50,893 nucleotides of DNA from Mucilaginibacter sp. GTDB lineage: Bacteria; Bacteroidota; Bacteroidia; Sphingobacteriales; Sphingobacteriaceae. The stretch is from assembly GCA_028288285.1 (NCBI GenBank), contig JAQBNZ010000239.1:1-50893 (forward strand). The letters are read 5' to 3'. Under the pieces are notes generated by a model. The model was given only the letters and a program-made list of their open reading frames with translations. It made no database searches and had not been told where the DNA came from. Within the stretch, counting starts at the first letter, position 1, and each line of letters begins with the position of its first letter. The position numbers were made by a program, and so were the translations under genes. Positions 1-50,893 of this stretch are shown one piece after another.

Positions 1-127
1 GGTTTGTGTGGTAATACCGTAGGTAACATCAGCCAGTGTTCTAACAAGTGCGCCTCCAGTTTTGTAAATATTAAACTGATAATGTCCGCTACTTACTGAT
101 GAAGATATACTTCCGGTTAAATGAACA
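1..127. repeat. Terminal direct repeat, copy 1 (contig overlap)
   Basis: These 127 bases are identical to 50767..50893. The reading frame of the tail gene runs through the repeat without a break when the two ends are joined, so the molecule is circular or circularly permuted with a unique length of 50766 bp. A length of exactly 127 equals a common maximum assembler k-mer, so the duplication is most likely an assembly overlap rather than a biological terminal repeat. Confidence 0.95.
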
Positions 128-768
128 TTTGTTGTTCTCCTTGCTATATAAAAAAAGTTGGTTTGTGTATCATCAAATACCGGCGGCACCTGGGCTAAGA
201 ATCCCGTTCCCTGCACCGAACTATTAACACTATTCTGCTGATTGTTTACAACCGATAACTGAAAAAAAGCATTTGCCCTGAAATCAGGTGAGGTATTAAA
301 TATTATATCAGCCTGTTCTTTTAATGCCAGCGGCGTAAGCTCCAAATTGATAGCCTCGGGAACATCCATTGGAATAGCGTAATCAATTGCATCATTAGCC
401 GTTAGTTGGGTGCTGAAATCATCAGATATTGAATTAACAGTAAAAGAGGTTAAATCATCTACCGCTGTGCTGAAATCAAGCCTGCCCTGGTAGATTGGAT
501 TATATGCCCATGTGAAAGGGTTTTGCAACTTTATAATGTTCTTGACAAAGGCAACAACCCCGTTTTTATAATATTCGTTACGGAGCAGCATAGCAGCTTT
601 TGTAACATATTTGGTCGGCAATGTTTCCCCCCTGAATAAACCGCCATATACTTTTGACCGTGTGAATTTAATAGCGGTGTTCAACCATCCTTCGGGTGCG
701 TTATCCAGCACTTCAGTATCTACACCCCTGATGTTTAATATGAACTGAAATTTGTTAGGCTGTCCCAT
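1..768 (-). CDS. Distal tail / baseplate protein, N-terminal part (crosses contig junction)
   Basis: This is the 5' part of a gene that starts with ATG at 768 and stays open to base 1. It continues, after removal of the terminal overlap, from 50766 to the stop at 49087 (815 aa in total). It begins MGQPNKFQFILNIRG. The ATG overlaps the tape-measure stop by one base (TAATG), so translation is probably coupled. Its position directly after the tape measure is that of the distal tail and tail-associated proteins of siphoviruses. I recognise no specific domain; the role comes from position only. Confidence 0.8.
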   Translation of the reverse strand, partial: MGQPNKFQFILNIRGVDTEVLDNAPEGWLNTAIKFTRSKVYGGLFRGETLPTKYVTKAAMLLRNEYYKNGVVAFVKNIIKLQNPFTWAYNPIYQGRLDFSTAVDDLTSFTVNSISDDFSTQLTANDAIDYAIPMDVPEAINLELTPLALKEQADIIFNTSPDFRANAFFQLSVVNNQQNSVNSSVQGTGFLAQVPPVFDDTQTNFFYIARRTTNVHLTGSISSSVSSGHYQFNIYKTGGALVRTLADVTYGITTQT

Positions 769-3700
769 TAGTAGTTACGTGTTTGTGAATATTGGCCCCA
801 CCTGTCACCGACCTTAACATTGACAACCGGCTGTTTCTGCTTTCTTAATAAGTCGTTATTTTCTTCTAAAAGCTTTTCCATTTTACGGTTATCAGCTATT
901 TGCCCATTACCATACATGATTGGTTCCGGCTTGCCTACCATTCGCATTAGTTCGCTGTTGTTAATAATCTTAGTGCCTTTTTTGAGGTAGGTTACTGTAT
1001 CGGTATCCGGCGTTAATGACATGTGCCCGCTTGGATCAATCATTAATTCAGTACCTCTTTCTCCAACATGGGCTAATCCTTCTTTTGAATGCGGTGTACC
1101 AGTGAAATATTGAGGGATAGGCTGGGCGGCAACTACTGCAAGCTGGGCGGCTCCAATAGCACCGATAACTATTGCAAGAGCTTCGCCATAAATTGGAATT
1201 GACAATGCGCTAACAATTGCAACGGCTGTTCCTTCGATGATTTTAGCAAGATTTACAGCTTTGCTAAACTTAGCCTCATCCTGTTTTATCTTTTTTTGCT
1301 GATCTGCTATTTTTGCCTGAGCGGAAGCGGCCTGAGCATCTATAATATTATTTTCACGGGCCTTTTCCTTACTGCTAAGGATGGAACCGTTAACAGCATT
1401 CTTTTCAGCCTGAGCGTTTTGAGCAATTAGTTCTGATTGATGTTGCAAGGCATCTATTTTAGCCTGTGCGTTTTGATCTATTAAAGAATTTACAACATCA
1501 AGTGCCTGAATAGCCTCCTGCGCAAATGCGATTACTTCTTTAGTTTTATCCTTTTGATCATTAACATCAGATTTACCCCCGTCAATGCTTTGTTTATTCT
1601 TAGCATCAGAAACAGCTATATCAGCCTTTGAAACTATATTAGCTTGTTTAGCAACACCGCTTTTTTGTTTAACTGCGGATACTCCAGCATCTCCGCCACC
1701 GCTTGCAAGTGCAGCGTTTACATCATTGTTCTCCTTAGCTTGTAAAATAATTAATTTTGCCTTTTCGAAGTCAGCTATCTTGGTAAGGCGATCAACGTTA
1801 TACTGATCTTCTATTTTTAATAAATCATCCCTAAACTGTTTTTCAGTTATTTTATGGTGGGTATATTTTTCGATTAATAGGGTATCCTCTTTGTTTTTTT
1901 GCTGATCTAATGAAGTAAGTTGGTCATCAAGCTGCTGTTGTAATATATCGGTTGCCTTAGTTGCGGTTTCTTGGTCTGTTTTTAATATATCTTCAAGATT
2001 CTTCTTTAATTTTTCGCTCGTTTCTTTTTGGATTTTTAGCCGTAATTGTTCGGCTTCATTGGATAATTCAATTGTTGCTTTTTGTTCATTTTGCAATGCA
2101 ATATGTTTGCTTTTATCGTTTTGACCGGCTTCTCGAGTTTGTTCGTTAAAATCAGATTTAATTATGGATGATGAGCGTTGTAAATAAACTTCAAGGGCCT
2201 TTATTTTAGCATCATAAGATTGCTCAGGATCATCTAAAATACTTTTTGATAAATCCTTTTGCTTTTGAAAACTATTTTTTAAAATCTGTTGATCCTGCTT
2301 ATAAGCTTTGTCTTTTAAGGATTGTGATTGAGAATCACGTGTTTGTTCCAATTGCAAAATCTCATTTTGATAAGAGTTTTCAATCTGTAATTTTTGATCA
2401 GCGCTTAATTTAATGCCATTGGTAGCAAGTTTTTCATTATTGTCTGCTATTCCCTTGCTTGCTACATAAAAGTCTTGTATGGCCTTTAAACGAGTATCAT
2501 AGCTTTGTTTTTCATCGCTAATTAATTTAGAAGCTAATAGTTTTTGTCGCTCTAATGGTGCATTAGCCAATTTGGTACGAAGGGCTGCAATTGCATCATC
2601 TTGCCCGGTGCCGCTTGTCCCCTGTGCGATACCTAATTTTTTTTGATCTTCGTTTCGTTTTTTAAACAGGCTTTCAATAGCATCTGAGCTATTTTTAAAA
2701 TGGTCTTGAAACCGCTTATCATTATCATTAATTTGCTTTTGGTCGTTAGCTAACCTGGCAGCGGTTTCTTTTTTATCTAAAGATGTAGGATTTGCATTTA
2801 TAAACTTTTTGCCGAAAATATAGGAGGTATTATTTTTTGCATCCTCCATGTCGTTACGCAATTTTTGATTTTTAACTTCAGTATCTGCGGCGAATTTTGC
2901 ATTGTCTGCTAAAATTAACTGAGCTGCTGCTTCTTTAAGAATCATGTCAATATAAACAGGAGCATTGTCTATAAAACCTTTCTGTGCCTCGGTTAATGTA
3001 TCTACAAATCCAGCCGTTTTTCCTATAGTTTGGTTATACTCATTAATTACTGTGTCACTATCTTCCAAGCCTTTTTTGGCTAAATCAATATTAACGCCCA
3101 ATTTTTGGATATTTTCAATAGCTGTAGTATATACAGGAGAGGCGAAAGCTTCGGTCAATGCCTTTTGTCTCATTTCTGATTCGCTTGCTACCTTGCTAAA
3201 TAAATCAAGTTCTGAAATAAGTTTTGCCAGTGCTTCAAAAGCTAAATTAAATAATCCAGCAAGTCCAATGCCTGGTAGGATATAAGCTAATTGACGTAAA
3301 GGCGAAATAAATCCACTAATAGATTTACCTACATTACTAAATGCAGATGCTCCTTTTTCGGCTTCTTTTGAAGCTTTAGATTGCGCTGAAGCATAATTAC
3401 CAACGTTATCATTGAATTTACCTTGTGCCTCGTTATTGGTTTTTGTGGCAGCAGTTAACATAGTAACTACTTGCGTTAATCGAATACCCTCTTCGCTATT
3501 TACTTTCTCCGATTCAGACATTCCATTTAATGCCTTACGGGCCTGATTAAGTTGAGCCGTTAATGCTTCATTTGACGTTGACGCGGCTAACTGCTCTTTA
3601 GTTTGTTGCTTAATCAAAAGGGTGAGTTGGGCAGTACTTTCTTTTAACTCAATTTGAGTTTTTGTTAGTTGAACTGTTTTTGAATTATGCGCCTCGACAG

Positions 3701-4145
3701 ATTGTCTCGAAAGTGATGTAACTTTTGAATGTTCCTTTAATTCGGCATTAACCTGGGCCAGTTGTGCTTTTTGTTCTACCAACAGTTTGATATTATCCGT
3801 TGTGGAACCGTTTAACAGGGTAAGAATTTTAGAGGCATCCACATCAGCAATAACCTTCGCCTTAGTGGATTCAACCAACGTTTGAGTGGCTATATTGGCT
3901 TGCTGCTGAAGTGCGGTAACCTCCTGCGTTTTAGTGGCTATATTCTGCATGGCAACACTTGCAGAATTACTCACTACAGCAAATTCAGATAAGGACTTAG
4001 TATTGCCTATGGCATCATTATACTGCCGTGCTACAGCAATGCCATCGATCATCTCCTGTCTAACTATTCCAAGCTTTTGAAATACCTGTTCTAACTGTTC
4101 AAAGCCTTTTTCGTCTACGAAGTCTGTTAATTTACCTGCACTCAT
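768..4145 (-). CDS. Tail tape measure protein
   Basis: This 1125-aa protein is the longest in the window and lies between tail-assembly and distal-tail genes, as expected of the tape measure that fixes tail length and may help DNA entry. Most of the sequence is alanine-, lysine- and glutamine-rich coiled coil. A hydrophobic stretch lies near 285-305 and another near 1010-1045 (ending in an alanine-rich run), and the C-terminal part carries the GERGTELM motif common to tape measures. Its ATG overlaps the preceding gene's stop by four bases (ATGA). No lysozyme or peptidase domain is evident. Confidence 0.93.
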   Translation of the reverse strand: MSAGKLTDFVDEKGFEQLEQVFQKLGIVRQEMIDGIAVARQYNDAIGNTKSLSEFAVVSNSASVAMQNIATKTQEVTALQQQANIATQTLVESTKAKVIADVDASKILTLLNGSTTDNIKLLVEQKAQLAQVNAELKEHSKVTSLSRQSVEAHNSKTVQLTKTQIELKESTAQLTLLIKQQTKEQLAASTSNEALTAQLNQARKALNGMSESEKVNSEEGIRLTQVVTMLTAATKTNNEAQGKFNDNVGNYASAQSKASKEAEKGASAFSNVGKSISGFISPLRQLAYILPGIGLAGLFNLAFEALAKLISELDLFSKVASESEMRQKALTEAFASPVYTTAIENIQKLGVNIDLAKKGLEDSDTVINEYNQTIGKTAGFVDTLTEAQKGFIDNAPVYIDMILKEAAAQLILADNAKFAADTEVKNQKLRNDMEDAKNNTSYIFGKKFINANPTSLDKKETAARLANDQKQINDNDKRFQDHFKNSSDAIESLFKKRNEDQKKLGIAQGTSGTGQDDAIAALRTKLANAPLERQKLLASKLISDEKQSYDTRLKAIQDFYVASKGIADNNEKLATNGIKLSADQKLQIENSYQNEILQLEQTRDSQSQSLKDKAYKQDQQILKNSFQKQKDLSKSILDDPEQSYDAKIKALEVYLQRSSSIIKSDFNEQTREAGQNDKSKHIALQNEQKATIELSNEAEQLRLKIQKETSEKLKKNLEDILKTDQETATKATDILQQQLDDQLTSLDQQKNKEDTLLIEKYTHHKITEKQFRDDLLKIEDQYNVDRLTKIADFEKAKLIILQAKENNDVNAALASGGGDAGVSAVKQKSGVAKQANIVSKADIAVSDAKNKQSIDGGKSDVNDQKDKTKEVIAFAQEAIQALDVVNSLIDQNAQAKIDALQHQSELIAQNAQAEKNAVNGSILSSKEKARENNIIDAQAASAQAKIADQQKKIKQDEAKFSKAVNLAKIIEGTAVAIVSALSIPIYGEALAIVIGAIGAAQLAVVAAQPIPQYFTGTPHSKEGLAHVGERGTELMIDPSGHMSLTPDTDTVTYLKKGTKIINNSELMRMVGKPEPIMYGNGQIADNRKMEKLLEENNDLLRKQKQPVVNVKVGDRWGQYSQTRNY

Positions 4146-4339
4146 TTCAATTTGGTTAAAGTGTCCTCGTCTTTAGTTAGCTCAATCTCATAATGAGTAG
4201 TTTCATCAACTCCACACGACACATAGTAAATGATGCTCTCTTTCCGGATAATATGGCCGGTTATAATTCGTGCCCTTTGTTCAGGATCTGTTTTTAAATA
4301 AACAGTTTCGCCGTATTCAAATGCTGCGTTTACTATCAT
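4142..4339 (-). CDS. Small tail-region protein
   Basis: A 65-aa protein rich in beta-type sequence (YGETVYLKTDPEQRARI), which looks like a conserved small protein of Bacteroidota phages; that resemblance is from memory. It overlaps both neighbours by four bases (ATGA type), so the three genes are translationally coupled. Its place just before the tape measure suggests a tail-assembly role. No catalytic residues are seen. Confidence 0.75.
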   Translation of the reverse strand: MIVNAAFEYGETVYLKTDPEQRARIITGHIIRKESIIYYVSCGVDETTHYEIELTKDEDTLTKLK

Positions 4340-4956
4340 GCTGATTGTGGTTTATAGCGTTCTTTCATTCTTTTAATGTCAGCGCAATACCTGGCAACGG
4401 TGTATTTATCTTCATCTATAGAACATGATTTGAATTCCTCAAGAGCTGATAGCTGTAATTGATAATCCTGTCTTGTTGCGGCTTCACCATCACCTTTGCG
4501 AAGTTCTTCCAGTTCTGCTTTATTCTGCTCCAATTCCAATAGGATAGCTTTGCTTTGAATAATGGTTAATTCCAGCTCGCGCCTTAATTCAGGCCCATCT
4601 TCATATTGGAATCTGAACCCTAATGAACGCAGGTGATCGGCCAATTTAAAATCGTGCTTATTTTCCATCTGCTGCACGATGGTTTCAATTAGGAATAGTT
4701 TATTAGTAAGGATCGCAATGTCTTTGACAAGGGCTAAAATGGTACTGATTTGGGTATCTCCTGATATGGCAAGGTATTCGGTAAATACTTTATCCCAGGC
4801 ATCCGCTAATTGGGCCTGATTTGGATTGCCGGATTTGGTTAACCCATTGAAGTTATGGTCAACCATAGCATTGATAAAGGTTGCCATGGATACCTCATAA
4901 CAGGAGGTAAAACATTCAGATATTAAAGCCTTTTTTTGTTTGAATATTGCAAGCAT
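4336..4956 (-). CDS. Probable tail assembly protein
   Basis: A 206-aa, mainly helical protein with a strong glutamate-rich coiled coil at about 125-185. It sits where siphoviruses encode tail assembly chaperones, two genes before the tape measure. No slippery heptamer or frameshift extension was noticed, so it is not a typical G/GT pair. It is the first gene after a strong terminator (5086..5116) and therefore needs its own promoter in 4957-5080, which I could not identify with confidence. Confidence 0.7.
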   Translation of the reverse strand: MLAIFKQKKALISECFTSCYEVSMATFINAMVDHNFNGLTKSGNPNQAQLADAWDKVFTEYLAISGDTQISTILALVKDIAILTNKLFLIETIVQQMENKHDFKLADHLRSLGFRFQYEDGPELRRELELTIIQSKAILLELEQNKAELEELRKGDGEAATRQDYQLQLSALEEFKSCSIDEDKYTVARYCADIKRMKERYKPQSA

Positions 4957-5085
4957 AATGTTTGAATTTTAGCTTGCAAATTAGCCTTAGTTGGGATGCT
5001 TCATTTGAAGATTACCACGGCCCGATAAGAAAGATGTATTTGCGAACATCCGTTGATACAAATGTAATTATTTTTTAAATAAAAA

Positions 5086-5116
5086 AACCATCCTCGCTCT
5101 CGCAGCTTGGATGGTT
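5086..5116 (-). terminator. Intrinsic terminator (leftward)
   Basis: Perfect 8-bp stem, AACCATCC at 5086-5093 with GGATGGTT at 5109-5116. On the minus strand the stem is followed by seven T residues. It ends the transcript of the gene at 5168..5620. Confidence 0.88.
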
Positions 5117-5167
5117 AAAAATATCAAATAAAATAGAAAATATGAGTGGCTGTAAAAGTAGCTTTTA

Positions 5168-5620
5168 TTATCCAAATATTAACCCTGTTTTTTCGGTGAT
5201 GTAATCATGGATAACCGGGGCTAATGTATCCTCACAATAGGCGGTCATATTCTCATCACTAAGCCTTATGAAATCAGGGCCGTATTGAGTTAAACTTTCG
5301 TTCTGTGCATAGTCAACATTACTTTCCACATTGTATTCATCTCCTTTTATGGTAACACCTAATCCGGCATCAAAAGCACCTGTTAAGCGTCCGTCTGGGG
5401 TGCCATAACCAGCTAATGGGTTTAACTGCTCTTTCTTAGTGGAGTAATAATTTGAGCCGTAGGATGGCGTTACCTTTTCGCCGGTTGATAGTTGGCCCAG
5501 TTCTTTTTGACCTACAATAAGTGCGGTAATTTCATACGATGTTTGCAGTACCATATTTGGCAGTTCTGCACGCAAGTTTAATGCTGCAAAATCTTCGTAT
5601 AATTCATCTATTGTTGACAT
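5168..5620 (-). CDS. Virion-associated protein, probable tail or connector component
   Basis: A 150-aa product from the ATG at 5620 (MSTIDELYEDFAAL). The frame has an upstream ATG at 5683, but that extra 21-aa leader looks like untranslated AT-rich DNA. The middle contains YGSNYYSTKKEQLN and a beta-rich segment GVTIKGDEYNVESNV. The gene lies between the tail chaperone position and the major tail gene and ends at its own terminator. The family is unknown to me; a head-tail or tail-completion role is inferred from place alone. Confidence 0.7.
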   Translation of the reverse strand: MSTIDELYEDFAALNLRAELPNMVLQTSYEITALIVGQKELGQLSTGEKVTPSYGSNYYSTKKEQLNPLAGYGTPDGRLTGAFDAGLGVTIKGDEYNVESNVDYAQNESLTQYGPDFIRLSDENMTAYCEDTLAPVIHDYITEKTGLIFG

Positions 5621-5832
5621 AAACAAATTTAATATAAAATCGTTACTTTTGTATATATCAAATAAAGTATGCAAACGGTTCATTTAAAATCACGTTCATA
5701 TTCTATGACTTTAAGGTTTGAAAAGCCAATTCCTAACCTGCCTATAATTTTTTGCCCTATTTTATTCAAAGAATGGTATAGCCAAATATCAAAACCGATG
5801 CAAGGTTTTCACTTATTTTTTTCAGCTAACTA

Positions 5833-6132
5833 ATGATAGATCACCAATTTTCAGCCCGGTTTAAAAAGGATACCGACGAAGCTTTCAAAAATGAAGAATT
5901 TGAAAGACGGCTGGGGGAATACTTTGCTGGCTTTATTCAATGTTACCCCCATCTCATTATAAAGGAAGAATTTGATAATGAAAACGAAACCTGGATTTTT
6001 AAGTTTGCTATTGAGGTCCCTTGTGAGCATGAAATGGCACCCTGTGATAACAGCGGTAGGATTTTAGTATCAGGAGAGCCTTTCAGGGGGAGTAGTTATG
6101 CTATTTGCCATAAATGTGGATATAAACCTTAA
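5833..6132 (+). CDS. Hypothetical protein with Cys/His pairs
   Basis: A 99-aa protein, first of four rightward small genes inside the leftward late block. Its C-terminal half contains CEH near residue 64, an isolated C and a final HKCG, suggesting a small zinc site. Function is unknown. Opposite orientation within virion genes is typical of a moron or an accessory insertion. Confidence 0.7.
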   Translation: MIDHQFSARFKKDTDEAFKNEEFERRLGEYFAGFIQCYPHLIIKEEFDNENETWIFKFAIEVPCEHEMAPCDNSGRILVSGEPFRGSSYAICHKCGYKP

Positions 6133-6142
6133 TTAAAAATAT

Positions 6143-6322
6143 ATGACCGGATTACCATACTTACAACACATGCAGCTATTGGATAGTGCAGATGAATTTG
6201 AAATATTATTTTATCGCCTACATGCACACGCATCAAAACAGCCGGATTATGAAGCTGTTAAATTACAATGGGAAAAGGCAACTTCATTATTGCCTCCCTT
6301 AATAAAAGATGTAAAATCATAA
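6143..6322 (+). CDS. Small hypothetical protein (59 aa)
   Basis: The frame runs from ATG at 6143 to TAA at 6320-6322 and encodes MTGLPYLQHMQLLDSADEFE and onwards. It is 10 bases behind the previous gene and 17 bases before the next. The sequence looks helical and soluble. No function can be assigned. Confidence 0.6.
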   Translation: MTGLPYLQHMQLLDSADEFEILFYRLHAHASKQPDYEAVKLQWEKATSLLPPLIKDVKS

Positions 6323-6339
6323 CCTATATTTGGCTCACC

Positions 6340-6579
6340 ATGAAAACAGTAGAAGAACAGAAGTTTGAAAAAGCAACTAAAATAGCAGGGTTAATTATAG
6401 AACAGGCGATTGCCGTTTCAAAAGCTATTAACCCTGAATTATCTGATGAAGAACGACAATTAAATGCCAAAAGAGCTATTTTGATTAATGATGTAGAATT
6501 GCCGCTAGTCATTCAAACACCAATAATGCTTAAAGAATATCCTAAAGGCGGAGTAACATTCGCCGAACGTGGCCCTTAA
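6340..6579 (+). CDS. Small hypothetical protein (79 aa)
   Basis: Starts at ATG 6340 (MKTVEEQKFEKATK). The frame is open from 6268, but that extension overlaps the preceding small gene by 55 bases. It is helical in its first half and proline-containing in the second. Function is unknown; it is co-directional with the rest of the small island. Confidence 0.65.
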   Translation: MKTVEEQKFEKATKIAGLIIEQAIAVSKAINPELSDEERQLNAKRAILINDVELPLVIQTPIMLKEYPKGGVTFAERGP

Positions 6580-6610
6580 CTTTTTATACCGCCTAATAAA
6601 TAAATGAATT

Positions 6611-6826
6611 ATGAAAAAATACTATTGGTATTCCTATGTTAGGTATTGGTTTAATTCAGAAAACCATGAACAATTCTTTTATGAGGATATTTTGGAGGAT
6701 GTGCACCCATTTGAGCAGATTGACCATATGGATAGAGAAGACTCCAGATACGAAAACTGCTTATTGAATTATAAGGAAATATCTAAAGAAGAGTTTGATT
6801 TATTTTATAAACTTGCCAATCAATAA
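6611..6826 (+). CDS. Small acidic aromatic-rich protein (71 aa)
   Basis: The protein is unusually rich in Tyr, Phe, Trp, Asp and Glu (MKKYYWYSYVRYWFNSE). Acidic, aromatic small phage proteins are often inhibitors or DNA mimics, but nothing here proves that. It is the last gene of the rightward island and converges on the leftward late genes at the terminator 6829..6852. Confidence 0.65.
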   Translation: MKKYYWYSYVRYWFNSENHEQFFYEDILEDVHPFEQIDHMDREDSRYENCLLNYKEISKEEFDLFYKLANQ

Positions 6827-6828
6827 AA

Positions 6829-6852
6829 AAGCCCCTCATTTCTAAGGGGCTT
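6829..6852. terminator. Intrinsic terminator between convergent genes
   Basis: Stem AAGCCCCT (6829-6836) with AGGGGCTT (6845-6852). The minus-strand transcript has a run of six T after the stem, so it mainly stops leftward transcription of the 7038 gene. It also lies at the end of the rightward island. Confidence 0.85.
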
Positions 6853-6873
6853 CCAACCAATAAACCTAATTAA

Positions 6874-7038
6874 CTAACCCTTTGCAGGCTCTTTGGCTTT
6901 GGCCTTTTCTTTTGGAGCTATAACGCTATCGTAATAAGCGCCTAACTCTTCCGGCGTTCCATTATGCTTTTCATGATCAATGAATTCTTCCCGGCTTACC
7001 GTTTTCATCCACTCCTGATTAAATCCTACGTTTTTCAT
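6874..7038 (-). CDS. Small hypothetical protein (54 aa)
   Basis: Runs from ATG 7038 to TAG 6874 and begins MKNVGFNQEWMKTVSREEF. It ends in a Lys/Ala-rich tail (KEKAKAKEPAKG). It lies five bases behind the major tail protein candidate and closes that transcript before the terminator at 6829..6852. Function is unknown; a small virion accessory is possible. Confidence 0.65.
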   Translation of the reverse strand: MKNVGFNQEWMKTVSREEFIDHEKHNGTPEELGAYYDSVIAPKEKAKAKEPAKG

Positions 7039-7043
7039 AGTAA

Positions 7044-8003
7044 TTAGCTTGCGGTTTGAATAGTGTTACTTTCATAATGCAAACTTGCAGCATCTAATAC
7101 TGAAGCAGGGGCAAGCGATACAATTACCGGATTGGCTGAATTATAAGCTCCATCTGCTGTATTACCTGTAACCGCATAGGCGCTTGTAGAAGCATTAAAA
7201 GCTACAGAGGTAATACCAGTTGCCGGGTCGTAGAAATTGCCTGTGATAGCGTCCTGTAGCCTCCATAGGGTAGCAACATTCAACGCTGTACCAAGTGTCT
7301 GACCTAAATCAGCACCTAAAGCGCCTATCGTGCCTTTTACAGTGGAAACGTTTACCGCCCTTGTTGCAGATGTAAAAGCAATGTTTTGCAATCCCTTTAC
7401 ATTATTCAGATCGCCCGGGTTCATTTGAACAGCACCTAAGTTGTCAAATACATTGCCGGGGAAAGAGAAGTTCTGCATGTAGATCGTATTTTTAGAACCA
7501 TCATTGATTTTAAACGGCTCCTGGTAAGCTTGGTATTGTGGTATACCTGTAAAGGTTACAACGCCCGTTGAAGAAACATTCTTTTGACCAATAACAACGT
7601 TATTTGCGTCCACGAAGAATACATCAACGTTGATACCATTAAATGCTCGTAAAGCGCGTGATAGCCAAAAGCCGCCCTTTAATATACGGAAAGCCCATTT
7701 GTAAGTGCCGTCACGTACTATAAGTTCAATACCATAGCCTAATTTTTCACTAACGGCGGCTTCTGATCCGTCTTTTATTTCGCCAAAGTTCCCGATAGGA
7801 AATAACCTTTGGCTTACTACTGCGCTTGTAGCTGTCACCAACGCCGTTAAGAAAGCGGCAGGCGTTGCTGTATTCGATTGACTGAAAGATGTACCGGCTG
7901 GCACAATAAATGCCCCTACTACATTTTTAGGATCAAACTGATTTATGCCCACACCGGTGTTCTCACCGAATAGCACAAAAGGAAAAAAGTTTAATGCGTT
8001 CAT
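7044..8003 (-). CDS. Major tail (tube) protein candidate
   Basis: A 319-aa protein rich in Gly, Ala, Asn, Thr and Val with alternating beta-type sequence, typical of tail tube or other virion subunits. It lies between the capsid/connector genes and the tail chaperone region, where the major tail protein is normally encoded. I see no motif that proves the family, so it rests on size, composition and position. Confidence 0.6.
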   Translation of the reverse strand: MNALNFFPFVLFGENTGVGINQFDPKNVVGAFIVPAGTSFSQSNTATPAAFLTALVTATSAVVSQRLFPIGNFGEIKDGSEAAVSEKLGYGIELIVRDGTYKWAFRILKGGFWLSRALRAFNGINVDVFFVDANNVVIGQKNVSSTGVVTFTGIPQYQAYQEPFKINDGSKNTIYMQNFSFPGNVFDNLGAVQMNPGDLNNVKGLQNIAFTSATRAVNVSTVKGTIGALGADLGQTLGTALNVATLWRLQDAITGNFYDPATGITSVAFNASTSAYAVTGNTADGAYNSANPVIVSLAPASVLDAASLHYESNTIQTAS

Positions 8004-8011
8004 ATCTTTAA

Positions 8012-8569
8012 TTAATTAATGTCGTAAATGTTATAAGTGATATTAAAATTTAACCTGAAACAATGCCATGGTTGCATGTCCCTGAATTTGATACTTTTTA
8101 TGTTGTACTCTTTAAAAACCTGATCAATACCTGTTATTATCCCTGACAGGAAAAAGCCGTAATTCCTTTCCAAACAAAGCCGTTCTATATCAATCCTTAC
8201 TTCCTCATCATTCCGGTTTGTACCCGGCTTAATCAGGTCAAGATTTACCATGAAGATCAAGAACACATTAGCGGTTACATCACCCTCTTTAGTGGCTTTG
8301 CCAACCTCGCCTAATCCGAAAAATGCACTTCCTTTAAGTGTATCATCAAAATAGCTGTCTTTATATTCTCCATTACCAATATATACTTCAGGCACATAAC
8401 CAGTGTCCAATTGGTTGCGGTATGCTCTGCCATACATATTGAAATTGGCATCAGTAACAGGCCATAAGCCTTTTATCTGATTATAAAGAACAGTTTGCAA
8501 CTTCTGAACAGGAATATCAATTCCTGTTGTAGCTGCTGTGCCATCTTGATTTAACTTCAGGTAGTTCAT
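8012..8569 (-). CDS. Head-tail connector or tail terminator candidate
   Basis: A 185-aa protein with a mixed alpha/beta pattern (GIDQVFKEYNIKSIKFRDMQPW near the end) and four-base overlap with the gene upstream. Small proteins of this size between capsid and major tail genes usually join head and tail or end the tail tube. Assignment is positional. Confidence 0.6.
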   Translation of the reverse strand: MNYLKLNQDGTAATTGIDIPVQKLQTVLYNQIKGLWPVTDANFNMYGRAYRNQLDTGYVPEVYIGNGEYKDSYFDDTLKGSAFFGLGEVGKATKEGDVTANVFLIFMVNLDLIKPGTNRNDEEVRIDIERLCLERNYGFFLSGIITGIDQVFKEYNIKSIKFRDMQPWHCFRLNFNITYNIYDIN

Positions 8570-9720
8570 TGTATTGATACCCCCGGGTTGTTTGCAACAG
8601 ATGCGTTTTGCTTAATCCAATTTTGCTCGTAGCTATCAAGCCCGTTGCAGTCACTTTCCATACTGGTTGACATAGGACATTGAGGTGGATAGAATGTATT
8701 CCTGAGCTTCTTGAACTCAGCCATTATCCTGCTCTTTAAACCTGGTGTTACCGGTACTTCTTTGGTTGCGAATGCCTGATTAAGTTCCATAAAAGCCTGT
8801 TGGCTCTTTTGCTCTGTCAAACGTTCGGTTGCATTGCTTCTGGTATTGTTATTTACCAGTTCCATAGCAAAAGCTGCCATCTGCAAACCTTGTACCTCAT
8901 CAAACAAATTCGCCATCCTGATAATCTTTTGGGTGTGATCTTTAAAACTGATGATCTCAAGATTTACGCCCATTGGTAAGGCAGGATATTGCTTTGCATT
9001 GATGTTGAATACGCTGCCATCTGTTGTGGGCGGCATTTGGATGCTATAAGCTTCAAAGCATCGGGTTGTAGCAATAGTTTGAACCTGTTCACGGATAGCT
9101 TTGGCACTGCCTAATTCAGCCTGATTATACAGGAAATAATAACGCTGGCCAGTTTTAAAGTTTAATACCAGGTCACTGAAATCAACCGCTGTATGTTGCC
9201 ATGCAACGACATTTATCGGAATAGTTTTAAGCGGAGTTCTGATACCATCCTGATATAGGTACATGTTAAATGTTACATTGCTATCAAAATAGAAAGTCCC
9301 CATTTTGATTTGGGAACTGATACTGTGATCATTTGCAACATTTATGCACCATCCGGCCCATTGTCCCTGATTAGGTAATGGCTGATCATTCATGCCAAAG
9401 CGGGTGTACATTAAGCATTGCTCCAATAATTCCGGCTCCCTGAATACCTCAGTCAGGCTCCGCATGATCATATCCGTTTGCATTTGTGCAAGCAGTGCAT
9501 TCATATTGGTATCATTGATAGCAGGATCTTCCTGATTTGCTTTGATGTTATTGATCGTGCATAAGGCATGAAAACCAGGACCGAAATAACGGCCTGATAC
9601 CGACACTATATTGCCTCCAGTTAAAACAGGGCTACCTGCAATAGTCGGTTGTCTCCATCCCAGCCTTTGTGATAAGGCCGGCAATACAAGGTCGGTATCA
9701 AATCCGTTAGTGTAGTTCAT
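8566..9720 (-). CDS. Virion structural protein (384 aa)
   Basis: The protein opens MNYTNGFDTDLVLPALSQRLGWRQ-like and contains several segments typical of beta-rich structural proteins, then a helical C-terminal third and a Cys-containing tail. It overlaps its downstream neighbour by four bases and its upstream neighbour by one (TAATG). I do not recognise the family. Position after the capsid gene makes it a head or connector component. Confidence 0.65.
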   Translation of the reverse strand: MNYTNGFDTDLVLPALSQRLGWRQPTIAGSPVLTGGNIVSVSGRYFGPGFHALCTINNIKANQEDPAINDTNMNALLAQMQTDMIMRSLTEVFREPELLEQCLMYTRFGMNDQPLPNQGQWAGWCINVANDHSISSQIKMGTFYFDSNVTFNMYLYQDGIRTPLKTIPINVVAWQHTAVDFSDLVLNFKTGQRYYFLYNQAELGSAKAIREQVQTIATTRCFEAYSIQMPPTTDGSVFNINAKQYPALPMGVNLEIISFKDHTQKIIRMANLFDEVQGLQMAAFAMELVNNNTRSNATERLTEQKSQQAFMELNQAFATKEVPVTPGLKSRIMAEFKKLRNTFYPPQCPMSTSMESDCNGLDSYEQNWIKQNASVANNPGVSIQ

Positions 9721-10133
9721 TATGGTGTCTGAAATAGAGGATCGTTATACCAATAAGTTAGAATAGCAACTTCAGTTCCTGATCCGGCCCCCGCGACTTT
9801 GATAAAAGTAGGCAAGGGCGCTGTGACCGTAAACTGGGCTGATTGCGATGCTGTATTGGTAATGGTATAGGCTGAACCAATGGTTTTATAGTTAACCCCG
9901 TCAAGCGAACCCATAAGCGTTAATGTCCCGGCTCCAGTTCCTGATGCTAATGCAACGTTTATCTGCAATACGGCGCCGTTATATCCACCTGTAAACTTAA
10001 TTACACGTGATGTAGTCCCGGTGTTTACGATGGTGTCTCCAGCGATCAATGGCAGCTTTACAGCCGATCCTTTTTGTGCGAAGCTTGCTAATCCAATTAA
10101 CAAGCCCACGAATAATAATATTAACTTTTTCAT
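9720..10133 (-). CDS. Signal-peptide-bearing head protein (possible capsid decoration protein)
   Basis: A 137-aa product two bases downstream of the capsid gene. The N-terminus, MKKLILLFVGLLIGLASFAQ, is a clear Sec signal peptide with a likely signal peptidase I site after SFA. The mature part of about 118 aa is a small beta-rich domain (GTGAGTLTLMGSLDGVNYKTIG). Capsid decoration proteins commonly follow the capsid gene, but a signal peptide is very unusual there. It could be a host-like secreted protein or a virion protein matured at the membrane. Confidence 0.7.
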   Translation of the reverse strand: MKKLILLFVGLLIGLASFAQKGSAVKLPLIAGDTIVNTGTTSRVIKFTGGYNGAVLQINVALASGTGAGTLTLMGSLDGVNYKTIGSAYTITNTASQSAQFTVTAPLPTFIKVAGAGSGTEVAILTYWYNDPLFQTP

Positions 10134-10135
10134 GC

Positions 10136-11188
10136 TTATGATCCCTGTGCTATTTCAATTACTGCGCTATCACCTGCTAATGATAGTGGTGGAGTTGCAA
10201 AACCCACTGTTCCTGTAAATTCCCATTGGTCAACAAAGTCCTGTGTAGAACCTCCTGTTGCATTTGCTGATGTATCAGCTCTGCCAGTATACCAAGACAC
10301 GTCAAGTTCCAAACCTGAACCCATAGGATCAAGTTGTGTACCAACCATACCTAATGTTGATGGAACCATTGAGCCATAACCCCTGCGGTTTAAAGCTTCA
10401 TTCCAGTTCAGACCAGCGAATGTACCGCGTGGCATCATTAAGGTTGCACCTGCTCCGAATGCTGCATCAATCAACTGTTGAGTTGTATAAATGTCAGCGT
10501 CTCCAAATTGGAATGAGAAGTTGTTTGCATTGCTTGAACCTTGGTTCTTTTCAAACTCAAAGTTTCCTGATGTTTGCAAGTCTGCAACCATATCATACGG
10601 GCCAGTATAGTTATTAGCAGCCATGAACAGCTTAGCCTGTTGCATGAATACTTTTTGCTTACTGTTGTCGATAGGTAAGGCAAAGTTTACACCATCCCAT
10701 GAACCAGGGCCAAAGCTGGCAGTACGTCCGTTCATAACGGCGGCTGAAAGTTGGCAACGGTGAGCATACAGATAGGCTAAAGCAGCAATATCCAACCTTG
10801 TGCGGATATTACGAATAGCCTGCTCATATTGGTTGTTAAAAATATCTTGTTGTTCGTAGATGCTGTTATCAGATAGTTTAGCTGGTAAGCTAAATGTTTC
10901 CACAACTTGAACATAAGAAAGGTTAACAACATTTGAATCTGCTATTGTCCCAGTGTGCAATGCTGCTTTTGCAGTTCCGGTTCCGGGAGCAATATTTTTA
11001 AAGAAGTTAACATCAACGGGCCTTAAAGGTGACGTCCTTAATTTGGCAGCGTTGGGTATTGAGTAGTCCTGATTTTTCAATGCCATTGCCAATACTGTTG
11101 GCATCTGTGCACGTAATTCAGGAGCTTGGAATTTTGCTGAAAGCTTCGCCTGGCCTTTAGCCAATACCGAAGCAGCGTAATTTGCCAT
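10136..11188 (-). CDS. Major capsid protein
   Basis: A 350-aa protein in the standard capsid position after the scaffold candidate and before connector genes. Features that fit a HK97-type capsid are an Ala/Leu/Lys-rich N-terminal helix (AASVLAKGQAKLSAKFQAPEL), a central segment with NIRTRLDIAALAYLYAHR resembling the spine helix, and alternating beta-rich C-terminal sequence. It lies in its own unit behind the terminator 11321..11352, consistent with high expression. No cleavage site can be assigned. Confidence 0.8.
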   Translation of the reverse strand: MANYAASVLAKGQAKLSAKFQAPELRAQMPTVLAMALKNQDYSIPNAAKLRTSPLRPVDVNFFKNIAPGTGTAKAALHTGTIADSNVVNLSYVQVVETFSLPAKLSDNSIYEQQDIFNNQYEQAIRNIRTRLDIAALAYLYAHRCQLSAAVMNGRTASFGPGSWDGVNFALPIDNSKQKVFMQQAKLFMAANNYTGPYDMVADLQTSGNFEFEKNQGSSNANNFSFQFGDADIYTTQQLIDAAFGAGATLMMPRGTFAGLNWNEALNRRGYGSMVPSTLGMVGTQLDPMGSGLELDVSWYTGRADTSANATGGSTQDFVDQWEFTGTVGFATPPLSLAGDSAVIEIAQGS

Positions 11189-11320
11189 AGTTGCTGTTTT
11201 TTAATGTGAGAAAATGTGATTATTTTTTGGTGAACATCACCGGGGATTATCGGGATACAATCCTTTGTCGGTAGTACAACTATGACAGGAGTAAAAGTAG
11301 GTAATAATATTCAATAAAAA

Positions 11321-11352
11321 AAGCCCCGAAATGCTTACGCAAAACAGGGCTT
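11321..11352 (-). terminator. Intrinsic terminator upstream of capsid gene
   Basis: Stem AAGCCC (11321-11326) with GGGCTT (11347-11352), followed on the minus strand by seven T. It ends the transcript of the 11380..11808 gene, so the capsid gene should have its own promoter in 11189-11320. No consensus promoter was identified there. Confidence 0.78.
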
Positions 11353-11379
11353 ATAACCGCATAAGAAAATGCGACTTAA

Positions 11380-11808
11380 CTATACGCAGCTATGAAATGC
11401 ACGACATTGTGCCGTGGCTAAAAAATCAAACCCAGATGTGTAACGCGGATGATTTACGCAATTCCTTTCAATATCATCGTTTTTAGGCAATTCTGTTTCT
11501 ATAAATTTCTTTAGTTTTTTAAACGTTAAAAAAAGTTCACTTGTTATAAAATCAATCGGTAAGTTCTTATCGAATCCTCCATGAAAAATAAAACGCCCTT
11601 TCATATCACAAATTAGCATTGATACATTACCTGAATGGTTTCGAACAGATACGCCGCACCTTCTTTCATTGCCATCCTTGCCATATAATAGGAAGGTGGG
11701 TGAACTGTACCCTAACGGCGCAACATTTGTTATTTTAGAAGTTACGGCACTATATACGGCCTCTTTAAAGGTTTCTAAGGTAATTTTATTGAGTGATTGT
11801 ACTATCAT
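11380..11808 (-). CDS. Hypothetical protein inserted before the capsid gene
   Basis: A 142-aa protein flanked on both sides by leftward terminators (11859..11881 upstream, 11321..11352 downstream), so it is transcribed as a separate unit. This is unlike the tightly packed head genes and suggests a moron. The sequence has a KDGNERRCGVSV segment and four Cys. No family is recognised. Confidence 0.7.
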   Translation of the reverse strand: MIVQSLNKITLETFKEAVYSAVTSKITNVAPLGYSSPTFLLYGKDGNERRCGVSVRNHSGNVSMLICDMKGRFIFHGGFDKNLPIDFITSELFLTFKKLKKFIETELPKNDDIERNCVNHPRYTSGFDFLATAQCRAFHSCV

Positions 11809-11858
11809 TTTGTCGCATTTTACATCGGCTTAATTATCGATAAACAAACATACAAAAA

Positions 11859-11881
11859 AAGCCACCCTTTTGAGGTAGCTT
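11859..11881 (-). terminator. Intrinsic terminator (leftward)
   Basis: On the minus strand AAGCTACC pairs with GGTGGCTT (one G-U pair) and is followed by seven T. It ends the transcript carrying the terminase-to-scaffold genes. Confidence 0.85.
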
Positions 11882-11907
11882 TTTAATGAATTTAAGGCGA
11901 TAAAATA

Positions 11908-12210
11908 TTATATTATTGGCGGCTCAATTTCAGCCTTTTTTTCTTTAGGTTTTGATACTCGTTTAACTTTTGGTTTATCGTCAACTTTCGGAGCGTCTTC
12001 ATCAGTGCTTTCAACAACTGCTTTCACTTCCTTTTTAAACTCATGCGGCTTAACTTTAGTTTCCTCATACTTGATACCAGTAGCATCAAATTGTTTGTTT
12101 AACTCCTCTGCCTGTGCTTCGCTCATGGCGTGTACAGATTGCGTTTCATGCTTGGTGTCATCCCATTTGTTGAGGTTGCCAGCATATTGATTTTTAGCGT
12201 AGTTTTTCAT
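11908..12210 (-). CDS. Small Lys/Glu-rich head-region protein
   Basis: A 100-aa, highly charged protein. The N-terminal half has SEAQAEELNKQFDATGIKYE, and the C-terminal third is a low-complexity Lys/Val/Pro tract (KPKVKRVSKPKEKKAEIEPP). It resembles internal head or scaffold-associated proteins by composition only. It is the last gene of the head-morphogenesis transcript. Confidence 0.65.
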   Translation of the reverse strand: MKNYAKNQYAGNLNKWDDTKHETQSVHAMSEAQAEELNKQFDATGIKYEETKVKPHEFKKEVKAVVESTDEDAPKVDDKPKVKRVSKPKEKKAEIEPPII

Positions 12211-12226
12211 AATATGTTTTTTTAAT

Positions 12227-12304
12227 TTAACGATTGAATAATACTTTTCCTAATAGCATCCATAATACAAGAAATAAAATAATAAAAAGTAAACCGTTAG
12301 TCAT
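12227..12304 (-). CDS. 25-aa single-span membrane peptide
   Basis: The frame starts inside the end of the scaffold gene (ATG at 12304, another at 12307) and encodes MTNGLLFIILFLVLWMLLG plus a short basic tail ending at TAA 12227. The whole peptide is one membrane helix. The eight-base overlap suggests coupled translation. It is short, so chance cannot be excluded. Confidence 0.4.
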   Translation of the reverse strand: MTNGLLFIILFLVLWMLLGKVLFNR

Positions 12305-13124
12305 CATAGCTAAAATCAGTTGTTGCTTTGGCTATCTTACTAACATAGGCTTCGGCTGCCGGGCTCATTGGGTTACCATCGGGGTTATCCTTGATAAACT
12401 GCTCCATGGCTTTAGAATAGGTTTTGATACCAGCTGAACCGCCTCCGCCTGGATTATCAACTCCACCACGGCCACCGGCTCCGCCATCTTCAGCTATCCA
12501 TTTCTTTTCTCCAAATACAGAGCTTATAGCATCTTTCAATGGAATTGGTGCCTGAGTAGTTTTATCACGAAGAACCTGGCCATCTTTTTTAACAACCTTA
12601 ACGCCGTCAACTTCTTCAAAGCTTAAGTTATTCTTTACTAATAACAGATAATCCTTATCAGACATATCAGCCCGGCGATTGGTTGGGAAACTGGTTATTA
12701 ACTCAGTGTCGAATAACAAAGATGAACTGTTTTTCTTTTCAGTTTCTACAGCTGCTTCAAGTGTAGCCTTATCAGTTTGCAATAGTTTAACCTGCTCTTT
12801 CAATGCTGCGTCACCTTTAACAACAGTGCTGTCAAGGCCTGCAATAACCTTATCAACATCTTTGGTATCAATATCAGTAAGGCCGAATTTGTTAACAATA
12901 GCTTTATTGGCTATCTCAATACCGGCGGTTTTACCCTCTTTAAATATGGCAGGTTTAGCGGCGGCGACAGTGTTCTTGTCGCGTTCGGTTAATTGATCTT
13001 CAGTGAGGTTATTTATTTCAGGCAATTCAAAGTCAACTTCTTCTTCGGCTTTCACCGCATCAAATAGTTTCTTGGTGTCAATTCCTAAATCTTTAAGCTT
13101 TTTTATTTGTGCTGCTTTTAACAT
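12297..13124 (-). CDS. Capsid scaffold-like protein
   Basis: A 275-aa acidic, helical protein with a coiled-coil core (about 80-135), followed by a FPTNRRADMSDKDYLLL segment and a Gly-rich linker (GGAGGRGGVDNPGGGGS) before a C-terminal helix. This architecture and the position two genes before the capsid match GP20/DUF4355-like scaffold proteins of siphoviruses. No protease is found in the head region, which suits a non-cleaved scaffold. Family membership is inferred. Confidence 0.7.
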   Translation of the reverse strand: MLKAAQIKKLKDLGIDTKKLFDAVKAEEEVDFELPEINNLTEDQLTERDKNTVAAAKPAIFKEGKTAGIEIANKAIVNKFGLTDIDTKDVDKVIAGLDSTVVKGDAALKEQVKLLQTDKATLEAAVETEKKNSSSLLFDTELITSFPTNRRADMSDKDYLLLVKNNLSFEEVDGVKVVKKDGQVLRDKTTQAPIPLKDAISSVFGEKKWIAEDGGAGGRGGVDNPGGGGSAGIKTYSKAMEQFIKDNPDGNPMSPAAEAYVSKIAKATTDFSYDD

Positions 13125-13134
13125 GGGTTATGGG

Positions 13135-13461
13135 TTATTGCCCTTGTGAGGCTTTATAGTTGTCAACTAAATTTTCTTGTGGTGTAAATGGGTTTTGAGT
13201 TTCAATACTTATAGGCATAGGGGCATTCCAAAATGTTATTTGTCTATGCCAAATCCGTCTGTTTTTAACGATATCATTTACTTCCTCATCTGTTAATTCA
13301 AAGCACGAAATTACTTCGCCTTGCGGATCTCGGATACTTCCATCAATATTTTTAATGGCATGTCTATTTTCGTCAACATCTGCCCAAATTGGTAGGGTTT
13401 CATATTCGGGTTGATCTTCGGCAAGCATAATGTTTGCCTGTTCAAATTTTACTGCTTTCAT
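13135..13461 (-). CDS. Hypothetical head-region protein (108 aa)
   Basis: A small acidic protein with SCFELTDEEVNDIVKNRRIWHRQ in the middle, a pattern seen in small phage proteins of unknown role in this operon position. It abuts the next gene by one shared base. Function is unknown. Confidence 0.65.
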   Translation of the reverse strand: MKAVKFEQANIMLAEDQPEYETLPIWADVDENRHAIKNIDGSIRDPQGEVISCFELTDEEVNDIVKNRRIWHRQITFWNAPMPISIETQNPFTPQENLVDNYKASQGQ

Positions 13462-13742
13462 TAGTTTATGATTTTTAGCTTTTGCTTAATAGTTTGCTGC
13501 TGTCTGCTTACTTCAATCCAATATTCTTTTAGCTTTTGCCGGTAATCTTCTAAAGTCATTGCTATTTGAACAGGTTGACCGCCTTTCAGATAAATGAATA
13601 TTCCGGTTTCAGGATAGTAACCGTCATGGTATGCAGCTATCTCTGTTGGGTTGAAATAACCCATAACTGTTTTGCCGCACTCTTTACCATCATCACCGGC
13701 GCCTATAAGATTTACAGGTAGTTCTAATTCAGGTATTCCCAT
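13461..13742 (-). CDS. Hypothetical head-region protein (93 aa)
   Basis: Contains NLIGAGDDGKECGKTVMGYFNP near the N-terminus and a C-terminal helix with QQQTIKQKLK. One-base overlaps on both sides (TAATG type) tie it to the head operon. No recognised domain. Confidence 0.6.
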   Translation of the reverse strand: MGIPELELPVNLIGAGDDGKECGKTVMGYFNPTEIAAYHDGYYPETGIFIYLKGGQPVQIAMTLEDYRQKLKEYWIEVSRQQQTIKQKLKIIN

Positions 13743-13933
13743 TATTCTATATTTAAAAACATTTGGTTTGTTTCAGGATTGCGCTGTTGGTAGAAATGAT
13801 TACCATTTTCATCTGCCTTTGAAAAAACTACTATAGTCTTTTCATCAAGAGAATTTAAATAATCTTTAAAATTCTTAACGGTCATCCCATTGTTGAAATA
13901 ACCCCCAAGTTCGAGCTGCGTGATCCCTTCCAT
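13742..13933 (-). CDS. Hypothetical protein (63 aa)
   Basis: A small protein with TVKNFKDYLNSLDEKTIVVFSKADENG, which looks like a compact alpha/beta fold. One-base overlaps with both neighbours suggest coupled translation within the head operon. Function is unknown. Confidence 0.6.
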   Translation of the reverse strand: MEGITQLELGGYFNNGMTVKNFKDYLNSLDEKTIVVFSKADENGNHFYQQRNPETNQMFLNIE

Positions 13934-14346
13934 TATTCAGAGATTGGTTTGGCTAATAAACAATATTTAGATGTTGCTGTGAACTCATTGGCTTTCATGT
14001 GGCTTACGTGCTTGTTGATCTCTAAAGCTGCGGCCGCTGTGATGCGTGTCTTTTGGATAGGCTTTGCTGCGTTAAGGATGAGGCCAGCGGTATAAGGTAT
14101 TTTATCACCTGAATCTTCATCCATCTTGAATTTCTGTACAGATGTAGCTTTCCAAATCTCAAAGTCATACTTATCATTAAGTAATAGCTTTGCTTCAATT
14201 TCCTTGTAACGGTTGAAGTTGGCAATAGCTTCGGAGGATGCACCGTCCATTATTCCGTAGTCGATGTTTTCTAATCCTAAACCTTTGTTTGGATTAGAAT
14301 TGCCAGGGGCTGCCTGTGTTTTTTTGGCTGTTTTGGTTGTTGACAT
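13933..14346 (-). CDS. Hypothetical head-region protein (137 aa)
   Basis: The N-terminal 25 residues are low-complexity Thr/Lys/Gln/Pro; the rest is helical (EAIANFNRYKEIEAKLLLNDKYD). It lies directly behind the portal gene, where head accessory or portal-associated proteins are often found. Family unknown. Confidence 0.65.
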   Translation of the reverse strand: MSTTKTAKKTQAAPGNSNPNKGLGLENIDYGIMDGASSEAIANFNRYKEIEAKLLLNDKYDFEIWKATSVQKFKMDEDSGDKIPYTAGLILNAAKPIQKTRITAAAALEINKHVSHMKANEFTATSKYCLLAKPISE

Positions 14347-14372
14347 TATTTATTGGGTTAGTTATTAGTTTA

Positions 14373-16142
14373 TTAGTTAGCGTTTCTGATTGTTTCTGAT
14401 ATACTTACAGTTGGTGGCACAAGCAGATCAGCAGGAAGAACCATCTTCGTAGTTGCGTAGGCTGTTAAATCAGCTAAAAGCAATTCCTTAGTTTTTTGCA
14501 GCAAGAAAGCATCATCTTTAGTAGCCAGCCACTCGCTGAAATAGATTTTAGTGAAGAAGTCTATACGCGATGGGTTATTGGCCTGAACCTGAACGGCTGT
14601 CTGATGTATGAAAGGTTCAACATCCATTAGCTTTAGCTTAATAGCTAATTGCCTCTGATCATTGGCATACATGGCATGATAGTATTTGCTTAGAACGTCA
14701 AATAAAGCCGTCTGCGGTGCTCCTTTTGTTTTCATGTCTAAATACTGCTCCATTAACTCATCAGGAGTTTCAAGGATATAATACCTGCCATACGTGCGAA
14801 CTGAGCCTTTGAATGTAGCGCCGAATAACTGAAAGCCTATAAAGTCACATAATGCGTTTTCGGTAGTTTCTGCCCAGTCTGCAGTTTTGTTGAGGCGTAA
14901 ATAAACTGGCTGTAAATCAGATAATGTTTTGGTAGCAGTTTCTTTGAATGAATGTTTGTCTCCAACAGTGGGGCCGGTTGTGCTTTGAACCGATGTTGTA
15001 CCCCAGTATGTGTCATTCATTGCGGTTTCAATATCATTCAGCGCTGTATCCTGTTTGTTCCACACATCAATAGGAGGGGCTATATACCCAAAGAACTTAG
15101 ACGGATCTTGAATACCGCCTTGCTGTCCCTCTTTAGGTAAAGGGAAACGGGCAATATCAGCAACCTTGGTTCGAAGTTTAAAACCCAACCCCTTATCGGC
15201 ACCGGCAGGCGTACAGTCAGGGCAAGCATTTCCGCTTAAAAATCCTACGCCTGCGCATTTTTCACATTTAAGTAAAGGTTCGTATCCTTTAGGAAACCCA
15301 CTGTATTTTTTGCTTAGGTCCCTGATAGAGCGGTCCTGTAAGTATGTGTCGGCTAATTCAACTGTTTTGCTGATAGGGGATAAGAAGTTTTGGTTATTCT
15401 TAAAGTCAATGAGGTTAGATGCTATAATGGCCGGCACTACCTTAAATACATTTGGGATAGAATCAATCAGTATTATTGTGCCGTCTGAATTTTTAACTAT
15501 CCTGTCTTCCGCATCATCAACAAACCTGTAATACATTGAATATTTATCTGGGTCACCCTTAAGGTCGCTTTCATTGCTGATATCAATTTTGGCATTTGTC
15601 AGCAATTGCACTGCTTCACTATTGGTTAACCTGAAACAGATATATTCAAGCTTACGGCCATTAGTTTGATAATCATAGATACAATCTGTGCTTTTATAAG
15701 TGGGGTAAGAATTATTATTGGCATCAACCTCAATGAATAATACTGCCATAGGGTCAACGCGGTAGGCTTGCAGAGCAAACTCCTTTATCCAGGTGCGGAT
15801 AGTCATGTTATAGCGGATGGTATCCAGCGTAGCATCCATCTTAACAGTTTGTACATCGCTCAAGCCAGTGTATGCGCATGCGCCGCCTTTAGCAGTGAAC
15901 ACCATCTCTTCACGGTGTAATAAACGAGCGAATAAATCAGCGTTTGACGTAGCGTTTTCGTTACGCACTTTGAATACATCAGCGTTCTCAAAATAATCGT
16001 TTCTTTTCAGGGCCTGATCTATGCCAGTGCCGAGAATATTTAACTGTAATTTTTGGGATATTTCACGGGCATTTGAAATCAATGATTTTGCCGGATTATT
16101 CTTTACAATTAATTGAACTTTATCAAAGGATATTTTCGCCAT
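14373..16142 (-). CDS. Portal protein with an internal zinc-binding motif
   Basis: A 589-aa protein directly downstream of TerL, the usual portal position and size. I use ATG 16142 (MAKISFDKVQLIVKNN); the frame extends seven codons further to 16163. Portal-like features are the early helix/loop region followed by NTADWAETTENALCDFIGFQLFG and a helical C-terminus. An unusual insert at about residues 293-310 has CEKCAGVG and ten residues later CPDC, a four-cysteine zinc knuckle resembling a DnaJ finger. The portal forms the dodecameric DNA channel of the capsid. Confidence 0.83.
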   Translation of the reverse strand: MAKISFDKVQLIVKNNPAKSLISNAREISQKLQLNILGTGIDQALKRNDYFENADVFKVRNENATSNADLFARLLHREEMVFTAKGGACAYTGLSDVQTVKMDATLDTIRYNMTIRTWIKEFALQAYRVDPMAVLFIEVDANNNSYPTYKSTDCIYDYQTNGRKLEYICFRLTNSEAVQLLTNAKIDISNESDLKGDPDKYSMYYRFVDDAEDRIVKNSDGTIILIDSIPNVFKVVPAIIASNLIDFKNNQNFLSPISKTVELADTYLQDRSIRDLSKKYSGFPKGYEPLLKCEKCAGVGFLSGNACPDCTPAGADKGLGFKLRTKVADIARFPLPKEGQQGGIQDPSKFFGYIAPPIDVWNKQDTALNDIETAMNDTYWGTTSVQSTTGPTVGDKHSFKETATKTLSDLQPVYLRLNKTADWAETTENALCDFIGFQLFGATFKGSVRTYGRYYILETPDELMEQYLDMKTKGAPQTALFDVLSKYYHAMYANDQRQLAIKLKLMDVEPFIHQTAVQVQANNPSRIDFFTKIYFSEWLATKDDAFLLQKTKELLLADLTAYATTKMVLPADLLVPPTVSISETIRNAN

Positions 16143-16186
16143 AATGTTAACAAAAGTAAACAATAATATTTGTTAAATACAAGGGG

Positions 16187-17515
16187 CTAATATGCGCTTG
16201 AATTTGAGTATCTGCGTTGGTCAGCAATTATGTATCTCATGGCATCCATAGCGTGGTTAAAAGCATCAATTGGCTCATCCGTATAATTGCCGTTTTTATC
16301 CTGTGCATAAACGTAATTATTTACCTCTTCCCAAAGCTCCTGATGTTCCTCAACAAAATATACATTCATACCGCTAACGAGGCTTATATCAGCACTGATA
16401 TCTTTTGCTGGGCATGGCACTGCATAAAACCCACGTCCTAAACCGGGATAATCCATATACTCCTGTGCGCTTAATTGATCAAATCCATTTGCTAATTTTC
16501 CAATGCTTGATGAATCTGCATAATCACATACAATTCGATCTTGAGGAGTGAACTTTAAGCGGCAATATAGTTTAGCTAATTCTAATACTGGCATAGGCTT
16601 GTAATTGATAAGACGCACATAGGCTGTATTGCCGTCAAACTTAACGCCTACCATTGCAGCAGGTGAAGCTGTACCAAAATCCTGCCCGTAATATTCAACA
16701 AGCTTTAGCTTCATATAGTCGGCAAGCTTGATTGGTTTAACCTTAGTGAATACCTGGCCCTTACGTCCTGTGCTGGCATAGCCTTTTATGGCTGTCATGT
16801 AATAATGATAGTCGTAGGTTATGCTGTTTTTGTCTCCATAGGCTTTGTAATTGTAAACAACATGCTCAGGTAAGTGTGGGTTATCTTCAAATGATGTTTT
16901 GATACACACAAAGCCGGGATGATCTTTTGGGATTAAATTAAAATAGCCGGTTGGTTCTTTATTTTCATCCAGTACATGCTCTGTTGTAAAATACCGGCGT
17001 ATTAAGAAGTGTCCTATATCAGGAGTATTCATTAGGATGATAATCAAACACCCTTGTTTTCTTAAGCTGTCAACAAAGGTGTTATACTTCTCAGGATCTC
17101 TTATATCTTCAGCTTCTTCAATGAGGGCTATGTCAATATCAGATGCTCCCTTAAGGTTGGCTCCCTTGGTGTTATTTGATGCTCTAAAGCCTTTGGTATA
17201 AAGCAATACGTTCCCGGTGGCCTTTTCCTTTAGCTCACTTTCATTCTTTGAATAGATGGCTTCAAATGCACCGTTTGAATTAGCACGATCATAACATTTC
17301 CAAATATCATTAAGAATGGTTTCTTTAATCAGTGCTTTTTCATCCCGAAGTAATACGGCCCGTTTTCTTTTGATGGCTGTTTTGTATACTATGAATTTGG
17401 ATAGCTCATAGGTCTTACGGCCTCCACGTCCACCGATACAGATAACCAGGTTAGTATCTTCCGGTAAATCATATAGTTTTTTAAACGGGCCGGCATCCTT
17501 AATGATTACTGGCAT
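16187..17515 (-). CDS. terL: Terminase large subunit
   Basis: A 442-aa DNA-packaging ATPase-nuclease. The ATPase part has a Walker A at 28-35 (GGRGGRKT), a Walker B at about 129-136 (IALIEEAE, with the catalytic Glu), and a coupling motif near LMNTPD (161-165). The nuclease part has acidic residues in QDFG (279), VCDYAD (331/334) and the closing IDAFNHAMDAMRY (417-428), the pattern of the RNase H-like terminase family (Terminase_3/PBSX type). It overlaps the upstream 88-aa frame by 17 bases and precedes the portal. Confidence 0.95.
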   Translation of the reverse strand: MPVIIKDAGPFKKLYDLPEDTNLVICIGGRGGRKTYELSKFIVYKTAIKRKRAVLLRDEKALIKETILNDIWKCYDRANSNGAFEAIYSKNESELKEKATGNVLLYTKGFRASNNTKGANLKGASDIDIALIEEAEDIRDPEKYNTFVDSLRKQGCLIIILMNTPDIGHFLIRRYFTTEHVLDENKEPTGYFNLIPKDHPGFVCIKTSFEDNPHLPEHVVYNYKAYGDKNSITYDYHYYMTAIKGYASTGRKGQVFTKVKPIKLADYMKLKLVEYYGQDFGTASPAAMVGVKFDGNTAYVRLINYKPMPVLELAKLYCRLKFTPQDRIVCDYADSSSIGKLANGFDQLSAQEYMDYPGLGRGFYAVPCPAKDISADISLVSGMNVYFVEEHQELWEEVNNYVYAQDKNGNYTDEPIDAFNHAMDAMRYIIADQRRYSNSSAY

Positions 17516-17765
17516 TATTATTTGTTACTGATTTAATCACAAAGGAACCTACTATCTTAAATGCTTTTTTAAATAGATATTCAGAACTATTAATCCTTGC
17601 GTTCCAGGAACAATACCCCTCTTTACAAAAAAATAAAGATGGGTATACGCTGCCTATTTTATACCTGTCTTTGGGCATCCAACTGTGGTTATAACATTTC
17701 CACGCCGCTATTGGATCAATACAAAGTAGTATATCTATTCGAGTACCTATGTAGTCTTCGCTCAT
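17499..17765 (-). CDS. Hypothetical protein between terminase subunits
   Basis: An 88-aa frame rich in Cys, Tyr and Trp (DPIAAWKCYNHSWMPKDRYK). Its ATG shares a base with the small-terminase stop (TAATG) and its end overlaps TerL by 17 bases, both signs of real translation. A gene between TerS and TerL is uncommon. No family is recognised. Confidence 0.6.
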   Translation of the reverse strand: MSEDYIGTRIDILLCIDPIAAWKCYNHSWMPKDRYKIGSVYPSLFFCKEGYCSWNARINSSEYLFKKAFKIVGSFVIKSVTNNNASNH

Positions 17766-18010
17766 TATTCAATTATTATGGGTTCATCCTGTAAGGATAT
17801 ATTGGCGCTTACGTTTACCTGTGTTGGTACAAGCCTGATACCTAATTTATAGAAGTCGCCGGGGTTTTCTTTCGCCCATGCTTCAAGGCTTGCTTTAGGA
17901 TCATCTTGCAGAGAATAAAATACATCTGCAAATATCTCCTTAATTAGCTTATTCGTTTTAGTTAACGCTCCCTTTGGTTTACCGGGATTTCCTTTTTCAA
18001 ATTTCGCCAT
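17765..18010 (-). CDS. Small terminase subunit candidate
   Basis: An 81-aa protein that is the first gene of the late leftward operon. The start MAKFEKGNPGKPKGALTKTNK matches the GNPGxPKGA-type leader common in small-terminase-like phage proteins, followed by a helix that includes EIFADVFYSLQDDPKASLEAWAKENPGDFYK. It is shorter than typical TerS proteins. Position before TerL supports the call. Confidence 0.7.
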   Translation of the reverse strand: MAKFEKGNPGKPKGALTKTNKLIKEIFADVFYSLQDDPKASLEAWAKENPGDFYKLGIRLVPTQVNVSANISLQDEPIIIE

Positions 18011-18158
18011 ATAAATATCTTCGTAAATGCCCGTATTTTTCGGGATTTATTATGCTCAAAAATAAGGCATTTATTTCATTGAAAAGAATGTGAATATTTT
18101 GATTAAAAAAGTGTGAATAAATTATCAGAAAAAATGTGCTATTTATTTTCAAATAAAG

Positions 18159-18189
18159 TTGCATTATATTATAACTTCTTATATCTTTA
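18159..18189 (+). promoter_or_regulatory. Bacteroidota-type promoter candidate
   Basis: TTG at 18159-18161, 20-base spacer, then TATCTTTA at 18182-18189, close to the TTTG-N17-23-TANNTTTG consensus. It would start transcription near 18196, about 20 bases before the ATG at 18217. Confidence 0.5.
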
Positions 18190-18216
18190 CATCATCAAAT
18201 AAACGAAACAAATAAT

Positions 18217-18495
18217 ATGGAAACTTTAGCTTTAAAACCACAACACGAAACAACTGTAATAGGTCAATTATTAAGTCTTAAATCTCAATTAGTATATCAT
18301 GCTAAAAATACCGCTCCTTTTTATAACGAAATGGCAATATGGGAAATGAAAGAATATAAAGCAGTTAATGAAGATAATGAAGTTGAGTTTTTAAGGTTAA
18401 AGAATATACTAATTAGCAACCAATCAACTTTTAATGTTCTATTGTCTGAATATGGCCATAGCGTTGCGGTTTTTGTAAACAAGTACTTATTATAG
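18217..18495 (+). CDS. Hypothetical protein (92 aa)
   Basis: First gene of the rightward accessory block, divergent from the terminase operon. It is a soluble helical protein with VIGQLLSLKSQLVYHAKNTA. The region upstream (18011-18216) is very AT-rich and holds the divergent promoters. Function is unknown. Confidence 0.65.
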   Translation: METLALKPQHETTVIGQLLSLKSQLVYHAKNTAPFYNEMAIWEMKEYKAVNEDNEVEFLRLKNILISNQSTFNVLLSEYGHSVAVFVNKYLL

Positions 18496-18520
18496 GAATC
18501 GCTCATATTTGCCTTATCGA

Positions 18521-18602
18521 CTCGCTATAACACAGCGGGGATTTGGCGGTATAATCACTTAACAGTCCCGCGCAGGACTTCATAAAGTCGGCAGAAAAAG
18601 AC
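18521..18602 (+). ncRNA. Structured leader element, copy A
   Basis: About 80 bases immediately upstream of the gene at 18603. The core shares most positions with 19443..19519. A hairpin AGTCC-cgcgcA-GGACT occurs at 18564-18579. The same TCCC bases can instead pair with GCGGGGA upstream, giving two mutually exclusive folds. The hairpin differs from copy B by paired changes (UCC/GGA versus CCC/GGG). It may be a leader that controls translation or attenuation. Confidence 0.55.
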
Positions 18603-18905
18603 ATGAATACTTTAACTATTCCTCAGACTATTACAAGCAAAGAATTAGCCCACGTTTTATTCACATTATTAACCAACTTACCAGATGATGTTGACATGGC
18701 TATTATTGCAAGTGCTTTCAATCAGGTAATGCAATATAATGAGCTTAGGTTTAAGCCTTATTTTAGACTACTTGCCGAGGCTGATGATAAATACCTTATT
18801 ACTCCTTTTGATACTACCGAGGATTTCTTTTATGATGCTATCAATTCAAAGGTTATGTATCAGGATAAAGTAGAATACTTAATCAACTTAACTATTAATT
18901 TTTAA
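18603..18905 (+). CDS. Hypothetical protein behind structured leader A
   Basis: A 100-aa protein starting MNTLTIPQTITSKELAHVLF. It is acidic and helical with a DDVDMAIIASAFNQVMQYN segment. Expression is probably governed by the leader at 18521..18602, because its ATG lies 23 bases after the leader hairpin. No family is recognised. Confidence 0.65.
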   Translation: MNTLTIPQTITSKELAHVLFTLLTNLPDDVDMAIIASAFNQVMQYNELRFKPYFRLLAEADDKYLITPFDTTEDFFYDAINSKVMYQDKVEYLINLTINF

Positions 18906-18911
18906 TCACAT

Positions 18912-18931
18912 GCCCGGTGTAATAGCCGGGC
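18912..18931 (+). terminator. GC-rich hairpin, possible weak terminator
   Basis: GCCCGG at 18912-18917 pairs perfectly with CCGGGC at 18926-18931 across an eight-base loop; only TTT follows. It lies between the genes ending at 18905 and starting at 18949, so it could be a weak terminator or an RNA-processing element. Confidence 0.45.
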
Positions 18932-18948
18932 TTTAATACAATATTATA

Positions 18949-19353
18949 ATGGAATACCTTACAGAGTTACCACCATTAAGCCCGGAAGATGTTGAACACA
19001 TGAATGGTTTTAGGAAATGGCTTGAAAGTCAGCCAAAACCCTCTCCTTATAAGCCATGGAAAGTAGTTAAGGTAAAGCGAGCCTCATCAATTTCAACCCT
19101 TAGGGATACAGGCCATAAATATTTTGATATGATTTGGAGGGATTTAAAACTATGCGATAGGAACGAACTATACGATCACTTAGCAGGGTATCTGAATTTA
19201 GATAAGCCAGAAACGCATTTTAAATTCTTTAACCCTAATCAATGTATTGAGGCAATAGAGTTTGCGATACAGTATTTAAACGATGATAGACGGCTGGATA
19301 TGGACATAACAGGCATTGAGCCACGTGCATACTTTGAATTAACAATTATTTAA
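18949..19353 (+). CDS. Hypothetical protein (134 aa)
   Basis: The protein has a proline-rich start (MEYLTELPPLSPEDVEHMNG), then LRDTGHKYFDMIWRDLKLCD and a helical C-terminal part. No catalytic motif is visible. It is followed by a 166-base gap holding the second structured leader. Confidence 0.65.
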   Translation: MEYLTELPPLSPEDVEHMNGFRKWLESQPKPSPYKPWKVVKVKRASSISTLRDTGHKYFDMIWRDLKLCDRNELYDHLAGYLNLDKPETHFKFFNPNQCIEAIEFAIQYLNDDRRLDMDITGIEPRAYFELTII

Positions 19354-19442
19354 GAAGCGCGGCGTTTGGAAGTCCGGCCGGTGAACTAAATTCTGACCTC
19401 CTATTGGTATTTACCTGACTGTATGGAAAGACCGCCTGCCGC

Positions 19443-19519
19443 CTCGCCTAACACGCGGGGATTTGGCAGTATAAACCATTAACAGCCCGGCGCAGGGCTT
19501 TAAACTCTGCACAAATAAC
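19443..19519 (+). ncRNA. Structured leader element, copy B
   Basis: Second copy of the element at 18521..18602, directly before the gene at 19520. Shared blocks include GCGGGGATTTGGC and a TATAA-containing stretch. The hairpin is AGCCC-ggcgcA-GGGCT (19484-19499), with base changes on both sides of the stem relative to copy A. As in copy A, the CCC can pair with the upstream GGGG. The upstream part of this gap (19354-19442) shows no other feature I can name. Confidence 0.55.
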
Positions 19520-19663
19520 ATGAAACTAATAAAAAATCTACAAAGCGGTAACCAGGTTACACAACGCAATACCTTTTTAGTGCTATTCGCTATTACTATT
19601 GTTACTGCTATTATTTTAAATCATGTTGGTATTATTAACTTAGCCATATTAAACAGACCATGA
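19520..19663 (+). CDS. 47-aa membrane protein behind leader B
   Basis: From ATG 19520 to TGA 19661-19663 the frame encodes a polar N-terminus (MKLIKNLQSGNQVTQRN) and one hydrophobic span (TFLVLFAITIVTAIIL). Its stop overlaps the next ATG (ATGA), so the two genes are coupled. Function is unknown. Confidence 0.6.
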   Translation: MKLIKNLQSGNQVTQRNTFLVLFAITIVTAIILNHVGIINLAILNRP

Positions 19664-20223
19664 ATAAACTTGAATTAAAACACCTTGCACCTTATTTACC
19701 TTATGGATTGAAAATATATACAATTGATGATGACGGTAAAGCTGTTATACAAACGATTAAAAACATTGCATTTACCAAAATTATAGGTCAGTATAATATT
19801 GAAACCAATGAGGGATGGGATATTGGATATGATGATTTTAAACTTTTATTATTACCATTAGCGGAATTGACAACTATACAAAATAATAGTAAATCTCATT
19901 TATCTGTTATATGTCACAAGTTTTTTGGTTTTGGAATTGACCATGTGCAAGAGCCTGAATTTAATGTAGTTCAGGAAAATGGATTTTACGGGTATCAAAG
20001 CAATAACCAACACATTTCCTTTGTTAAAGAAGAAACATGCTATGGAATTAGTACATACTTTGTTTTTTATCAAAAAAATGATGGGTTATGGATTGCACAA
20101 AAAGTGACCGATCAATTAGAAATGTTTCAATATTTATTTGAACATTTCTTTGACGTATTCGGTTTAATTGATGCCGGATTAGCGATTAATAAATTAGATT
20201 TGCCGCATAATTTTACCACATGA
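19660..20223 (+). CDS. Hypothetical protein (187 aa)
   Basis: The protein opens MNKLELKHLAPYLPYGLKIY, a start that resembles small phage proteins of Bacteroidota that often begin with a similar LAPYLPYGL phrase. The middle is aromatic-rich (GISTYFVFYQKNDGLW). It is coupled by ATGA overlaps to both neighbours. Function is unknown; an accessory role is inferred from location. Confidence 0.65.
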   Translation: MNKLELKHLAPYLPYGLKIYTIDDDGKAVIQTIKNIAFTKIIGQYNIETNEGWDIGYDDFKLLLLPLAELTTIQNNSKSHLSVICHKFFGFGIDHVQEPEFNVVQENGFYGYQSNNQHISFVKEETCYGISTYFVFYQKNDGLWIAQKVTDQLEMFQYLFEHFFDVFGLIDAGLAINKLDLPHNFTT

Positions 20224-20456
20224 AGTCACCAAACATCAGTGAAGAATACCTTTTACTAAGACGAATTGAAATAGGTGCCAGGTTAAGAGCTTTAAGGCTT
20301 GAGCGGGGCCTTACCGGTGAACAGGTTGGTGATATCACCGGGTTAAGCAAGAACCATATCAGCAGGATAGAATCAGGCAAGTATAATTTCAACTTTGATA
20401 CCTTAGTCCTTTTATCTGTCGCGTTGAATTTTGATATAGAACTTATTCTTAAATAA
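20220..20456 (+). CDS. XRE-family HTH regulator
   Basis: A 78-aa protein with a full Cro/C1-type helix-turn-helix at about 16-76. The core RLRALRLERGLTGEQVGDIT is followed by GLSKNHISRIESGKYN, the standard recognition helix and scaffold. It is the last gene of the rightward block before a terminator, and probably regulates that block or the neighbouring divergent promoters. Confidence 0.88.
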   Translation: MKSPNISEEYLLLRRIEIGARLRALRLERGLTGEQVGDITGLSKNHISRIESGKYNFNFDTLVLLSVALNFDIELILK

Positions 20457-20475
20457 GGTAACCAATAGAAATAGT

Positions 20476-20504
20476 AAAGCCCGAAGTTTATAGCTCCGGG
20501 CTTT
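20476..20504 (+). terminator. Intrinsic terminator between convergent operons
   Basis: Perfect 8-bp stem, AAAGCCCG (20476-20483) with CGGGCTTT (20497-20504), running into a T5 stretch on the plus strand. It ends the rightward accessory operon and faces the end of the leftward early operon. Confidence 0.85.
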
Positions 20505-20508
20505 TTAG

Positions 20509-20712
20509 TTACTTAGATTTTACTCCTTTTGTTGGTTTATCTGTTTCTTCATACTCCCTTAGAAGCTTTTTATACAAAGCTGCCTCTTTTTCAAAAGGTG
20601 CCTTTTTAGCAAATAATGAAGCGGCTTTCGCCTGAATTTCAATATCTATTTTTTTAATTTCCTGCTGGGCGGTTTTTATCTTGTTTTCGATAAAAGCTTT
20701 TAGATCACTCAT
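20509..20712 (-). CDS. Small coiled-coil protein (67 aa)
   Basis: Lys/Glu-rich helix throughout (AQQEIKKIDIEIQAKAASLF), ending KPTKGVKSK. It is the last gene of the long leftward early block. Function is unknown. Confidence 0.6.
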   Translation of the reverse strand: MSDLKAFIENKIKTAQQEIKKIDIEIQAKAASLFAKKAPFEKEAALYKKLLREYEETDKPTKGVKSK

Positions 20713-20789
20713 TATAGTTTTATTTGATATGATATTTTATATCAAAAGTAACTAATAATAAATCAATATTTAATAATTTTTATTTCCTT

Positions 20790-21329
20790 TTATCTCTCTA
20801 ACATTTGGGCTATTTCGCAATGACAATAATTAACCTCCTTTTCAAAGTAATTTGAGATGAAATTGCTATCAGATGGAACGTCACGCTGTTTAATATCAGG
20901 GCCGGTTATTAGAACCTCTTTTTTTAGCAAATATTCTGTTAGCTTTTCTCTACCACCGTGTTGCCTTATCAGGTTTTTTATTTTTTGGGCTAATGTTAGT
21001 TCCGGCTCTTTTAATCCCTTATTCCAAACTTCAGGTAAATTACCCCAACGTAAATTTGATACATGGTTGTTTAATAAGTCTCCATCAATGTTGAAAACAG
21101 TTTTAAGCTTATTGCGGTTGGGGATAAAATGAAGAGCTACAAGGTTTTTTAATATAACCGATGTTTGCTTCGTATCCTTATTGAGGGTTACAAAAACATA
21201 TTTTTCCTTTACTTTAAATGCCTTTTTTAATCGGTTGTCGATATTTTTTACCCGGCCATAACTGGAGATAAAGTATAAGCCTTCATAGCCTTTTGCTTGC
21301 AGGGGTTTCCACACTTCAATTTTAGACAT
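20790..21329 (-). CDS. NUMOD4/HNH homing-endonuclease-like protein
   Basis: The 179-aa product starts with a NUMOD4 motif (VWKPLQ..GYEGLYFISSYGRVKN, residues 6-29), then a DNA-recognition strand region and an HNH-like segment ending in NNHVSNLRWG. In typical family members a catalytic His stands in NHIDG; here the sequence is FNIDGD, so the first His seems lost. The C-terminal 70 residues are unlike the family. It may be a degenerate free-standing homing endonuclease. Confidence 0.75.
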   Translation of the reverse strand: MSKIEVWKPLQAKGYEGLYFISSYGRVKNIDNRLKKAFKVKEKYVFVTLNKDTKQTSVILKNLVALHFIPNRNKLKTVFNIDGDLLNNHVSNLRWGNLPEVWNKGLKEPELTLAQKIKNLIRQHGGREKLTEYLLKKEVLITGPDIKQRDVPSDSNFISNYFEKEVNYCHCEIAQMLER

Positions 21330-21480
21330 CTTGGGATGGGTTCAATAAGTTTAAATCCTGAGCGTTTTCTTCTATGAAATTCCGGGCAACTACTTCCAGG
21401 CCATCGGATGGATTGTCAAGTAACCTTTCTATTATTGCGCATGCCTGCATAAGGCGCTCTTCCAGTTCTTCAGTTATCAT
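21322..21480 (-). CDS. Small acidic protein (52 aa)
   Basis: Runs from ATG 21480 to TAA 21322, eight bases into the NUMOD4 gene. It encodes MITEELEERLMQACAIIERL and onwards, an amphipathic helical peptide. Three bases separate it from the upstream gene, so it sits in an operon. Function is unknown. Confidence 0.6.
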   Translation of the reverse strand: MITEELEERLMQACAIIERLLDNPSDGLEVVARNFIEENAQDLNLLNPSQDV

Positions 21481-21483
21481 GAC

Positions 21484-21891
21484 TTAATATTGAGCCCATT
21501 TAAGAGCAATTATTTCTTCAGGTTGAAGCGTTACTGGTTTGTTTTCTTCGTTGAGGTAGGTGAAGGGGAGTAGAATTCCGATACGTAAAAGGTATTGATA
21601 AACACATGAATCTATAAAGTTATACCTATCCTCCTTCCACCCTTGTAAATCATCATTTACCTTTTGAAGGTGATTTGCTCTATGATCTTCCAATTCTGCA
21701 ATGTTTATCTTCTGTTCTTCCGTTAGCTGATTAACTGATCTTAGGAGTAAATAAGCAGATGCTATTTCATTTGACCTTGTTACCATACTTAAGTTATAAC
21801 AATCAATTCGGTATGTAACTCCGGGCAATCTCATTATGACTTGGTCGTAATACTGCGCAAAAAACAAGGCTTTAGCTTCTTCTATTTTCAT
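21484..21891 (-). CDS. Hypothetical protein (135 aa)
   Basis: A helical protein beginning MKIEEAKALFFAQYYDQVIM and ending LQPEEIIALKWAQY. The middle contains ASAYLLLRSVNQLTEEQKIN. It resembles small conserved phage proteins of the early region but I cannot name a family. Confidence 0.6.
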   Translation of the reverse strand: MKIEEAKALFFAQYYDQVIMRLPGVTYRIDCYNLSMVTRSNEIASAYLLLRSVNQLTEEQKINIAELEDHRANHLQKVNDDLQGWKEDRYNFIDSCVYQYLLRIGILLPFTYLNEENKPVTLQPEEIIALKWAQY

Positions 21892-21916
21892 GACTTAATT
21901 TTTAAATATTACGTGT

Positions 21917-22084
21917 TTATTTAATTTCTCCCCATACATAATCTGAATGATGCATAACACCATTCAGAGGTTGCTTTTTTGAATATGATCTTAAAAAATA
22001 TCCCCGAAGAAATATCAAGGTGCTCCACAATAAAATGGTGATAACTGCTACTGCAATCCAGGTTGTTCTTTTGATGTTTTTCAT
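21917..22084 (-). CDS. 55-aa single-span membrane protein
   Basis: Reads MKNIKRTTWIAVAVITILLW from ATG 22084, with a basic N-terminus and one hydrophobic helix, then a polar tail; stop TAA at 21917. The ATG overlaps the preceding HNH gene's TGA (ATGA). A membrane peptide in the early block may be a host-takeover or superinfection factor, but that is only a possibility. Confidence 0.6.
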   Translation of the reverse strand: MKNIKRTTWIAVAVITILLWSTLIFLRGYFLRSYSKKQPLNGVMHHSDYVWGEIK

Positions 22085-22689
22085 GGTTTTATGTTTAAGT
22101 ATTTCATAGCTTCATTCAGTTGATTTTCTGGTATGTGTGGTTTAAGAAGTTCAAACCTTTCCAGTACTAAAGGATAGCAGGGCATAGCTGCCCGGTCTGA
22201 TGCTCCCTTGTTATCGTAGTTATCGTGGCAATAACAAACTCCTATTATTCCCCAGCCTAAAAACAAGATATTATCAGGGTTGGTAGCAATGGTTTCAAAC
22301 TTACTTTTTGGCAGGATATGGGCGGAAACGCACCGCTTGAAAAACTTATTTCCAGCGTATAATGGCTTACCACAATTTTGACAATGGAACGGCATAATTT
22401 CAGCCATTTGATCATAGAAAATGTTTAGATCTTTGTCACCTGGTTTAGCGCAATTTAGTTTTGACTTAATTTTGCCTATAATGCCATTTTGGGGTTTGGC
22501 TGATGTAGTTGTAAGGTCAGACGGCGAAACGAGCCTGAAAGTCTTTAAATTGCGGAATGTGCTATCGGTCGAGACTGATATCTTTCCGTCGCTTCTGTTT
22601 GAGGTATTAATGAAGACTTCCTCGCCGTTATGCAGGTATAATGCCCCACGCTTGTACTTTACATGCGAGGGGGTTGATTGTTGGTTCAC
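22081..22689 (-). CDS. HNH-type nuclease / NinG-like protein
   Basis: The 202-aa protein has a zinc-type HNH region in the second half: CQNCGK (about 103-108), CVSAHILPKSKF (about 119-130), TNPDNILFLG, and CYCHDNYDN. The His in SAHILPKS, the Asn in PDN and the final CH match the H-N-H pattern of phage recombination nucleases. The first 90 residues look like an SH3-like or accessory domain. A role in recombination or DNA processing fits its place among early genes. Confidence 0.7.
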   Translation of the reverse strand: MNQQSTPSHVKYKRGALYLHNGEEVFINTSNRSDGKISVSTDSTFRNLKTFRLVSPSDLTTTSAKPQNGIIGKIKSKLNCAKPGDKDLNIFYDQMAEIMPFHCQNCGKPLYAGNKFFKRCVSAHILPKSKFETIATNPDNILFLGWGIIGVCYCHDNYDNKGASDRAAMPCYPLVLERFELLKPHIPENQLNEAMKYLNIKP

Positions 22690-22740
22690 TTATTATTCAT
22701 GGTTGTGGTTTTTATATTTTGTTTCCTAATGTTTGTTAAA

Positions 22741-23802
22741 TTATGCGCCGTTTTTTATGTGCTTTTCCAGTAATGTTATAAAGGCCAATTCTGCTGTTTG
22801 CTCCACAACCGAATTGCCAATAGCGCGGTGAAGGTCTTCTGTAAAGTTGTACCCATCAATTGTATAGACCATCCTGGATTCAATCGTGCGGGGTTCTTCC
22901 CATTCGTACTGAAAGCTTCCTTGCCCAGCAGGGAATAAACTTGCCTCGGAAGTTGATCGTTCCTGTCCTTTCCATCTTTCCTTTCTGCCGTCATTCCCGG
23001 GGTGTCCTTCCAGTATCGACTGGAAGGAGTTGTCCAAGATTGAATTGCATGTCCCAAATTCATCCCTATTCCGTTCCCGTTTATTTTCTTCAGGATCGCC
23101 TTCTCCTTTCTCTGCTGAAACATATCCAATGTTTGTTCCTGAATCATTGATGTAGGTGTAGGCCATGGAATTACTGCTGAATTCAAGTCTACTGTCCAAC
23201 CCTTCTCCACTTTCCTTTGATAATTCAAACTTCCCTGTAAATCCGGTGATCGATAATCCCTCGTTTGAGGTGTCGGCCACGTCAATAACTCTCTGTTCCA
23301 ATGAGGTGCCTGATCCCTTAACTTCACTTTCGCATTCGCTCCGCTTCGTATCTCCAAAATACCGCCCTCCCCGTCCGAGGATACCGGCGTTTTCCATAAT
23401 TCCGAAAATAAAGAGCCGCTCTCGTCTATGGGGTGCGCCAACTTCCTCCGCAGTAAAGATTCCTTCCTCAACTCGGTAACCAAGATTTGATATGCTTCTT
23501 CGTACTTCTCCATATCCCATTGATAAATGCCCTCCGACATTTTCAAAGAAAACCCAATCCGGTCCGATGATTTTAATCTGTTCCAATATATACGGGAAAA
23601 GGTGTCTTTCATCTTCAATACCATGTCGTTCTCCTGCGAGGCTAAACGGCTGGCATGGATATCCTCCAATGATTCCGTGTATTTTGTTACGAAATGGTCG
23701 TGCATCGAATGTTTTAACATTCGTCCAAATAGGTGCGGAATCCAGTAGACCAGCTTCCATTTGTCCAACCAGGTTTGCAATGATAAAGGCTTCGATTTCC
23801 AC
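22741..23802 (-). CDS. DNA cytosine-C5 methyltransferase, main part (interrupted gene)
   Basis: From the GTG at 23802 this 353-codon frame has most 5mC methyltransferase motifs: GGYPCQPFSLAG (motif IV with catalytic Cys), FFENVGGH (motif VI), APHRRERLFIFG (motif VIII) and AIGNSVVEQTAELA near the end (motif X). It lacks the SAM-binding motif I, which lies upstream in the same frame at 23839..23952 beyond an in-frame TAA. A GGGGAGG sequence follows that stop, so reinitiation is imaginable. A second frame (22776..23954) is open through the whole gene. It may be a split enzyme, a recoded gene or a dying one. Confidence 0.8.
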   Translation of the reverse strand: MEIEAFIIANLVGQMEAGLLDSAPIWTNVKTFDARPFRNKIHGIIGGYPCQPFSLAGERHGIEDERHLFPYILEQIKIIGPDWVFFENVGGHLSMGYGEVRRSISNLGYRVEEGIFTAEEVGAPHRRERLFIFGIMENAGILGRGGRYFGDTKRSECESEVKGSGTSLEQRVIDVADTSNEGLSITGFTGKFELSKESGEGLDSRLEFSSNSMAYTYINDSGTNIGYVSAEKGEGDPEENKRERNRDEFGTCNSILDNSFQSILEGHPGNDGRKERWKGQERSTSEASLFPAGQGSFQYEWEEPRTIESRMVYTIDGYNFTEDLHRAIGNSVVEQTAELAFITLLEKHIKNGA

Positions 23803-23954
23803 ATAAGCGATAACGTCAATCGCTTTTCCTCCCCGGAATTAAATATTCCAATCTGCTGTAATGGTTCGAATTGCTCTTTCAATACCTCTTTCGAGGCCAA
23901 GTATTCCGGGACATAAGCTGAGTACAGCTTGTGATTTGAAGGTATTATCCACAC
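22776..23954 (-). CDS. W-x-TP repeat protein overlapping the methyltransferase gene in another frame
   Basis: A 392-aa product with no stop, covering almost the whole methyltransferase in a shifted frame. It begins at ATG 23954, whose last base starts the methyltransferase GTG (ATGTG). It carries LMWKSKPLSLQTWLDKW (about 49-65), LWKTPVSSDGEGG, TWPTPQTRDY, PWPTPTS, SWTTPSSRYWKDTPGM and a closing LNPGWSIQLMG, a motif set I recall from phage proteins annotated as hypothetical or methyltransferase-associated. Its start overlaps the helicase-methyltransferase gene by ten bases. Function is unknown, but repeated motifs over 1.2 kb argue for real coding. Confidence 0.7.
   Translation of the reverse strand: MWIIPSNHKLYSAYVPEYLASKEVLKEQFEPLQQIGIFNSGEEKRLTLSLMWKSKPLSLQTWLDKWKLVYWIPHLFGRMLKHSMHDHFVTKYTESLEDIHASRLASQENDMVLKMKDTFSRIYWNRLKSSDRIGFSLKMSEGIYQWDMEKYEEAYQILVTELRKESLLRRKLAHPIDESGSLFSELWKTPVSSDGEGGILEIRSGANAKVKLRDQAPHWNRELLTWPTPQTRDYRSPDLQGSLNYQRKVEKGWTVDLNSAVIPWPTPTSMIQEQTLDMFQQRKEKAILKKINGNGIGMNLGHAIQSWTTPSSRYWKDTPGMTAERKDGKDRNDQLPRQVYSLLGKEAFSTNGKNPARLNPGWSIQLMGTTLQKTFTALLAIRLWSKQQNWPL
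23839..23952 (-). pseudogene. 5mC methyltransferase N-terminal fragment (motif I) before in-frame TAA
   Basis: A 37-codon stretch in the same frame as 22741..23802, starting at GTG 23952. It encodes AVLSLCPGILGLERGIERAI, which matches the SAM-binding N-terminus of phage 5mC methyltransferases, and stops at TAA 23841-23839. Downstream, IAYVEIEAFIIANL resumes the family sequence. One T-to-C change would restore the frame, and it would be silent (TTT to TTC, Phe) in the overlapping 392-codon frame. Confidence 0.75.
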
Positions 23955-26524
23955 ACTGCGCCCTCCATGTTAGATAAATCAAATAAGGTTGGTACATCTC
24001 TTTTCATCTCGGCCTCCTGGCAATACTTCACACCGTCTTTCCAATAAGCTTCATTTAATTCTGTAGCTATGGCACGCCTGTTAAGCTTTAAAGCACATCT
24101 GTAAGCTACTGTCATAATGCCGCCGAACGGGTCAAATACCAAATCATTTTCATTTGAGTACCTAATAACCGCCCTGTCCACAATATCAAACTGAAATGGG
24201 CAAACATGCTTTTCCTGTTTTTTCTTGGTTTGGCTGCTGTTCAGGGTGTGCATGCGGCTTACGTCTCCCCAAACCCATTCATTATTTGTATGGGTTGGCA
24301 CGGCCATAAAACCGGATGGTAGTTTGTCAATGCTGTCCAGCGTTTCAGATAGTTGAACATGCTTTTCAAAGTCATAAGGGTTATTAAGACAGTATTCTTT
24401 CCAAAGCTTCCCGATTTGGGAAAGGTCAAGCTTGCGTAACTCTTCCGGCTGAAATAAACGATTTCCGTTTGTCAGCCATTCCGCATGCGCATCTAATTGC
24501 CAGCGTCCCCGGCTGTAGGTCGGCTTTGGTTTTACTACCGGTATATCTGCATAAGCATTTGAAGTGTCAGTCGGCGCCTTTCTAAATACTAACAGATATT
24601 CAGGTGATCCGCTGCCCATCTTTGTGCCATCCTTGCTATTTTCGGTATATCCTAAACGGTAGGTTGATGCGTTTTCAGCGGCCACATCTGTTGGTATAAA
24701 GTGTTTACCCAATAAGAAGAAGCCGTGTTTCTTAAAGTGAGCAGAGGTTTCTCCGGCAAAGTCAATAAGGCTCGTAAAGCCTACGCCGTTCTGATAGCTA
24801 AACTGTATTCTATCTTTAACATGTATAGCTGCAATACGTCCCGGTTTTAATATTCTTAACAGTTCCGGTGTTAGCCAATCAAGCTGTTTAAAGAACTCCA
24901 CATTGCCGTTATTATGCCCCATGTCATGGTAGCTTTCGCAATATTCATACTGATCACTGAAAGGAATAGAAGTAAGAATCATGTCAATGCTATTATCTGC
25001 CATTTCCTGCGTTTCAATAACACAATCATTATGTATGGCTGTAAATCTTTTCCCTTTTACTTCTTTCCGGTCTACGCCAATTGTCCTAAGTAATTCAGCG
25101 GTTACATTCCCGTGCAAGCCGTATTTTCTGATCAAAGCAGCTTGTTTTGCAACCATGGAATTATGATCATTCCATTTCCGTAACAGGTCTTTTAAAATTT
25201 CCCGTTCCGCATCGGTATGGATAATATCTATTATCACACCATACTTTTGCATGAAGCGGAGTATCCTATGAATACTTTGGATAAAATCCTTAAACTTATA
25301 TCCTATGCCAACAAAGATGGCCCGGTGGCAATGGTGCTGAAAGTTACACCCGGATCCTGCAATAGTTGGCTTTGTTGCTAAATACTTGTATTCGCCTTTT
25401 TTAAAGCCTACCAGCAACTCCTCTTTTTGCTCACGCGTTTGTTTACCGTAAACTGATTTGCATTCGGGCAATAGCTTTTCTAACATCTTGCGCTCATCTT
25501 CCAGGTCATGCCATAATATAAAATGATCATCAGGGTTCTGTTTAACAATCTCCAGCGCCTTTTCTACCCTGCAATAAAGGCTGTCACGCTTTTCACGGCT
25601 ACTTTCTATAACTCCTTTACTTGGATTGGCAAACATGGCTACATTGCCGTCACGATCAGCTTTGATATCCCGTTCGCTTACATTTACCTCATGGTAGTTA
25701 ACGGTAAGCTCCGGCAGCTTATAACCGTCATCAGAATAACCTAAATCAGATGGAAATTGAATTGTTATTGACCAGCTGCGCACCCATAACCAAAATTCAT
25801 CTTCTTTATGCGGATACAGGGTAAGGTCCCCTGCAGTTGTGCTGTTACGCTGAAAGAACCTTGTTAACGCTTGGCCCCGGTCCATCACTCCCAAATATTG
25901 AGCGTAGTTTAATATTTCAGTATAATCATTTGGTGATGGGGTTGCTGTAGCTATGAATTTTAACGGGATGATGCTAAATTCTTTCATCATGTAATCTGTT
26001 GTTTCTGTATCCAGGTTACGGATAGCATCCCCCTCATCCAGTGAGGAAGCTCCAAAGTGTTTAGGGTCGAAATTACCCTCACGGATCCTTTCATAATTTG
26101 AAAGGAATATTTGAGGGCCTGTATTTTCTGATTCTATTTTCAGAACATCAGCCTGGCAGGTTACATAATGAACCTTTAGCCCTAATATTTCAGCTTCTTC
26201 GTAAAATTCTGTTACCACACCTAAAGGCAGGCCCTGCATAAAAGATTTGCCGGTATGTTGGATGGATAGTTTAGCTAACCATAATTGAATACGGGTTTTA
26301 CCTAATCCAAAGTTGTTGAAAATAGCCCTGCAACCTCCCTCGGCGGCAAATCTTATACTATCTGATTGATGTGGTTTTAAATGAGGGCTTAAATCTCCTA
26401 AAGGAACTGAAAAGCCAGTCTTTGGGGTATTTATAATTTTGTTTTTAATACACTCGTCAATATATGCCCGTGTTTTTGGGTTTTTATATTTTAAAGAGGG
26501 GTCGGTGTTGAATGTTGCTATCAC
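23945..26524 (-). CDS. SNF2-type helicase fused to a DNA methyltransferase
   Basis: An 859-aa two-domain protein. The N-terminal helicase has Walker A FGLGKT (72-77), motif II LDEGD (162-166), motif III ATATPSPND (192-200), and motif VI QSIHRILRF (416-424; normally QxxGRxxR). The C-terminal amino-methyltransferase has a SIPF motif IV (about 519-522, in place of SPPY) before a SAM-binding DPFGG (798-802), an order like beta-class N4/N6 enzymes. The fusion resembles phage helicase-methylases such as the P1 DarB type. It may modify or protect phage DNA. Confidence 0.85.
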   Translation of the reverse strand: MIATFNTDPSLKYKNPKTRAYIDECIKNKIINTPKTGFSVPLGDLSPHLKPHQSDSIRFAAEGGCRAIFNNFGLGKTRIQLWLAKLSIQHTGKSFMQGLPLGVVTEFYEEAEILGLKVHYVTCQADVLKIESENTGPQIFLSNYERIREGNFDPKHFGASSLDEGDAIRNLDTETTDYMMKEFSIIPLKFIATATPSPNDYTEILNYAQYLGVMDRGQALTRFFQRNSTTAGDLTLYPHKEDEFWLWVRSWSITIQFPSDLGYSDDGYKLPELTVNYHEVNVSERDIKADRDGNVAMFANPSKGVIESSREKRDSLYCRVEKALEIVKQNPDDHFILWHDLEDERKMLEKLLPECKSVYGKQTREQKEELLVGFKKGEYKYLATKPTIAGSGCNFQHHCHRAIFVGIGYKFKDFIQSIHRILRFMQKYGVIIDIIHTDAEREILKDLLRKWNDHNSMVAKQAALIRKYGLHGNVTAELLRTIGVDRKEVKGKRFTAIHNDCVIETQEMADNSIDMILTSIPFSDQYEYCESYHDMGHNNGNVEFFKQLDWLTPELLRILKPGRIAAIHVKDRIQFSYQNGVGFTSLIDFAGETSAHFKKHGFFLLGKHFIPTDVAAENASTYRLGYTENSKDGTKMGSGSPEYLLVFRKAPTDTSNAYADIPVVKPKPTYSRGRWQLDAHAEWLTNGNRLFQPEELRKLDLSQIGKLWKEYCLNNPYDFEKHVQLSETLDSIDKLPSGFMAVPTHTNNEWVWGDVSRMHTLNSSQTKKKQEKHVCPFQFDIVDRAVIRYSNENDLVFDPFGGIMTVAYRCALKLNRRAIATELNEAYWKDGVKYCQEAEMKRDVPTLFDLSNMEGAVCG

Positions 26525-26594
26525 TTTATAGTTTTCATAATTCTTTTGCTTTTAAGGGTTTCCTACTCGTGTTAATTTTGCTGGGTTATTAGTT

Positions 26595-26819
26595 TTAATT
26601 ATTATCCGGCCATGGGCTTATTCTTTTTAAAAATTTATAATCGTTTGTTAGTTCAAAATCTGGGTTATAAGCAATGAACAGCTTGCAGATATCAGTAAAT
26701 GTTTCCGGGTCGCGTTTTCCAACTACGCCAATTTCTATAGCTTCGCCAACTCTCATTTTTGAAAACTTTCCATGCCAGTGATCTATAATTTCATTAATTG
26801 GTTTTATTGGTGCACTCAT
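26595..26819 (-). CDS. Hypothetical protein (74 aa)
   Basis: A small protein with VGEAIEIGVVGKRDPETFTD and a closing SPWPDNN. It lies seven bases behind the next upstream gene (26826..27359). No function is recognised. Confidence 0.6.
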   Translation of the reverse strand: MSAPIKPINEIIDHWHGKFSKMRVGEAIEIGVVGKRDPETFTDICKLFIAYNPDFELTNDYKFLKRISPWPDNN

Positions 26820-26825
26820 CTTATT

Positions 26826-27359
26826 TTAAAATTCTGATGAATTAGCAAGTCGCTGCACTTCATCTGTGAGTTTTTTATTTTCATATAAGAGTTTCGTTCT
26901 TTCGATAGCTGATTGCTTTAGCATAACCTTTACCTCTTCGTATTTGGTTATATATTTTTTTAAGCACTCAAAGCCATTTTTCAATACTAAAACCCGTTCT
27001 TTTTGATATTTCGATTTTTCAGTTTCTCCTTTTTTGTCTTCATATTTAAAAATATCGCTGTATAATTCAACGATTACACCTTCTATGGTTAACAGCGTGG
27101 ATATATCTTTATAATGATTGTCATATTCTGCAGAGTATATTTCTGCCAGGGCCCTGTATTCCTCCAATGAATTTTTAGTCAGGTTTTTATACCATACTCT
27201 AAAAGTATCTATGAGGTCTATTTCAGCCATAATAGCCTGTTTGTCAAATACTGCATTTTCGGGTAACTTATTTAGCATAGGTATTTGAGGGCTCATCTTT
27301 TTTAATTCAAGAGAGTTGATATAATCATCTTTTTCATCGAAACATTTCCTTTCTCCCAT
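26826..27359 (-). CDS. Hypothetical coiled-coil protein (177 aa)
   Basis: A charged, mostly helical protein with several coiled-coil segments, including the C-terminal YENKKLTDEVQRLANSSEF. It lies one base from the RecA-fold ATPase gene start region, so the two are co-transcribed and may cooperate in replication; that is inference. No catalytic motif is seen. Confidence 0.6.
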   Translation of the reverse strand: MGERKCFDEKDDYINSLELKKMSPQIPMLNKLPENAVFDKQAIMAEIDLIDTFRVWYKNLTKNSLEEYRALAEIYSAEYDNHYKDISTLLTIEGVIVELYSDIFKYEDKKGETEKSKYQKERVLVLKNGFECLKKYITKYEEVKVMLKQSAIERTKLLYENKKLTDEVQRLANSSEF

Positions 27360-27360
27360 A

Positions 27361-28284
27361 TTAAAATAGCTCCTCCGATGCCATTATTTTAAATCCTTTC
27401 TCATGCTCAAAAGCGTAATAATCATAAGGGGCTAACTTTTCATAATACCTGCCTTTTTTATAATCTAAAAAAAGTCTTTCAATGATAGCTCCAACCTTGC
27501 CCACATCTTCCGGCTTTACCTTGCTGATGTATAGGTCAACTCTGTTATGTGTTTTGTCAGGAAAATCAACGGTGATTATATTTTTTCCGTTTGCGTTCCA
27601 GCTGCCACCGCCTTTTATATCCCATGCAGTCGGCACCCGCCTTTTGCCTGCTTGATCCTGATCTGTCTTAATTGCATGCGCGATTGTATGGAAGTGCTTA
27701 TTGTTCCTTTCTGCCAATTCGTTTCTTACACTTAAAGCTTCATCCAGGTATAAATCTTCGCGGCCCGAATAGATATGCTTCATGTTTTTCCAGCTATCAA
27801 TTAAACCGGTATGAATTATACCGCCATCATCTTTATAGCTGCAAACCAATTCCCAAAAGTCTATTGGCGTAACGCCAGTTTTAAAATCTGCCTTTTTGAA
27901 AATTACGAAGTAATGTAATATCCAGTTTAATGCTTCGGCAAGTTCTTTATCACTTATTTTATTATTGTATTTGTCGTGGTAATCTTTGCCTGTTCTCATT
28001 TTAACCAACTTTGCTATTATCTCCTTATCTGATCCTATGTCAGGAACAAAAAGCCCATGCCGTTTTTCGTATCGCTCCGAGAGGTTCATTAGGCACTCTA
28101 ACGCGAAGTATGTTTTGCCTGAGCCGGGAAAGCCTGTCCAATCGGTTACCCCTGAGTTTTTATGTGTGTAATATTCATCTAAGCAGGAGAACCCTAATTT
28201 AAGGCCAGGCTCTCCACCTTTTTTGAGGTAGGCCGAAGCATCATTGAAAGCTTCCTGATATTCTATTTTTTTTAGGTTGCTCAT
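27361..28284 (-). CDS. RecA-fold replication ATPase (DnaB/Twinkle helicase-like core)
   Basis: The 307-aa protein has a Walker A at 51-58 (GFPGSGKT) followed by TYFALECLMNLS, and a Walker B-like GLIDSWKNM near 160. Later parts (ELAERNNKHFHTIAHAIKTD, GGGSWNANGKNIITVDF) match the order of DnaB-type helicase cores. It lacks the N-terminal primase or DnaB domain, so it may work with the initiator encoded just upstream. It overlaps the 101-codon gene by four bases. Confidence 0.72.
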   Translation of the reverse strand: MSNLKKIEYQEAFNDASAYLKKGGEPGLKLGFSCLDEYYTHKNSGVTDWTGFPGSGKTYFALECLMNLSERYEKRHGLFVPDIGSDKEIIAKLVKMRTGKDYHDKYNNKISDKELAEALNWILHYFVIFKKADFKTGVTPIDFWELVCSYKDDGGIIHTGLIDSWKNMKHIYSGREDLYLDEALSVRNELAERNNKHFHTIAHAIKTDQDQAGKRRVPTAWDIKGGGSWNANGKNIITVDFPDKTHNRVDLYISKVKPEDVGKVGAIIERLFLDYKKGRYYEKLAPYDYYAFEHEKGFKIMASEELF

Positions 28285-28586
28285 AGTCTGCTTAAAAAGT
28301 CCTTTTCCTGATCTGATTCATTTTCCAAAGCCTTGAAAATATTCTGAATACCTGAACGGTTATCCCATTGTATTTTACCAAGCTTCATTTTATTAATTAC
28401 TGCTTTAAGGGTTGCTGCCGTTACGTCCGGCCTCAACTCATTTATGCTTTTTGCCCAGTCTGTAATCTGCTGGTCTGTTAATGGGTAAGGTATTAGCTGA
28501 TTAATATGAAATACCTCCATGCCAATTTCAAGTACAGCATTACTAACGCCTAAAGATTGATTCGCCCTTTGCAGGTCTTGACCCAT
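28281..28586 (-). CDS. Small replication-module protein
   Basis: The frame opens at 28586 inside the end of the initiator gene (44-base overlap); the ATG at 28520 (MEVFHINQLIPYPLTDQQ) is an equally good start and would give 79 aa. The sequence LTDQQITDWAKSINELRP...TLKAVINKMKLGKIQWD looks like a helicase-loader or primase-interaction domain of small phage proteins. Placement between the initiator and helicase supports replication work. Confidence 0.6.
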   Translation of the reverse strand: MGQDLQRANQSLGVSNAVLEIGMEVFHINQLIPYPLTDQQITDWAKSINELRPDVTAATLKAVINKMKLGKIQWDNRSGIQNIFKALENESDQEKDFLSRL

Positions 28587-29334
28587 AAAGCCCGGTTTTT
28601 ATTTCTTCAAATAATTCGTTGAACTTGCTGTTTATAATGGGGATGTCTTTACCCTTGTACCATTCGGGCAGGTTTCTACATAACATTTTAAACAGATTGA
28701 TAACGTCTTCCTCGGTATATTCAGGCTTCGATGTAGTTAGTTTGCTCTTTAATTTAGTGATCAGCTGATAAAGGTTTTTTCCGGTAATGCCTCCAAATGC
28801 CCAGCCAGGATGGAACTCATCCAGCCAAAACGATTTGCACTTTTCAAAAATCGGCGCGTCCTTATTTTTTTCCTTTTCTTTTTTTGGTTGTTTAGGTAAA
28901 GAAGTGGTTTCTTTAAAAAGATCAGAAGATTGAAAATCTTCCTTTATTATATTGTTATTAATACTCTTGTTATTATGGTACGCATTTTTGCGTATACCCT
29001 CCTCCGCATTTTTGCGTACCCCCCCTACGCATTTTTGCGTACCCCCCACTGATAATTTAATAAGTCTTATGGAGCCTCTTTCAGATGTTTCATTTTCAAT
29101 TTCTACATGGTCGCTATCTAATAATTGTTTAATAAGACGCGATATCTGAGATTCAGAAATATCATAAAGCCGAGAGAAATAAGCGTTTGTTGCGAAACAT
29201 CTATTTTTAAAATTTAATAATGCGGTTATTTCCCCGTATAATAACTTAGCATTAGGTGACAATGATTTGTCATATCTAACCGATGCTGGTATAACAGCGT
29301 AATAACCCGGTTTTTCAGTTAATTTTGGCTCCAT
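28543..29334 (-). CDS. Replication initiator (winged-helix, O-like) containing the origin iterons
   Basis: A 263-aa protein. The first ~90 residues form a winged-helix domain (IPASVRYDKSLSPNAKLLYGEI, TNAYFSRLYDISESQISRLIKQL), the pattern of the phage replication protein helix_turn_helix_36 family. A central variable region follows, then a C-terminal ~110-residue domain with WLDEFHPGWAFG. The DNA of the central region holds three iterons (28979..29041), just as lambda O carries its origin inside its own gene. It is the likely origin-binding protein. Confidence 0.8.
   Translation of the reverse strand: MEPKLTEKPGYYAVIPASVRYDKSLSPNAKLLYGEITALLNFKNRCFATNAYFSRLYDISESQISRLIKQLLDSDHVEIENETSERGSIRLIKLSVGGTQKCVGGVRKNAEEGIRKNAYHNNKSINNNIIKEDFQSSDLFKETTSLPKQPKKEKEKNKDAPIFEKCKSFWLDEFHPGWAFGGITGKNLYQLITKLKSKLTTSKPEYTEEDVINLFKMLCRNLPEWYKGKDIPIINSKFNELFEEIKTGLYGSRPAKGESIFRR
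28979..29041. repeat. Iterons with inverted repeats inside the initiator gene (origin candidate)
   Basis: Three 16-bp units with arms TACGCA and TGCGTA around TTTT, at 28979-28994, 29003-29018 (one change) and 29026-29041, spaced 24 and 23 bp. Each is followed by a C-rich tract. They encode the reiterated GxRKNA-type residues of the initiator. An AT-rich stretch with ATTGTTATTAATA lies next to them (28940-28978). This layout fits an initiator-bound origin. Confidence 0.8.
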
Positions 29335-29335
29335 A

Positions 29336-29638
29336 TTAAATTCTAACTGATAATTTGTACCCTTGAAATTGACCGTCTTTTTTCACCTCGGTGCTTTTTA
29401 TATATCCCTTGCTTTCAAGTTCTGTAAATGCGGTTTTCAAGCTATCCTTTCCATCAGATACATGTTTAATAAGTTCTGTTCGATTAATCACATTATAAGT
29501 CGGTAAAAACATCAATAAGGAAAATAAACCTTTAGCTTTAAGTGATACAGAAGCATCAAGTATAATTTTATTGATTAACGACAACCTATCTTTACAGCAG
29601 CTGTTACTTATTTCCGTATATGACTCTGTTTCTTGCAT
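29336..29638 (-). CDS. Winged-helix-like small protein (100 aa)
   Basis: The sequence has a helix-turn-helix pattern, ILDASVSLKAKGLFSLLMFL, then NVINRTELIKHVSDGKDSLKTAFTELESKGYIKS, resembling the winged-helix domain of the adjacent initiator. It lies a single base from the initiator's start. It is probably a related DNA-binding protein; its role at the origin is conjecture. Confidence 0.7.
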   Translation of the reverse strand: MQETESYTEISNSCCKDRLSLINKIILDASVSLKAKGLFSLLMFLPTYNVINRTELIKHVSDGKDSLKTAFTELESKGYIKSTEVKKDGQFQGYKLSVRI

Positions 29639-29706
29639 TTGATAATTTGTTTTAATAAAATTTTAGGTTTAAGCATTCTTTTAACACGGACGATCATTAT
29701 ATCCAT

Positions 29707-29949
29707 TCACTTTCTATAAGCGTCTACAAAGCCCTTATGACGTATAAAAAACCTATCCTTATCAGCATCCATTTCAAGCAGCTTTTTAATCAAATATTTA
29801 GTCCAGTTTTCACCGATATAATCGGGCAATCTATTGACAGAAACTAAAAACCTTTTGCGGTCTGTACCTGGCTTTTTTACTGGCTGAAAGACAATGTTAA
29901 ATTCCCGTTTCAGGTTAAAATCAATACTGAATTCTGCGTTTAGGTTCAT
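29707..29949 (-). CDS. Hypothetical protein (80 aa)
   Basis: A basic protein with FNLKREFNIVFQPVKKPGTDRK and VNRLPDYIGENWTKYLIKKL. It sits directly downstream of an XRE regulator with a two-base gap. No function is recognised. Confidence 0.6.
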   Translation of the reverse strand: MNLNAEFSIDFNLKREFNIVFQPVKKPGTDRKRFLVSVNRLPDYIGENWTKYLIKKLLEMDADKDRFFIRHKGFVDAYRK

Positions 29950-29951
29950 GC

Positions 29952-30176
29952 TTATATCAATTTTGTAATTAAGTCATCAACAGATATTTCGTACATGACA
30001 GAGATTTTATACATCGTCATTATACTTAAGCTTCTTCCTTCTTCAATCGCCCCAAGTAATGATCTTTTAACGTCAAGAGTATTAGCAAATTCTTGTTGCG
30101 TCATACCGGACATTCTTCTAAGTTCCTTAACATTTGTTTGAGCAAATTTTGTCAAGTCTTTTAATGATAAATCCAT
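29952..30176 (-). CDS. XRE-family HTH regulator
   Basis: A 74-aa Cro/C1-type protein with an HTH at about 16-65 (ELRRMSGMTQQEFANTLDVK, SLLGAIEEGRSLSIMTM). It is embedded in the leftward early operon rather than at the switch, so it is probably an early-gene or late-switch regulator. Confidence 0.85.
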   Translation of the reverse strand: MDLSLKDLTKFAQTNVKELRRMSGMTQQEFANTLDVKRSLLGAIEEGRSLSIMTMYKISVMYEISVDDLITKLI

Positions 30177-30179
30177 TTC

Positions 30180-30734
30180 TTAAGGGTTTAAAACTTTTAT
30201 AATTACACCTGCCAAATTCTTTGAATAATACACATCACCGAATACAGGCTTTAAATAACAGGTTTCATCATCAGTGATATAGCCACATTCAACCATTATA
30301 TCAGCGCATACCTGTACAGCGTTGTGATAGTCGAATCTTCTTAGGCTATCCCTGATGAATGTAAACTCAACAGATATGGGTAGTTTAAGGCCACTACACG
30401 CCCCAATGAATAAGCGCCGACCGTTTACCCACTGGGGCCGAGATATGCGTTTAAAAGCTGTTGTAATGGCTGAATCACGCAATGTTGTAAACTCCTTTAG
30501 CATACCGTTGTCATCTCTCTTTTTAAACTTTCCTATTTCCTTTGAATTTTTAGAGCTGGGGACATTGCCTTTTATGTATATCCCCAAATGAGCATTTTCG
30601 TTTATCCAATTCTCTGCCTGCTTTTGAAGCTGATCTATAGCTTCAGAACGGGCTTTACAGGGGTTCATAGCACGAATAGCCAATACACCATTCTTTACTT
30701 CAATCCCCGGTAAAAGCCCTATCTGTTCACCCAT
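30180..30734 (-). CDS. RusA-like Holliday junction resolvase
   Basis: The 184-aa protein carries the RusA pattern: GNVPSSKNSKEIG (N-terminal region), ISVEFTFIRDSLRRFDYHNA with the family's Asp/Asn motif (DYHNAVQVCADIM) and a YITDDETCY motif holding the acidic pair. RusA dimers resolve Holliday junctions made during recombination and replication. It shares a base with the gene upstream (TAATG). Confidence 0.82.
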   Translation of the reverse strand: MGEQIGLLPGIEVKNGVLAIRAMNPCKARSEAIDQLQKQAENWINENAHLGIYIKGNVPSSKNSKEIGKFKKRDDNGMLKEFTTLRDSAITTAFKRISRPQWVNGRRLFIGACSGLKLPISVEFTFIRDSLRRFDYHNAVQVCADIMVECGYITDDETCYLKPVFGDVYYSKNLAGVIIKVLNP

Positions 30735-31312
30735 TATGCAGCGTGATCATCTATTTGTGACAAACTAAGTTTCAACTGCGGGGAATTGCTTTTGTATTTT
30801 AGGAATTCTAAAGCTTCAAGCTCAACCGCATCCAAATGATCCTGTGCTAAATCCAATAGCGGATAATTGTAAGCACCGTCAATTTTTAATAAAGAGATAA
30901 CCGGTGATTTGATTTTAGTTATCTGACCATCCACAGATTCTACCTTACCCAAAATTTGGAAACCTGACAGGTCCTTTTTGGTTGTTACGATTATGCCGGT
31001 AACTTCCATGTCCATAAATTTAGGATCATCTTCATACAGGTGATTGTCGAAGTAATCCCTGTCGATCAGCTTGCCTACCTTATCTTCAGGCTTAGCGAAA
31101 GGAATAGCGCGGCAAATGGCATGTACACACATGCGGCGCATAGCCCTGTCAAAGTCAGGATGACGGCTCATGTTGCTTTTAAATGTAGGCTGCTCATCTA
31201 CTACATCGTTTTGGTCACGAGGCTGGAATGTTTGGCCGAATTTGATTGTTGTCCATTTACCGGAAAAGGTGATTGACTTTACGGTTTTCTTGATTTTTGA
31301 TGAATCTGTCAT
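30734..31312 (-). CDS. Hypothetical early protein (192 aa)
   Basis: I start at ATG 31312 (MTDSSKIKKTVKSITFSGKW). The frame stays open to 31387, but that extension lies over a tRNA-like gene and is unlikely to be translated. The C-terminal third has LDLAQDHLDAVELEALEFLK. No known domain is visible. Confidence 0.7.
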   Translation of the reverse strand: MTDSSKIKKTVKSITFSGKWTTIKFGQTFQPRDQNDVVDEQPTFKSNMSRHPDFDRAMRRMCVHAICRAIPFAKPEDKVGKLIDRDYFDNHLYEDDPKFMDMEVTGIIVTTKKDLSGFQILGKVESVDGQITKIKSPVISLLKIDGAYNYPLLDLAQDHLDAVELEALEFLKYKSNSPQLKLSLSQIDDHAA

Positions 31313-31350
31313 GTTTAATTTGTTAGTTATTAATTTATTATTTAGTACTG

Positions 31351-31536
31351 TGGTTGAGGCAGGATTCGAACCTGCATATGTTTGCATTTAGATATTTACA
31401 CCTGCTTAAAGCAGATATGTCCGCCGATTTCAGGACTTCCTTTATACATATAGGTTACCTTTGAATACGGGTTAAACGCGGCTACTTAGCTATTTGCATG
31501 TCCTCGCGTTGCGTCTACCAATTCCGCCACTCAACC
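31351..31536 (-). tRNA. Leucine-type tRNA-like gene with a ~94-nt insert
   Basis: The 7-bp acceptor stem pairs perfectly (GGTTGAG 31530-31536 with CTCAACC 31352-31358). A D-arm GCGGAATTGGTAGACGC (31511-31527) is of the leucine type, and a T-arm GCAGGTTCGAATCCTGC (31359-31375) has a perfect 5-bp stem. A 5-bp stem/7-base loop ATCTG-CTTTAAG-CAGGT at 31400-31416 can act as the anticodon arm. Between the D-arm and that arm are about 94 extra bases; a 24-base variable region follows. Without the insert the gene has class II tRNA size. No encoded CCA. The anticodon, read literally, is UUA, which would decode UAA. Confidence 0.6.
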
Positions 31537-31542
31537 ATTTAT

Positions 31543-31950
31543 TTAATAAGCATCTGTATAAAATTTGCCATTTAGTTCATATAGATTAGCCATTGAATGC
31601 CAGCCGCCGCCTTCGCAATGTTTGTATGAACCTGCGCTATTTGGCTTACATGTATATTCATCAATAGATTTTCTAACAATAATTGATACTGGTTTTGTAT
31701 ATTCAGATACAGGCATTTCAAAATCTGTAAATACAAGTGTTTTAATTTCACCAGTGCGAAGCTCAACTTTTATGCATTTTGCCTCCTGATTGTTGATTGA
31801 AAAAAGCATATCAGTAAATTTGACCATTGCTTTTCTTGCTGCTTCGATATTGGGATATGTGATCCGTTTTTCAGGTACGGTATTATCAATCTTAGCCAAT
31901 TCGTTAAGCATGTCTGAATAATATCCGGGTTCACCCCTTGTTAATTTCAT
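31543..31950 (-). CDS. Hypothetical protein (135 aa)
   Basis: A mixed alpha/beta protein with FTDMLFSINNQEAKCIKVEL and a C-terminal CEGGGWHSMANLYELNG. It ends seven bases before the tRNA-like gene. No function is recognised. Confidence 0.65.
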   Translation of the reverse strand: MKLTRGEPGYYSDMLNELAKIDNTVPEKRITYPNIEAARKAMVKFTDMLFSINNQEAKCIKVELRTGEIKTLVFTDFEMPVSEYTKPVSIIVRKSIDEYTCKPNSAGSYKHCEGGGWHSMANLYELNGKFYTDAY

Positions 31951-31961
31951 AATATTTTGTT

Positions 31962-32402
31962 TTAAAATTCCATTTCTAAAGCCTGACCGGGATCAGGTAT
32001 TTGCAAGCCTAATTTTTCAATTGCCCACTGCTGTACATCAGCAACAAATTCCATAAATTCAGGCTTTGTTAAAGACGAAGTTTCCCCCAGTGTTTTAACT
32101 ACCTCGCCTGTATCTTCATTTTCAGTTTCAATAATCAGGCAGTTATATTTTATATAATTCTTTACCCATTCGGTTGACTTTGCATCTTTCCAGCCTAAAT
32201 CAATAAGATGAGCTTTAACGATGGGGATAATTACCCCGTGGAAATAACTGTTTTGTGGGTTTGACCGCTTCGATTTGCGCTCAACAGTAATTCGTACCTC
32301 TTTACCTTTAAAGTCGTTTAAATCGACTCTAAACGCTTTATAATTAGTGAGGGTTAATGCGCCCTCACCATCTACGGTGCCGAAATACACTAATTTGCTC
32401 AT
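31962..32402 (-). CDS. NinB-like recombination protein candidate
   Basis: The 146-aa protein contains VRITVERKSKRSNPQNSYFH, with the RxxxQN motif of NinB/Orf-type recombination mediators, and a C-terminal helical domain (TKPEFMEFVADVQQWA). Phage NinB (lambda Orf) helps load recombination proteins onto SSB-coated DNA. Its position between RusA and the SSB/exonuclease genes supports recombination. The match is modest. Confidence 0.55.
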   Translation of the reverse strand: MSKLVYFGTVDGEGALTLTNYKAFRVDLNDFKGKEVRITVERKSKRSNPQNSYFHGVIIPIVKAHLIDLGWKDAKSTEWVKNYIKYNCLIIETENEDTGEVVKTLGETSSLTKPEFMEFVADVQQWAIEKLGLQIPDPGQALEMEF

Positions 32403-33061
32403 GCTTCTCCAAATATTTTCGTGTCAGTAATGTGATTTTTGAAGTATTCAATAAAGCTCACAAATTCCAGTACGGTAAACATTAGCTTCTGATGCAGTGT
32501 ATCATTAGGAATGTAGGTCTCCTGATATACTTTATTATAATCACTGACTATGTACTTAAAAGCCTTAATTGGAGAGCCGTTAAGATTCCTTACAAGGGAG
32601 TAAGTAGAGTGCTGGGTATTGTCTTTATACTTATTACACTTATAGTTTGAAGTGCCCTTTAAGTCAACTATCATTTCAGGAAAGCTAAAATCAACAATAC
32701 CATACAGCTTAATATTGCCTACTGTTGTAGGAATAATAGCTTCTATATACTCTTGTTGCTTTGTGGCATATTGGAGTTTGTTAGCTATTTTATCAACCAC
32801 ATCGGCTTTGAATTTAAAGTTTTTGGTTTCGTAGAAGCCATTTTGGATGAGTGTAAAGGAAAAGTCACCTGTCTTATGCCCGGTAATTAAATCATTTACA
32901 CATTGCTCAAACTCAATACCTTTTAACTGGTGTTCGGTTTGTTCGCCTGGAACCTTGTTTATTTTATCAAATAGGCTTAAAAATGTTTCATCATCATCCC
33001 GGCGCTTGAACCTAAGAAAGGCATCAAGCAGGCTTGGATATATGGCATATTTCACTTCCAT
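32399..33061 (-). CDS. PD-(D/E)XK nuclease (phage recombination exonuclease candidate)
   Basis: A 220-aa protein with KGIEFEQCVNDLI (about 48-60), then YGIVDF (D124) and IVDLKG (D133-L-K135), the spacing of the PD-(D/E)XK nuclease core as found in RecB/Cas4-like enzymes. An acidic Glu for metal binding may be the EFEQ motif. Its operon with SSB and a Sak4-like ATPase fits a two-component recombination system in which the nuclease resects ends. Confidence 0.75.
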   Translation of the reverse strand: MEVKYAIYPSLLDAFLRFKRRDDDETFLSLFDKINKVPGEQTEHQLKGIEFEQCVNDLITGHKTGDFSFTLIQNGFYETKNFKFKADVVDKIANKLQYATKQQEYIEAIIPTTVGNIKLYGIVDFSFPEMIVDLKGTSNYKCNKYKDNTQHSTYSLVRNLNGSPIKAFKYIVSDYNKVYQETYIPNDTLHQKLMFTVLEFVSFIEYFKNHITDTKIFGEA

Positions 33062-33062
33062 A

Positions 33063-33656
33063 TTATTTAAGTGTAAGGATTAATGATTGTCCACCCATTT
33101 TAACCGGAGCATGAATAGTGCGCTTATCTTGAATTATCTCACCCGTATCGGTATCGGCTATTTCCTCTACTTCTGTAGTTTTTGTGAATCCTTTCAGCCA
33201 TTTCTCCCTCTCAGATAACTTTTCTTTCAGGGCCACCATCTGCATATTAAGCTCATTCCAAATAGGATCATTACAGCTTTCAAAGTAATAGCGAACCCCA
33301 GTTGCACCCTCTCTTATTTCGCAGCCATGTTTTGCATAGTTTTTACCTTCAGGTATTTTTGCTTTACCTTTCATTGCCTCAACTATACTATCAAAAACAT
33401 AGGAGCCTTTTTTTGCCATGATATAAGTATCCAATGGATCTGCAAATCCATCGTCTACCGCCTCCACAATTTGAGATGCTATTTCAGAAAGGTCTGATTT
33501 TTCAGTAGTTAATAGCGTTTTACTTTCGATAGGGTAAACGCTTGTTTCCTCTACAGGTTGAAGGAATAAGTTTAGCTTTTTAGGCGTATCATATTGTTCA
33601 AATTTATTATTTTCTGATTCTCGCATTTCCATGAATGCTTCTTTTGATTGTCCCAT
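33063..33656 (-). CDS. Hypothetical protein of the recombination cluster (197 aa)
   Basis: An acidic protein with a middle YIMAKKGSYVFDSIVEAMKGKAKI segment, a conserved-looking CEIREGATGVRYYFESCNDPIWNELN, and helical C-terminal part. It lies between the SSB and the nuclease and is probably part of this cluster. No domain is recognised with certainty. Confidence 0.65.
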   Translation of the reverse strand: MGQSKEAFMEMRESENNKFEQYDTPKKLNLFLQPVEETSVYPIESKTLLTTEKSDLSEIASQIVEAVDDGFADPLDTYIMAKKGSYVFDSIVEAMKGKAKIPEGKNYAKHGCEIREGATGVRYYFESCNDPIWNELNMQMVALKEKLSEREKWLKGFTKTTEVEEIADTDTGEIIQDKRTIHAPVKMGGQSLILTLK

Positions 33657-33671
33657 TATTTTAGTTTTTAA

Positions 33672-33699
33672 AATCCCGGCGATAAACAGTGCCGGGATT
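33672..33699 (-). terminator. Hairpin between SSB and downstream gene
   Basis: Perfect 9-bp stem, AATCCCGGC (33672-33680) with GCCGGGATT (33691-33699). On the minus strand only about four T follow, so it is a weak terminator or an attenuator that would lower expression of the genes downstream of the SSB. Confidence 0.5.
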
Positions 33700-33717
33700 G
33701 ATTTATAGGTCAGTTAA

Positions 33718-34074
33718 TTAAAAAGGAAGATCATCTTCTTCAGGTGCCGAACTGATATTAGCAGGCGGAGCGTATTGAGGTGATGAACTTCCGCCAGTCA
33801 GCACATTCAGTTTCCATAATTGTAAGGAATTGAAATACATTTTTTTACCGGCCTTGTCCGTCCATGGGCGACCTTTCAGATTAAAGAAAACTTCAACATC
33901 ATCACCAACTTTAGTATTATCCAATATTGCGCAGCGGTCCTGTATCACCTCAAACTTTAAATATTCAGGATATTGAGGGTTCTCAATGTATTCAACAATT
34001 AGCTCACGTTTTGTAAGCGTTTCGGTAGCCTGTATGGTCTGACCTATTTCGTGTACTTTACCTTTGATTTCCAT
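33718..34074 (-). CDS. DUF3127-type single-stranded DNA-binding protein
   Basis: The 118-aa protein begins MEIKGKVHEIGQTIQATETL, with an OB-fold beta pattern through LKFEVIQDRCAILDNTKVGDDVEV and FFNLKGRPWTD. A short Ser/Pro linker ends in the acidic EEDDLPF tail typical of SSB proteins (binds partner proteins). DUF3127 SSB-like proteins are common in Bacteroidota and their phages. It lies three bases behind the Sak4-like ATPase. Confidence 0.85.
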   Translation of the reverse strand: MEIKGKVHEIGQTIQATETLTKRELIVEYIENPQYPEYLKFEVIQDRCAILDNTKVGDDVEVFFNLKGRPWTDKAGKKMYFNSLQLWKLNVLTGGSSSPQYAPPANISSAPEEDDLPF

Positions 34075-34077
34075 AGC

Positions 34078-34911
34078 CTATGCTGTTATTGGTTCTGATA
34101 ATTTAACTTTCATTTCATCTTTAAATACAGCCCATAACTTTTGCAAGTCAGGTGATAGGGAAAGGAAAATGGTTTTAAGTTCTTCCAAATCCTTTGCTGC
34201 TTCAAACTGTTCTTTTATGCTGATTGGAGTTTCGCCACTTTCGCACCAGTCCAAAATAAGCTTGCCAGTTTCTTCCGATGGGGTAAATTGTGGCTTACCC
34301 ATAAATAAGCCTGTTCTGTCTTTTAAGGCTACACAGTTATGTTTAATATCTAATTCAAGATTAGCTGTCAGCTCGTATTCGAAACCCTCTCTCGTTTCTT
34401 CTTTCAGCCCCGCTTTGTTAACTATGGTTTTATTACCATCCTTAACCATGTCGTAATCTTGCTTACGCCTTACAGTGGTTATCACATGGCATGTTGATTG
34501 CAGGATAGCATCAATAAACTTTTGATGGCGGGGTGTAACTGTTGCCCAGTTGGTGAATGAGTTGCCAGTCATTGAACCGTGTATATCCATGATACCCCCC
34601 TTACCGTTCCATTCGTGGGTTATGCTATCAATAATTATAACCTCCATCCCGGCATCTTCACAATCCTTAATTGCTTGAATGTATCGTTCAGGGCTATACG
34701 GCGCTGATAAGGTCAGCACATTGTAATCACCTAAATGAGAGTATAGGTCAGCACTTCCATTTTCAGTATCTATAATAGCTACCTTTGAAAGGTCACCTTT
34801 AGTGAGCCCTTTTGCTATTAAAATTGAGGAATAGGTTTTACCTGCTCCGCTTACAGCGCTTAATCCTAAGCGCATTTTAGACTTCTGCCTTGTGGCTTTT
34901 CGTAGTGTCAT
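34078..34911 (-). CDS. Sak4-like RecA-fold ATPase (single-strand annealing/recombination)
   Basis: The 277-aa protein has Walker A at 18-26 (SAVSGAGKT), a Walker B VIIIDS (91-96) and the AAA_24-type segment SITHEWNGKGG. The C-terminal part has an AAKDLEELKTIF region. This matches phage Sak4-type single-strand annealing proteins, which act with SSB during homologous recombination. Its neighbour is the SSB, and a nuclease follows, completing the cluster. Confidence 0.85.
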   Translation of the reverse strand: MTLRKATRQKSKMRLGLSAVSGAGKTYSSILIAKGLTKGDLSKVAIIDTENGSADLYSHLGDYNVLTLSAPYSPERYIQAIKDCEDAGMEVIIIDSITHEWNGKGGIMDIHGSMTGNSFTNWATVTPRHQKFIDAILQSTCHVITTVRRKQDYDMVKDGNKTIVNKAGLKEETREGFEYELTANLELDIKHNCVALKDRTGLFMGKPQFTPSEETGKLILDWCESGETPISIKEQFEAAKDLEELKTIFLSLSPDLQKLWAVFKDEMKVKLSEPITA

Positions 34912-34955
34912 GTTCGTTGTTTTTACTTATTTGATTATTTGATTAATTGCTTTTT

Positions 34956-35147
34956 TTACAAGTCTGCGTACTCATCTTTAATAGGGTATAACTCTGTTAC
35001 TTTGGGCTGGTATCTAACCCAGTCCCCATAGTAATCTTTAATACAAAAGGCCTTACACCTTACACATTTGCGCTGTTGGTTTTTAACAGGCGTCCTCCAA
35101 TCGTGGCCGAAAAAGAAGCAGATGATTTTAAGCAGTGATTTTCCCAT
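34956..35147 (-). CDS. Small zinc-ribbon-like protein (63 aa)
   Basis: The peptide has FFGHDWRTP and CVRCKAFC, a likely Cys/His zinc site. It is a short, aromatic, basic protein in the recombination/early region. Function is unknown. Confidence 0.6.
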   Translation of the reverse strand: MGKSLLKIICFFFGHDWRTPVKNQQRKCVRCKAFCIKDYYGDWVRYQPKVTELYPIKDEYADL

Positions 35148-35173
35148 TTTGTAATGATTAGTTACCTGAAAAT

Positions 35174-35197
35174 CCCCAAGCCTTGTGAGCGTTGGGG
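35174..35197 (-). other. Hairpin in gap between small early genes
   Basis: CCCCAA (35174-35179) pairs with TTGGGG (35192-35197) around a 12-base loop; only a short T4 run follows on the minus strand. It may be a weak terminator or processing site. Confidence 0.4.
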
Positions 35198-35217
35198 TGT
35201 ATGGTTTTAGCTATTGA

Positions 35218-35379
35218 TTATATAGGCAATGGTTCTTCCTGTTGACCCTTGATGATAGAAAGGCCCTCTAAAAGGTAATCCCGCTTTTCTTTGGCTTTCC
35301 TTAATTCTTCCTCATGATAGTTAACATGCCATTGAGCCTGTTTAACCGTTTCTTCTATTGCTTCAATTACTTTTTCCAT
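35218..35379 (-). CDS. Small helical protein (53 aa)
   Basis: From ATG 35379 to TAA 35218 the frame encodes MEKVIEAIEETVKQAQWHVN, then a Lys/Glu-rich helix. Codon use matches the neighbours. Function is unknown. Confidence 0.6.
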   Translation of the reverse strand: MEKVIEAIEETVKQAQWHVNYHEEELRKAKEKRDYLLEGLSIIKGQQEEPLPI

Positions 35380-35406
35380 GATATTTATTTGATATTTAAA
35401 ATTTGA

Positions 35407-35646
35407 TTATGATGCTATCAACTTGACTTCTTTATTTGTTTTGGAAACAGGATTAGAGGCCGCGTAAATAATTGTCATCTTACCCTTTTTGTCTATTGAC
35501 AAAACTGGATTGCTATTGAGGTAAACCAACTTTGTAGCTTTAGCTTTCATAGCTTCCTCTTTTGCCCGTTGTATAGCCCGTAGGCTTTCAACTGTTTGAA
35601 ATTGAGTTCCCTCAACTGTGTAGATTTCTTTAGTTGTTCCGGTCAT
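35407..35646 (-). CDS. Hypothetical protein (79 aa)
   Basis: A small protein with TVESLRAIQRAKEEAMKAKA and two NPV repeats (NSNPVLSID, ASNPVSKT). It has no recognisable domain. Confidence 0.6.
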   Translation of the reverse strand: MTGTTKEIYTVEGTQFQTVESLRAIQRAKEEAMKAKATKLVYLNSNPVLSIDKKGKMTIIYAASNPVSKTNKEVKLIAS

Positions 35647-35656
35647 GATTGTATAT

Positions 35657-35851
35657 TTATGATTTAGTGTTAGCAGGTTTTACTTTAGATTCAGCTTCGG
35701 CAATGGAAGCTTTGTTGTCTTCGTGCCATTTAGTTAATTCAGCTAATTTGGCGTTAGCTTTACGGTCTATCCTTATTGAAGAAATAATGAACGTAGCTAA
35801 TGATATGAAGAGTAGGAGGGCGGCAGCAAAAGCTATGAATACGCTAACCAT
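35657..35851 (-). CDS. Single-span membrane protein (64 aa)
   Basis: Begins with a hydrophobic helix (MVSVFIAFAAALLLFISLAT) then a basic, alanine/lysine-rich cytoplasmic tail. It overlaps the YopX gene start region. A signal anchor is likely; the role is unknown. Confidence 0.65.
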   Translation of the reverse strand: MVSVFIAFAAALLLFISLATFIISSIRIDRKANAKLAELTKWHEDNKASIAEAESKVKPANTKS

Positions 35852-36293
35852 TGGTAGGTCCTCCTAAAGCTTTATTGATTAATTCGGGGTTTTGGTAGAT
35901 GTTGCCAATAATGTTTAGTTGCCTTGCGCCATTCCATAAAGAATAGTTACATACATTACCTATTAAGTTAGGTGCATCACCTTGATTGGACAAAATTTGT
36001 CCAGTATATCCTGATAATAGGTTCTTTATAATCAGAAAATCTCCTTTCTTTAGGCGAGCAGCATAATTGCAGTTAACCGTTTGCAGGTGAGATGCATTTT
36101 CGTTATTATCGACTTCGCATATATCGCCCTCATAAATTTCAACTCCGTTTTTATCCTTTAAGCCTATGTATTGCATTGGAATAAATCCATCCAATGCCAA
36201 TAATGAAAGGCGATCACATTCTTTTTTTGCAGTTTCAAAGTCTGACATCTGCTTTGCCTTTTCAACCCAAAATCTAAATTTTATCTCACGCAT
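35844..36293 (-). CDS. YopX family protein
   Basis: I start at ATG 36293 (MREIKFRFWVEKAKQM), the usual start of this family; the frame extends six codons further to 36311. The conserved core MQYIGLKDKNGVEIYEGDICEVD lies in the middle, followed by a GNVCNYSLWNGARQLNIIGNIYQNPEL end, as in the SPbeta YopX family. Phage YopX proteins have no settled function. Confidence 0.88.
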   Translation of the reverse strand: MREIKFRFWVEKAKQMSDFETAKKECDRLSLLALDGFIPMQYIGLKDKNGVEIYEGDICEVDNNENASHLQTVNCNYAARLKKGDFLIIKNLLSGYTGQILSNQGDAPNLIGNVCNYSLWNGARQLNIIGNIYQNPELINKALGGPTNG

Positions 36294-36636
36294 TGGAAAC
36301 CCCTTTCGCATTTAAAAACTCTGTAACCACACTATCAAGGTTATCCTTAAGATATTCAAGCGGCGACTTAACATCCTGAATACGGTGTTCACTGTAGCCA
36401 GTGTTGATATAATCACCGTAGAACTCAGTAATGAAATCTGTAAGGTCTTTGGTTTTAATAACCTTGGTAACCGTAGGGCCGTCCGGTTCATTCTCATCAC
36501 AGAATGATACTGTTACCCTGCTGTGGTTAAGCTGTGCTTCTTGCACATAGTAGAAAGGCCTTGCGGCAGTTGAGGCCAGATGCGCAATACTAAGGGCGTT
36601 TGTGCTTTCCGGTAATTTGATTAATTTTGCTCCCAT
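36286..36636 (-). CDS. Hypothetical protein (116 aa)
   Basis: A mixed alpha/beta protein with TAARPFYYVQEAQLNHSRV and the C-terminal DSVVTEFLNAKG. It overlaps the YopX gene by eight bases. Function is unknown. Confidence 0.65.
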   Translation of the reverse strand: MGAKLIKLPESTNALSIAHLASTAARPFYYVQEAQLNHSRVTVSFCDENEPDGPTVTKVIKTKDLTDFITEFYGDYINTGYSEHRIQDVKSPLEYLKDNLDSVVTEFLNAKGVSNA

Positions 36637-36660
36637 ATTATTTGATACTTAATTGATTGG

Positions 36661-36681
36661 CCCTGTTAGTAGCGGGGCTTT
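36661..36681 (+). terminator. Hairpin with T-run (rightward), candidate
   Basis: GCCCTG and CGGGGC pair (one G-U) near 36661-36678, and the plus strand then has seven T. There is no rightward gene behind it in this stretch, so it could stop antisense transcription. The minus strand, which the genes use, lacks a T-run. Confidence 0.35.
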
Positions 36682-36687
36682 TTTTGT

Positions 36688-36840
36688 TTATGCCTGTTGT
36701 TTAGCTTTTATCTTCTTGTTATGGTCGTTTATAATTGATCTTCTTAGTTCAGCCATGAAAACAGGATCCTTGTACATGGGTACATGCTTGATCTGTTTTT
36801 CAGGTTTAATTTCTGTTAGGGCTGAATGGATGATTCTCAT
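36688..36840 (-). CDS. Small basic protein (50 aa)
   Basis: From ATG 36840 to TAA 36688 the frame encodes MRIIHSALTEIKPEKQIKHV, then a basic C-terminus (NKKIKAKQQA). It lies directly behind the 36842 gene. Function is unknown; a small DNA- or RNA-binding peptide is possible. Confidence 0.6.
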   Translation of the reverse strand: MRIIHSALTEIKPEKQIKHVPMYKDPVFMAELRRSIINDHNKKIKAKQQA

Positions 36841-36841
36841 T

Positions 36842-37054
36842 TTATTTTACTCTCCCAACTATAGGTTTACCTGTCAGGTCCATGGTTACTCTAAATCGCT
36901 TATCGGTTTGCTTATGCATTTTCCTGGAAACAAAATTTCGCCAGTTTTGAATTTCGTTTTCGGGAATATTAAACCCCTTTCCTTTTGCTAAGGCGTCAAG
37001 ACTTTCAAACCTGATATCCTCTACACTCTTTGGCATTTCAATTGTTTCTTGCAT
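36842..37054 (-). CDS. First early leftward gene, hypothetical (70 aa)
   Basis: The first leftward gene after the switch region, reading MQETIEMPKSVEDIRFESLD. The promoter at 37094..37124 lies upstream and is overlapped by an operator, so it occupies the position of a Cro or early activator gene. It lacks an obvious HTH, so its regulatory role is only positional. Confidence 0.65.
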   Translation of the reverse strand: MQETIEMPKSVEDIRFESLDALAKGKGFNIPENEIQNWRNFVSRKMHKQTDKRFRVTMDLTGKPIVGRVK

Positions 37055-37093
37055 GTTTGTGATATTTGATTATAATTGTAAATTATTTATATC

Positions 37094-37124
37094 CAAATGT
37101 AATATTTCATTTTACATTTGCAAA
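37094..37124 (-). promoter_or_regulatory. Bacteroidota promoter, leftward (early)
   Basis: On the minus strand TTTG (37121-37124) is followed 19 bases later by TACATTTG (37094-37101), an exact match to the TTTG-N17-23-TANNTTTG consensus. It drives the gene at 37054 and the early operon. An operator overlaps it. Confidence 0.78.
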
Positions 37125-37145
37125 ATAAAATGTAAAATATTTTAC
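37117..37145 (+). promoter_or_regulatory. Bacteroidota promoter, rightward (repressor)
   Basis: TTTG (37117-37120), 17-base spacer, TATTTTAC (37138-37145), a partial match to the consensus. The 20-bp palindrome covers its -7 element. The transcript would start near 37152, ahead of the repressor ATG at 37173. Confidence 0.5.
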
Positions 37146-37172
37146 ATTAAAGTTATCCACATCATTTTACTA

Positions 37173-37655
37173 ATGGAAAAAGAAGGCGAAAAGTTAAAGT
37201 TTATACTTAAAGGAGCTGGCATAGGGATAGGTGAGGCGGCTATGGAGTTGGGTATGACAAGGCAGAACCTTGGCTATCATTTCAGAAAAGAAAGGGTAGA
37301 TAGCGATTTTAAGGAAAAGTTATTTTCCAAATATCCAAATGTTTTTACAAATGACAGAGTGTCTTCTATTGTGGAAAATGAATTGCAAAATGAGGTAAAA
37401 AGTATACTATATGGAAAAAGCAGTTATGCCAACGATGTAAAACAAAAAGAGTCTTTAGCGTTTAACCAGCCTCAAAATAATAATCCAGTATCGAATGCTG
37501 TAACACTGGAAGAAATAACGAAAGCTGTACTTAGCATCCCTATTATTATTGATAACTTAAAGAAGCAAACTGAATTATTAAGTCAAATAGTTGCGTATCA
37601 AAAAGAAATAAAGGGCATCCTATCAAAAGAAAACCCTAAAACCGATCAATCATGA
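37173..37655 (+). CDS. Lysogeny repressor-like HTH protein
   Basis: The 160-aa product starts at ATG 37173 (MEKEGEKLKFILKGAGIGIG). The frame is open from 37053, but that extension runs over the operators and is not coding. A helix-turn-helix at about 13-38 (GIGEAAMELGMTRQNLGYHF) resembles a Bacteroidota phage CI-type protein; no S24 peptidase domain is seen. It is encoded divergently from the early operon and is followed by the lipoprotein and integrase. Confidence 0.78.
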   Translation: MEKEGEKLKFILKGAGIGIGEAAMELGMTRQNLGYHFRKERVDSDFKEKLFSKYPNVFTNDRVSSIVENELQNEVKSILYGKSSYANDVKQKESLAFNQPQNNNPVSNAVTLEEITKAVLSIPIIIDNLKKQTELLSQIVAYQKEIKGILSKENPKTDQS

Positions 37656-38014
37656 AGAAACTAATTTTATTCTCACTAATCGCTTTTGCTTTTTACTCAT
37701 GTAGTAAAAATAACAATGCTACTCCACAATCCACAACCTGGATTTCGGGCAAGTGGCGTATGACTAAAGCCTATGATGATACAACTGCGAATAACCAACG
37801 ATATGACACAGCTGTCTATCCTGATGAACTAAATTTTATTGATAGTACCAATGTTACTTCCGCCGGAGCTGCCGCCACGTTTAAATACTCGCTTTCAACA
37901 ATGACAATAAATGAAGGTGGAGTTATCTATCATATTAAGAAAACATCAAACACAACATTTACTTTAACATCGTATACCGCCTTTGTTGGATTTGAGCAAT
38001 TCACTAAAGAATAA
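37652..38014 (+). CDS. Lipoprotein in the lysogeny operon
   Basis: A 120-aa protein with a lipobox: MKKLILFSLIAFAFYSC, so Cys17 is probably lipidated. The mature part is a small beta-rich domain (ISGKWRMTKAYDDTT, FTLTSYTAFVGFEQF) like lipocalin-type proteins of Bacteroidota. The ATG overlaps the repressor stop (ATGA). A lipoprotein placed between repressor and integrase is the location of known superinfection-exclusion lipoproteins (Ltp/sie2009 type); this match is positional. Confidence 0.8.
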   Translation: MKKLILFSLIAFAFYSCSKNNNATPQSTTWISGKWRMTKAYDDTTANNQRYDTAVYPDELNFIDSTNVTSAGAAATFKYSLSTMTINEGGVIYHIKKTSNTTFTLTSYTAFVGFEQFTKE

Positions 38015-38035
38015 AGCAATTTATACAAACATCTC

Positions 38036-38047
38036 ACAAACAATTTT
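38036..38047 (+). repeat. Integrase arm-site candidate, single copy
   Basis: The 12-mer ACAAACAATTTT recurs as a tandem pair at 38185..38207. The flanking of a tRNA-like core by direct repeats is typical of attP arms. Confidence 0.5.
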
Positions 38048-38055
38048 AACAAAAT

Positions 38056-39474
38056 ATGCCTACTATTGCAGCCCTTAAACGTTCAATTAACACTGTTTGC
38101 GATGAGTTTTTAAGTTTGAGTATGTGTTCGAGTCTCTCTTCGGGCACGCTATTGAAGCTTGTGGAGGGTGGTTTTTTGCCCTCCACAAACAATTTACAAA
38201 CAATTTTCGCATCTTCGAATGTTTTGAATTATAAACCAGCTAAACTTTATTTAGGTAGTGCTAAAAAGGCCAATAAACCTGACCTTTCCAGGCAATGGTT
38301 TGTTTATTATTCTTATAGAAATCCAGCTACCGGTAAGCTGGAAAGACAGCCACCGATTTATAGAGACATTAATACTTATAATACCATTGGTGAGCGGAAG
38401 GAATATGGCCAGGCGCTGATCATTATTATTAACGATCTGTTAAAGGCTGGATTTTCCCCCTATGAAGAATTTGTAAGCCGGGAAGATGGAACGCTCAATA
38501 AAAATATCTTAAGCTGTGCGGAATTTTATTTAGCTGAAAAAAAGAAGTATTTGGCTAAGAAATCCTATACACCATATAGCCAACATGTCGGATGGTTTGT
38601 TGATTGGATTAAGGAAACCCATTTAACTCACCTTAATATTGATCAGGTAAAGCGACATCATATAATGAAGTTCCTTTCTGATTACCGGGAAAGATCAGAA
38701 AAATATGCTGCTGAAAAAGGGTTAAAAAAAGCGGCCAGTAATCGCCAAATAAATAACATCAAGGATAACATCAGCGGTTTCTTCAACTACTTTAAAACAA
38801 ACTTTGAAGATGATGTAACAAAAAATCCTGTTAAGGGTATTGCTGATTTACCCCATAAGACACAAGGCAATAAAGCTTTTACCGATAGGCAAATGACTTT
38901 ATTAAAAAGCCTGATGCTGGAGCATAACGCGCGTATCCTTACATTCTGCGAAATGGTTTATGAAAGTTGTACGCGTCCGCATGAGGAAACCAGGTTATTA
39001 AAAGTTATGGATTTGGAGTTTGATCAAAACAGAATTCATATACGGCCGGAATTATCAAAAGAGGGCAGGAGTGAGTACATACCCATTGGCGTAAGGTATA
39101 TGAATTGGTTGAAGAAATATACCCATGGCTATGCTGAAAGCGATTACCTGTTTTCCATCAACCGGCATTTAGGAGCCAATAAATATAATAGGATAAAGCC
39201 GGGCCCACTTGTTCCAGGTGAAGAACCTATATCCGAATGGACATTACGAACATGGTTTAAGGCTATAAAGGACCTTGCCGGCCTTGACGAAACTTGGAGT
39301 ATATATAGCTTTAAACATTCTTATTGTGTAAGGGCTTACTTAGATACAAAGGACGTTTACTTCATTCAGATCAAATGCCGCCATACTGATCTTGCCACAA
39401 CCTGCAAGTATTTGAGAAACTTAGGATTATTTGTTGATCTTAACCAAATAGCAGATAATGTACGCGGCATATAA
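38056..39474 (+). CDS. int: Tyrosine recombinase integrase
   Basis: The 472-codon frame holds a complete phage integrase. A core-binding region lies at about 150-250, then the catalytic domain: R307 (CTRPHEETRLL), K335 (LSKEGR), YSFKH (417-421, replacing HxLRH; R appears as K420), H443 (CRHTDLATT) and nucleophile Y452 (CKYLR). The start is uncertain: codons 1-50 run over the probable attP core and a strong hairpin, so the real start may be GTG 38161 or a later in-frame TTG. Ends in front of the convergent RadC-like gene. Confidence 0.85.
   Translation: MPTIAALKRSINTVCDEFLSLSMCSSLSSGTLLKLVEGGFLPSTNNLQTIFASSNVLNYKPAKLYLGSAKKANKPDLSRQWFVYYSYRNPATGKLERQPPIYRDINTYNTIGERKEYGQALIIIINDLLKAGFSPYEEFVSREDGTLNKNILSCAEFYLAEKKKYLAKKSYTPYSQHVGWFVDWIKETHLTHLNIDQVKRHHIMKFLSDYRERSEKYAAEKGLKKAASNRQINNIKDNISGFFNYFKTNFEDDVTKNPVKGIADLPHKTQGNKAFTDRQMTLLKSLMLEHNARILTFCEMVYESCTRPHEETRLLKVMDLEFDQNRIHIRPELSKEGRSEYIPIGVRYMNWLKKYTHGYAESDYLFSINRHLGANKYNRIKPGPLVPGEEPISEWTLRTWFKAIKDLAGLDETWSIYSFKHSYCVRAYLDTKDVYFIQIKCRHTDLATTCKYLRNLGLFVDLNQIADNVRGI
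38126..38146 (+). other. attP core candidate (tRNA 3'-end sequence)
   Basis: GTTCGAGTCTCTCTTCGGGC plus A has the order of a tRNA 3' end: T-loop TTCGAGT, T-stem CTCTC, acceptor TTCGGGC and discriminator A. It lies inside the 5' end of the integrase frame, with ACAAACAATTT direct repeats on both sides and a hairpin at 38161..38186. Phages that integrate into tRNA genes carry such a copy. Which host tRNA is unknown. Confidence 0.6.
38161..38186 (+). other. Strong hairpin next to attP core
   Basis: GTGGAGGG (38161-38168) pairs perfectly with CCCTCCAC (38179-38186) over a T-rich 10-base loop. It is 15 bases after the attP core and inside the integrase frame. It could lower readthrough into int or shape the integration site. 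Confidence 0.6.
38185..38207 (+). repeat. Tandem integrase arm-site candidates
   Basis: Two adjacent copies of ACAAACAATTT (38185-38195 and 38196-38206), the second one ending TTTT at 38207. The same unit lies at 38036..38047 on the other side of the attP core. Confidence 0.55.
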
Positions 39475-39475
39475 C

Positions 39476-39907
39476 TTATAATTTATCCGCATCCTTAAAA
39501 GAATAAAATCCTCTATTGGTAATAATTAAATGATCAAGTAATCTTATATCCATAATTTCTGCACACCGATATAGCGCCGCGGTTATTTTGAGATCATTTT
39601 CCGATGGCAATAAAATGCCATTTGTATGATTGTGCGCTATTATTATGTTTGGCGCGTAGCATCCTAAAGCACATCCAAGTATTAGCTTTACATCATACAA
39701 TGTTTCATTATAGGTCCCAGTAGTAAGACACTTCCATGCTATCACTTCAAATAAATCATTTAAACAAAGAACATAGAACTGCTCCTGTAAATTAATCAGA
39801 TGCACATCCCATATCTTTTTAAGGTACGTATAACCGTCTGCAGCGCTTAAAATTGGAGGAGACAGGATATGAACCTTATATGATAGTTTTAATTCTGAAT
39901 GTCTCAA
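39476..39907 (-). CDS. RadC-like JAB-domain protein
   Basis: A 143-aa protein with the JAB/MPN-type metal motif: AHNHTNGILLPSENDLKIT (HxH followed by PS..D), then LLDHLIITNRGFYSF, the standard RadC C-terminus. This is the RadC domain only; the N-terminal helix-hairpin-helix is missing. RadC-like phage proteins may take part in DNA processing or antirestriction; the function is not settled. It converges with integrase by one base. Confidence 0.88.
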   Translation of the reverse strand: MRHSELKLSYKVHILSPPILSAADGYTYLKKIWDVHLINLQEQFYVLCLNDLFEVIAWKCLTTGTYNETLYDVKLILGCALGCYAPNIIIAHNHTNGILLPSENDLKITAALYRCAEIMDIRLLDHLIITNRGFYSFKDADKL

Positions 39908-39946
39908 AATGTCGGGCTAAAAAAATGACGTGACTGGTTTATAGAC

Positions 39947-40060
39947 TTGCCCACTCCCGGCTTACCAAGGCCATGCAACACAAATCATCCAGCCACGCCT
40001 TTCTGGCGTACTCGAACGGGTTGTGCTGCTATGTCAAAGTTTGGTAATTTGGAGTGGCAA
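39947..40060 (-). ncRNA. Highly structured gene-free element upstream of the RadC-like gene
   Basis: Nested pairings span 114 bases. CCACTCC (39951-39957) with GGAGTGG (40051-40057); TACCAA (39963-39968) with TTGGTA (40041-40046); GCAACACAA (39975-39983) with TTGTGCTGC (40021-40029, one wobble); ACGCC (39995-39999) with GGCGT (40005-40009). No ORF is present. Depending on strand it could be a leader RNA of the RadC-like gene, an independent ncRNA, or a DNA recombination site. The strand is a guess. Confidence 0.5.
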
Positions 40061-40154
40061 CACGAGAAGTAACAATATTATTTCTCGGCAAATTTAGGAT
40101 TTTCTATGAAAAAGGTTTGTGCATATGTTGGATTAATTAATACCATACTTATAC

Positions 40155-40192
40155 GTTAATTAAATATCTTATGTTATAAGATTTTAATTAAC
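40155..40192. repeat. 38-bp imperfect palindrome in AT-rich gap
   Basis: Left arm 40155-40172 and right arm 40176-40192 match with one bulged base around GTT (GTTAATTAA ... TTAATTAAC at the outside). The AT-rich gap 40061-40261 has no gene. It is a candidate operator or replication/regulatory site in front of the gene at 40262. Confidence 0.55.
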
Positions 40193-40261
40193 TAAATATT
40201 TTATTTCATAATCTTATAGTTTTTAGCATTTTACCTCTCGGATAATTGTAATTTTAATATT

Positions 40262-40486
40262 ATGCAATCAATAGAATTTTTAAGTAGTAAGGGGAAAGGT
40301 AGAGTAACTAACCCAAATGGAGGATCAGGAAACTATCAGATTTTTATTAATGACTACTACCAGGGTGATGTATTGTTTAAAGACAATAAGTGGATAGGTC
40401 ATTTAAATAAAAAATCAGAATTAACCGATAAGGAAATACAAATTATAGGCGGGATGATAGATGGAGGTTTCTTAGAAACACCTTAA
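40262..40486 (+). CDS. Hypothetical protein (74 aa)
   Basis: A lone rightward gene with GGSGNYQIFINDYYQGDVLF, a beta-rich sequence. It abuts the convergent SGNH gene with no gap. Its isolation and AT-rich upstream region suggest a moron. No family known. Confidence 0.6.
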   Translation: MQSIEFLSSKGKGRVTNPNGGSGNYQIFINDYYQGDVLFKDNKWIGHLNKKSELTDKEIQIIGGMIDGGFLETP

Positions 40487-41203
40487 TCAGTAGTAAAAAC
40501 TATCCGATCGTTGATATGTTAAATATGGCTTAATTATTTCAACCCATTCCTGATAGGCGCGACTGTTTAAATGCAAACCATCTCCGCAATCATATTCTTT
40601 TTTTAACAAACCATTCAGTTGAAAATATCTATAAACATTAATATAAGTACATCCTGTTTTTTCACATATAAGTTTAAATTGCTCATTCAATGCTATAACA
40701 TTCATTCTAAAGTTTATTCCACGAGGTAAAACTGATTGTATATAGATAGTAGTATGCGGTGAGATGTGTTTAACTATACCTATAATTTTAATCATATTTT
40801 TCGCTATTGCATCCACCGGCTGGCCAGAGCCAATATCATTGGTACCTATTTCTATAAATAATTTCCTTGGATGCCATTTTATAACATCGCCTATACGGTT
40901 GTACACGTCCTGACTACCATCTCCGGCAATGCCTCTATTTTTTATGGGGTATTGTGGTAATAATTCCGATGTGTTAAAGTATTCGATTTCGCTATCCCCT
41001 ATAAATATTATATCGGTTGTTTTAATAGGTATAGGAGCTAAAAGTTTCGCCCTTAAAATTCTATAAAAGTTTTTTGGATTACGAGGATCGGCATCTTGTT
41101 GTTGATAATATAGTCTCCTTACTGCAAAACAAAGATCAATTAAATTAAATATTAAAGAAATAGCTATCAGGTATTTGTTCCTTAATAAATTTAATTTAAT
41201 CAT
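40487..41203 (-). CDS. Membrane-anchored SGNH/GDSL hydrolase
   Basis: The 238-aa protein has a hydrophobic N-terminal segment (about 10-26; signal anchor) and all SGNH blocks: FIGDSEIE (block I Ser), NRGIAGDGS (block II Gly), IGTNDIG (block III Asn) and DGLHLNS (block V Asp-His). This class includes lipases and O-acetyl esterases. On a phage it may remove acetyl groups from host surface sugar or act as lysogenic conversion. Confidence 0.85.
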   Translation of the reverse strand: MIKLNLLRNKYLIAISLIFNLIDLCFAVRRLYYQQQDADPRNPKNFYRILRAKLLAPIPIKTTDIIFIGDSEIEYFNTSELLPQYPIKNRGIAGDGSQDVYNRIGDVIKWHPRKLFIEIGTNDIGSGQPVDAIAKNMIKIIGIVKHISPHTTIYIQSVLPRGINFRMNVIALNEQFKLICEKTGCTYINVYRYFQLNGLLKKEYDCGDGLHLNSRAYQEWVEIIKPYLTYQRSDSFYY

Positions 41204-41385
41204 TTATGATAGGTTGGTTAGAGTTGGAAGCGAAGATAAAAAGATAAATTAAAGAATTAAAATACAGGGATCAAAGCCGTTTAACTAATTCCGCATAAGT
41301 TATATGCCTTTTTGGCGTGAGTGATTGAACTTCAGTTGCGATATTAGACATTCAGTAAATTATGGTTTCATTTGAGAGAGAGAGA

Positions 41386-41493
41386 CTAATTATGCCTTTT
41401 ATATTTATTAAGCATTTTGTCTAATTGCAAGCAAAATGGAATAAAAGTATCTGCATACCAATAATAAAACCATTCGAGTAATTTGTATTTCAT
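41386..41493 (-). CDS. 35-aa peptide downstream of the secreted nuclease
   Basis: The frame from ATG 41493 to TAG 41386 encodes MKYKLLEWFYYWYADTFIPF and onwards, an aromatic peptide only three bases downstream of the nuclease stop. It may be a real co-transcribed microprotein. The rest of 41204-41385 holds nothing I can name. Confidence 0.35.
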   Translation of the reverse strand: MKYKLLEWFYYWYADTFIPFCLQLDKMLNKYKRHN

Positions 41494-41496
41494 ATA

Positions 41497-42129
41497 TCAA
41501 TTATTAACCAATAGGCTTCCTGGCACTACTTTATAATAAGTAAATGGATGAAGTATGCAGCTATCTCGGTTAGGCATGGCATAAAACTCATGTTTGCCAC
41601 CATACCAAATTTCTTTTGTGCAATACCTCGGCACCACTACGCTATCTACACCTATTTTTTTATCAATGCCAAACCATGATGTTTTAACTTTACAGCTTCC
41701 ATATTGCAAGGCCATCTTGCGGCAGTAGTCCTCTAACCTTTCCCATGTTTGAGCATTTAGCTTATGTAACTGCGGAAACATGTTCACGTATGAAAAGCAC
41801 TGATACTCTGCATCGTTTGAATAATAGTTATCGTCATACGGGCTATTATGCCCTTGATCGTATTGGCTATTGGCATAGTCTCGCTTCAAATTTTGCATTC
41901 CAGGTTCTGAATGGAACTGATTATTGCGTTTAATTTTAGTACCGGTTAAATGATCTTTTGTTATAGTCCATATCACGCTGTCGGGTATAAGAAAAGCAGC
42001 ATTGAAGTAGGATACATATCCCGGCTTATTAAAAACCTGCTGCTGCCCGTAGCATCGGTTAAACGATGCGATAGCAATGATCATTAATACCCAAATAGTA
42101 ATATGTAATTGTATTGAGTTTCGTTTCAT
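41497..42129 (-). CDS. Secreted DNA/RNA non-specific endonuclease
   Basis: The 210-aa protein opens with a signal peptide (HITIWVLMIIAIASFNRCYG, possible lipobox Cys). The beta-beta-alpha-metal region has YDQGHNSPYDDNYY (the QGH in place of the usual DRGH) and NMFPQLHKLNAQTWERLE, matching the NUC1/EndA pattern. It would act in the periplasm or outside, possibly degrading incoming or host DNA. Its ATG overlaps the TGA of a 28-aa membrane peptide. Confidence 0.82.
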   Translation of the reverse strand: MKRNSIQLHITIWVLMIIAIASFNRCYGQQQVFNKPGYVSYFNAAFLIPDSVIWTITKDHLTGTKIKRNNQFHSEPGMQNLKRDYANSQYDQGHNSPYDDNYYSNDAEYQCFSYVNMFPQLHKLNAQTWERLEDYCRKMALQYGSCKVKTSWFGIDKKIGVDSVVVPRYCTKEIWYGGKHEFYAMPNRDSCILHPFTYYKVVPGSLLVNN

Positions 42130-42212
42130 TTTAGTATATAGTGAAAGTAAATAGCTAATAAAAAGAAGATGGCTATAAGAATAATAATAACTATGATCTC
42201 TAAGGCTTCCAT
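42126..42212 (-). CDS. 28-aa membrane peptide coupled to the nuclease
   Basis: The frame from ATG 42212 encodes MEALEIIVIIILIAIFFLLA followed by a few polar residues, an almost complete membrane helix. Its TGA overlaps the nuclease ATG (ATGA). It is a candidate for small lysis accessory or immunity-type peptide; this is conjecture. Confidence 0.6.
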   Translation of the reverse strand: MEALEIIVIIILIAIFFLLAIYFHYILK

Positions 42213-42229
42213 AATTTTTAGGTTTAAAT

Positions 42230-42284
42230 AAACCCCGCGTACTTTGTTCCGCCCTTTCGGGCCGGTTATTTTCCTACGGGGTTT
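42230..42284 (-). terminator. Branched hairpin between lysis genes
   Basis: AAACCCCG (42230-42237) pairs with CGGGGTTT (42277-42284). Inside, GCCC (42251-42254) pairs with GGGC (42259-42262). The minus strand then has a weak TTTATTT. It probably terminates the lysis transcript or regulates the nuclease operon. Confidence 0.55.
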
Positions 42285-42290
42285 AAAGGT

Positions 42291-42749
42291 TTAGGCTCCG
42301 GCCAATTTCGGTTTGATAATGTTGGTATAAGCCCATTCACCTATACCCATGGCTATTGATACCCAATTAAGCGTACCGCCTGAAAGGAAAGTACCACCGG
42401 CGTTTAACATGATCTGAAGTAATCCGTTCCACTCCTCATTTGAAGATGCGCTTGACAATTTCCCCTGGAGGAAAGAAACAGCGTCGTTCAGGCTATCTGT
42501 AGTTAATCCAAATGTTTTAGCAAGTGCAAGTAAGGCATCGGTAACCTCTTGTTCTGTAAGCCCTGTTTTACTTACTATAAGGGTTACCAAATCGGTGCCT
42601 AAAATAGTTAAGTTATTCTTCAATAATTGTCCTATCAATCCGCTGTTGGTAATTGCGCTTTGCTGAACTGTAGATAACTGATCCCAGGCGCGTTGAAGTG
42701 CATCAAAAAGAAATGGTAAGATTTTTTCTAAAAAGGTTTTAAGTGACAT
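42291..42749 (-). CDS. Hypothetical lysis-region protein (152 aa)
   Basis: A helical protein with several amphipathic segments and a hydrophobic C-terminal part near 115-140. It lies directly downstream of the endolysin. It might be a lysis helper (holin-like or antiholin), but the sequence shows no strong transmembrane hairpin. Function uncertain. Confidence 0.6.
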   Translation of the reverse strand: MSLKTFLEKILPFLFDALQRAWDQLSTVQQSAITNSGLIGQLLKNNLTILGTDLVTLIVSKTGLTEQEVTDALLALAKTFGLTTDSLNDAVSFLQGKLSSASSNEEWNGLLQIMLNAGGTFLSGGTLNWVSIAMGIGEWAYTNIIKPKLAGA

Positions 42750-42767
42750 GATTTTAATATTTAATGG

Positions 42768-43235
42768 TTAAATTATTTGGTTTATATATGTATTGTATTC
42801 TTTTGTTCTACGCTTTACCAAATCATTAAGTACTTTACCATCAGCTTTATTCCACATTAGGAAAGCTGATTTTAATTGTTGGCCAGTTACATTAGCATTA
42901 ACTAAACGATGGACTGTAGAGCCTTTAAATCCACCCATGCCTATGTTATAGGTTAAGCTAACCAATGCATTAAATTGATTTTGTGTTAAATTATCCCTTG
43001 TGGTTGAATAAACAGCTAAACAATAAGGCTTGAGTAATAATAGAAATTCGCTATCTGCTTGTTGTTGTGTTAAAGCAGCATCTTGCATTGTAACTTTTTT
43101 TCCAGATGATGGATAATAGGTCATTCCAATTCCTATAGTTGGTATTTTTACCTGATCGAGATAGGGATGCAATACACATCCTTCAAATCCTTTTATTAGG
43201 TTAATTCCAGTCTGATCTAATTGCTCAATTTCCAT
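42768..43235 (-). CDS. Endolysin, GH24 (phage lysozyme) family
   Basis: The 155-aa protein has the exact catalytic triad spacing of T4-type lysozymes: Glu18 in FEG, Asp27 in YLD and Thr33 in PTIGIG (E-x8-D-x5-T). The rest (SLTYNIGMGGFKGSTVHRLVN, WNKADGKVLNDLVKRR) follows the family. It cleaves the peptidoglycan glycan strand. No signal peptide is visible, so it needs a holin; holin candidates lie upstream. Confidence 0.95.
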   Translation of the reverse strand: MEIEQLDQTGINLIKGFEGCVLHPYLDQVKIPTIGIGMTYYPSSGKKVTMQDAALTQQQADSEFLLLLKPYCLAVYSTTRDNLTQNQFNALVSLTYNIGMGGFKGSTVHRLVNANVTGQQLKSAFLMWNKADGKVLNDLVKRRTKEYNTYINQII

Positions 43236-43239
43236 TTAC

Positions 43240-43602
43240 TTAATTATTATTTACTGCACTAAGTGTTATTTTACCAGTTACCGGGTCTTTACTTTCAGTC
43301 TGATAGCCGCTATTAGTTGGCCTTGTTTTATACATTATTTTGGTTGGCCTATTATTTATAGCCCCCCACACATCCTTAAAGTTTAAATCATTAACATGTT
43401 GTAAACTATCCTGTCTTCTAAGTATGGATATATAGCGGTCATTGCTTTTAACGTCATTATCCTTTATGCTCTCTTTTATAGCGGTCACGCCTGCCCAAAA
43501 GGATGAAACTATAGTAATTAGCCCTATAGCGCCATACCCCAACATCTTTAATGTGATGCCCTTTAAAAACCTTTCATGAAGTGCAGTCTGTTCTTGTGTC
43601 AT
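43240..43602 (-). CDS. Single-span membrane protein of the lysis cassette
   Basis: I use ATG 43602 (MTQEQTALHERFLKGITLKM); the frame opens at 43617. One hydrophobic span (YGAIGLITIVSSFWAGV) is followed by a polar domain of about 80 aa with a coiled-coil part. The layout (anchor then periplasmic or cytoplasmic tail) is consistent with a spanin or holin partner. It precedes the endolysin by four bases. Confidence 0.65.
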   Translation of the reverse strand: MTQEQTALHERFLKGITLKMLGYGAIGLITIVSSFWAGVTAIKESIKDNDVKSNDRYISILRRQDSLQHVNDLNFKDVWGAINNRPTKIMYKTRPTNSGYQTESKDPVTGKITLSAVNNN

Positions 43603-43606
43603 TATA

Positions 43607-43861
43607 TTATTTACCATTAGGATTTACAGGAATACCAGGGGTTTGCTGGGCGTTATCTAATGCTTTGCTTATAGTTTCATCCTTTTTGGTTGAACCGGTA
43701 GATGCATCATAATAATATTTTACGACCAGTGTCAAAAGGACTATACAGCTATCATGTAATGCCGGTGTATTTTTTAATAATTCTACTAAGTAGTATATTA
43801 AGAATACAGCTAACAGATTCTTAAATTGAAAGTATTTTAGGTAATCAAATAATGGCTTCAT
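43607..43861 (-). CDS. Holin candidate (two-span)
   Basis: A short 84-aa protein with two hydrophobic stretches (NLLAVFLIYYLVELL at about 14-28 and SCIVLLTLVVKYYY at about 38-51) and a charged, Asn/Pro-rich C-terminus. Size, topology and position two genes before the endolysin fit a class II holin. Confidence 0.7.
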   Translation of the reverse strand: MKPLFDYLKYFQFKNLLAVFLIYYLVELLKNTPALHDSCIVLLTLVVKYYYDASTGSTKKDETISKALDNAQQTPGIPVNPNGK

Positions 43862-43867
43862 AATAGA

Positions 43868-44101
43868 TTATTTCTTTTTAGTGGTATCCGGTTTAAAATG
43901 CGTTTGATATAACACTCCTATTTTATCCATATATGCCTTAGATTGCTCCTGTATTCTTTCGTAAGCCGGGCCAATAAGAGATTTAAATAGCTCATAGTCT
44001 TGACGGCTTATTTTCACTGAATCGCTAATGGGCGGCTTTGCCTGACTAAAAGCAAATGATGTTATTGATATTAAAGCGATAGTTAAGATTGATTTTTTCA
44101 T
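43868..44101 (-). CDS. Small secreted protein (77 aa)
   Basis: The start is ATG 44101, where a signal peptide (MKKSILTIALISITSFAFSQ) begins; the longer frame to 44173 overlaps the fibre gene. The mature part is helical (YELFKSLIGPAYERIQEQSK). It would be exported, and is the upstream partner of the holin in the lysis cassette; an outer spanin-like role is possible but lacks a lipobox. Confidence 0.65.
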   Translation of the reverse strand: MKKSILTIALISITSFAFSQAKPPISDSVKISRQDYELFKSLIGPAYERIQEQSKAYMDKIGVLYQTHFKPDTTKKK

Positions 44102-44153
44102 GTTATTATAATTTTTAAAGATTAAATAGTATAAGGCGATTAGCTTTTTCATG

Positions 44154-46475
44154 TTAATTACCAATGTTAACATAGGTCCATTTATAAGTTACACTTGAAG
44201 TTAGAGCCGTACCCGATGTATACACATCCCAACTGGTTGGAGTTAAACCCTGTACGACTATATTAGGATTTGGAGCCGACCCAGAATAAAATTGGAGTAC
44301 TGGCGCACATGCATGAGGAAAAGCGAATCCTGATGAATTAGTGACAGTAAAGAGTGCACCGTTACCAGTAATGCCAGTTCCTGTTACAAGGGTGATTATC
44401 CCGCTAGTATTATTGCCTGTAACAGTAATTGTTGCTCCCGTACCCGATGTAATTGTTGAAGATAGCGTTACTGTGGGTGCTGCTGATGTTGTATAAAAGT
44501 TTGCAACTGATAGATTTGTAAAAATTGGCGAATTTGTCCATGTTGGTATACCGCCTATAACGGTTAAAATATCATTTGTTGAGCCTATACCTACCTTTGA
44601 AAGCGTATTTACCGCCGATCCATAAAGCATATCACCAACTGCATAGCTGCTTTGATTGGTGCCTCCGTAAATTTCTCCTATTTTTGTAGCATTCCATGTG
44701 GCTGATGTAAATGTTTGACCACCGTTGATTGTAGCTAAAGTTGCATTAATATCCGGTAATGTAAAAGACCTGGTTGCTGTTATGCTGTTTGCGCTAAATG
44801 ACGCTGAAAATGTATTCGATCCTTTAAATGAAAATGCATTTGAACCTACGGGGTGCCCAATAACAATATTTGCCCCTGTAGGAGTTGGAGCAGAATTTAT
44901 TAAACCTGTAATAGTAAGATAATCAGAAGTAGGCGTTATTAACGTCGGTGAAGTATCCATCACAAATTTACTCCCTGTACCTGTTTGAGATGCTACAGAA
45001 GTAGCATTGCCTACACTTGTTATTGGGCCAGTAAGGTTTGCGTTGGTGGTTACACTTCCAGCTGTTAGTGACGCCGCCGTTCCTATTGCATTAGTAAGTG
45101 TTATACTTGAGGGTGTTCCACCTGCACCGTTAAATAAAACAGGCGACCCGGCACTGCCAATATTAACACCTAATGCAGATTGAACACCAGTTCCGAAAGC
45201 AATAGCTGACTGTTTTGCATTCCAAGTAGCTGCGCTGGATATATAAGCGTCATCTATTGGTGCTGCTTTCCAATTTCCAATCACAACACCTGTACTATCA
45301 ACTTTAAACTTGCTTGTTAAAGTAATAATGCTACCCGTTGTTGCACTTGAGGCATGTAGATACTCAATGTCACCTTTATGTAGGATAAACTGTGATGATT
45401 CCGAATTTCCGGTGGCTATTGGATTAGCAGAACTATTATAATAAAAATTATTGAATAGTGAAAAATTACCGGCAGCATTTGTCATCATTCCAACACCTGT
45501 GAATAATTCTATCGTGTTTCTCGTAGCTTGCCAAGCTGAAGGTGTGATTCCATTCAAAGCAATATTTCGGCTTAAAGAGGTTGCATTACCTACCGATACA
45601 ACGGGGCCTGTTAAATTAGCATTAGTAATAACATTACCAGCCGTTAACGCAGATGCAGTTCCTGTAAGATTAGTTGCTATCCCTGTCGATGGAGTACCTA
45701 AATCTCCGTTCTGAAAATACGCTAATCCTGTTCCTGTTTCATCTAATAAGACAGACCTTAGTTGGGCTGAAGATGTTGATGCAAATTGAGATAAGGGATT
45801 TCCCAATAATCCATAATGAGCATTGCCATAAGAACCTATAGCAGGGTTTAACCCCAATTTTGTAGCTAATAATGATGTGTCTGCTTTAATTGTATAAGCT
45901 GAACTTCCATTAAATGATCCTGTCGGTGTTAATCCATAATCGAAAGTTAGAGCATTCGTAGTTGGCAATGAACTGGGTATGTCACTTGTCAAAGCCATTG
46001 TGCCTGCTAACCCCCTAACCTGTATATTGTAATCGTTTGTGCCAGTATTTGTTGCAGGTAGAAATTGTATACCATGCGTGGTTGCTGAATTGGGTCGGAG
46101 AACAAGAGTATTCGTAAATACGCTTGCATTTGAAAATAGCTGTCCTCCTGTAATATTATTTCCTGCAATTATTTGCCCTGTGGTATTAATGCCTCCATTT
46201 GCGGTTAAAGAATGAGGACCTAAGTTAACATCATTGGGAGATTCCGTAAAAGGAACATAGGTGCTTGCTGCATCTGTCTTTTTTAGGAAAAGACTTCTAA
46301 TAGTAAAAGCATTATAAAGCCAATCAAAACCATCATATTTACCTGAATAAAAATAACGTATTGAATCAAGATGCGACGTGCCAGGATTAGCCGCCGAAAA
46401 TTGCATTATTGTCTGACCTTGAACATTTGATAAAATTGATATCGTTAATACGATTAATACAAGTAGTTTCTTCAT
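44154..46475 (-). CDS. Tail fibre-like protein with a signal peptide
   Basis: A 773-aa protein rich in Thr, Ser, Gly, Asn with repeated TNANLTGPxxSVGNATS segments (two clear copies), like phage tail fibre shafts. The N-terminus, MKKLLVLIVLTISILSNVQGQ, is a classic signal peptide, unexpected for a virion component. The C-terminal part is a beta-rich tip (SSVTYKWTYVNIGN). A terminator separates it from the distal tail genes. It may bind the receptor or be a secreted adhesin carried by the phage. Confidence 0.78.
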   Translation of the reverse strand: MKKLLVLIVLTISILSNVQGQTIMQFSAANPGTSHLDSIRYFYSGKYDGFDWLYNAFTIRSLFLKKTDAASTYVPFTESPNDVNLGPHSLTANGGINTTGQIIAGNNITGGQLFSNASVFTNTLVLRPNSATTHGIQFLPATNTGTNDYNIQVRGLAGTMALTSDIPSSLPTTNALTFDYGLTPTGSFNGSSAYTIKADTSLLATKLGLNPAIGSYGNAHYGLLGNPLSQFASTSSAQLRSVLLDETGTGLAYFQNGDLGTPSTGIATNLTGTASALTAGNVITNANLTGPVVSVGNATSLSRNIALNGITPSAWQATRNTIELFTGVGMMTNAAGNFSLFNNFYYNSSANPIATGNSESSQFILHKGDIEYLHASSATTGSIITLTSKFKVDSTGVVIGNWKAAPIDDAYISSAATWNAKQSAIAFGTGVQSALGVNIGSAGSPVLFNGAGGTPSSITLTNAIGTAASLTAGSVTTNANLTGPITSVGNATSVASQTGTGSKFVMDTSPTLITPTSDYLTITGLINSAPTPTGANIVIGHPVGSNAFSFKGSNTFSASFSANSITATRSFTLPDINATLATINGGQTFTSATWNATKIGEIYGGTNQSSYAVGDMLYGSAVNTLSKVGIGSTNDILTVIGGIPTWTNSPIFTNLSVANFYTTSAAPTVTLSSTITSGTGATITVTGNNTSGIITLVTGTGITGNGALFTVTNSSGFAFPHACAPVLQFYSGSAPNPNIVVQGLTPTSWDVYTSGTALTSSVTYKWTYVNIGN

Positions 46476-46493
46476 TTTTTTTTAAATAAAAAA

Positions 46494-46521
46494 GCGGCAT
46501 ATCTCCGAAGAAATATGCCGC
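46494..46521 (-). terminator. Strong intrinsic terminator before the tail fibre gene
   Basis: Perfect 9-bp stem GCGGCATAT (46494-46502) with ATATGCCGC (46513-46521), followed on the minus strand by six T. It ends the tail operon 19 bases before the fibre ATG at 46475, so it could also control fibre expression. Confidence 0.88.
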
Positions 46522-46560
46522 TCTGTATGGCGATCTAATTAGTAATTATTCCGGTAAAAA

Positions 46561-46707
46561 TTAACGCTGTATTCTGACCCTTTTTAATATCACTTTTACA
46601 AGGCTTTTAAACCTGTTAATTGTGCCACATTTCGGACACATAATATCAACAGCATAATCGCTTTCGCAAAGCTTTTTAAAACACGATATACAACGTCTTT
46701 CTGTCAC
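46561..46707 (-). CDS. Com-like zinc-finger regulatory protein
   Basis: A 48-codon frame from GTG 46707 to TAA 46561. It holds two cysteine pairs, RRCISCFKKLC and IMCPKCGTIN, matching the Mu Com family (CxxC then CPxCG), in which the zinc-bound protein binds an mRNA leader to turn on translation of mom. It lies between the tail genes and the hairpin/fibre start. A target here is unknown, though the fibre leader is near. Confidence 0.72.
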   Translation of the reverse strand: MTERRCISCFKKLCESDYAVDIMCPKCGTINRFKSLVKVILKRVRIQR

Positions 46708-46719
46708 AAATATAAATGT

Positions 46720-47421
46720 TTAATTTGATAAAATTATTTGCATGTTATCAGCCAAATGACCAGTCCCATCATCATCAACATTTATGCTAATATTAGCAGG
46801 TATTTCATCTGTAATTTCACTTACAATTATTGTGGCCTGTGCGGTTAAATCTTGATAGCTGAAACTACCGCTTGTTAATACAGTGAAAACAGCCCCTGGC
46901 AATGCTGCGCAAGTGAAAGTATCCCCCACGTTATACAGGCTTCCCCCGGCTACTTTGGTAACGCTGGTAACAACTCCTCCTGCAACAACAAATGTCGCTG
47001 TGCCGCCTATGCCTATGCCGTTAGGGCTGTAAACCCCTTGGTTATTAACAATAACCTGTGCGGTGTAGGTTCCATTAGATGCGGTTGTAGCCGCATTGGT
47101 TATACTTGCAGTTAGCCATCCGCCGCCGGTTATCTTTCTGCATGCTATCCGCGGGACAGATCCAGTTTGACTATACAACAACTGAAAATTGGAAAATACC
47201 AAAGGGAGTGCCTGTCCCACTGGGAAGTTTATCCTGAAAGAAGATGACAGCTGTGGCAGGTTATCCAAAAACATCTGCTTAGTGATGTAATGCTCCGGCA
47301 ATAATGAACTGATATTTACAGCTGTAGCATTGCCTCCATTCTGTTTAAATGCTACTATTAAAACTCCTGGCGTTTTTGCGGTTATTTCGTCAACCGCTTG
47401 TGTTACCTTTCCTGTGCTCAT
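46720..47421 (-). CDS. Tail/baseplate structural protein (233 aa)
   Basis: Third gene after the tape measure, with repeated beta-type GTxTxxVxVNN and ISINVDDDGTGHL segments near the C-terminus. It looks like a collar or fibre-anchor subunit. It precedes the Com-like gene. Function assigned from position. Confidence 0.6.
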   Translation of the reverse strand: MSTGKVTQAVDEITAKTPGVLIVAFKQNGGNATAVNISSLLPEHYITKQMFLDNLPQLSSSFRINFPVGQALPLVFSNFQLLYSQTGSVPRIACRKITGGGWLTASITNAATTASNGTYTAQVIVNNQGVYSPNGIGIGGTATFVVAGGVVTSVTKVAGGSLYNVGDTFTCAALPGAVFTVLTSGSFSYQDLTAQATIIVSEITDEIPANISINVDDDGTGHLADNMQIILSN

Positions 47422-47425
47422 AATT

Positions 47426-49087
47426 TTAATTGGTTATGCAGACAAATTTTAATGTTACCCGAGCCCTATTGGATATATCCATAGGTTCAGGGCCTAAAGG
47501 GTTAATAATACTGGTTGTGCCGCGGTCGGGTAAGCTACCTGATTGCGACATGATATAATCCCTTTTGATATTACTATTCTTTTGAAAAGCTACCGGACTT
47601 GTACCCGTAAGGTCGGTGCCGCTCGTGTCGCCATTAAACATTAAGTGAGCATGTTCGCCTACCTGTCCCGGTGTTTGAACAATGGTATTACCAGCGTTAC
47701 CTACTAAAGTATCTCGCGTGAGCGGCAATGTTGGGTTCCAACCTATTTCCAGCAAACCATTCCGGTCAAGTGTGCCATTGGTGCCTGATATTACACATCC
47801 CTCGTAATCTGTACCGGCATTTCCAGTACCAGTTCCAATGTTCCAATCTATTTCAAAATCACCTATAGTAACTTCCTCATAACTATACAGAGTATTTTTG
47901 GCGAACTTTTTAGTATTTACAATAGGCGCAATTGAAGGTGCATCTAACTGATCCCACTCAACTACAATGTTGCAGTTTGTTCCTGCCAATCCCTGAATGT
48001 AAAGTGTGGCCGGAACGTCGAAAAGTTCATCAATATTCCATATCTCTTTTAGCCGACCGCTTGTTGTGAAAGAAGATGTAATAGGTGCGCTTCCATCAAT
48101 AGCGGTTCCTGCATTTAATATAAATACATTGCCGCCAAGATTGTAAATAATGATCCTGGTTAATAAAGAGTAGTCTTTAAATATCCCGGCCATAGTTATA
48201 TCCGCTGATATACCTAAGAATGATTTTGTCTGTGTTATCACTTGAATGCTCCCTGCCGGTAATTGCCCGGCTTGATATTGGTTGAGAAATAAATTGTCTG
48301 CTTCTTTTATAGCTAATACTAAGCCTATGAAATTTGGGGATAAAGCATCCGGCCTTTTAACCTCCCACTTTGAACCGTTTGTGTTTTGATAGTAAACACC
48401 ATCTATTTTGATCTGATCGCATGCGAAGATCCAGTTCATTTTATCACCCATCCATAATGGAATACCTGGCGTTCCACGGGTAGAGGCTACATATAGATTA
48501 AATTGCCTGAAAGGAATGGAATTTAATTTTGTGGTGTTCAAGTTCTGATCATCATAAATAACATCCTGAAAAGCTGGGCTATAATCTGCTATGTTGCCCT
48601 CCACTATCATTGTAAATATAATTCCAGTTGAAAATATGGCGCTAAAAGCATTATAAGAGTTGTTGTACTCAAATACCAATGTCCCCGGCCAGTTAGCGGC
48701 GCTTTGTATAAGCCCTGAGCGAGTTATCTGTAATGTTTCAGTATCATCCGTGTAGGATATTTCAATATAATAGTTACCGGCAGGGTAAGCGCTCCACGTA
48801 ATTAGAAATTCATAAACAGTAAACGTTTGCCCTATTATGCCATTAGCAGGAGTTGACGGGCCAATACTATCAATCAATCTTGTGGTAAACAGATCGTAAA
48901 TCTTTAGGGTAGGAACCCAATCAGATAATACCTGCAGTCGTGTAGGTATACCAAACTTAACTTTTTGCCCGTATGTAACTTGCGGCTGCTGATAGTCAAA
49001 AGGCAACGTGTTATATTCCGGGTTGAAAGAAACAACCGGGTTCATCCATATTGGATTGATAGGCGCGTATATGAATTGCTTTGCCAT
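47426..49087 (-). CDS. Tail/baseplate protein with collar-like C-terminus (553 aa)
   Basis: A beta-rich protein beginning MAKQFIYAPINPIWMNPVVS. Near the end a GEHAHLMFNGDTSG motif and an IKRDYIMSQ...SNRARVTLKFVCITN segment recall tail-collar domains. It lies directly after the 815-aa protein with a one-base overlap, so it is probably part of the tail tip that positions fibres. Confidence 0.68.
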   Translation of the reverse strand: MAKQFIYAPINPIWMNPVVSFNPEYNTLPFDYQQPQVTYGQKVKFGIPTRLQVLSDWVPTLKIYDLFTTRLIDSIGPSTPANGIIGQTFTVYEFLITWSAYPAGNYYIEISYTDDTETLQITRSGLIQSAANWPGTLVFEYNNSYNAFSAIFSTGIIFTMIVEGNIADYSPAFQDVIYDDQNLNTTKLNSIPFRQFNLYVASTRGTPGIPLWMGDKMNWIFACDQIKIDGVYYQNTNGSKWEVKRPDALSPNFIGLVLAIKEADNLFLNQYQAGQLPAGSIQVITQTKSFLGISADITMAGIFKDYSLLTRIIIYNLGGNVFILNAGTAIDGSAPITSSFTTSGRLKEIWNIDELFDVPATLYIQGLAGTNCNIVVEWDQLDAPSIAPIVNTKKFAKNTLYSYEEVTIGDFEIDWNIGTGTGNAGTDYEGCVISGTNGTLDRNGLLEIGWNPTLPLTRDTLVGNAGNTIVQTPGQVGEHAHLMFNGDTSGTDLTGTSPVAFQKNSNIKRDYIMSQSGSLPDRGTTSIINPLGPEPMDISNRARVTLKFVCITN

Positions 49088-50893
49088 TAGTGTATAAGTG
49101 TTGTTAGGTCATTACCTGGTGTTAATAGAACTTTTAGCTCCTGCTCTGTATTCTGCCCCACATCAACTGAAATCGTATCAGCAAAGGCTTTATATTGCGT
49201 ACCGTTATATGTAAATTTTAAATAACCATAAGGAATACTGACTATTTTGGATAAGGCATTTATATTTACTGCTGGCTTAAACATTGCATAAATTGGAATA
49301 AATAAAGGCGCTGGCAGGTCGGATACATTAACAGGATCCGCTTCCGCTACCCTTCGGCCGTTTGTATCTACTGTGACCAAAGCGGTGTTCTTTGGGGCTG
49401 CTGATAACGTGAGCCTGTAGCCTTTCATATTATAAAAAACAGAAGCAAGGAAATTGCCGCCCCGTAAAAGGTTTTGTTTGGGGCTTAATATCCAATTGTA
49501 GTAGCTTGGGTCAACCCCTGTGATCATTGGCTTACCGGTAGATGGATTAGTCATTAACCCCTCAGTGCGTAAAGGATGGTAATAAACAAAGGGCACTGTA
49601 TTTTCGGGGGTATCTTTCTTCCAAACAAAATGATTGTCATTGCTTGACCTGCTGGCGGCGGTATCATTTTGGCTGATCCTTATTTCTTCAATAACATACG
49701 GCGCCGCATTTATTTCAGATACCAAATTCAATTCCTTTTTTGGATTAAGTATAGATGTTGAATAGGTTTGATTTGAGTTAACTTCCGAAAATCCGTTTAA
49801 GGTGCTTAATTGCGGATCATTATATCCAACCTTTATACTGTTTGGTATCAGATCTACCGCTGTTTGGAATTTAATAGAAGTATCAACTATCCCGGCATCT
49901 AAATTACCTATGGTTCCGCGGTATACATAATCAAGTGCTTCAATAAAGCATTGTGCTATTGTCGGCTGTGTGGCTAATGTGGCAGGATTAGGATTTGGCA
50001 CCTGTTCAATACCAAAGGCGCAATTAGCTCCCTGTACACTATATATAGATTGGAAGAAGCTTTTAAAGCTAATGATCATTTCAACAGCTACCCCTGTTTG
50101 TTCAACGAAACTGCTGTCATCCGAACCTGAAAAAGTGTTAACCCCTAAAAAGTAGGGGAAGAACTGGCCCGGTGAATAGCTTATGGCATTATAGGTTACA
50201 AACGTGCCAAGTTTACCACCTACCAAATAAGTGCCCCCCGCTTGTAATGTATCACCCGGATTATAAACTACGCCAACAAACCCCGATAATATCTTTTCCA
50301 CAATGCCAGTGCCGGTGAATGTTAATACGGATGGCTGATATGGGAATATACTATTTATGGCAAAGGGCATTCCACTGTAGTTAATGCTGCCTGAAACGAC
50401 CTTGTAGCTACCGGGGAACAATGTGTCACCTGCTTTAAAAAGTGAGCCTGTAGCTAACCTTATGCTGTCAGAACAGGTAATTAAAAGATTTGCAAGCGGC
50501 CCAGTTAATAAATTTGATTTATAGGGTACAGGCTGATTAGGTGCAGAATTTGTATTGGTATTCATAGCCTGAAGGAGTTTGCCAAATACATAATTTGCGG
50601 GTAACGCTTTACACATAGTTGCCGGCGAGCTCGTTGTATATTCTAAATGCATCGTGCCAGTTTGCATATTAACCCCCGGCGTTGTTGCTGCGCTATCTAT
50701 TCTTAAAATGTAGAAAAATAGCTTTTCACCCTGATTTAATGGAATAACAAAATCCCAACTAAAATTGGTTTGTGTGGTAATACCGTAGGTAACATCAGCC
50801 AGTGTTCTAACAAGTGCGCCTCCAGTTTTGTAAATATTAAACTGATAATGTCCGCTACTTACTGATGAAGATATACTTCCGGTTAAATGAACA
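49087..50893 (-). CDS. Distal tail / baseplate protein, C-terminal part (crosses contig junction)
   Basis: The 3' part of the gene that begins at 768. The open frame passes through 50668-50893 and the copy at 1..127 without a stop, so the ATG at 50667 is internal. The protein is 815 aa, with many beta segments, including two related FKAGDTLFPGSYKVVSG and YNPGDTLQAGGTYLVGG motifs. It is a tail-tip structural protein by position; no enzymatic domain is seen. Confidence 0.8.
   Translation of the reverse strand, partial: VHLTGSISSSVSSGHYQFNIYKTGGALVRTLADVTYGITTQTNFSWDFVIPLNQGEKLFFYILRIDSAATTPGVNMQTGTMHLEYTTSSPATMCKALPANYVFGKLLQAMNTNTNSAPNQPVPYKSNLLTGPLANLLITCSDSIRLATGSLFKAGDTLFPGSYKVVSGSINYSGMPFAINSIFPYQPSVLTFTGTGIVEKILSGFVGVVYNPGDTLQAGGTYLVGGKLGTFVTYNAISYSPGQFFPYFLGVNTFSGSDDSSFVEQTGVAVEMIISFKSFFQSIYSVQGANCAFGIEQVPNPNPATLATQPTIAQCFIEALDYVYRGTIGNLDAGIVDTSIKFQTAVDLIPNSIKVGYNDPQLSTLNGFSEVNSNQTYSTSILNPKKELNLVSEINAAPYVIEEIRISQNDTAASRSSNDNHFVWKKDTPENTVPFVYYHPLRTEGLMTNPSTGKPMITGVDPSYYNWILSPKQNLLRGGNFLASVFYNMKGYRLTLSAAPKNTALVTVDTNGRRVAEADPVNVSDLPAPLFIPIYAMFKPAVNINALSKIVSIPYGYLKFTYNGTQYKAFADTISVDVGQNTEQELKVLLTPGNDLTTLIH
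50767..50893. repeat. Terminal direct repeat, copy 2 (contig overlap)
   Basis: Identical to 1..127. See that entry; it should be counted once when the genome is circularised. Confidence 0.95.

Follow-up and report, generated by a model that had tools for sequence, protein, structure and literature searches.

The two related stretches in the window (a 50,893-nucleotide piece of Mucilaginibacter sp. DNA, contig JAQBNZ010000239.1) are, as judged from sequence comparison, members of an undescribed family of small folded RNAs in phages that infect Bacteroidota-type bacteria. The comparison shows a predicted RNA structure that is conserved, tied to gene junctions, and carried by unrelated phages, and it also shows that both predicted stems, an outer one (P1) and an inner one (P2), are kept by compensatory change. 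We tentatively propose that the element is an intercistronic cis-acting RNA that tunes expression across the junctions of co-directional phage genes, a reading which may prove right. A two-copy curiosity thereby becomes a widespread phage RNA family that is absent from Rfam, has a clear consensus, and offers capsid junctions as ready test sites.

In the consensus, P1 (4-6 bp) is formed by the 5' flank pairing with a GGYRG segment. Inward of it comes an internal loop whose 5' strand has 1 to about 10 nt and whose 3' strand is [A/U]UUU, and then P2 (8-10 bp), which reads CCUC..GGGG with a variable middle and ends in a small loop, of the GNRA kind or another. The 3' tail reads GGYRGUA, after which 12-50 nt lead to the next AUG. 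About half of the family is of the UUUU type and half of the AUUU type, with CAUU or UAUU in some members, and P1 is weak or missing in L446, L465, and L488.

The first-pass annotation had pointed to related, duplicated stretches at 18521-18602 and 19443-19519, each in front of a small ORF (100 aa at 18603 and 47 aa at 19520), and pairwise alignment agrees. The window contains the 20-mer GCGGGGATTTGGCRGTATAA at exactly two places, compared with none in 100 shuffles, and the whole assembly (257 contigs) likewise has just two. A third copy on the opposite strand, missed in that annotation, was matched by a covariance model. The copies and their neighbouring genes are as follows:

18509..18549, plus strand: core of copy 1, with P1, linker, P2, GATTT (18540-18544), and then GGCGGTA.
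18509-18513 and 18545-18549, plus strand: P1 of copy 1, TTGCC/GGCGG, assigned by comparison and absent from the copy's own minimum free energy (MFE) fold.
18521-18526 and 18534-18539, plus strand: P2 of copy 1, CTCGCT/AGCGGG, present in the MFE fold.
19436..19469, plus strand: core of copy 2, with P1, P2, and ATTT (19461-19464).
19436-19440 and 19465-19469, plus strand: P1 of copy 2, CTGCC/GGCAG, in the MFE fold.
19442-19447 and 19455-19460, plus strand: P2 of copy 2, CCTCGC/GCGGGG, in the MFE fold with a pair probability of 0.98-0.99.
35206..35162, minus strand: copy 3, the match of covariance model R1.
35197-35189 and 35182-35174, minus strand: P2 of copy 3, CCCCAACGC with GGCTTGGGG, followed by ATTT and then TCAGGTAA.
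18217..18495, plus strand: gene upstream of copy 1, 92 aa, no family.
18603..18905, plus strand: gene downstream of copy 1, 100 aa, no confident family.
19520..19663, plus strand: ORF downstream of copy 2, 47 aa, overlapping the next gene.
19660..20223, plus strand: gene for a 187-aa protein, phrog_10841, of unknown function.
34956..35147, minus strand: gene downstream of copy 3, 63 aa, a DUF1660 prophage protein.

Each copy was matched by a covariance model to whose training it had not contributed. Model R1, with copies 1 and 2 among its 38 training sequences, matched copy 3 (21.3 bits, E 2.1e-4); model R2, with copy 3 in its training and copies 1 and 2 outside, matched copy 1 (24.8 bits, E 3.4e-5) and copy 2 (33.2 bits, E 1.2e-7). 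Model R3 was trained on 15 capsid-junction elements (10 from a homology scan and 5 from earlier pattern scans), none of them from the window, and ranks the three copies first to third among its five window matches (E 0.0024 for copy 1, 0.018 for copy 3, and 0.069 for copy 2). Further copies with strong covariation, which the first-pass annotation had named as the key test of its idea, were thus obtained by covariance model searches and covariation counts.

By folding energy alone, copy 3 has a z of -2.45, and copies 1 and 2 lie near shuffled sequences (z about -1.1 to -1.7). Such ordinary values for copies 1 and 2 are uninformative in isolation, and the case is a comparative one. These energies would suit two unrelated look-alikes, that is, a chance similarity combined with a chance hairpin, which we consider scarcely credible given the lack of 20-mer matches in shuffles, the third copy, and the independent model R3. 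Furthermore, a hairpin of at least 9 bp was observed at 53 of 170 sites with GGGG plus the motif (31%), compared with 68 of 6770 other GGGG sites (1%). At control sites with GGGG and [A/T]TTT lacking the GG, such hairpins were found in 22 of 143 cases, as expected from ordinary phage terminators.

The hairpin that had first drawn attention, here called P3, is peripheral to the element:

18564..18579, plus strand: P3 of copy 1, AGTCC/GGACT, with a pair probability of only 0.05.
19484..19499, plus strand: P3 of copy 2, AGCCC/GGGCT, with a pair probability of 0.84-0.90.

The compensatory change claimed for P3 is real and affects both halves of the stem, but concerns just one pair (T-A to C-G). 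P3 is not a conserved structure, as related elements lack it; conserved are P2, which lies upstream, and the outer stem P1, which had been overlooked. It had also been proposed that the C-run pairs alternatively with the GCGGGGA block. This pairing has a probability of 0.40 in copy 1. In copy 2 it is 0.00, and forcing the GGGG to pair downstream there costs 8.8 kcal/mol (-18.5 vs -27.3). The alternative pairing is therefore unconserved, and the idea of two conserved alternative folds falls away. The data give no sign of a riboswitch either, as neither a ligand-type aptamer nor a switching platform was seen. What survives of the earlier picture is a structured cis-acting RNA that is copied beside small phage genes; the promoter-proximal leader or riboswitch is unsupported, and the RNA may be an attenuator (equivalent to a leaky terminator) or a protein-binding site.

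Covariation was counted in several sets, which differ in how they were sampled. The scans of viral contigs used patterns in which GGGG, UUU, GG, and GUA were fixed. They delivered 88 nonredundant elements, of which 78 were kept after dropping 10 doubtful or cut rows from nine loci (L108 twice, L158, L251, L263, L053, L213, L259, L232, and L090); the 78-element set was used for stop distance, promoter, P1 duplex, loop, and flank counts. Conservation of the GGYRGUA tail is only partly independent because the scan patterns fixed it, and unforced copies of the tail exist in the L027 rows, the G170 series, and the capsid-junction alignment. Important to note here is that pairing percentages are inflated in pattern-scan element sets, where a hairpin was required: P2 is 92.6% paired in the 38 sequences of R1 and 96.3% paired in alignment A6 (60 sequences, namely 59 of the 78 kept elements and window copy 3), compared with 42-50% when A6 is slid. 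Double-changed cells, in which both partners of a pair have changed, numbered 70 for the whole structure in the R1 sequences (25 shuffled and 7-15 slid) and 125 for P2 in A6 (37 shuffled). In alignment A10, composed of 15 capsid-junction sequences, 10 of them from the homology scan and 5 from pattern scans, P2 is 100% paired with 24 double-changed cells against 8.7.

As these sets were filtered by pattern or hairpin, covariation was re-run on junctions chosen by protein homology. Capsid homologues were collected by protein patterns, and the best 80 of 334 gave 78 usable loci with 59 distinct junctions. The element is present at about 26 of the 59, with 17 assigned by script and nine moved to the element class by eye (L435, L437, L438, L439, L445, L446, L469, L470, and L479). 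Twenty-one of the 26 were aligned, and 20 each, in sets that are not quite identical, entered the P1 and P2 permutation tests. With hairpins chosen by eye, the P2 halves formed 148 of 160 standard pairs compared with 103 +/- 6.6 when permuted (reached in 0 of 2000), and the P1 duplex energy was -4.19 compared with -3.44 when permuted (1 of 1000). P1 partners change together, as in CACC/GGUG, CACA/UGUG, CACG/CGUG, and CUAC/GUAG. Among the pattern-scan elements, P1 covaries also within sets of equal linker length, and its duplex energy was -7.1 in the ATTT group and -6.5 in the TTTT group, compared with -4.9 and -4.8 for shuffled flanks (0 of 200 in both cases). Most of the element-bearing capsid junctions carry the tail nGnGGUAAAAG, and R3 recovers most elements of other phages.

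Several features argue for a role as RNA. GNRA tetraloops are a well-known RNA motif, and among the distinct 4-nt loops of the family 13 of 17 are GNRA (12 GAAA and 1 GCAA); in addition, the third pair of P2 is T.G, thus U.G in RNA, in 61 of 78 elements. Both features are meaningful in sense-strand RNA only and show that the element works as RNA. A DNA-level device, such as a mobile palindrome, a REP-like repeat, or a hairpin promoter, would account for a hairpin with several clustered copies per phage. We regard it as very improbable, since besides the sense-strand loops and T.G pairs, the orientation toward the next gene is fixed, the stem sequence differs among copies within one phage, and a promoter motif is missing upstream. 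A DNA hairpin promoter was rejected on the loops and T.G pairs. Promoter-like copies were rejected as well: TAnnTTTG is the promoter motif of Bacteroidota, and it is unenriched upstream of the element (6 of 78, compared with 5.3% of shuffles), in a count that covers this motif and has phage-specific promoters outside it.

The position of the element is that of a gene junction. An ATG-started ORF lies within 60 nt downstream of 75 of 88 elements, compared with 29% of random positions, and in 84 of 88 a co-directional gene stands within 160 nt behind the element. Upstream, a same-strand stop codon was found 7-52 nt away in 68 of 78 elements, and 64 of 78 have genes on both sides within 60 nt. 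The proximity of stop codons, together with the unenriched promoter motif, places the element between operon genes rather than behind a promoter as a leader. The usual spacing from stop to element is about 20-35 nt; the distance from stop to P2 is tight in the UUUU type (median 21, interquartile range 19-24) and has a median of 30.5 in the AUUU type. The distance to the ATG is loose, with interquartile ranges of 25-42 (UUUU) and 18-42 (AUUU). In the window, P2 of copy 1 begins 25 nt past the TAG of the upstream gene (18493-18495). For copy 3, the TAA (35220-35218) of a 53-aa ORF precedes P2 by 20 nt, and the ATG at 35147 follows it at a distance of 26 nt. Copy 2 starts 88 nt past the stop at 19353 and is an exception to the usual spacing, so that copies 1 and 3 have both a stop shortly before and an ATG shortly after them, and copy 2 has the ATG only. 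The upstream genes include at least nine that resemble major head proteins (three scored with PHROGs, the rest aligned or read from sequence) and also ArdC-like anti-restriction genes (one scored), whereas the downstream genes are small, diverse, and unrelated.

The capsid junctions also bear on the question of termination. The script sorted the 59 into 17 with the element, 2 with strong terminators, 25 with other hairpins (five or so of which fall inside the next gene), and 15 with none. Canonical hairpins with a long T-tract (6-9 T) numbered about seven of the 59 by eye and two by script, and many capsid junctions have a gap of a mere 2-24 nt. That the element is interchangeable with terminators, or with nothing, after the capsid gene points to a role in setting the ratio of upstream to downstream expression. 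Some members do look like leaky intrinsic terminators, in which P2 and the U-tract would free some polymerases after the upstream gene, with P1 and the tail being secondary. This account, which we think unlikely, draws on the location just past stop codons, on the GC-rich hairpin that precedes UUUU in half of the members, and on the alternation at capsid junctions between the element and hairpins with 6-9 T. It gives no reason to expect the covarying P1 that surrounds the U-tract, the GGYRGUA tail, or the AUUU, CAUU, and UAUU members, and a terminator scan (GC-rich stem with at least 5 T in 8) skips copies 1 and 2, although some other members would pass. Moreover, a co-directional gene stands behind nearly every element, which argues against an operon-end device. 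The sole canonical terminator-like hairpin in 18000-20600 of the window is found at 20476-20504 on the minus strand, where it stands between convergent genes ending at 20456 (plus) and 20509 (minus).

A translational operator or leader was considered as well. Here, P1 would sequester GGYRGUA ahead of the AUG, and its opening or closing by a protein or ligand would control the downstream gene. The constant 3' tail and its nearness to the AUG do fit translational control; the GGYRGUA strand of P1 comes as near as 4-5 nt to the AUG in several members (among them L034, L041, L056, L087, and L276), and the U.G pair and the tail suggest specific recognition. On the other hand, the AUG distance is otherwise loose (12-52 nt), the downstream genes are unrelated, the alternative fold proposed earlier is unconserved, and the carriers share no phage protein family, making this a rather doubtful explanation. 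Across the window and 13 element-bearing viral records, of each of which most was covered, a universal protein family was looked for and not found: the largest cluster held 8 of 14 carriers, with single-linkage blastp clustering at 1e-4 that misses remote homologues. A common phage-encoded binding protein was rejected on this result. As the carriers have no protein family in common, the partner more probably belongs to the host machinery (an RNase, RNA polymerase, or the ribosome) than to the phage.

We return to an intercistronic element that tunes expression in cis. In the proposed mechanism, it would act on the polycistronic mRNA at the junction, where the hairpin would end, process, or shield the upstream message and the downstream cistron would gain its own 5' end. 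Neighbours, for instance the major capsid gene and its small downstream neighbour, could then be expressed in different amounts. Because P1 encloses the U-tract and the tail is constant, more than termination seems to be involved, so that processing or 3'-end protection with a fresh 5' end is preferred. A distinctly improbable variant is a host-read signal, converged on or exchanged among unrelated Bacteroidota phages, that serves as an IRES-like intercistronic reinitiation element. On this reading, the outer stem would start directly past the region covered by a ribosome at the upstream stop codon. Termination there would be coupled to initiation on the next gene, at a structured start lacking a Shine-Dalgarno sequence, in a phylum whose translation does not depend on Shine-Dalgarno pairing. 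If confirmed, the tuning element would reveal how Bacteroidota phages, whose translation is unlike that of model systems, adjust the relative output of genes in an operon, and it would also provide a small expression-tuning part for these bacteria.

Known phage devices offer partial parallels. Phage T7 carries intercistronic RNase III sites and a terminator after its capsid gene (gene 10), and the coat protein hairpin of MS2-type phages is a translational operator. The T7 RNase III sites are likewise hairpins between cistrons with an internal loop, an upper stem of roughly 10 bp, and a U-rich 3' loop side, located near phage gene starts with one to several per genome. Position and topology of the element fit, but its lower stem is much shorter than theirs and small for a substrate of RNase III, it has the constant CCUC/GGGG and GGYRGUA as well as GNRA loops, and its cleavage is hypothetical. 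With terminators of the T7 gene 10 kind, the element shares the place, the GC-rich hairpin, and, in about half of its members, the U-tract; it differs in that this tract is only 3-4 nt and lies inside the covarying P1, in its constant tail, and in being followed nearly always by another gene. Like MS2-type operators, it folds into a short hairpin with a bulge and lies between cistrons close to a start codon, but it occurs with many unrelated downstream genes and carriers, has no common candidate binder, and leaves the AUG outside the hairpin.

The element was found in dozens of viral contigs and a few host genomes, and the carriers are phages of Bacteroidota and probably of close relatives. 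Viral records hold one to five copies each, often clustered. In G170 (L408), five successive copies lie at 1191-5484 within the first 5.5 kb, about 0.8-1.5 kb apart, and in four of the five, where the next ORF is clear, the element stands before its start codon. Among 90 members of the genus, R1 matched only G000, G010 (which has three copies), G031, and G042 with E below 1e-5, and among 41 relatives, R2 matched G000, G010, and, as a borderline case, G100; in 395 genomes of the phylum under strict filters, the own genome alone scored. When R2 was run on 21 Bacteroidota phages and Mycobacterium phage Bruns, plus MW202828 and MT497068, the best E was 0.0035, with no convincing match and none at all in Bruns. 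Locus-level blastn against named phages gave no match, also for the L114 and L276 regions, and element DNA gave 19 chance-like matches to named phages, none covering 80%. The exact pattern occurred in six stretches of the genome contigs, none of them convincing or passing a stricter stem test; they include 6-bp stems in L116 and L120, from records titled Phycisphaerales and Clostridia.

In Rfam 15, the window had no match at gathering thresholds, and 18100-19700 had none at E up to 10. Twelve element-bearing loci matched tRNA only, and nine further loci gave, at E up to 3, one chance match to SNORD64 (L035, 888-951). No description of the element was found in the openly readable text of the literature, including PMC2864571 and PMC8040213, with subscription papers and supplements outside this scope. 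The main text of PMC8040213 describes, among its human-microbiome candidates, HMP_4078, a palindromic candidate RNA of 109 bp that occurs mostly in Bacteroidetes near phage protein domains. It resembles the element in being palindromic, in its Bacteroidetes and phage setting, and in having no terminator prediction; it differs in its length of 109 bp, a comparison made by description only, as the sequence sits in the supplements.

Some further observations concern individual loci. The phrog_10841 family turns up near the element in phages that are otherwise unrelated: besides the window gene at 19660-20223, a homologue in G174 (L403, 15833-16246) starts 24 nt after an element at 15765-15809, and one in G149 (L374, 13749-14141) lies about 1.07 kb after an element. 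A subgroup with L006, L013, L015, L017, L033, L050, and similar members has, in the leader of the small gene, an additional 5' hairpin (TTCCAG/CTGGAA, TTCCTG/CAGGAA, or TTCCGC/GCGGAA). Its loop, GCAAGT, is the complement of ACTTGC directly before the ATG. This invariant pairing would form a possible pseudoknot, and a third hairpin of the subgroup has varying pairs (TATAA/TTATA, TACAG/CTGTA, and CCGG/CCGG). At 9175 and 9705 on the plus strand of the phage contig L108, two GC-rich hairpins with tails TTTTGGAAGTACTC or ATTTGGAAGTACTC resemble the element and differ from it in the outer stem (GAGTGC/GTACTC). Finally, two long ORFs of the window, at 22741-23802 and 22776-23954 (minus strand), overlap by more than 1 kb in different frames. 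The former carries GGYPCQPFS, a motif known from cytosine-5 methyltransferases, and the latter may be a chance ORF or an overlapping gene.

Follow-up and report, generated by a model that had tools for sequence, protein, structure and literature searches.

An overlapping gene pair in a Mucilaginibacter phage or prophage that very probably encodes two subunits of one cytosine methyltransferase

Two overlapping frames, alpha and beta, located on the minus strand of a 50,893-nucleotide contig of Mucilaginibacter sp. (JAQBNZ010000239.1, here called the window), very probably specify two subunits that make up a single phage C5-cytosine DNA methyltransferase, the domains of which are laid out in overlapping frames. 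The features behind this reading were computed directly: the overlap is conserved, selection acts in both frames, labour is divided between them at motif VIII, motif IX occurs only in beta, modules are swapped, and split variants exist in nature. The first-pass annotation of the window had proposed a genuine overlapping gene pair, and this is borne out by a beta frame that is open in 430 of 430 loci and under purifying selection. What it had not seen is that these two real genes are better understood as two subunits of one enzyme than as unrelated proteins.

The locus in the window

The window contains portal, terminase, tape measure and integrase genes and is, by this gene content, a prophage or phage. 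Its alpha frame (22741-23802, 353 codons) carries the motifs PCQ, ENV, RRERLF and GNSVV, and its beta frame (22776-23954, 392 codons) carries four W-x-TP blocks and the motif LNPGWSIQLMG; both lie on the minus strand and are simultaneously open across 22776-23802, that is, over 1,027 nt. When the codons of alpha were shuffled among synonyms, the beta frame held a mean of 8.1 stops, and not one of 200 shuffles left it open, which excludes that it is open by chance. The gene upstream (23945-26524), a helicase fused to an N6/N4 methylase, has a stop that overlaps the starts of alpha and beta. The features of the locus are the following:

23945..26524, minus strand: gene upstream of the pair, a fusion of a helicase with an N6/N4 DNA methylase (PF01555, 2.8e-14; phrog_16, 9e-106)
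23962..23966, minus strand: GGAGG, Shine-Dalgarno-like, 7 nt ahead of the beta start and 9 nt ahead of the alpha start
23842..23952, minus strand: alpha frame preceding the stop, with start GTG at 23952 and motif I
23884-23922, minus strand: alpha motif I, LSLCPGILGLERG, upstream of the rest of alpha and in the same frame
23839..23841, minus strand: in-frame TAA interrupting alpha, in a variable loop that separates motif I from motifs II/III
22741..23838, minus strand: alpha frame past the in-frame stop, motifs II-VIII and X (PF00145, 2.5e-28); candidate restart GTG at 23802
23644..23667, minus strand: alpha motif IV, GGYPCQPF, with the catalytic Cys
23536..23550, minus strand: alpha motif VI, FFENV
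23410..23430, minus strand: alpha motif VIII, HRRERLF
22804..22824, minus strand: alpha motif X, AIGNSVV
22776..23954, minus strand: beta ORF, 392 codons, GTG start at 23954, W-x-TP modules and motif IX (phrog_1008, 4e-13); proposed target-recognition subunit
23280..23396, minus strand: beta module 1 (WKTPVSSDGEGGILEIRSGANAKVKLRDQ...), 61% identity to a module of Microcystis phage Mae-JY24
23166..23279, minus strand: beta module 2 (WPTPQTRDYRSPDLQG...VDLNSAV), 53% identity to a module of locus L094
23037..23165, minus strand: beta module 3 (WPTPTSMIQEQTLDMF...GMNLGHAIQS), 40% identity to a module of locus L002
22884..23036, minus strand: beta module 4 (WTTPSSRYWKDTPGMTAERKDGKDRNDQLPRQVY...), 74% identity to modules of epsilon15-like phages
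22833..22883, minus strand: beta motif IX, LNPGWSIQLMGTTLQKT, a motif absent from alpha

The start pair proposed in the first-pass annotation, ATGTG at 23800-23804, is present but is not the best one; the twin start GTGTG, in which the GTG of beta (23954) and the GTG of alpha (23952) stand 7 and 9 nt behind GGAGG, is the better candidate. Of 97 loci in the window's clade, 93 retain an NTG ahead of W-I-x-P despite a variable alpha residue preceding it (N, D, H or Y), as would be expected of a beta start codon. Raw counts of Shine-Dalgarno sequences at the twin start were not above those of a control stretch, and therefore only the conservation of the start codon was used as evidence.

The alpha motifs noticed earlier were correctly seen, but motif I, which lies upstream beyond the TAA, had been missed. 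This stop separates motif I from the remaining alpha motifs, and beta reads through it intact. The relatives L002, L003, L004, L005 and L023 have no stop at this site, and L003 has a similar loop insertion, again without a stop. The stop in the window's alpha may be a recent nonsense mutation, an error of assembly or the result of some other cause, and this copy of the methyltransferase may be inactive because of the in-frame TAA after motif I. Close relatives of the pair were found in none of 200 related genomes, and divergent alpha/beta pairs are present in genomes of the same genus and the same class. In one locus of the window's genus (L018), a Vsr-like endonuclease ORF (2334-2759) adjoins the pair, which suggests a restriction-modification setting.

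Conservation of the overlap and selection on both frames

The sample comprised 430 fetched beta loci, a few of them duplicates, drawn from phage records, plasmids, viral contigs and GTDB genomes, the latter belonging to Bacillota, Bacteroidota, Pseudomonadota, Actinoplanes, Treponema, Nitrospirales and others. Two loci were excluded from the evidence: L109, whose frames are broken in several places, possibly by assembly errors, and L170, which has an insert. In the latter, from a Synergistaceae MAG (1143-2643), an HNH-like insert lies between motifs II and IV of the methyltransferase gene, and the frame changes.

In all 430 loci, beta overlaps a same-strand alpha ORF in the same relative frame, with a median overlap of 884 nt in the first ~100 loci. 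The checks suggested in the first-pass annotation came out in favour of the gene pair: homologues of the 392-codon frame contain no free stops, beta being open over alpha in 430/430, the W-x-TP protein never occurs without the methyltransferase among these loci, and purifying selection is found in the beta frame. Across loci, synonymous shuffling of alpha gives an expectation of 4.6-4.9 stops in the beta frame, where there are none, and the third frame over alpha holds 17 stops.

Selection was measured by counting changes according to their effect on each frame, in a simplified form of the OLGenie approach based on Jukes-Cantor, over 142 pairs (118 kb) that are disjoint and not fully independent. 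For these 142 pairs, the dNN/dNS of beta is 0.50 (0.46-0.54), and in four separate groups beta lies at 0.30-0.56. The controls are higher: a pseudo-frame taken from neighbouring genes reaches 0.82 (0.75-0.88), and the third frame 1.31. Both frames of the pair are thus under purifying selection beyond that of the control frames. Upstream of motif VIII, constraint is strong on alpha (0.19) and weak on beta (0.60), while downstream of it beta is at 0.42 (0.37-0.47) versus 0.755 (0.72-0.80) for alpha, which is near the non-coding baseline. The first ~185 codons of beta largely echo the conserved motifs of alpha, and the conservation of this N-terminal half is mostly passive, because it resembles the +1 translation of ordinary, canonical methyltransferases.

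Division of domains, module array and natural variants

Ordinary C5 methyltransferases are single chains in which the small domain that reads the DNA sits as an insert within the catalytic domain, between motifs VIII and X. Of motifs I-X, alpha lacks only IX, and in the window it matches the Pfam family PF00145 (DNA_methylase) at 2.5e-28. By motifs I, IV, VI, VIII and X and a large-domain fold, alpha can be assigned to the C5-cytosine DNA methyltransferases, with the window's motif I cut off by the TAA and the fold predicted from the relative L005. In the AlphaFold model of this intact relative, motifs I-VIII and X have pLDDT >90, and the large domain (residues 9-172) and the motif X helix (320-350) are both confident; residues 177-317 are mostly below pLDDT 50 and have no secondary structure. 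The model matches M.HhaI with Z 22 over ~196 of 327 residues, and by sequence the alignment of alpha is limited to motifs IV-VIII. Alpha thus lacks a small domain, given that the region between VIII and X is predicted to be disordered, the match to M.HhaI is partial and only motifs IV-VIII align. What defines a single-chain enzyme, a motif IX and a folded small domain that lie in the same frame between VIII and X, is lacking in alpha.

Beta ends in L-N-P-x-W-V-x-x-L-M-G-x-P, a pattern spaced like canonical motif IX, L-T-P-R-E-C-x-R-L-Q-G-F-P. Judged by this pattern, beta most likely supplies the motif IX that alpha lacks, and probably target recognition as well. All 80 betas tested are matched by phrog_1008, a search of the same number against Pfam and NCBIfam gave no family, and a comparison of beta with known methyltransferase C-termini gave no significant homology (Pfam none). 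A PDB profile search with beta returned a sole match, to Cullin-2, which was rejected as a chance match, as were the crystallins returned by the profile of natural beta-motif X fusions. With the latter profile, motif IX weakly matched the plant DNA methyltransferase 4onq (E 0.23). When beta was modelled by itself, AlphaFold gave a poor structure (mean pLDDT 62), for which Foldseek found no match below E 0.001; the matches were left unused because of the low confidence of the model. Given the poor model and the lack of a structural match, the case for recognition by the modules rests on position, swapping and selection.

Between the N-terminal part of beta and motif IX lie one to six W-x-TP units, which amount to 947 modules in 142 clusters, with a median length of 40 aa, and which are conserved in the beta frame across phyla. 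Modules that are 65-85% identical occur on scaffolds that are only 28-36% identical, as in L186, from the MAG of a gut bacterium, and the viral contig L270 (module 78%, scaffold 28%). Conversely, scaffolds 98% identical can carry entirely different module sets (L006/L275 and L350/L360), and at least one unit differs in 1,196 of the 1,353 scaffold pairs above 85%. In position, size and exchange, the modules behave as would be expected of target-recognition cassettes.

The relation of beta to the enzyme can also be seen in canonical methyltransferases and natural variants. Among 80 loci found with canonical methyltransferases, motif IX is in frame in 72 and a full beta is present in none; among 80 found with alpha, motif IX is in the alpha frame in none and beta with motif IX is in +1 in 71, the rest being variants or truncated contigs. 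In-frame motif IX and beta are mutually exclusive. In seven loci (L034, L039, L064, L099, L157, L297 and L305), the beta frame continues into motif X, and such fusions, as read from their motifs, tie beta to the enzyme directly. In L157, L297, L305 and mycobacteriophage Nyxis, alpha ends shortly past motif VIII, and beta consists of modules, IX and X.

Several phage records bear on the same loci. In Nyxis (L430, 1006-2101), gp78 and gp77, both annotated as DNA methyltransferase, correspond to the split into alpha and beta with motif X, with a 26-nt overlap, and several further mycobacteriophage records have the same pair of annotations. In Paenibacillus phage Lily (L432, 1676-2167), gp63 is annotated as 'g62 internal gene', so that the alpha/beta pair had already been noticed by annotators. 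In Streptococcus phage P0095 (L433, 1160-1579), gp51, annotated as DNA methyltransferase, lies inside gp50 and has neither W-x-TP nor motif IX; from its sequence, it resembles a shadow ORF in the +1 frame of a canonical enzyme. In phage N15, the beta ORF that goes with gp58 carries no annotation, and the N15 methylase region had no match in E. coli genomes.

Known systems, proposed enzyme and alternatives

In the methyltransferase M.EcoHK31I, the beta gene overlaps the alpha gene in another frame. This C5 enzyme (YGGCCR) has motifs I-VIII and X on its large subunit and motif IX on a separate, smaller polypeptide (PMC3404938). Compared by motif layout, the window and its relatives appear to be split in the same way. 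M.EcoHK31I is one bacterial restriction-modification enzyme, whose target-recognition domain is assigned to the large subunit, whereas the loci described here number in the hundreds, from phages, prophages and bacteria, and target recognition would fall to beta and its variable array of modules. The natural two-subunit C5 methyltransferase M.AquI is divided into one part with I-VIII and another with the variable region, IX and X, a division nearly matched by L157, L297, L305 and Nyxis gp78/gp77; unlike M.AquI, the window and most relatives have motif X on alpha and genes that overlap almost completely.

The recognition domains of Bacillus phage methyltransferases are similar in size to the ~40 aa modules described here. 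The phages SPR, phi3T and H2 have multispecific C5 methyltransferases with tandem target-recognition domains (PMC8936443). These enzymes are single chains in one frame, whereas the array here lies in a second, overlapping frame; the likeness drawn here is one of layout. The tandem, exchangeable ~40-aa modules between motifs VIII and IX that mark multispecific methyltransferases can be recognised in beta as well. The beta family corresponds to phrog_1008, or 'Mte8-like protein' (Kagunavirus K1ind1 gp33 and K1ind2 ORF28), whose members go by no other name than 'DNA methyltransferase' or 'Mte8-like'; in some records, both of the overlapping ORFs are annotated. A literature search found no paper on a phage overlap of this kind or on the module array. 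The arrangement, called little-studied in the first-pass annotation, is indeed little discussed, but both ORFs are already annotated in some phage records.

In the proposed enzyme, for which we infer expression of two proteins, their assembly, recognition by modules, multispecificity and protection from restriction, alpha would be the catalytic large domain, with SAM binding, the PCQ cysteine, ENV and the returning motif X helix, and its VIII-X stretch would be an unstructured linker whose main requirement is to stay open. Beta would be the small DNA-reading domain, with motif IX after a row of ~40-residue W-x-TP modules, and through the overlap each structural domain would be a polypeptide of its own, with one piece of DNA serving both. 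Alpha and beta would both be translated from the twin start NTGTG (in the window's clade), and beta would dock onto alpha to form the active enzyme. The individual modules are probably target-recognition cassettes, and therefore beta arrays would confer multispecificity and protect phage DNA from host restriction. The likely benefit would be phage DNA shielded from several restriction enzymes by cassettes that are changed through recombination.

Along the DNA, motifs I-VIII in the alpha frame, modules and IX in the beta frame and X in the alpha frame follow the order of an ordinary enzyme, and in L157, L297, L305 and Nyxis one +1 shift would complete the chain; programmed frameshifting, into the beta frame after VIII and back before X, could thus be imagined to yield a single-chain methyltransferase. 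We regard this as improbable: the common form would need two shifts, the alpha frame is open through the VIII-X stretch in almost every locus, although frameshifting has no need of this, beta has a start codon of its own, conserved in the clade tested, and M.EcoHK31I is active as two polypeptides (PMC3404938). It is very doubtful that alpha is a complete methyltransferase and beta a separate overlapping protein, be it a regulator, an anti-restriction protein or something unrelated. Alpha by itself does match Pfam DNA_methylase, but it has neither motif IX nor a folded small domain, and beta has motif IX, is never found without alpha and, in several relatives, forms a fusion with motif X; canonical enzymes have no beta. 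Hardly credible is a beta frame that is a non-coding shadow held open by the composition of alpha; although its N-terminal half does resemble the +1 frame of canonical methyltransferases, beta is more constrained than alpha past motif VIII, its modules are kept in the beta frame across phyla, and 0 stops are found where 4.6-4.9 are expected.

Beyond the two-subunit enzyme itself, we consider it likely that a large class of phage and bacterial methyltransferases, spanning phyla and mostly hidden by annotation, keeps its recognition domains as shuffling cassettes in an overlapping +1 frame, with one W-x-TP module (~40 residues) per DNA sequence and an array that passes from one phage to another, unrelated one as a unit for evading host restriction. 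If this is true, hundreds of genes annotated as 'DNA cytosine methyltransferase' would be two genes each, and Pfam and NCBIfam, and in many cases annotation too, would lack the part that sets their specificity. The target sequences of phage methyltransferases would become readable from module types. The pair would also be a clear case of an overlap that is maintained because an inserted domain has to form a chain of its own, and the origin and upkeep of overlapping genes would become testable module by module, in many independent replicates.
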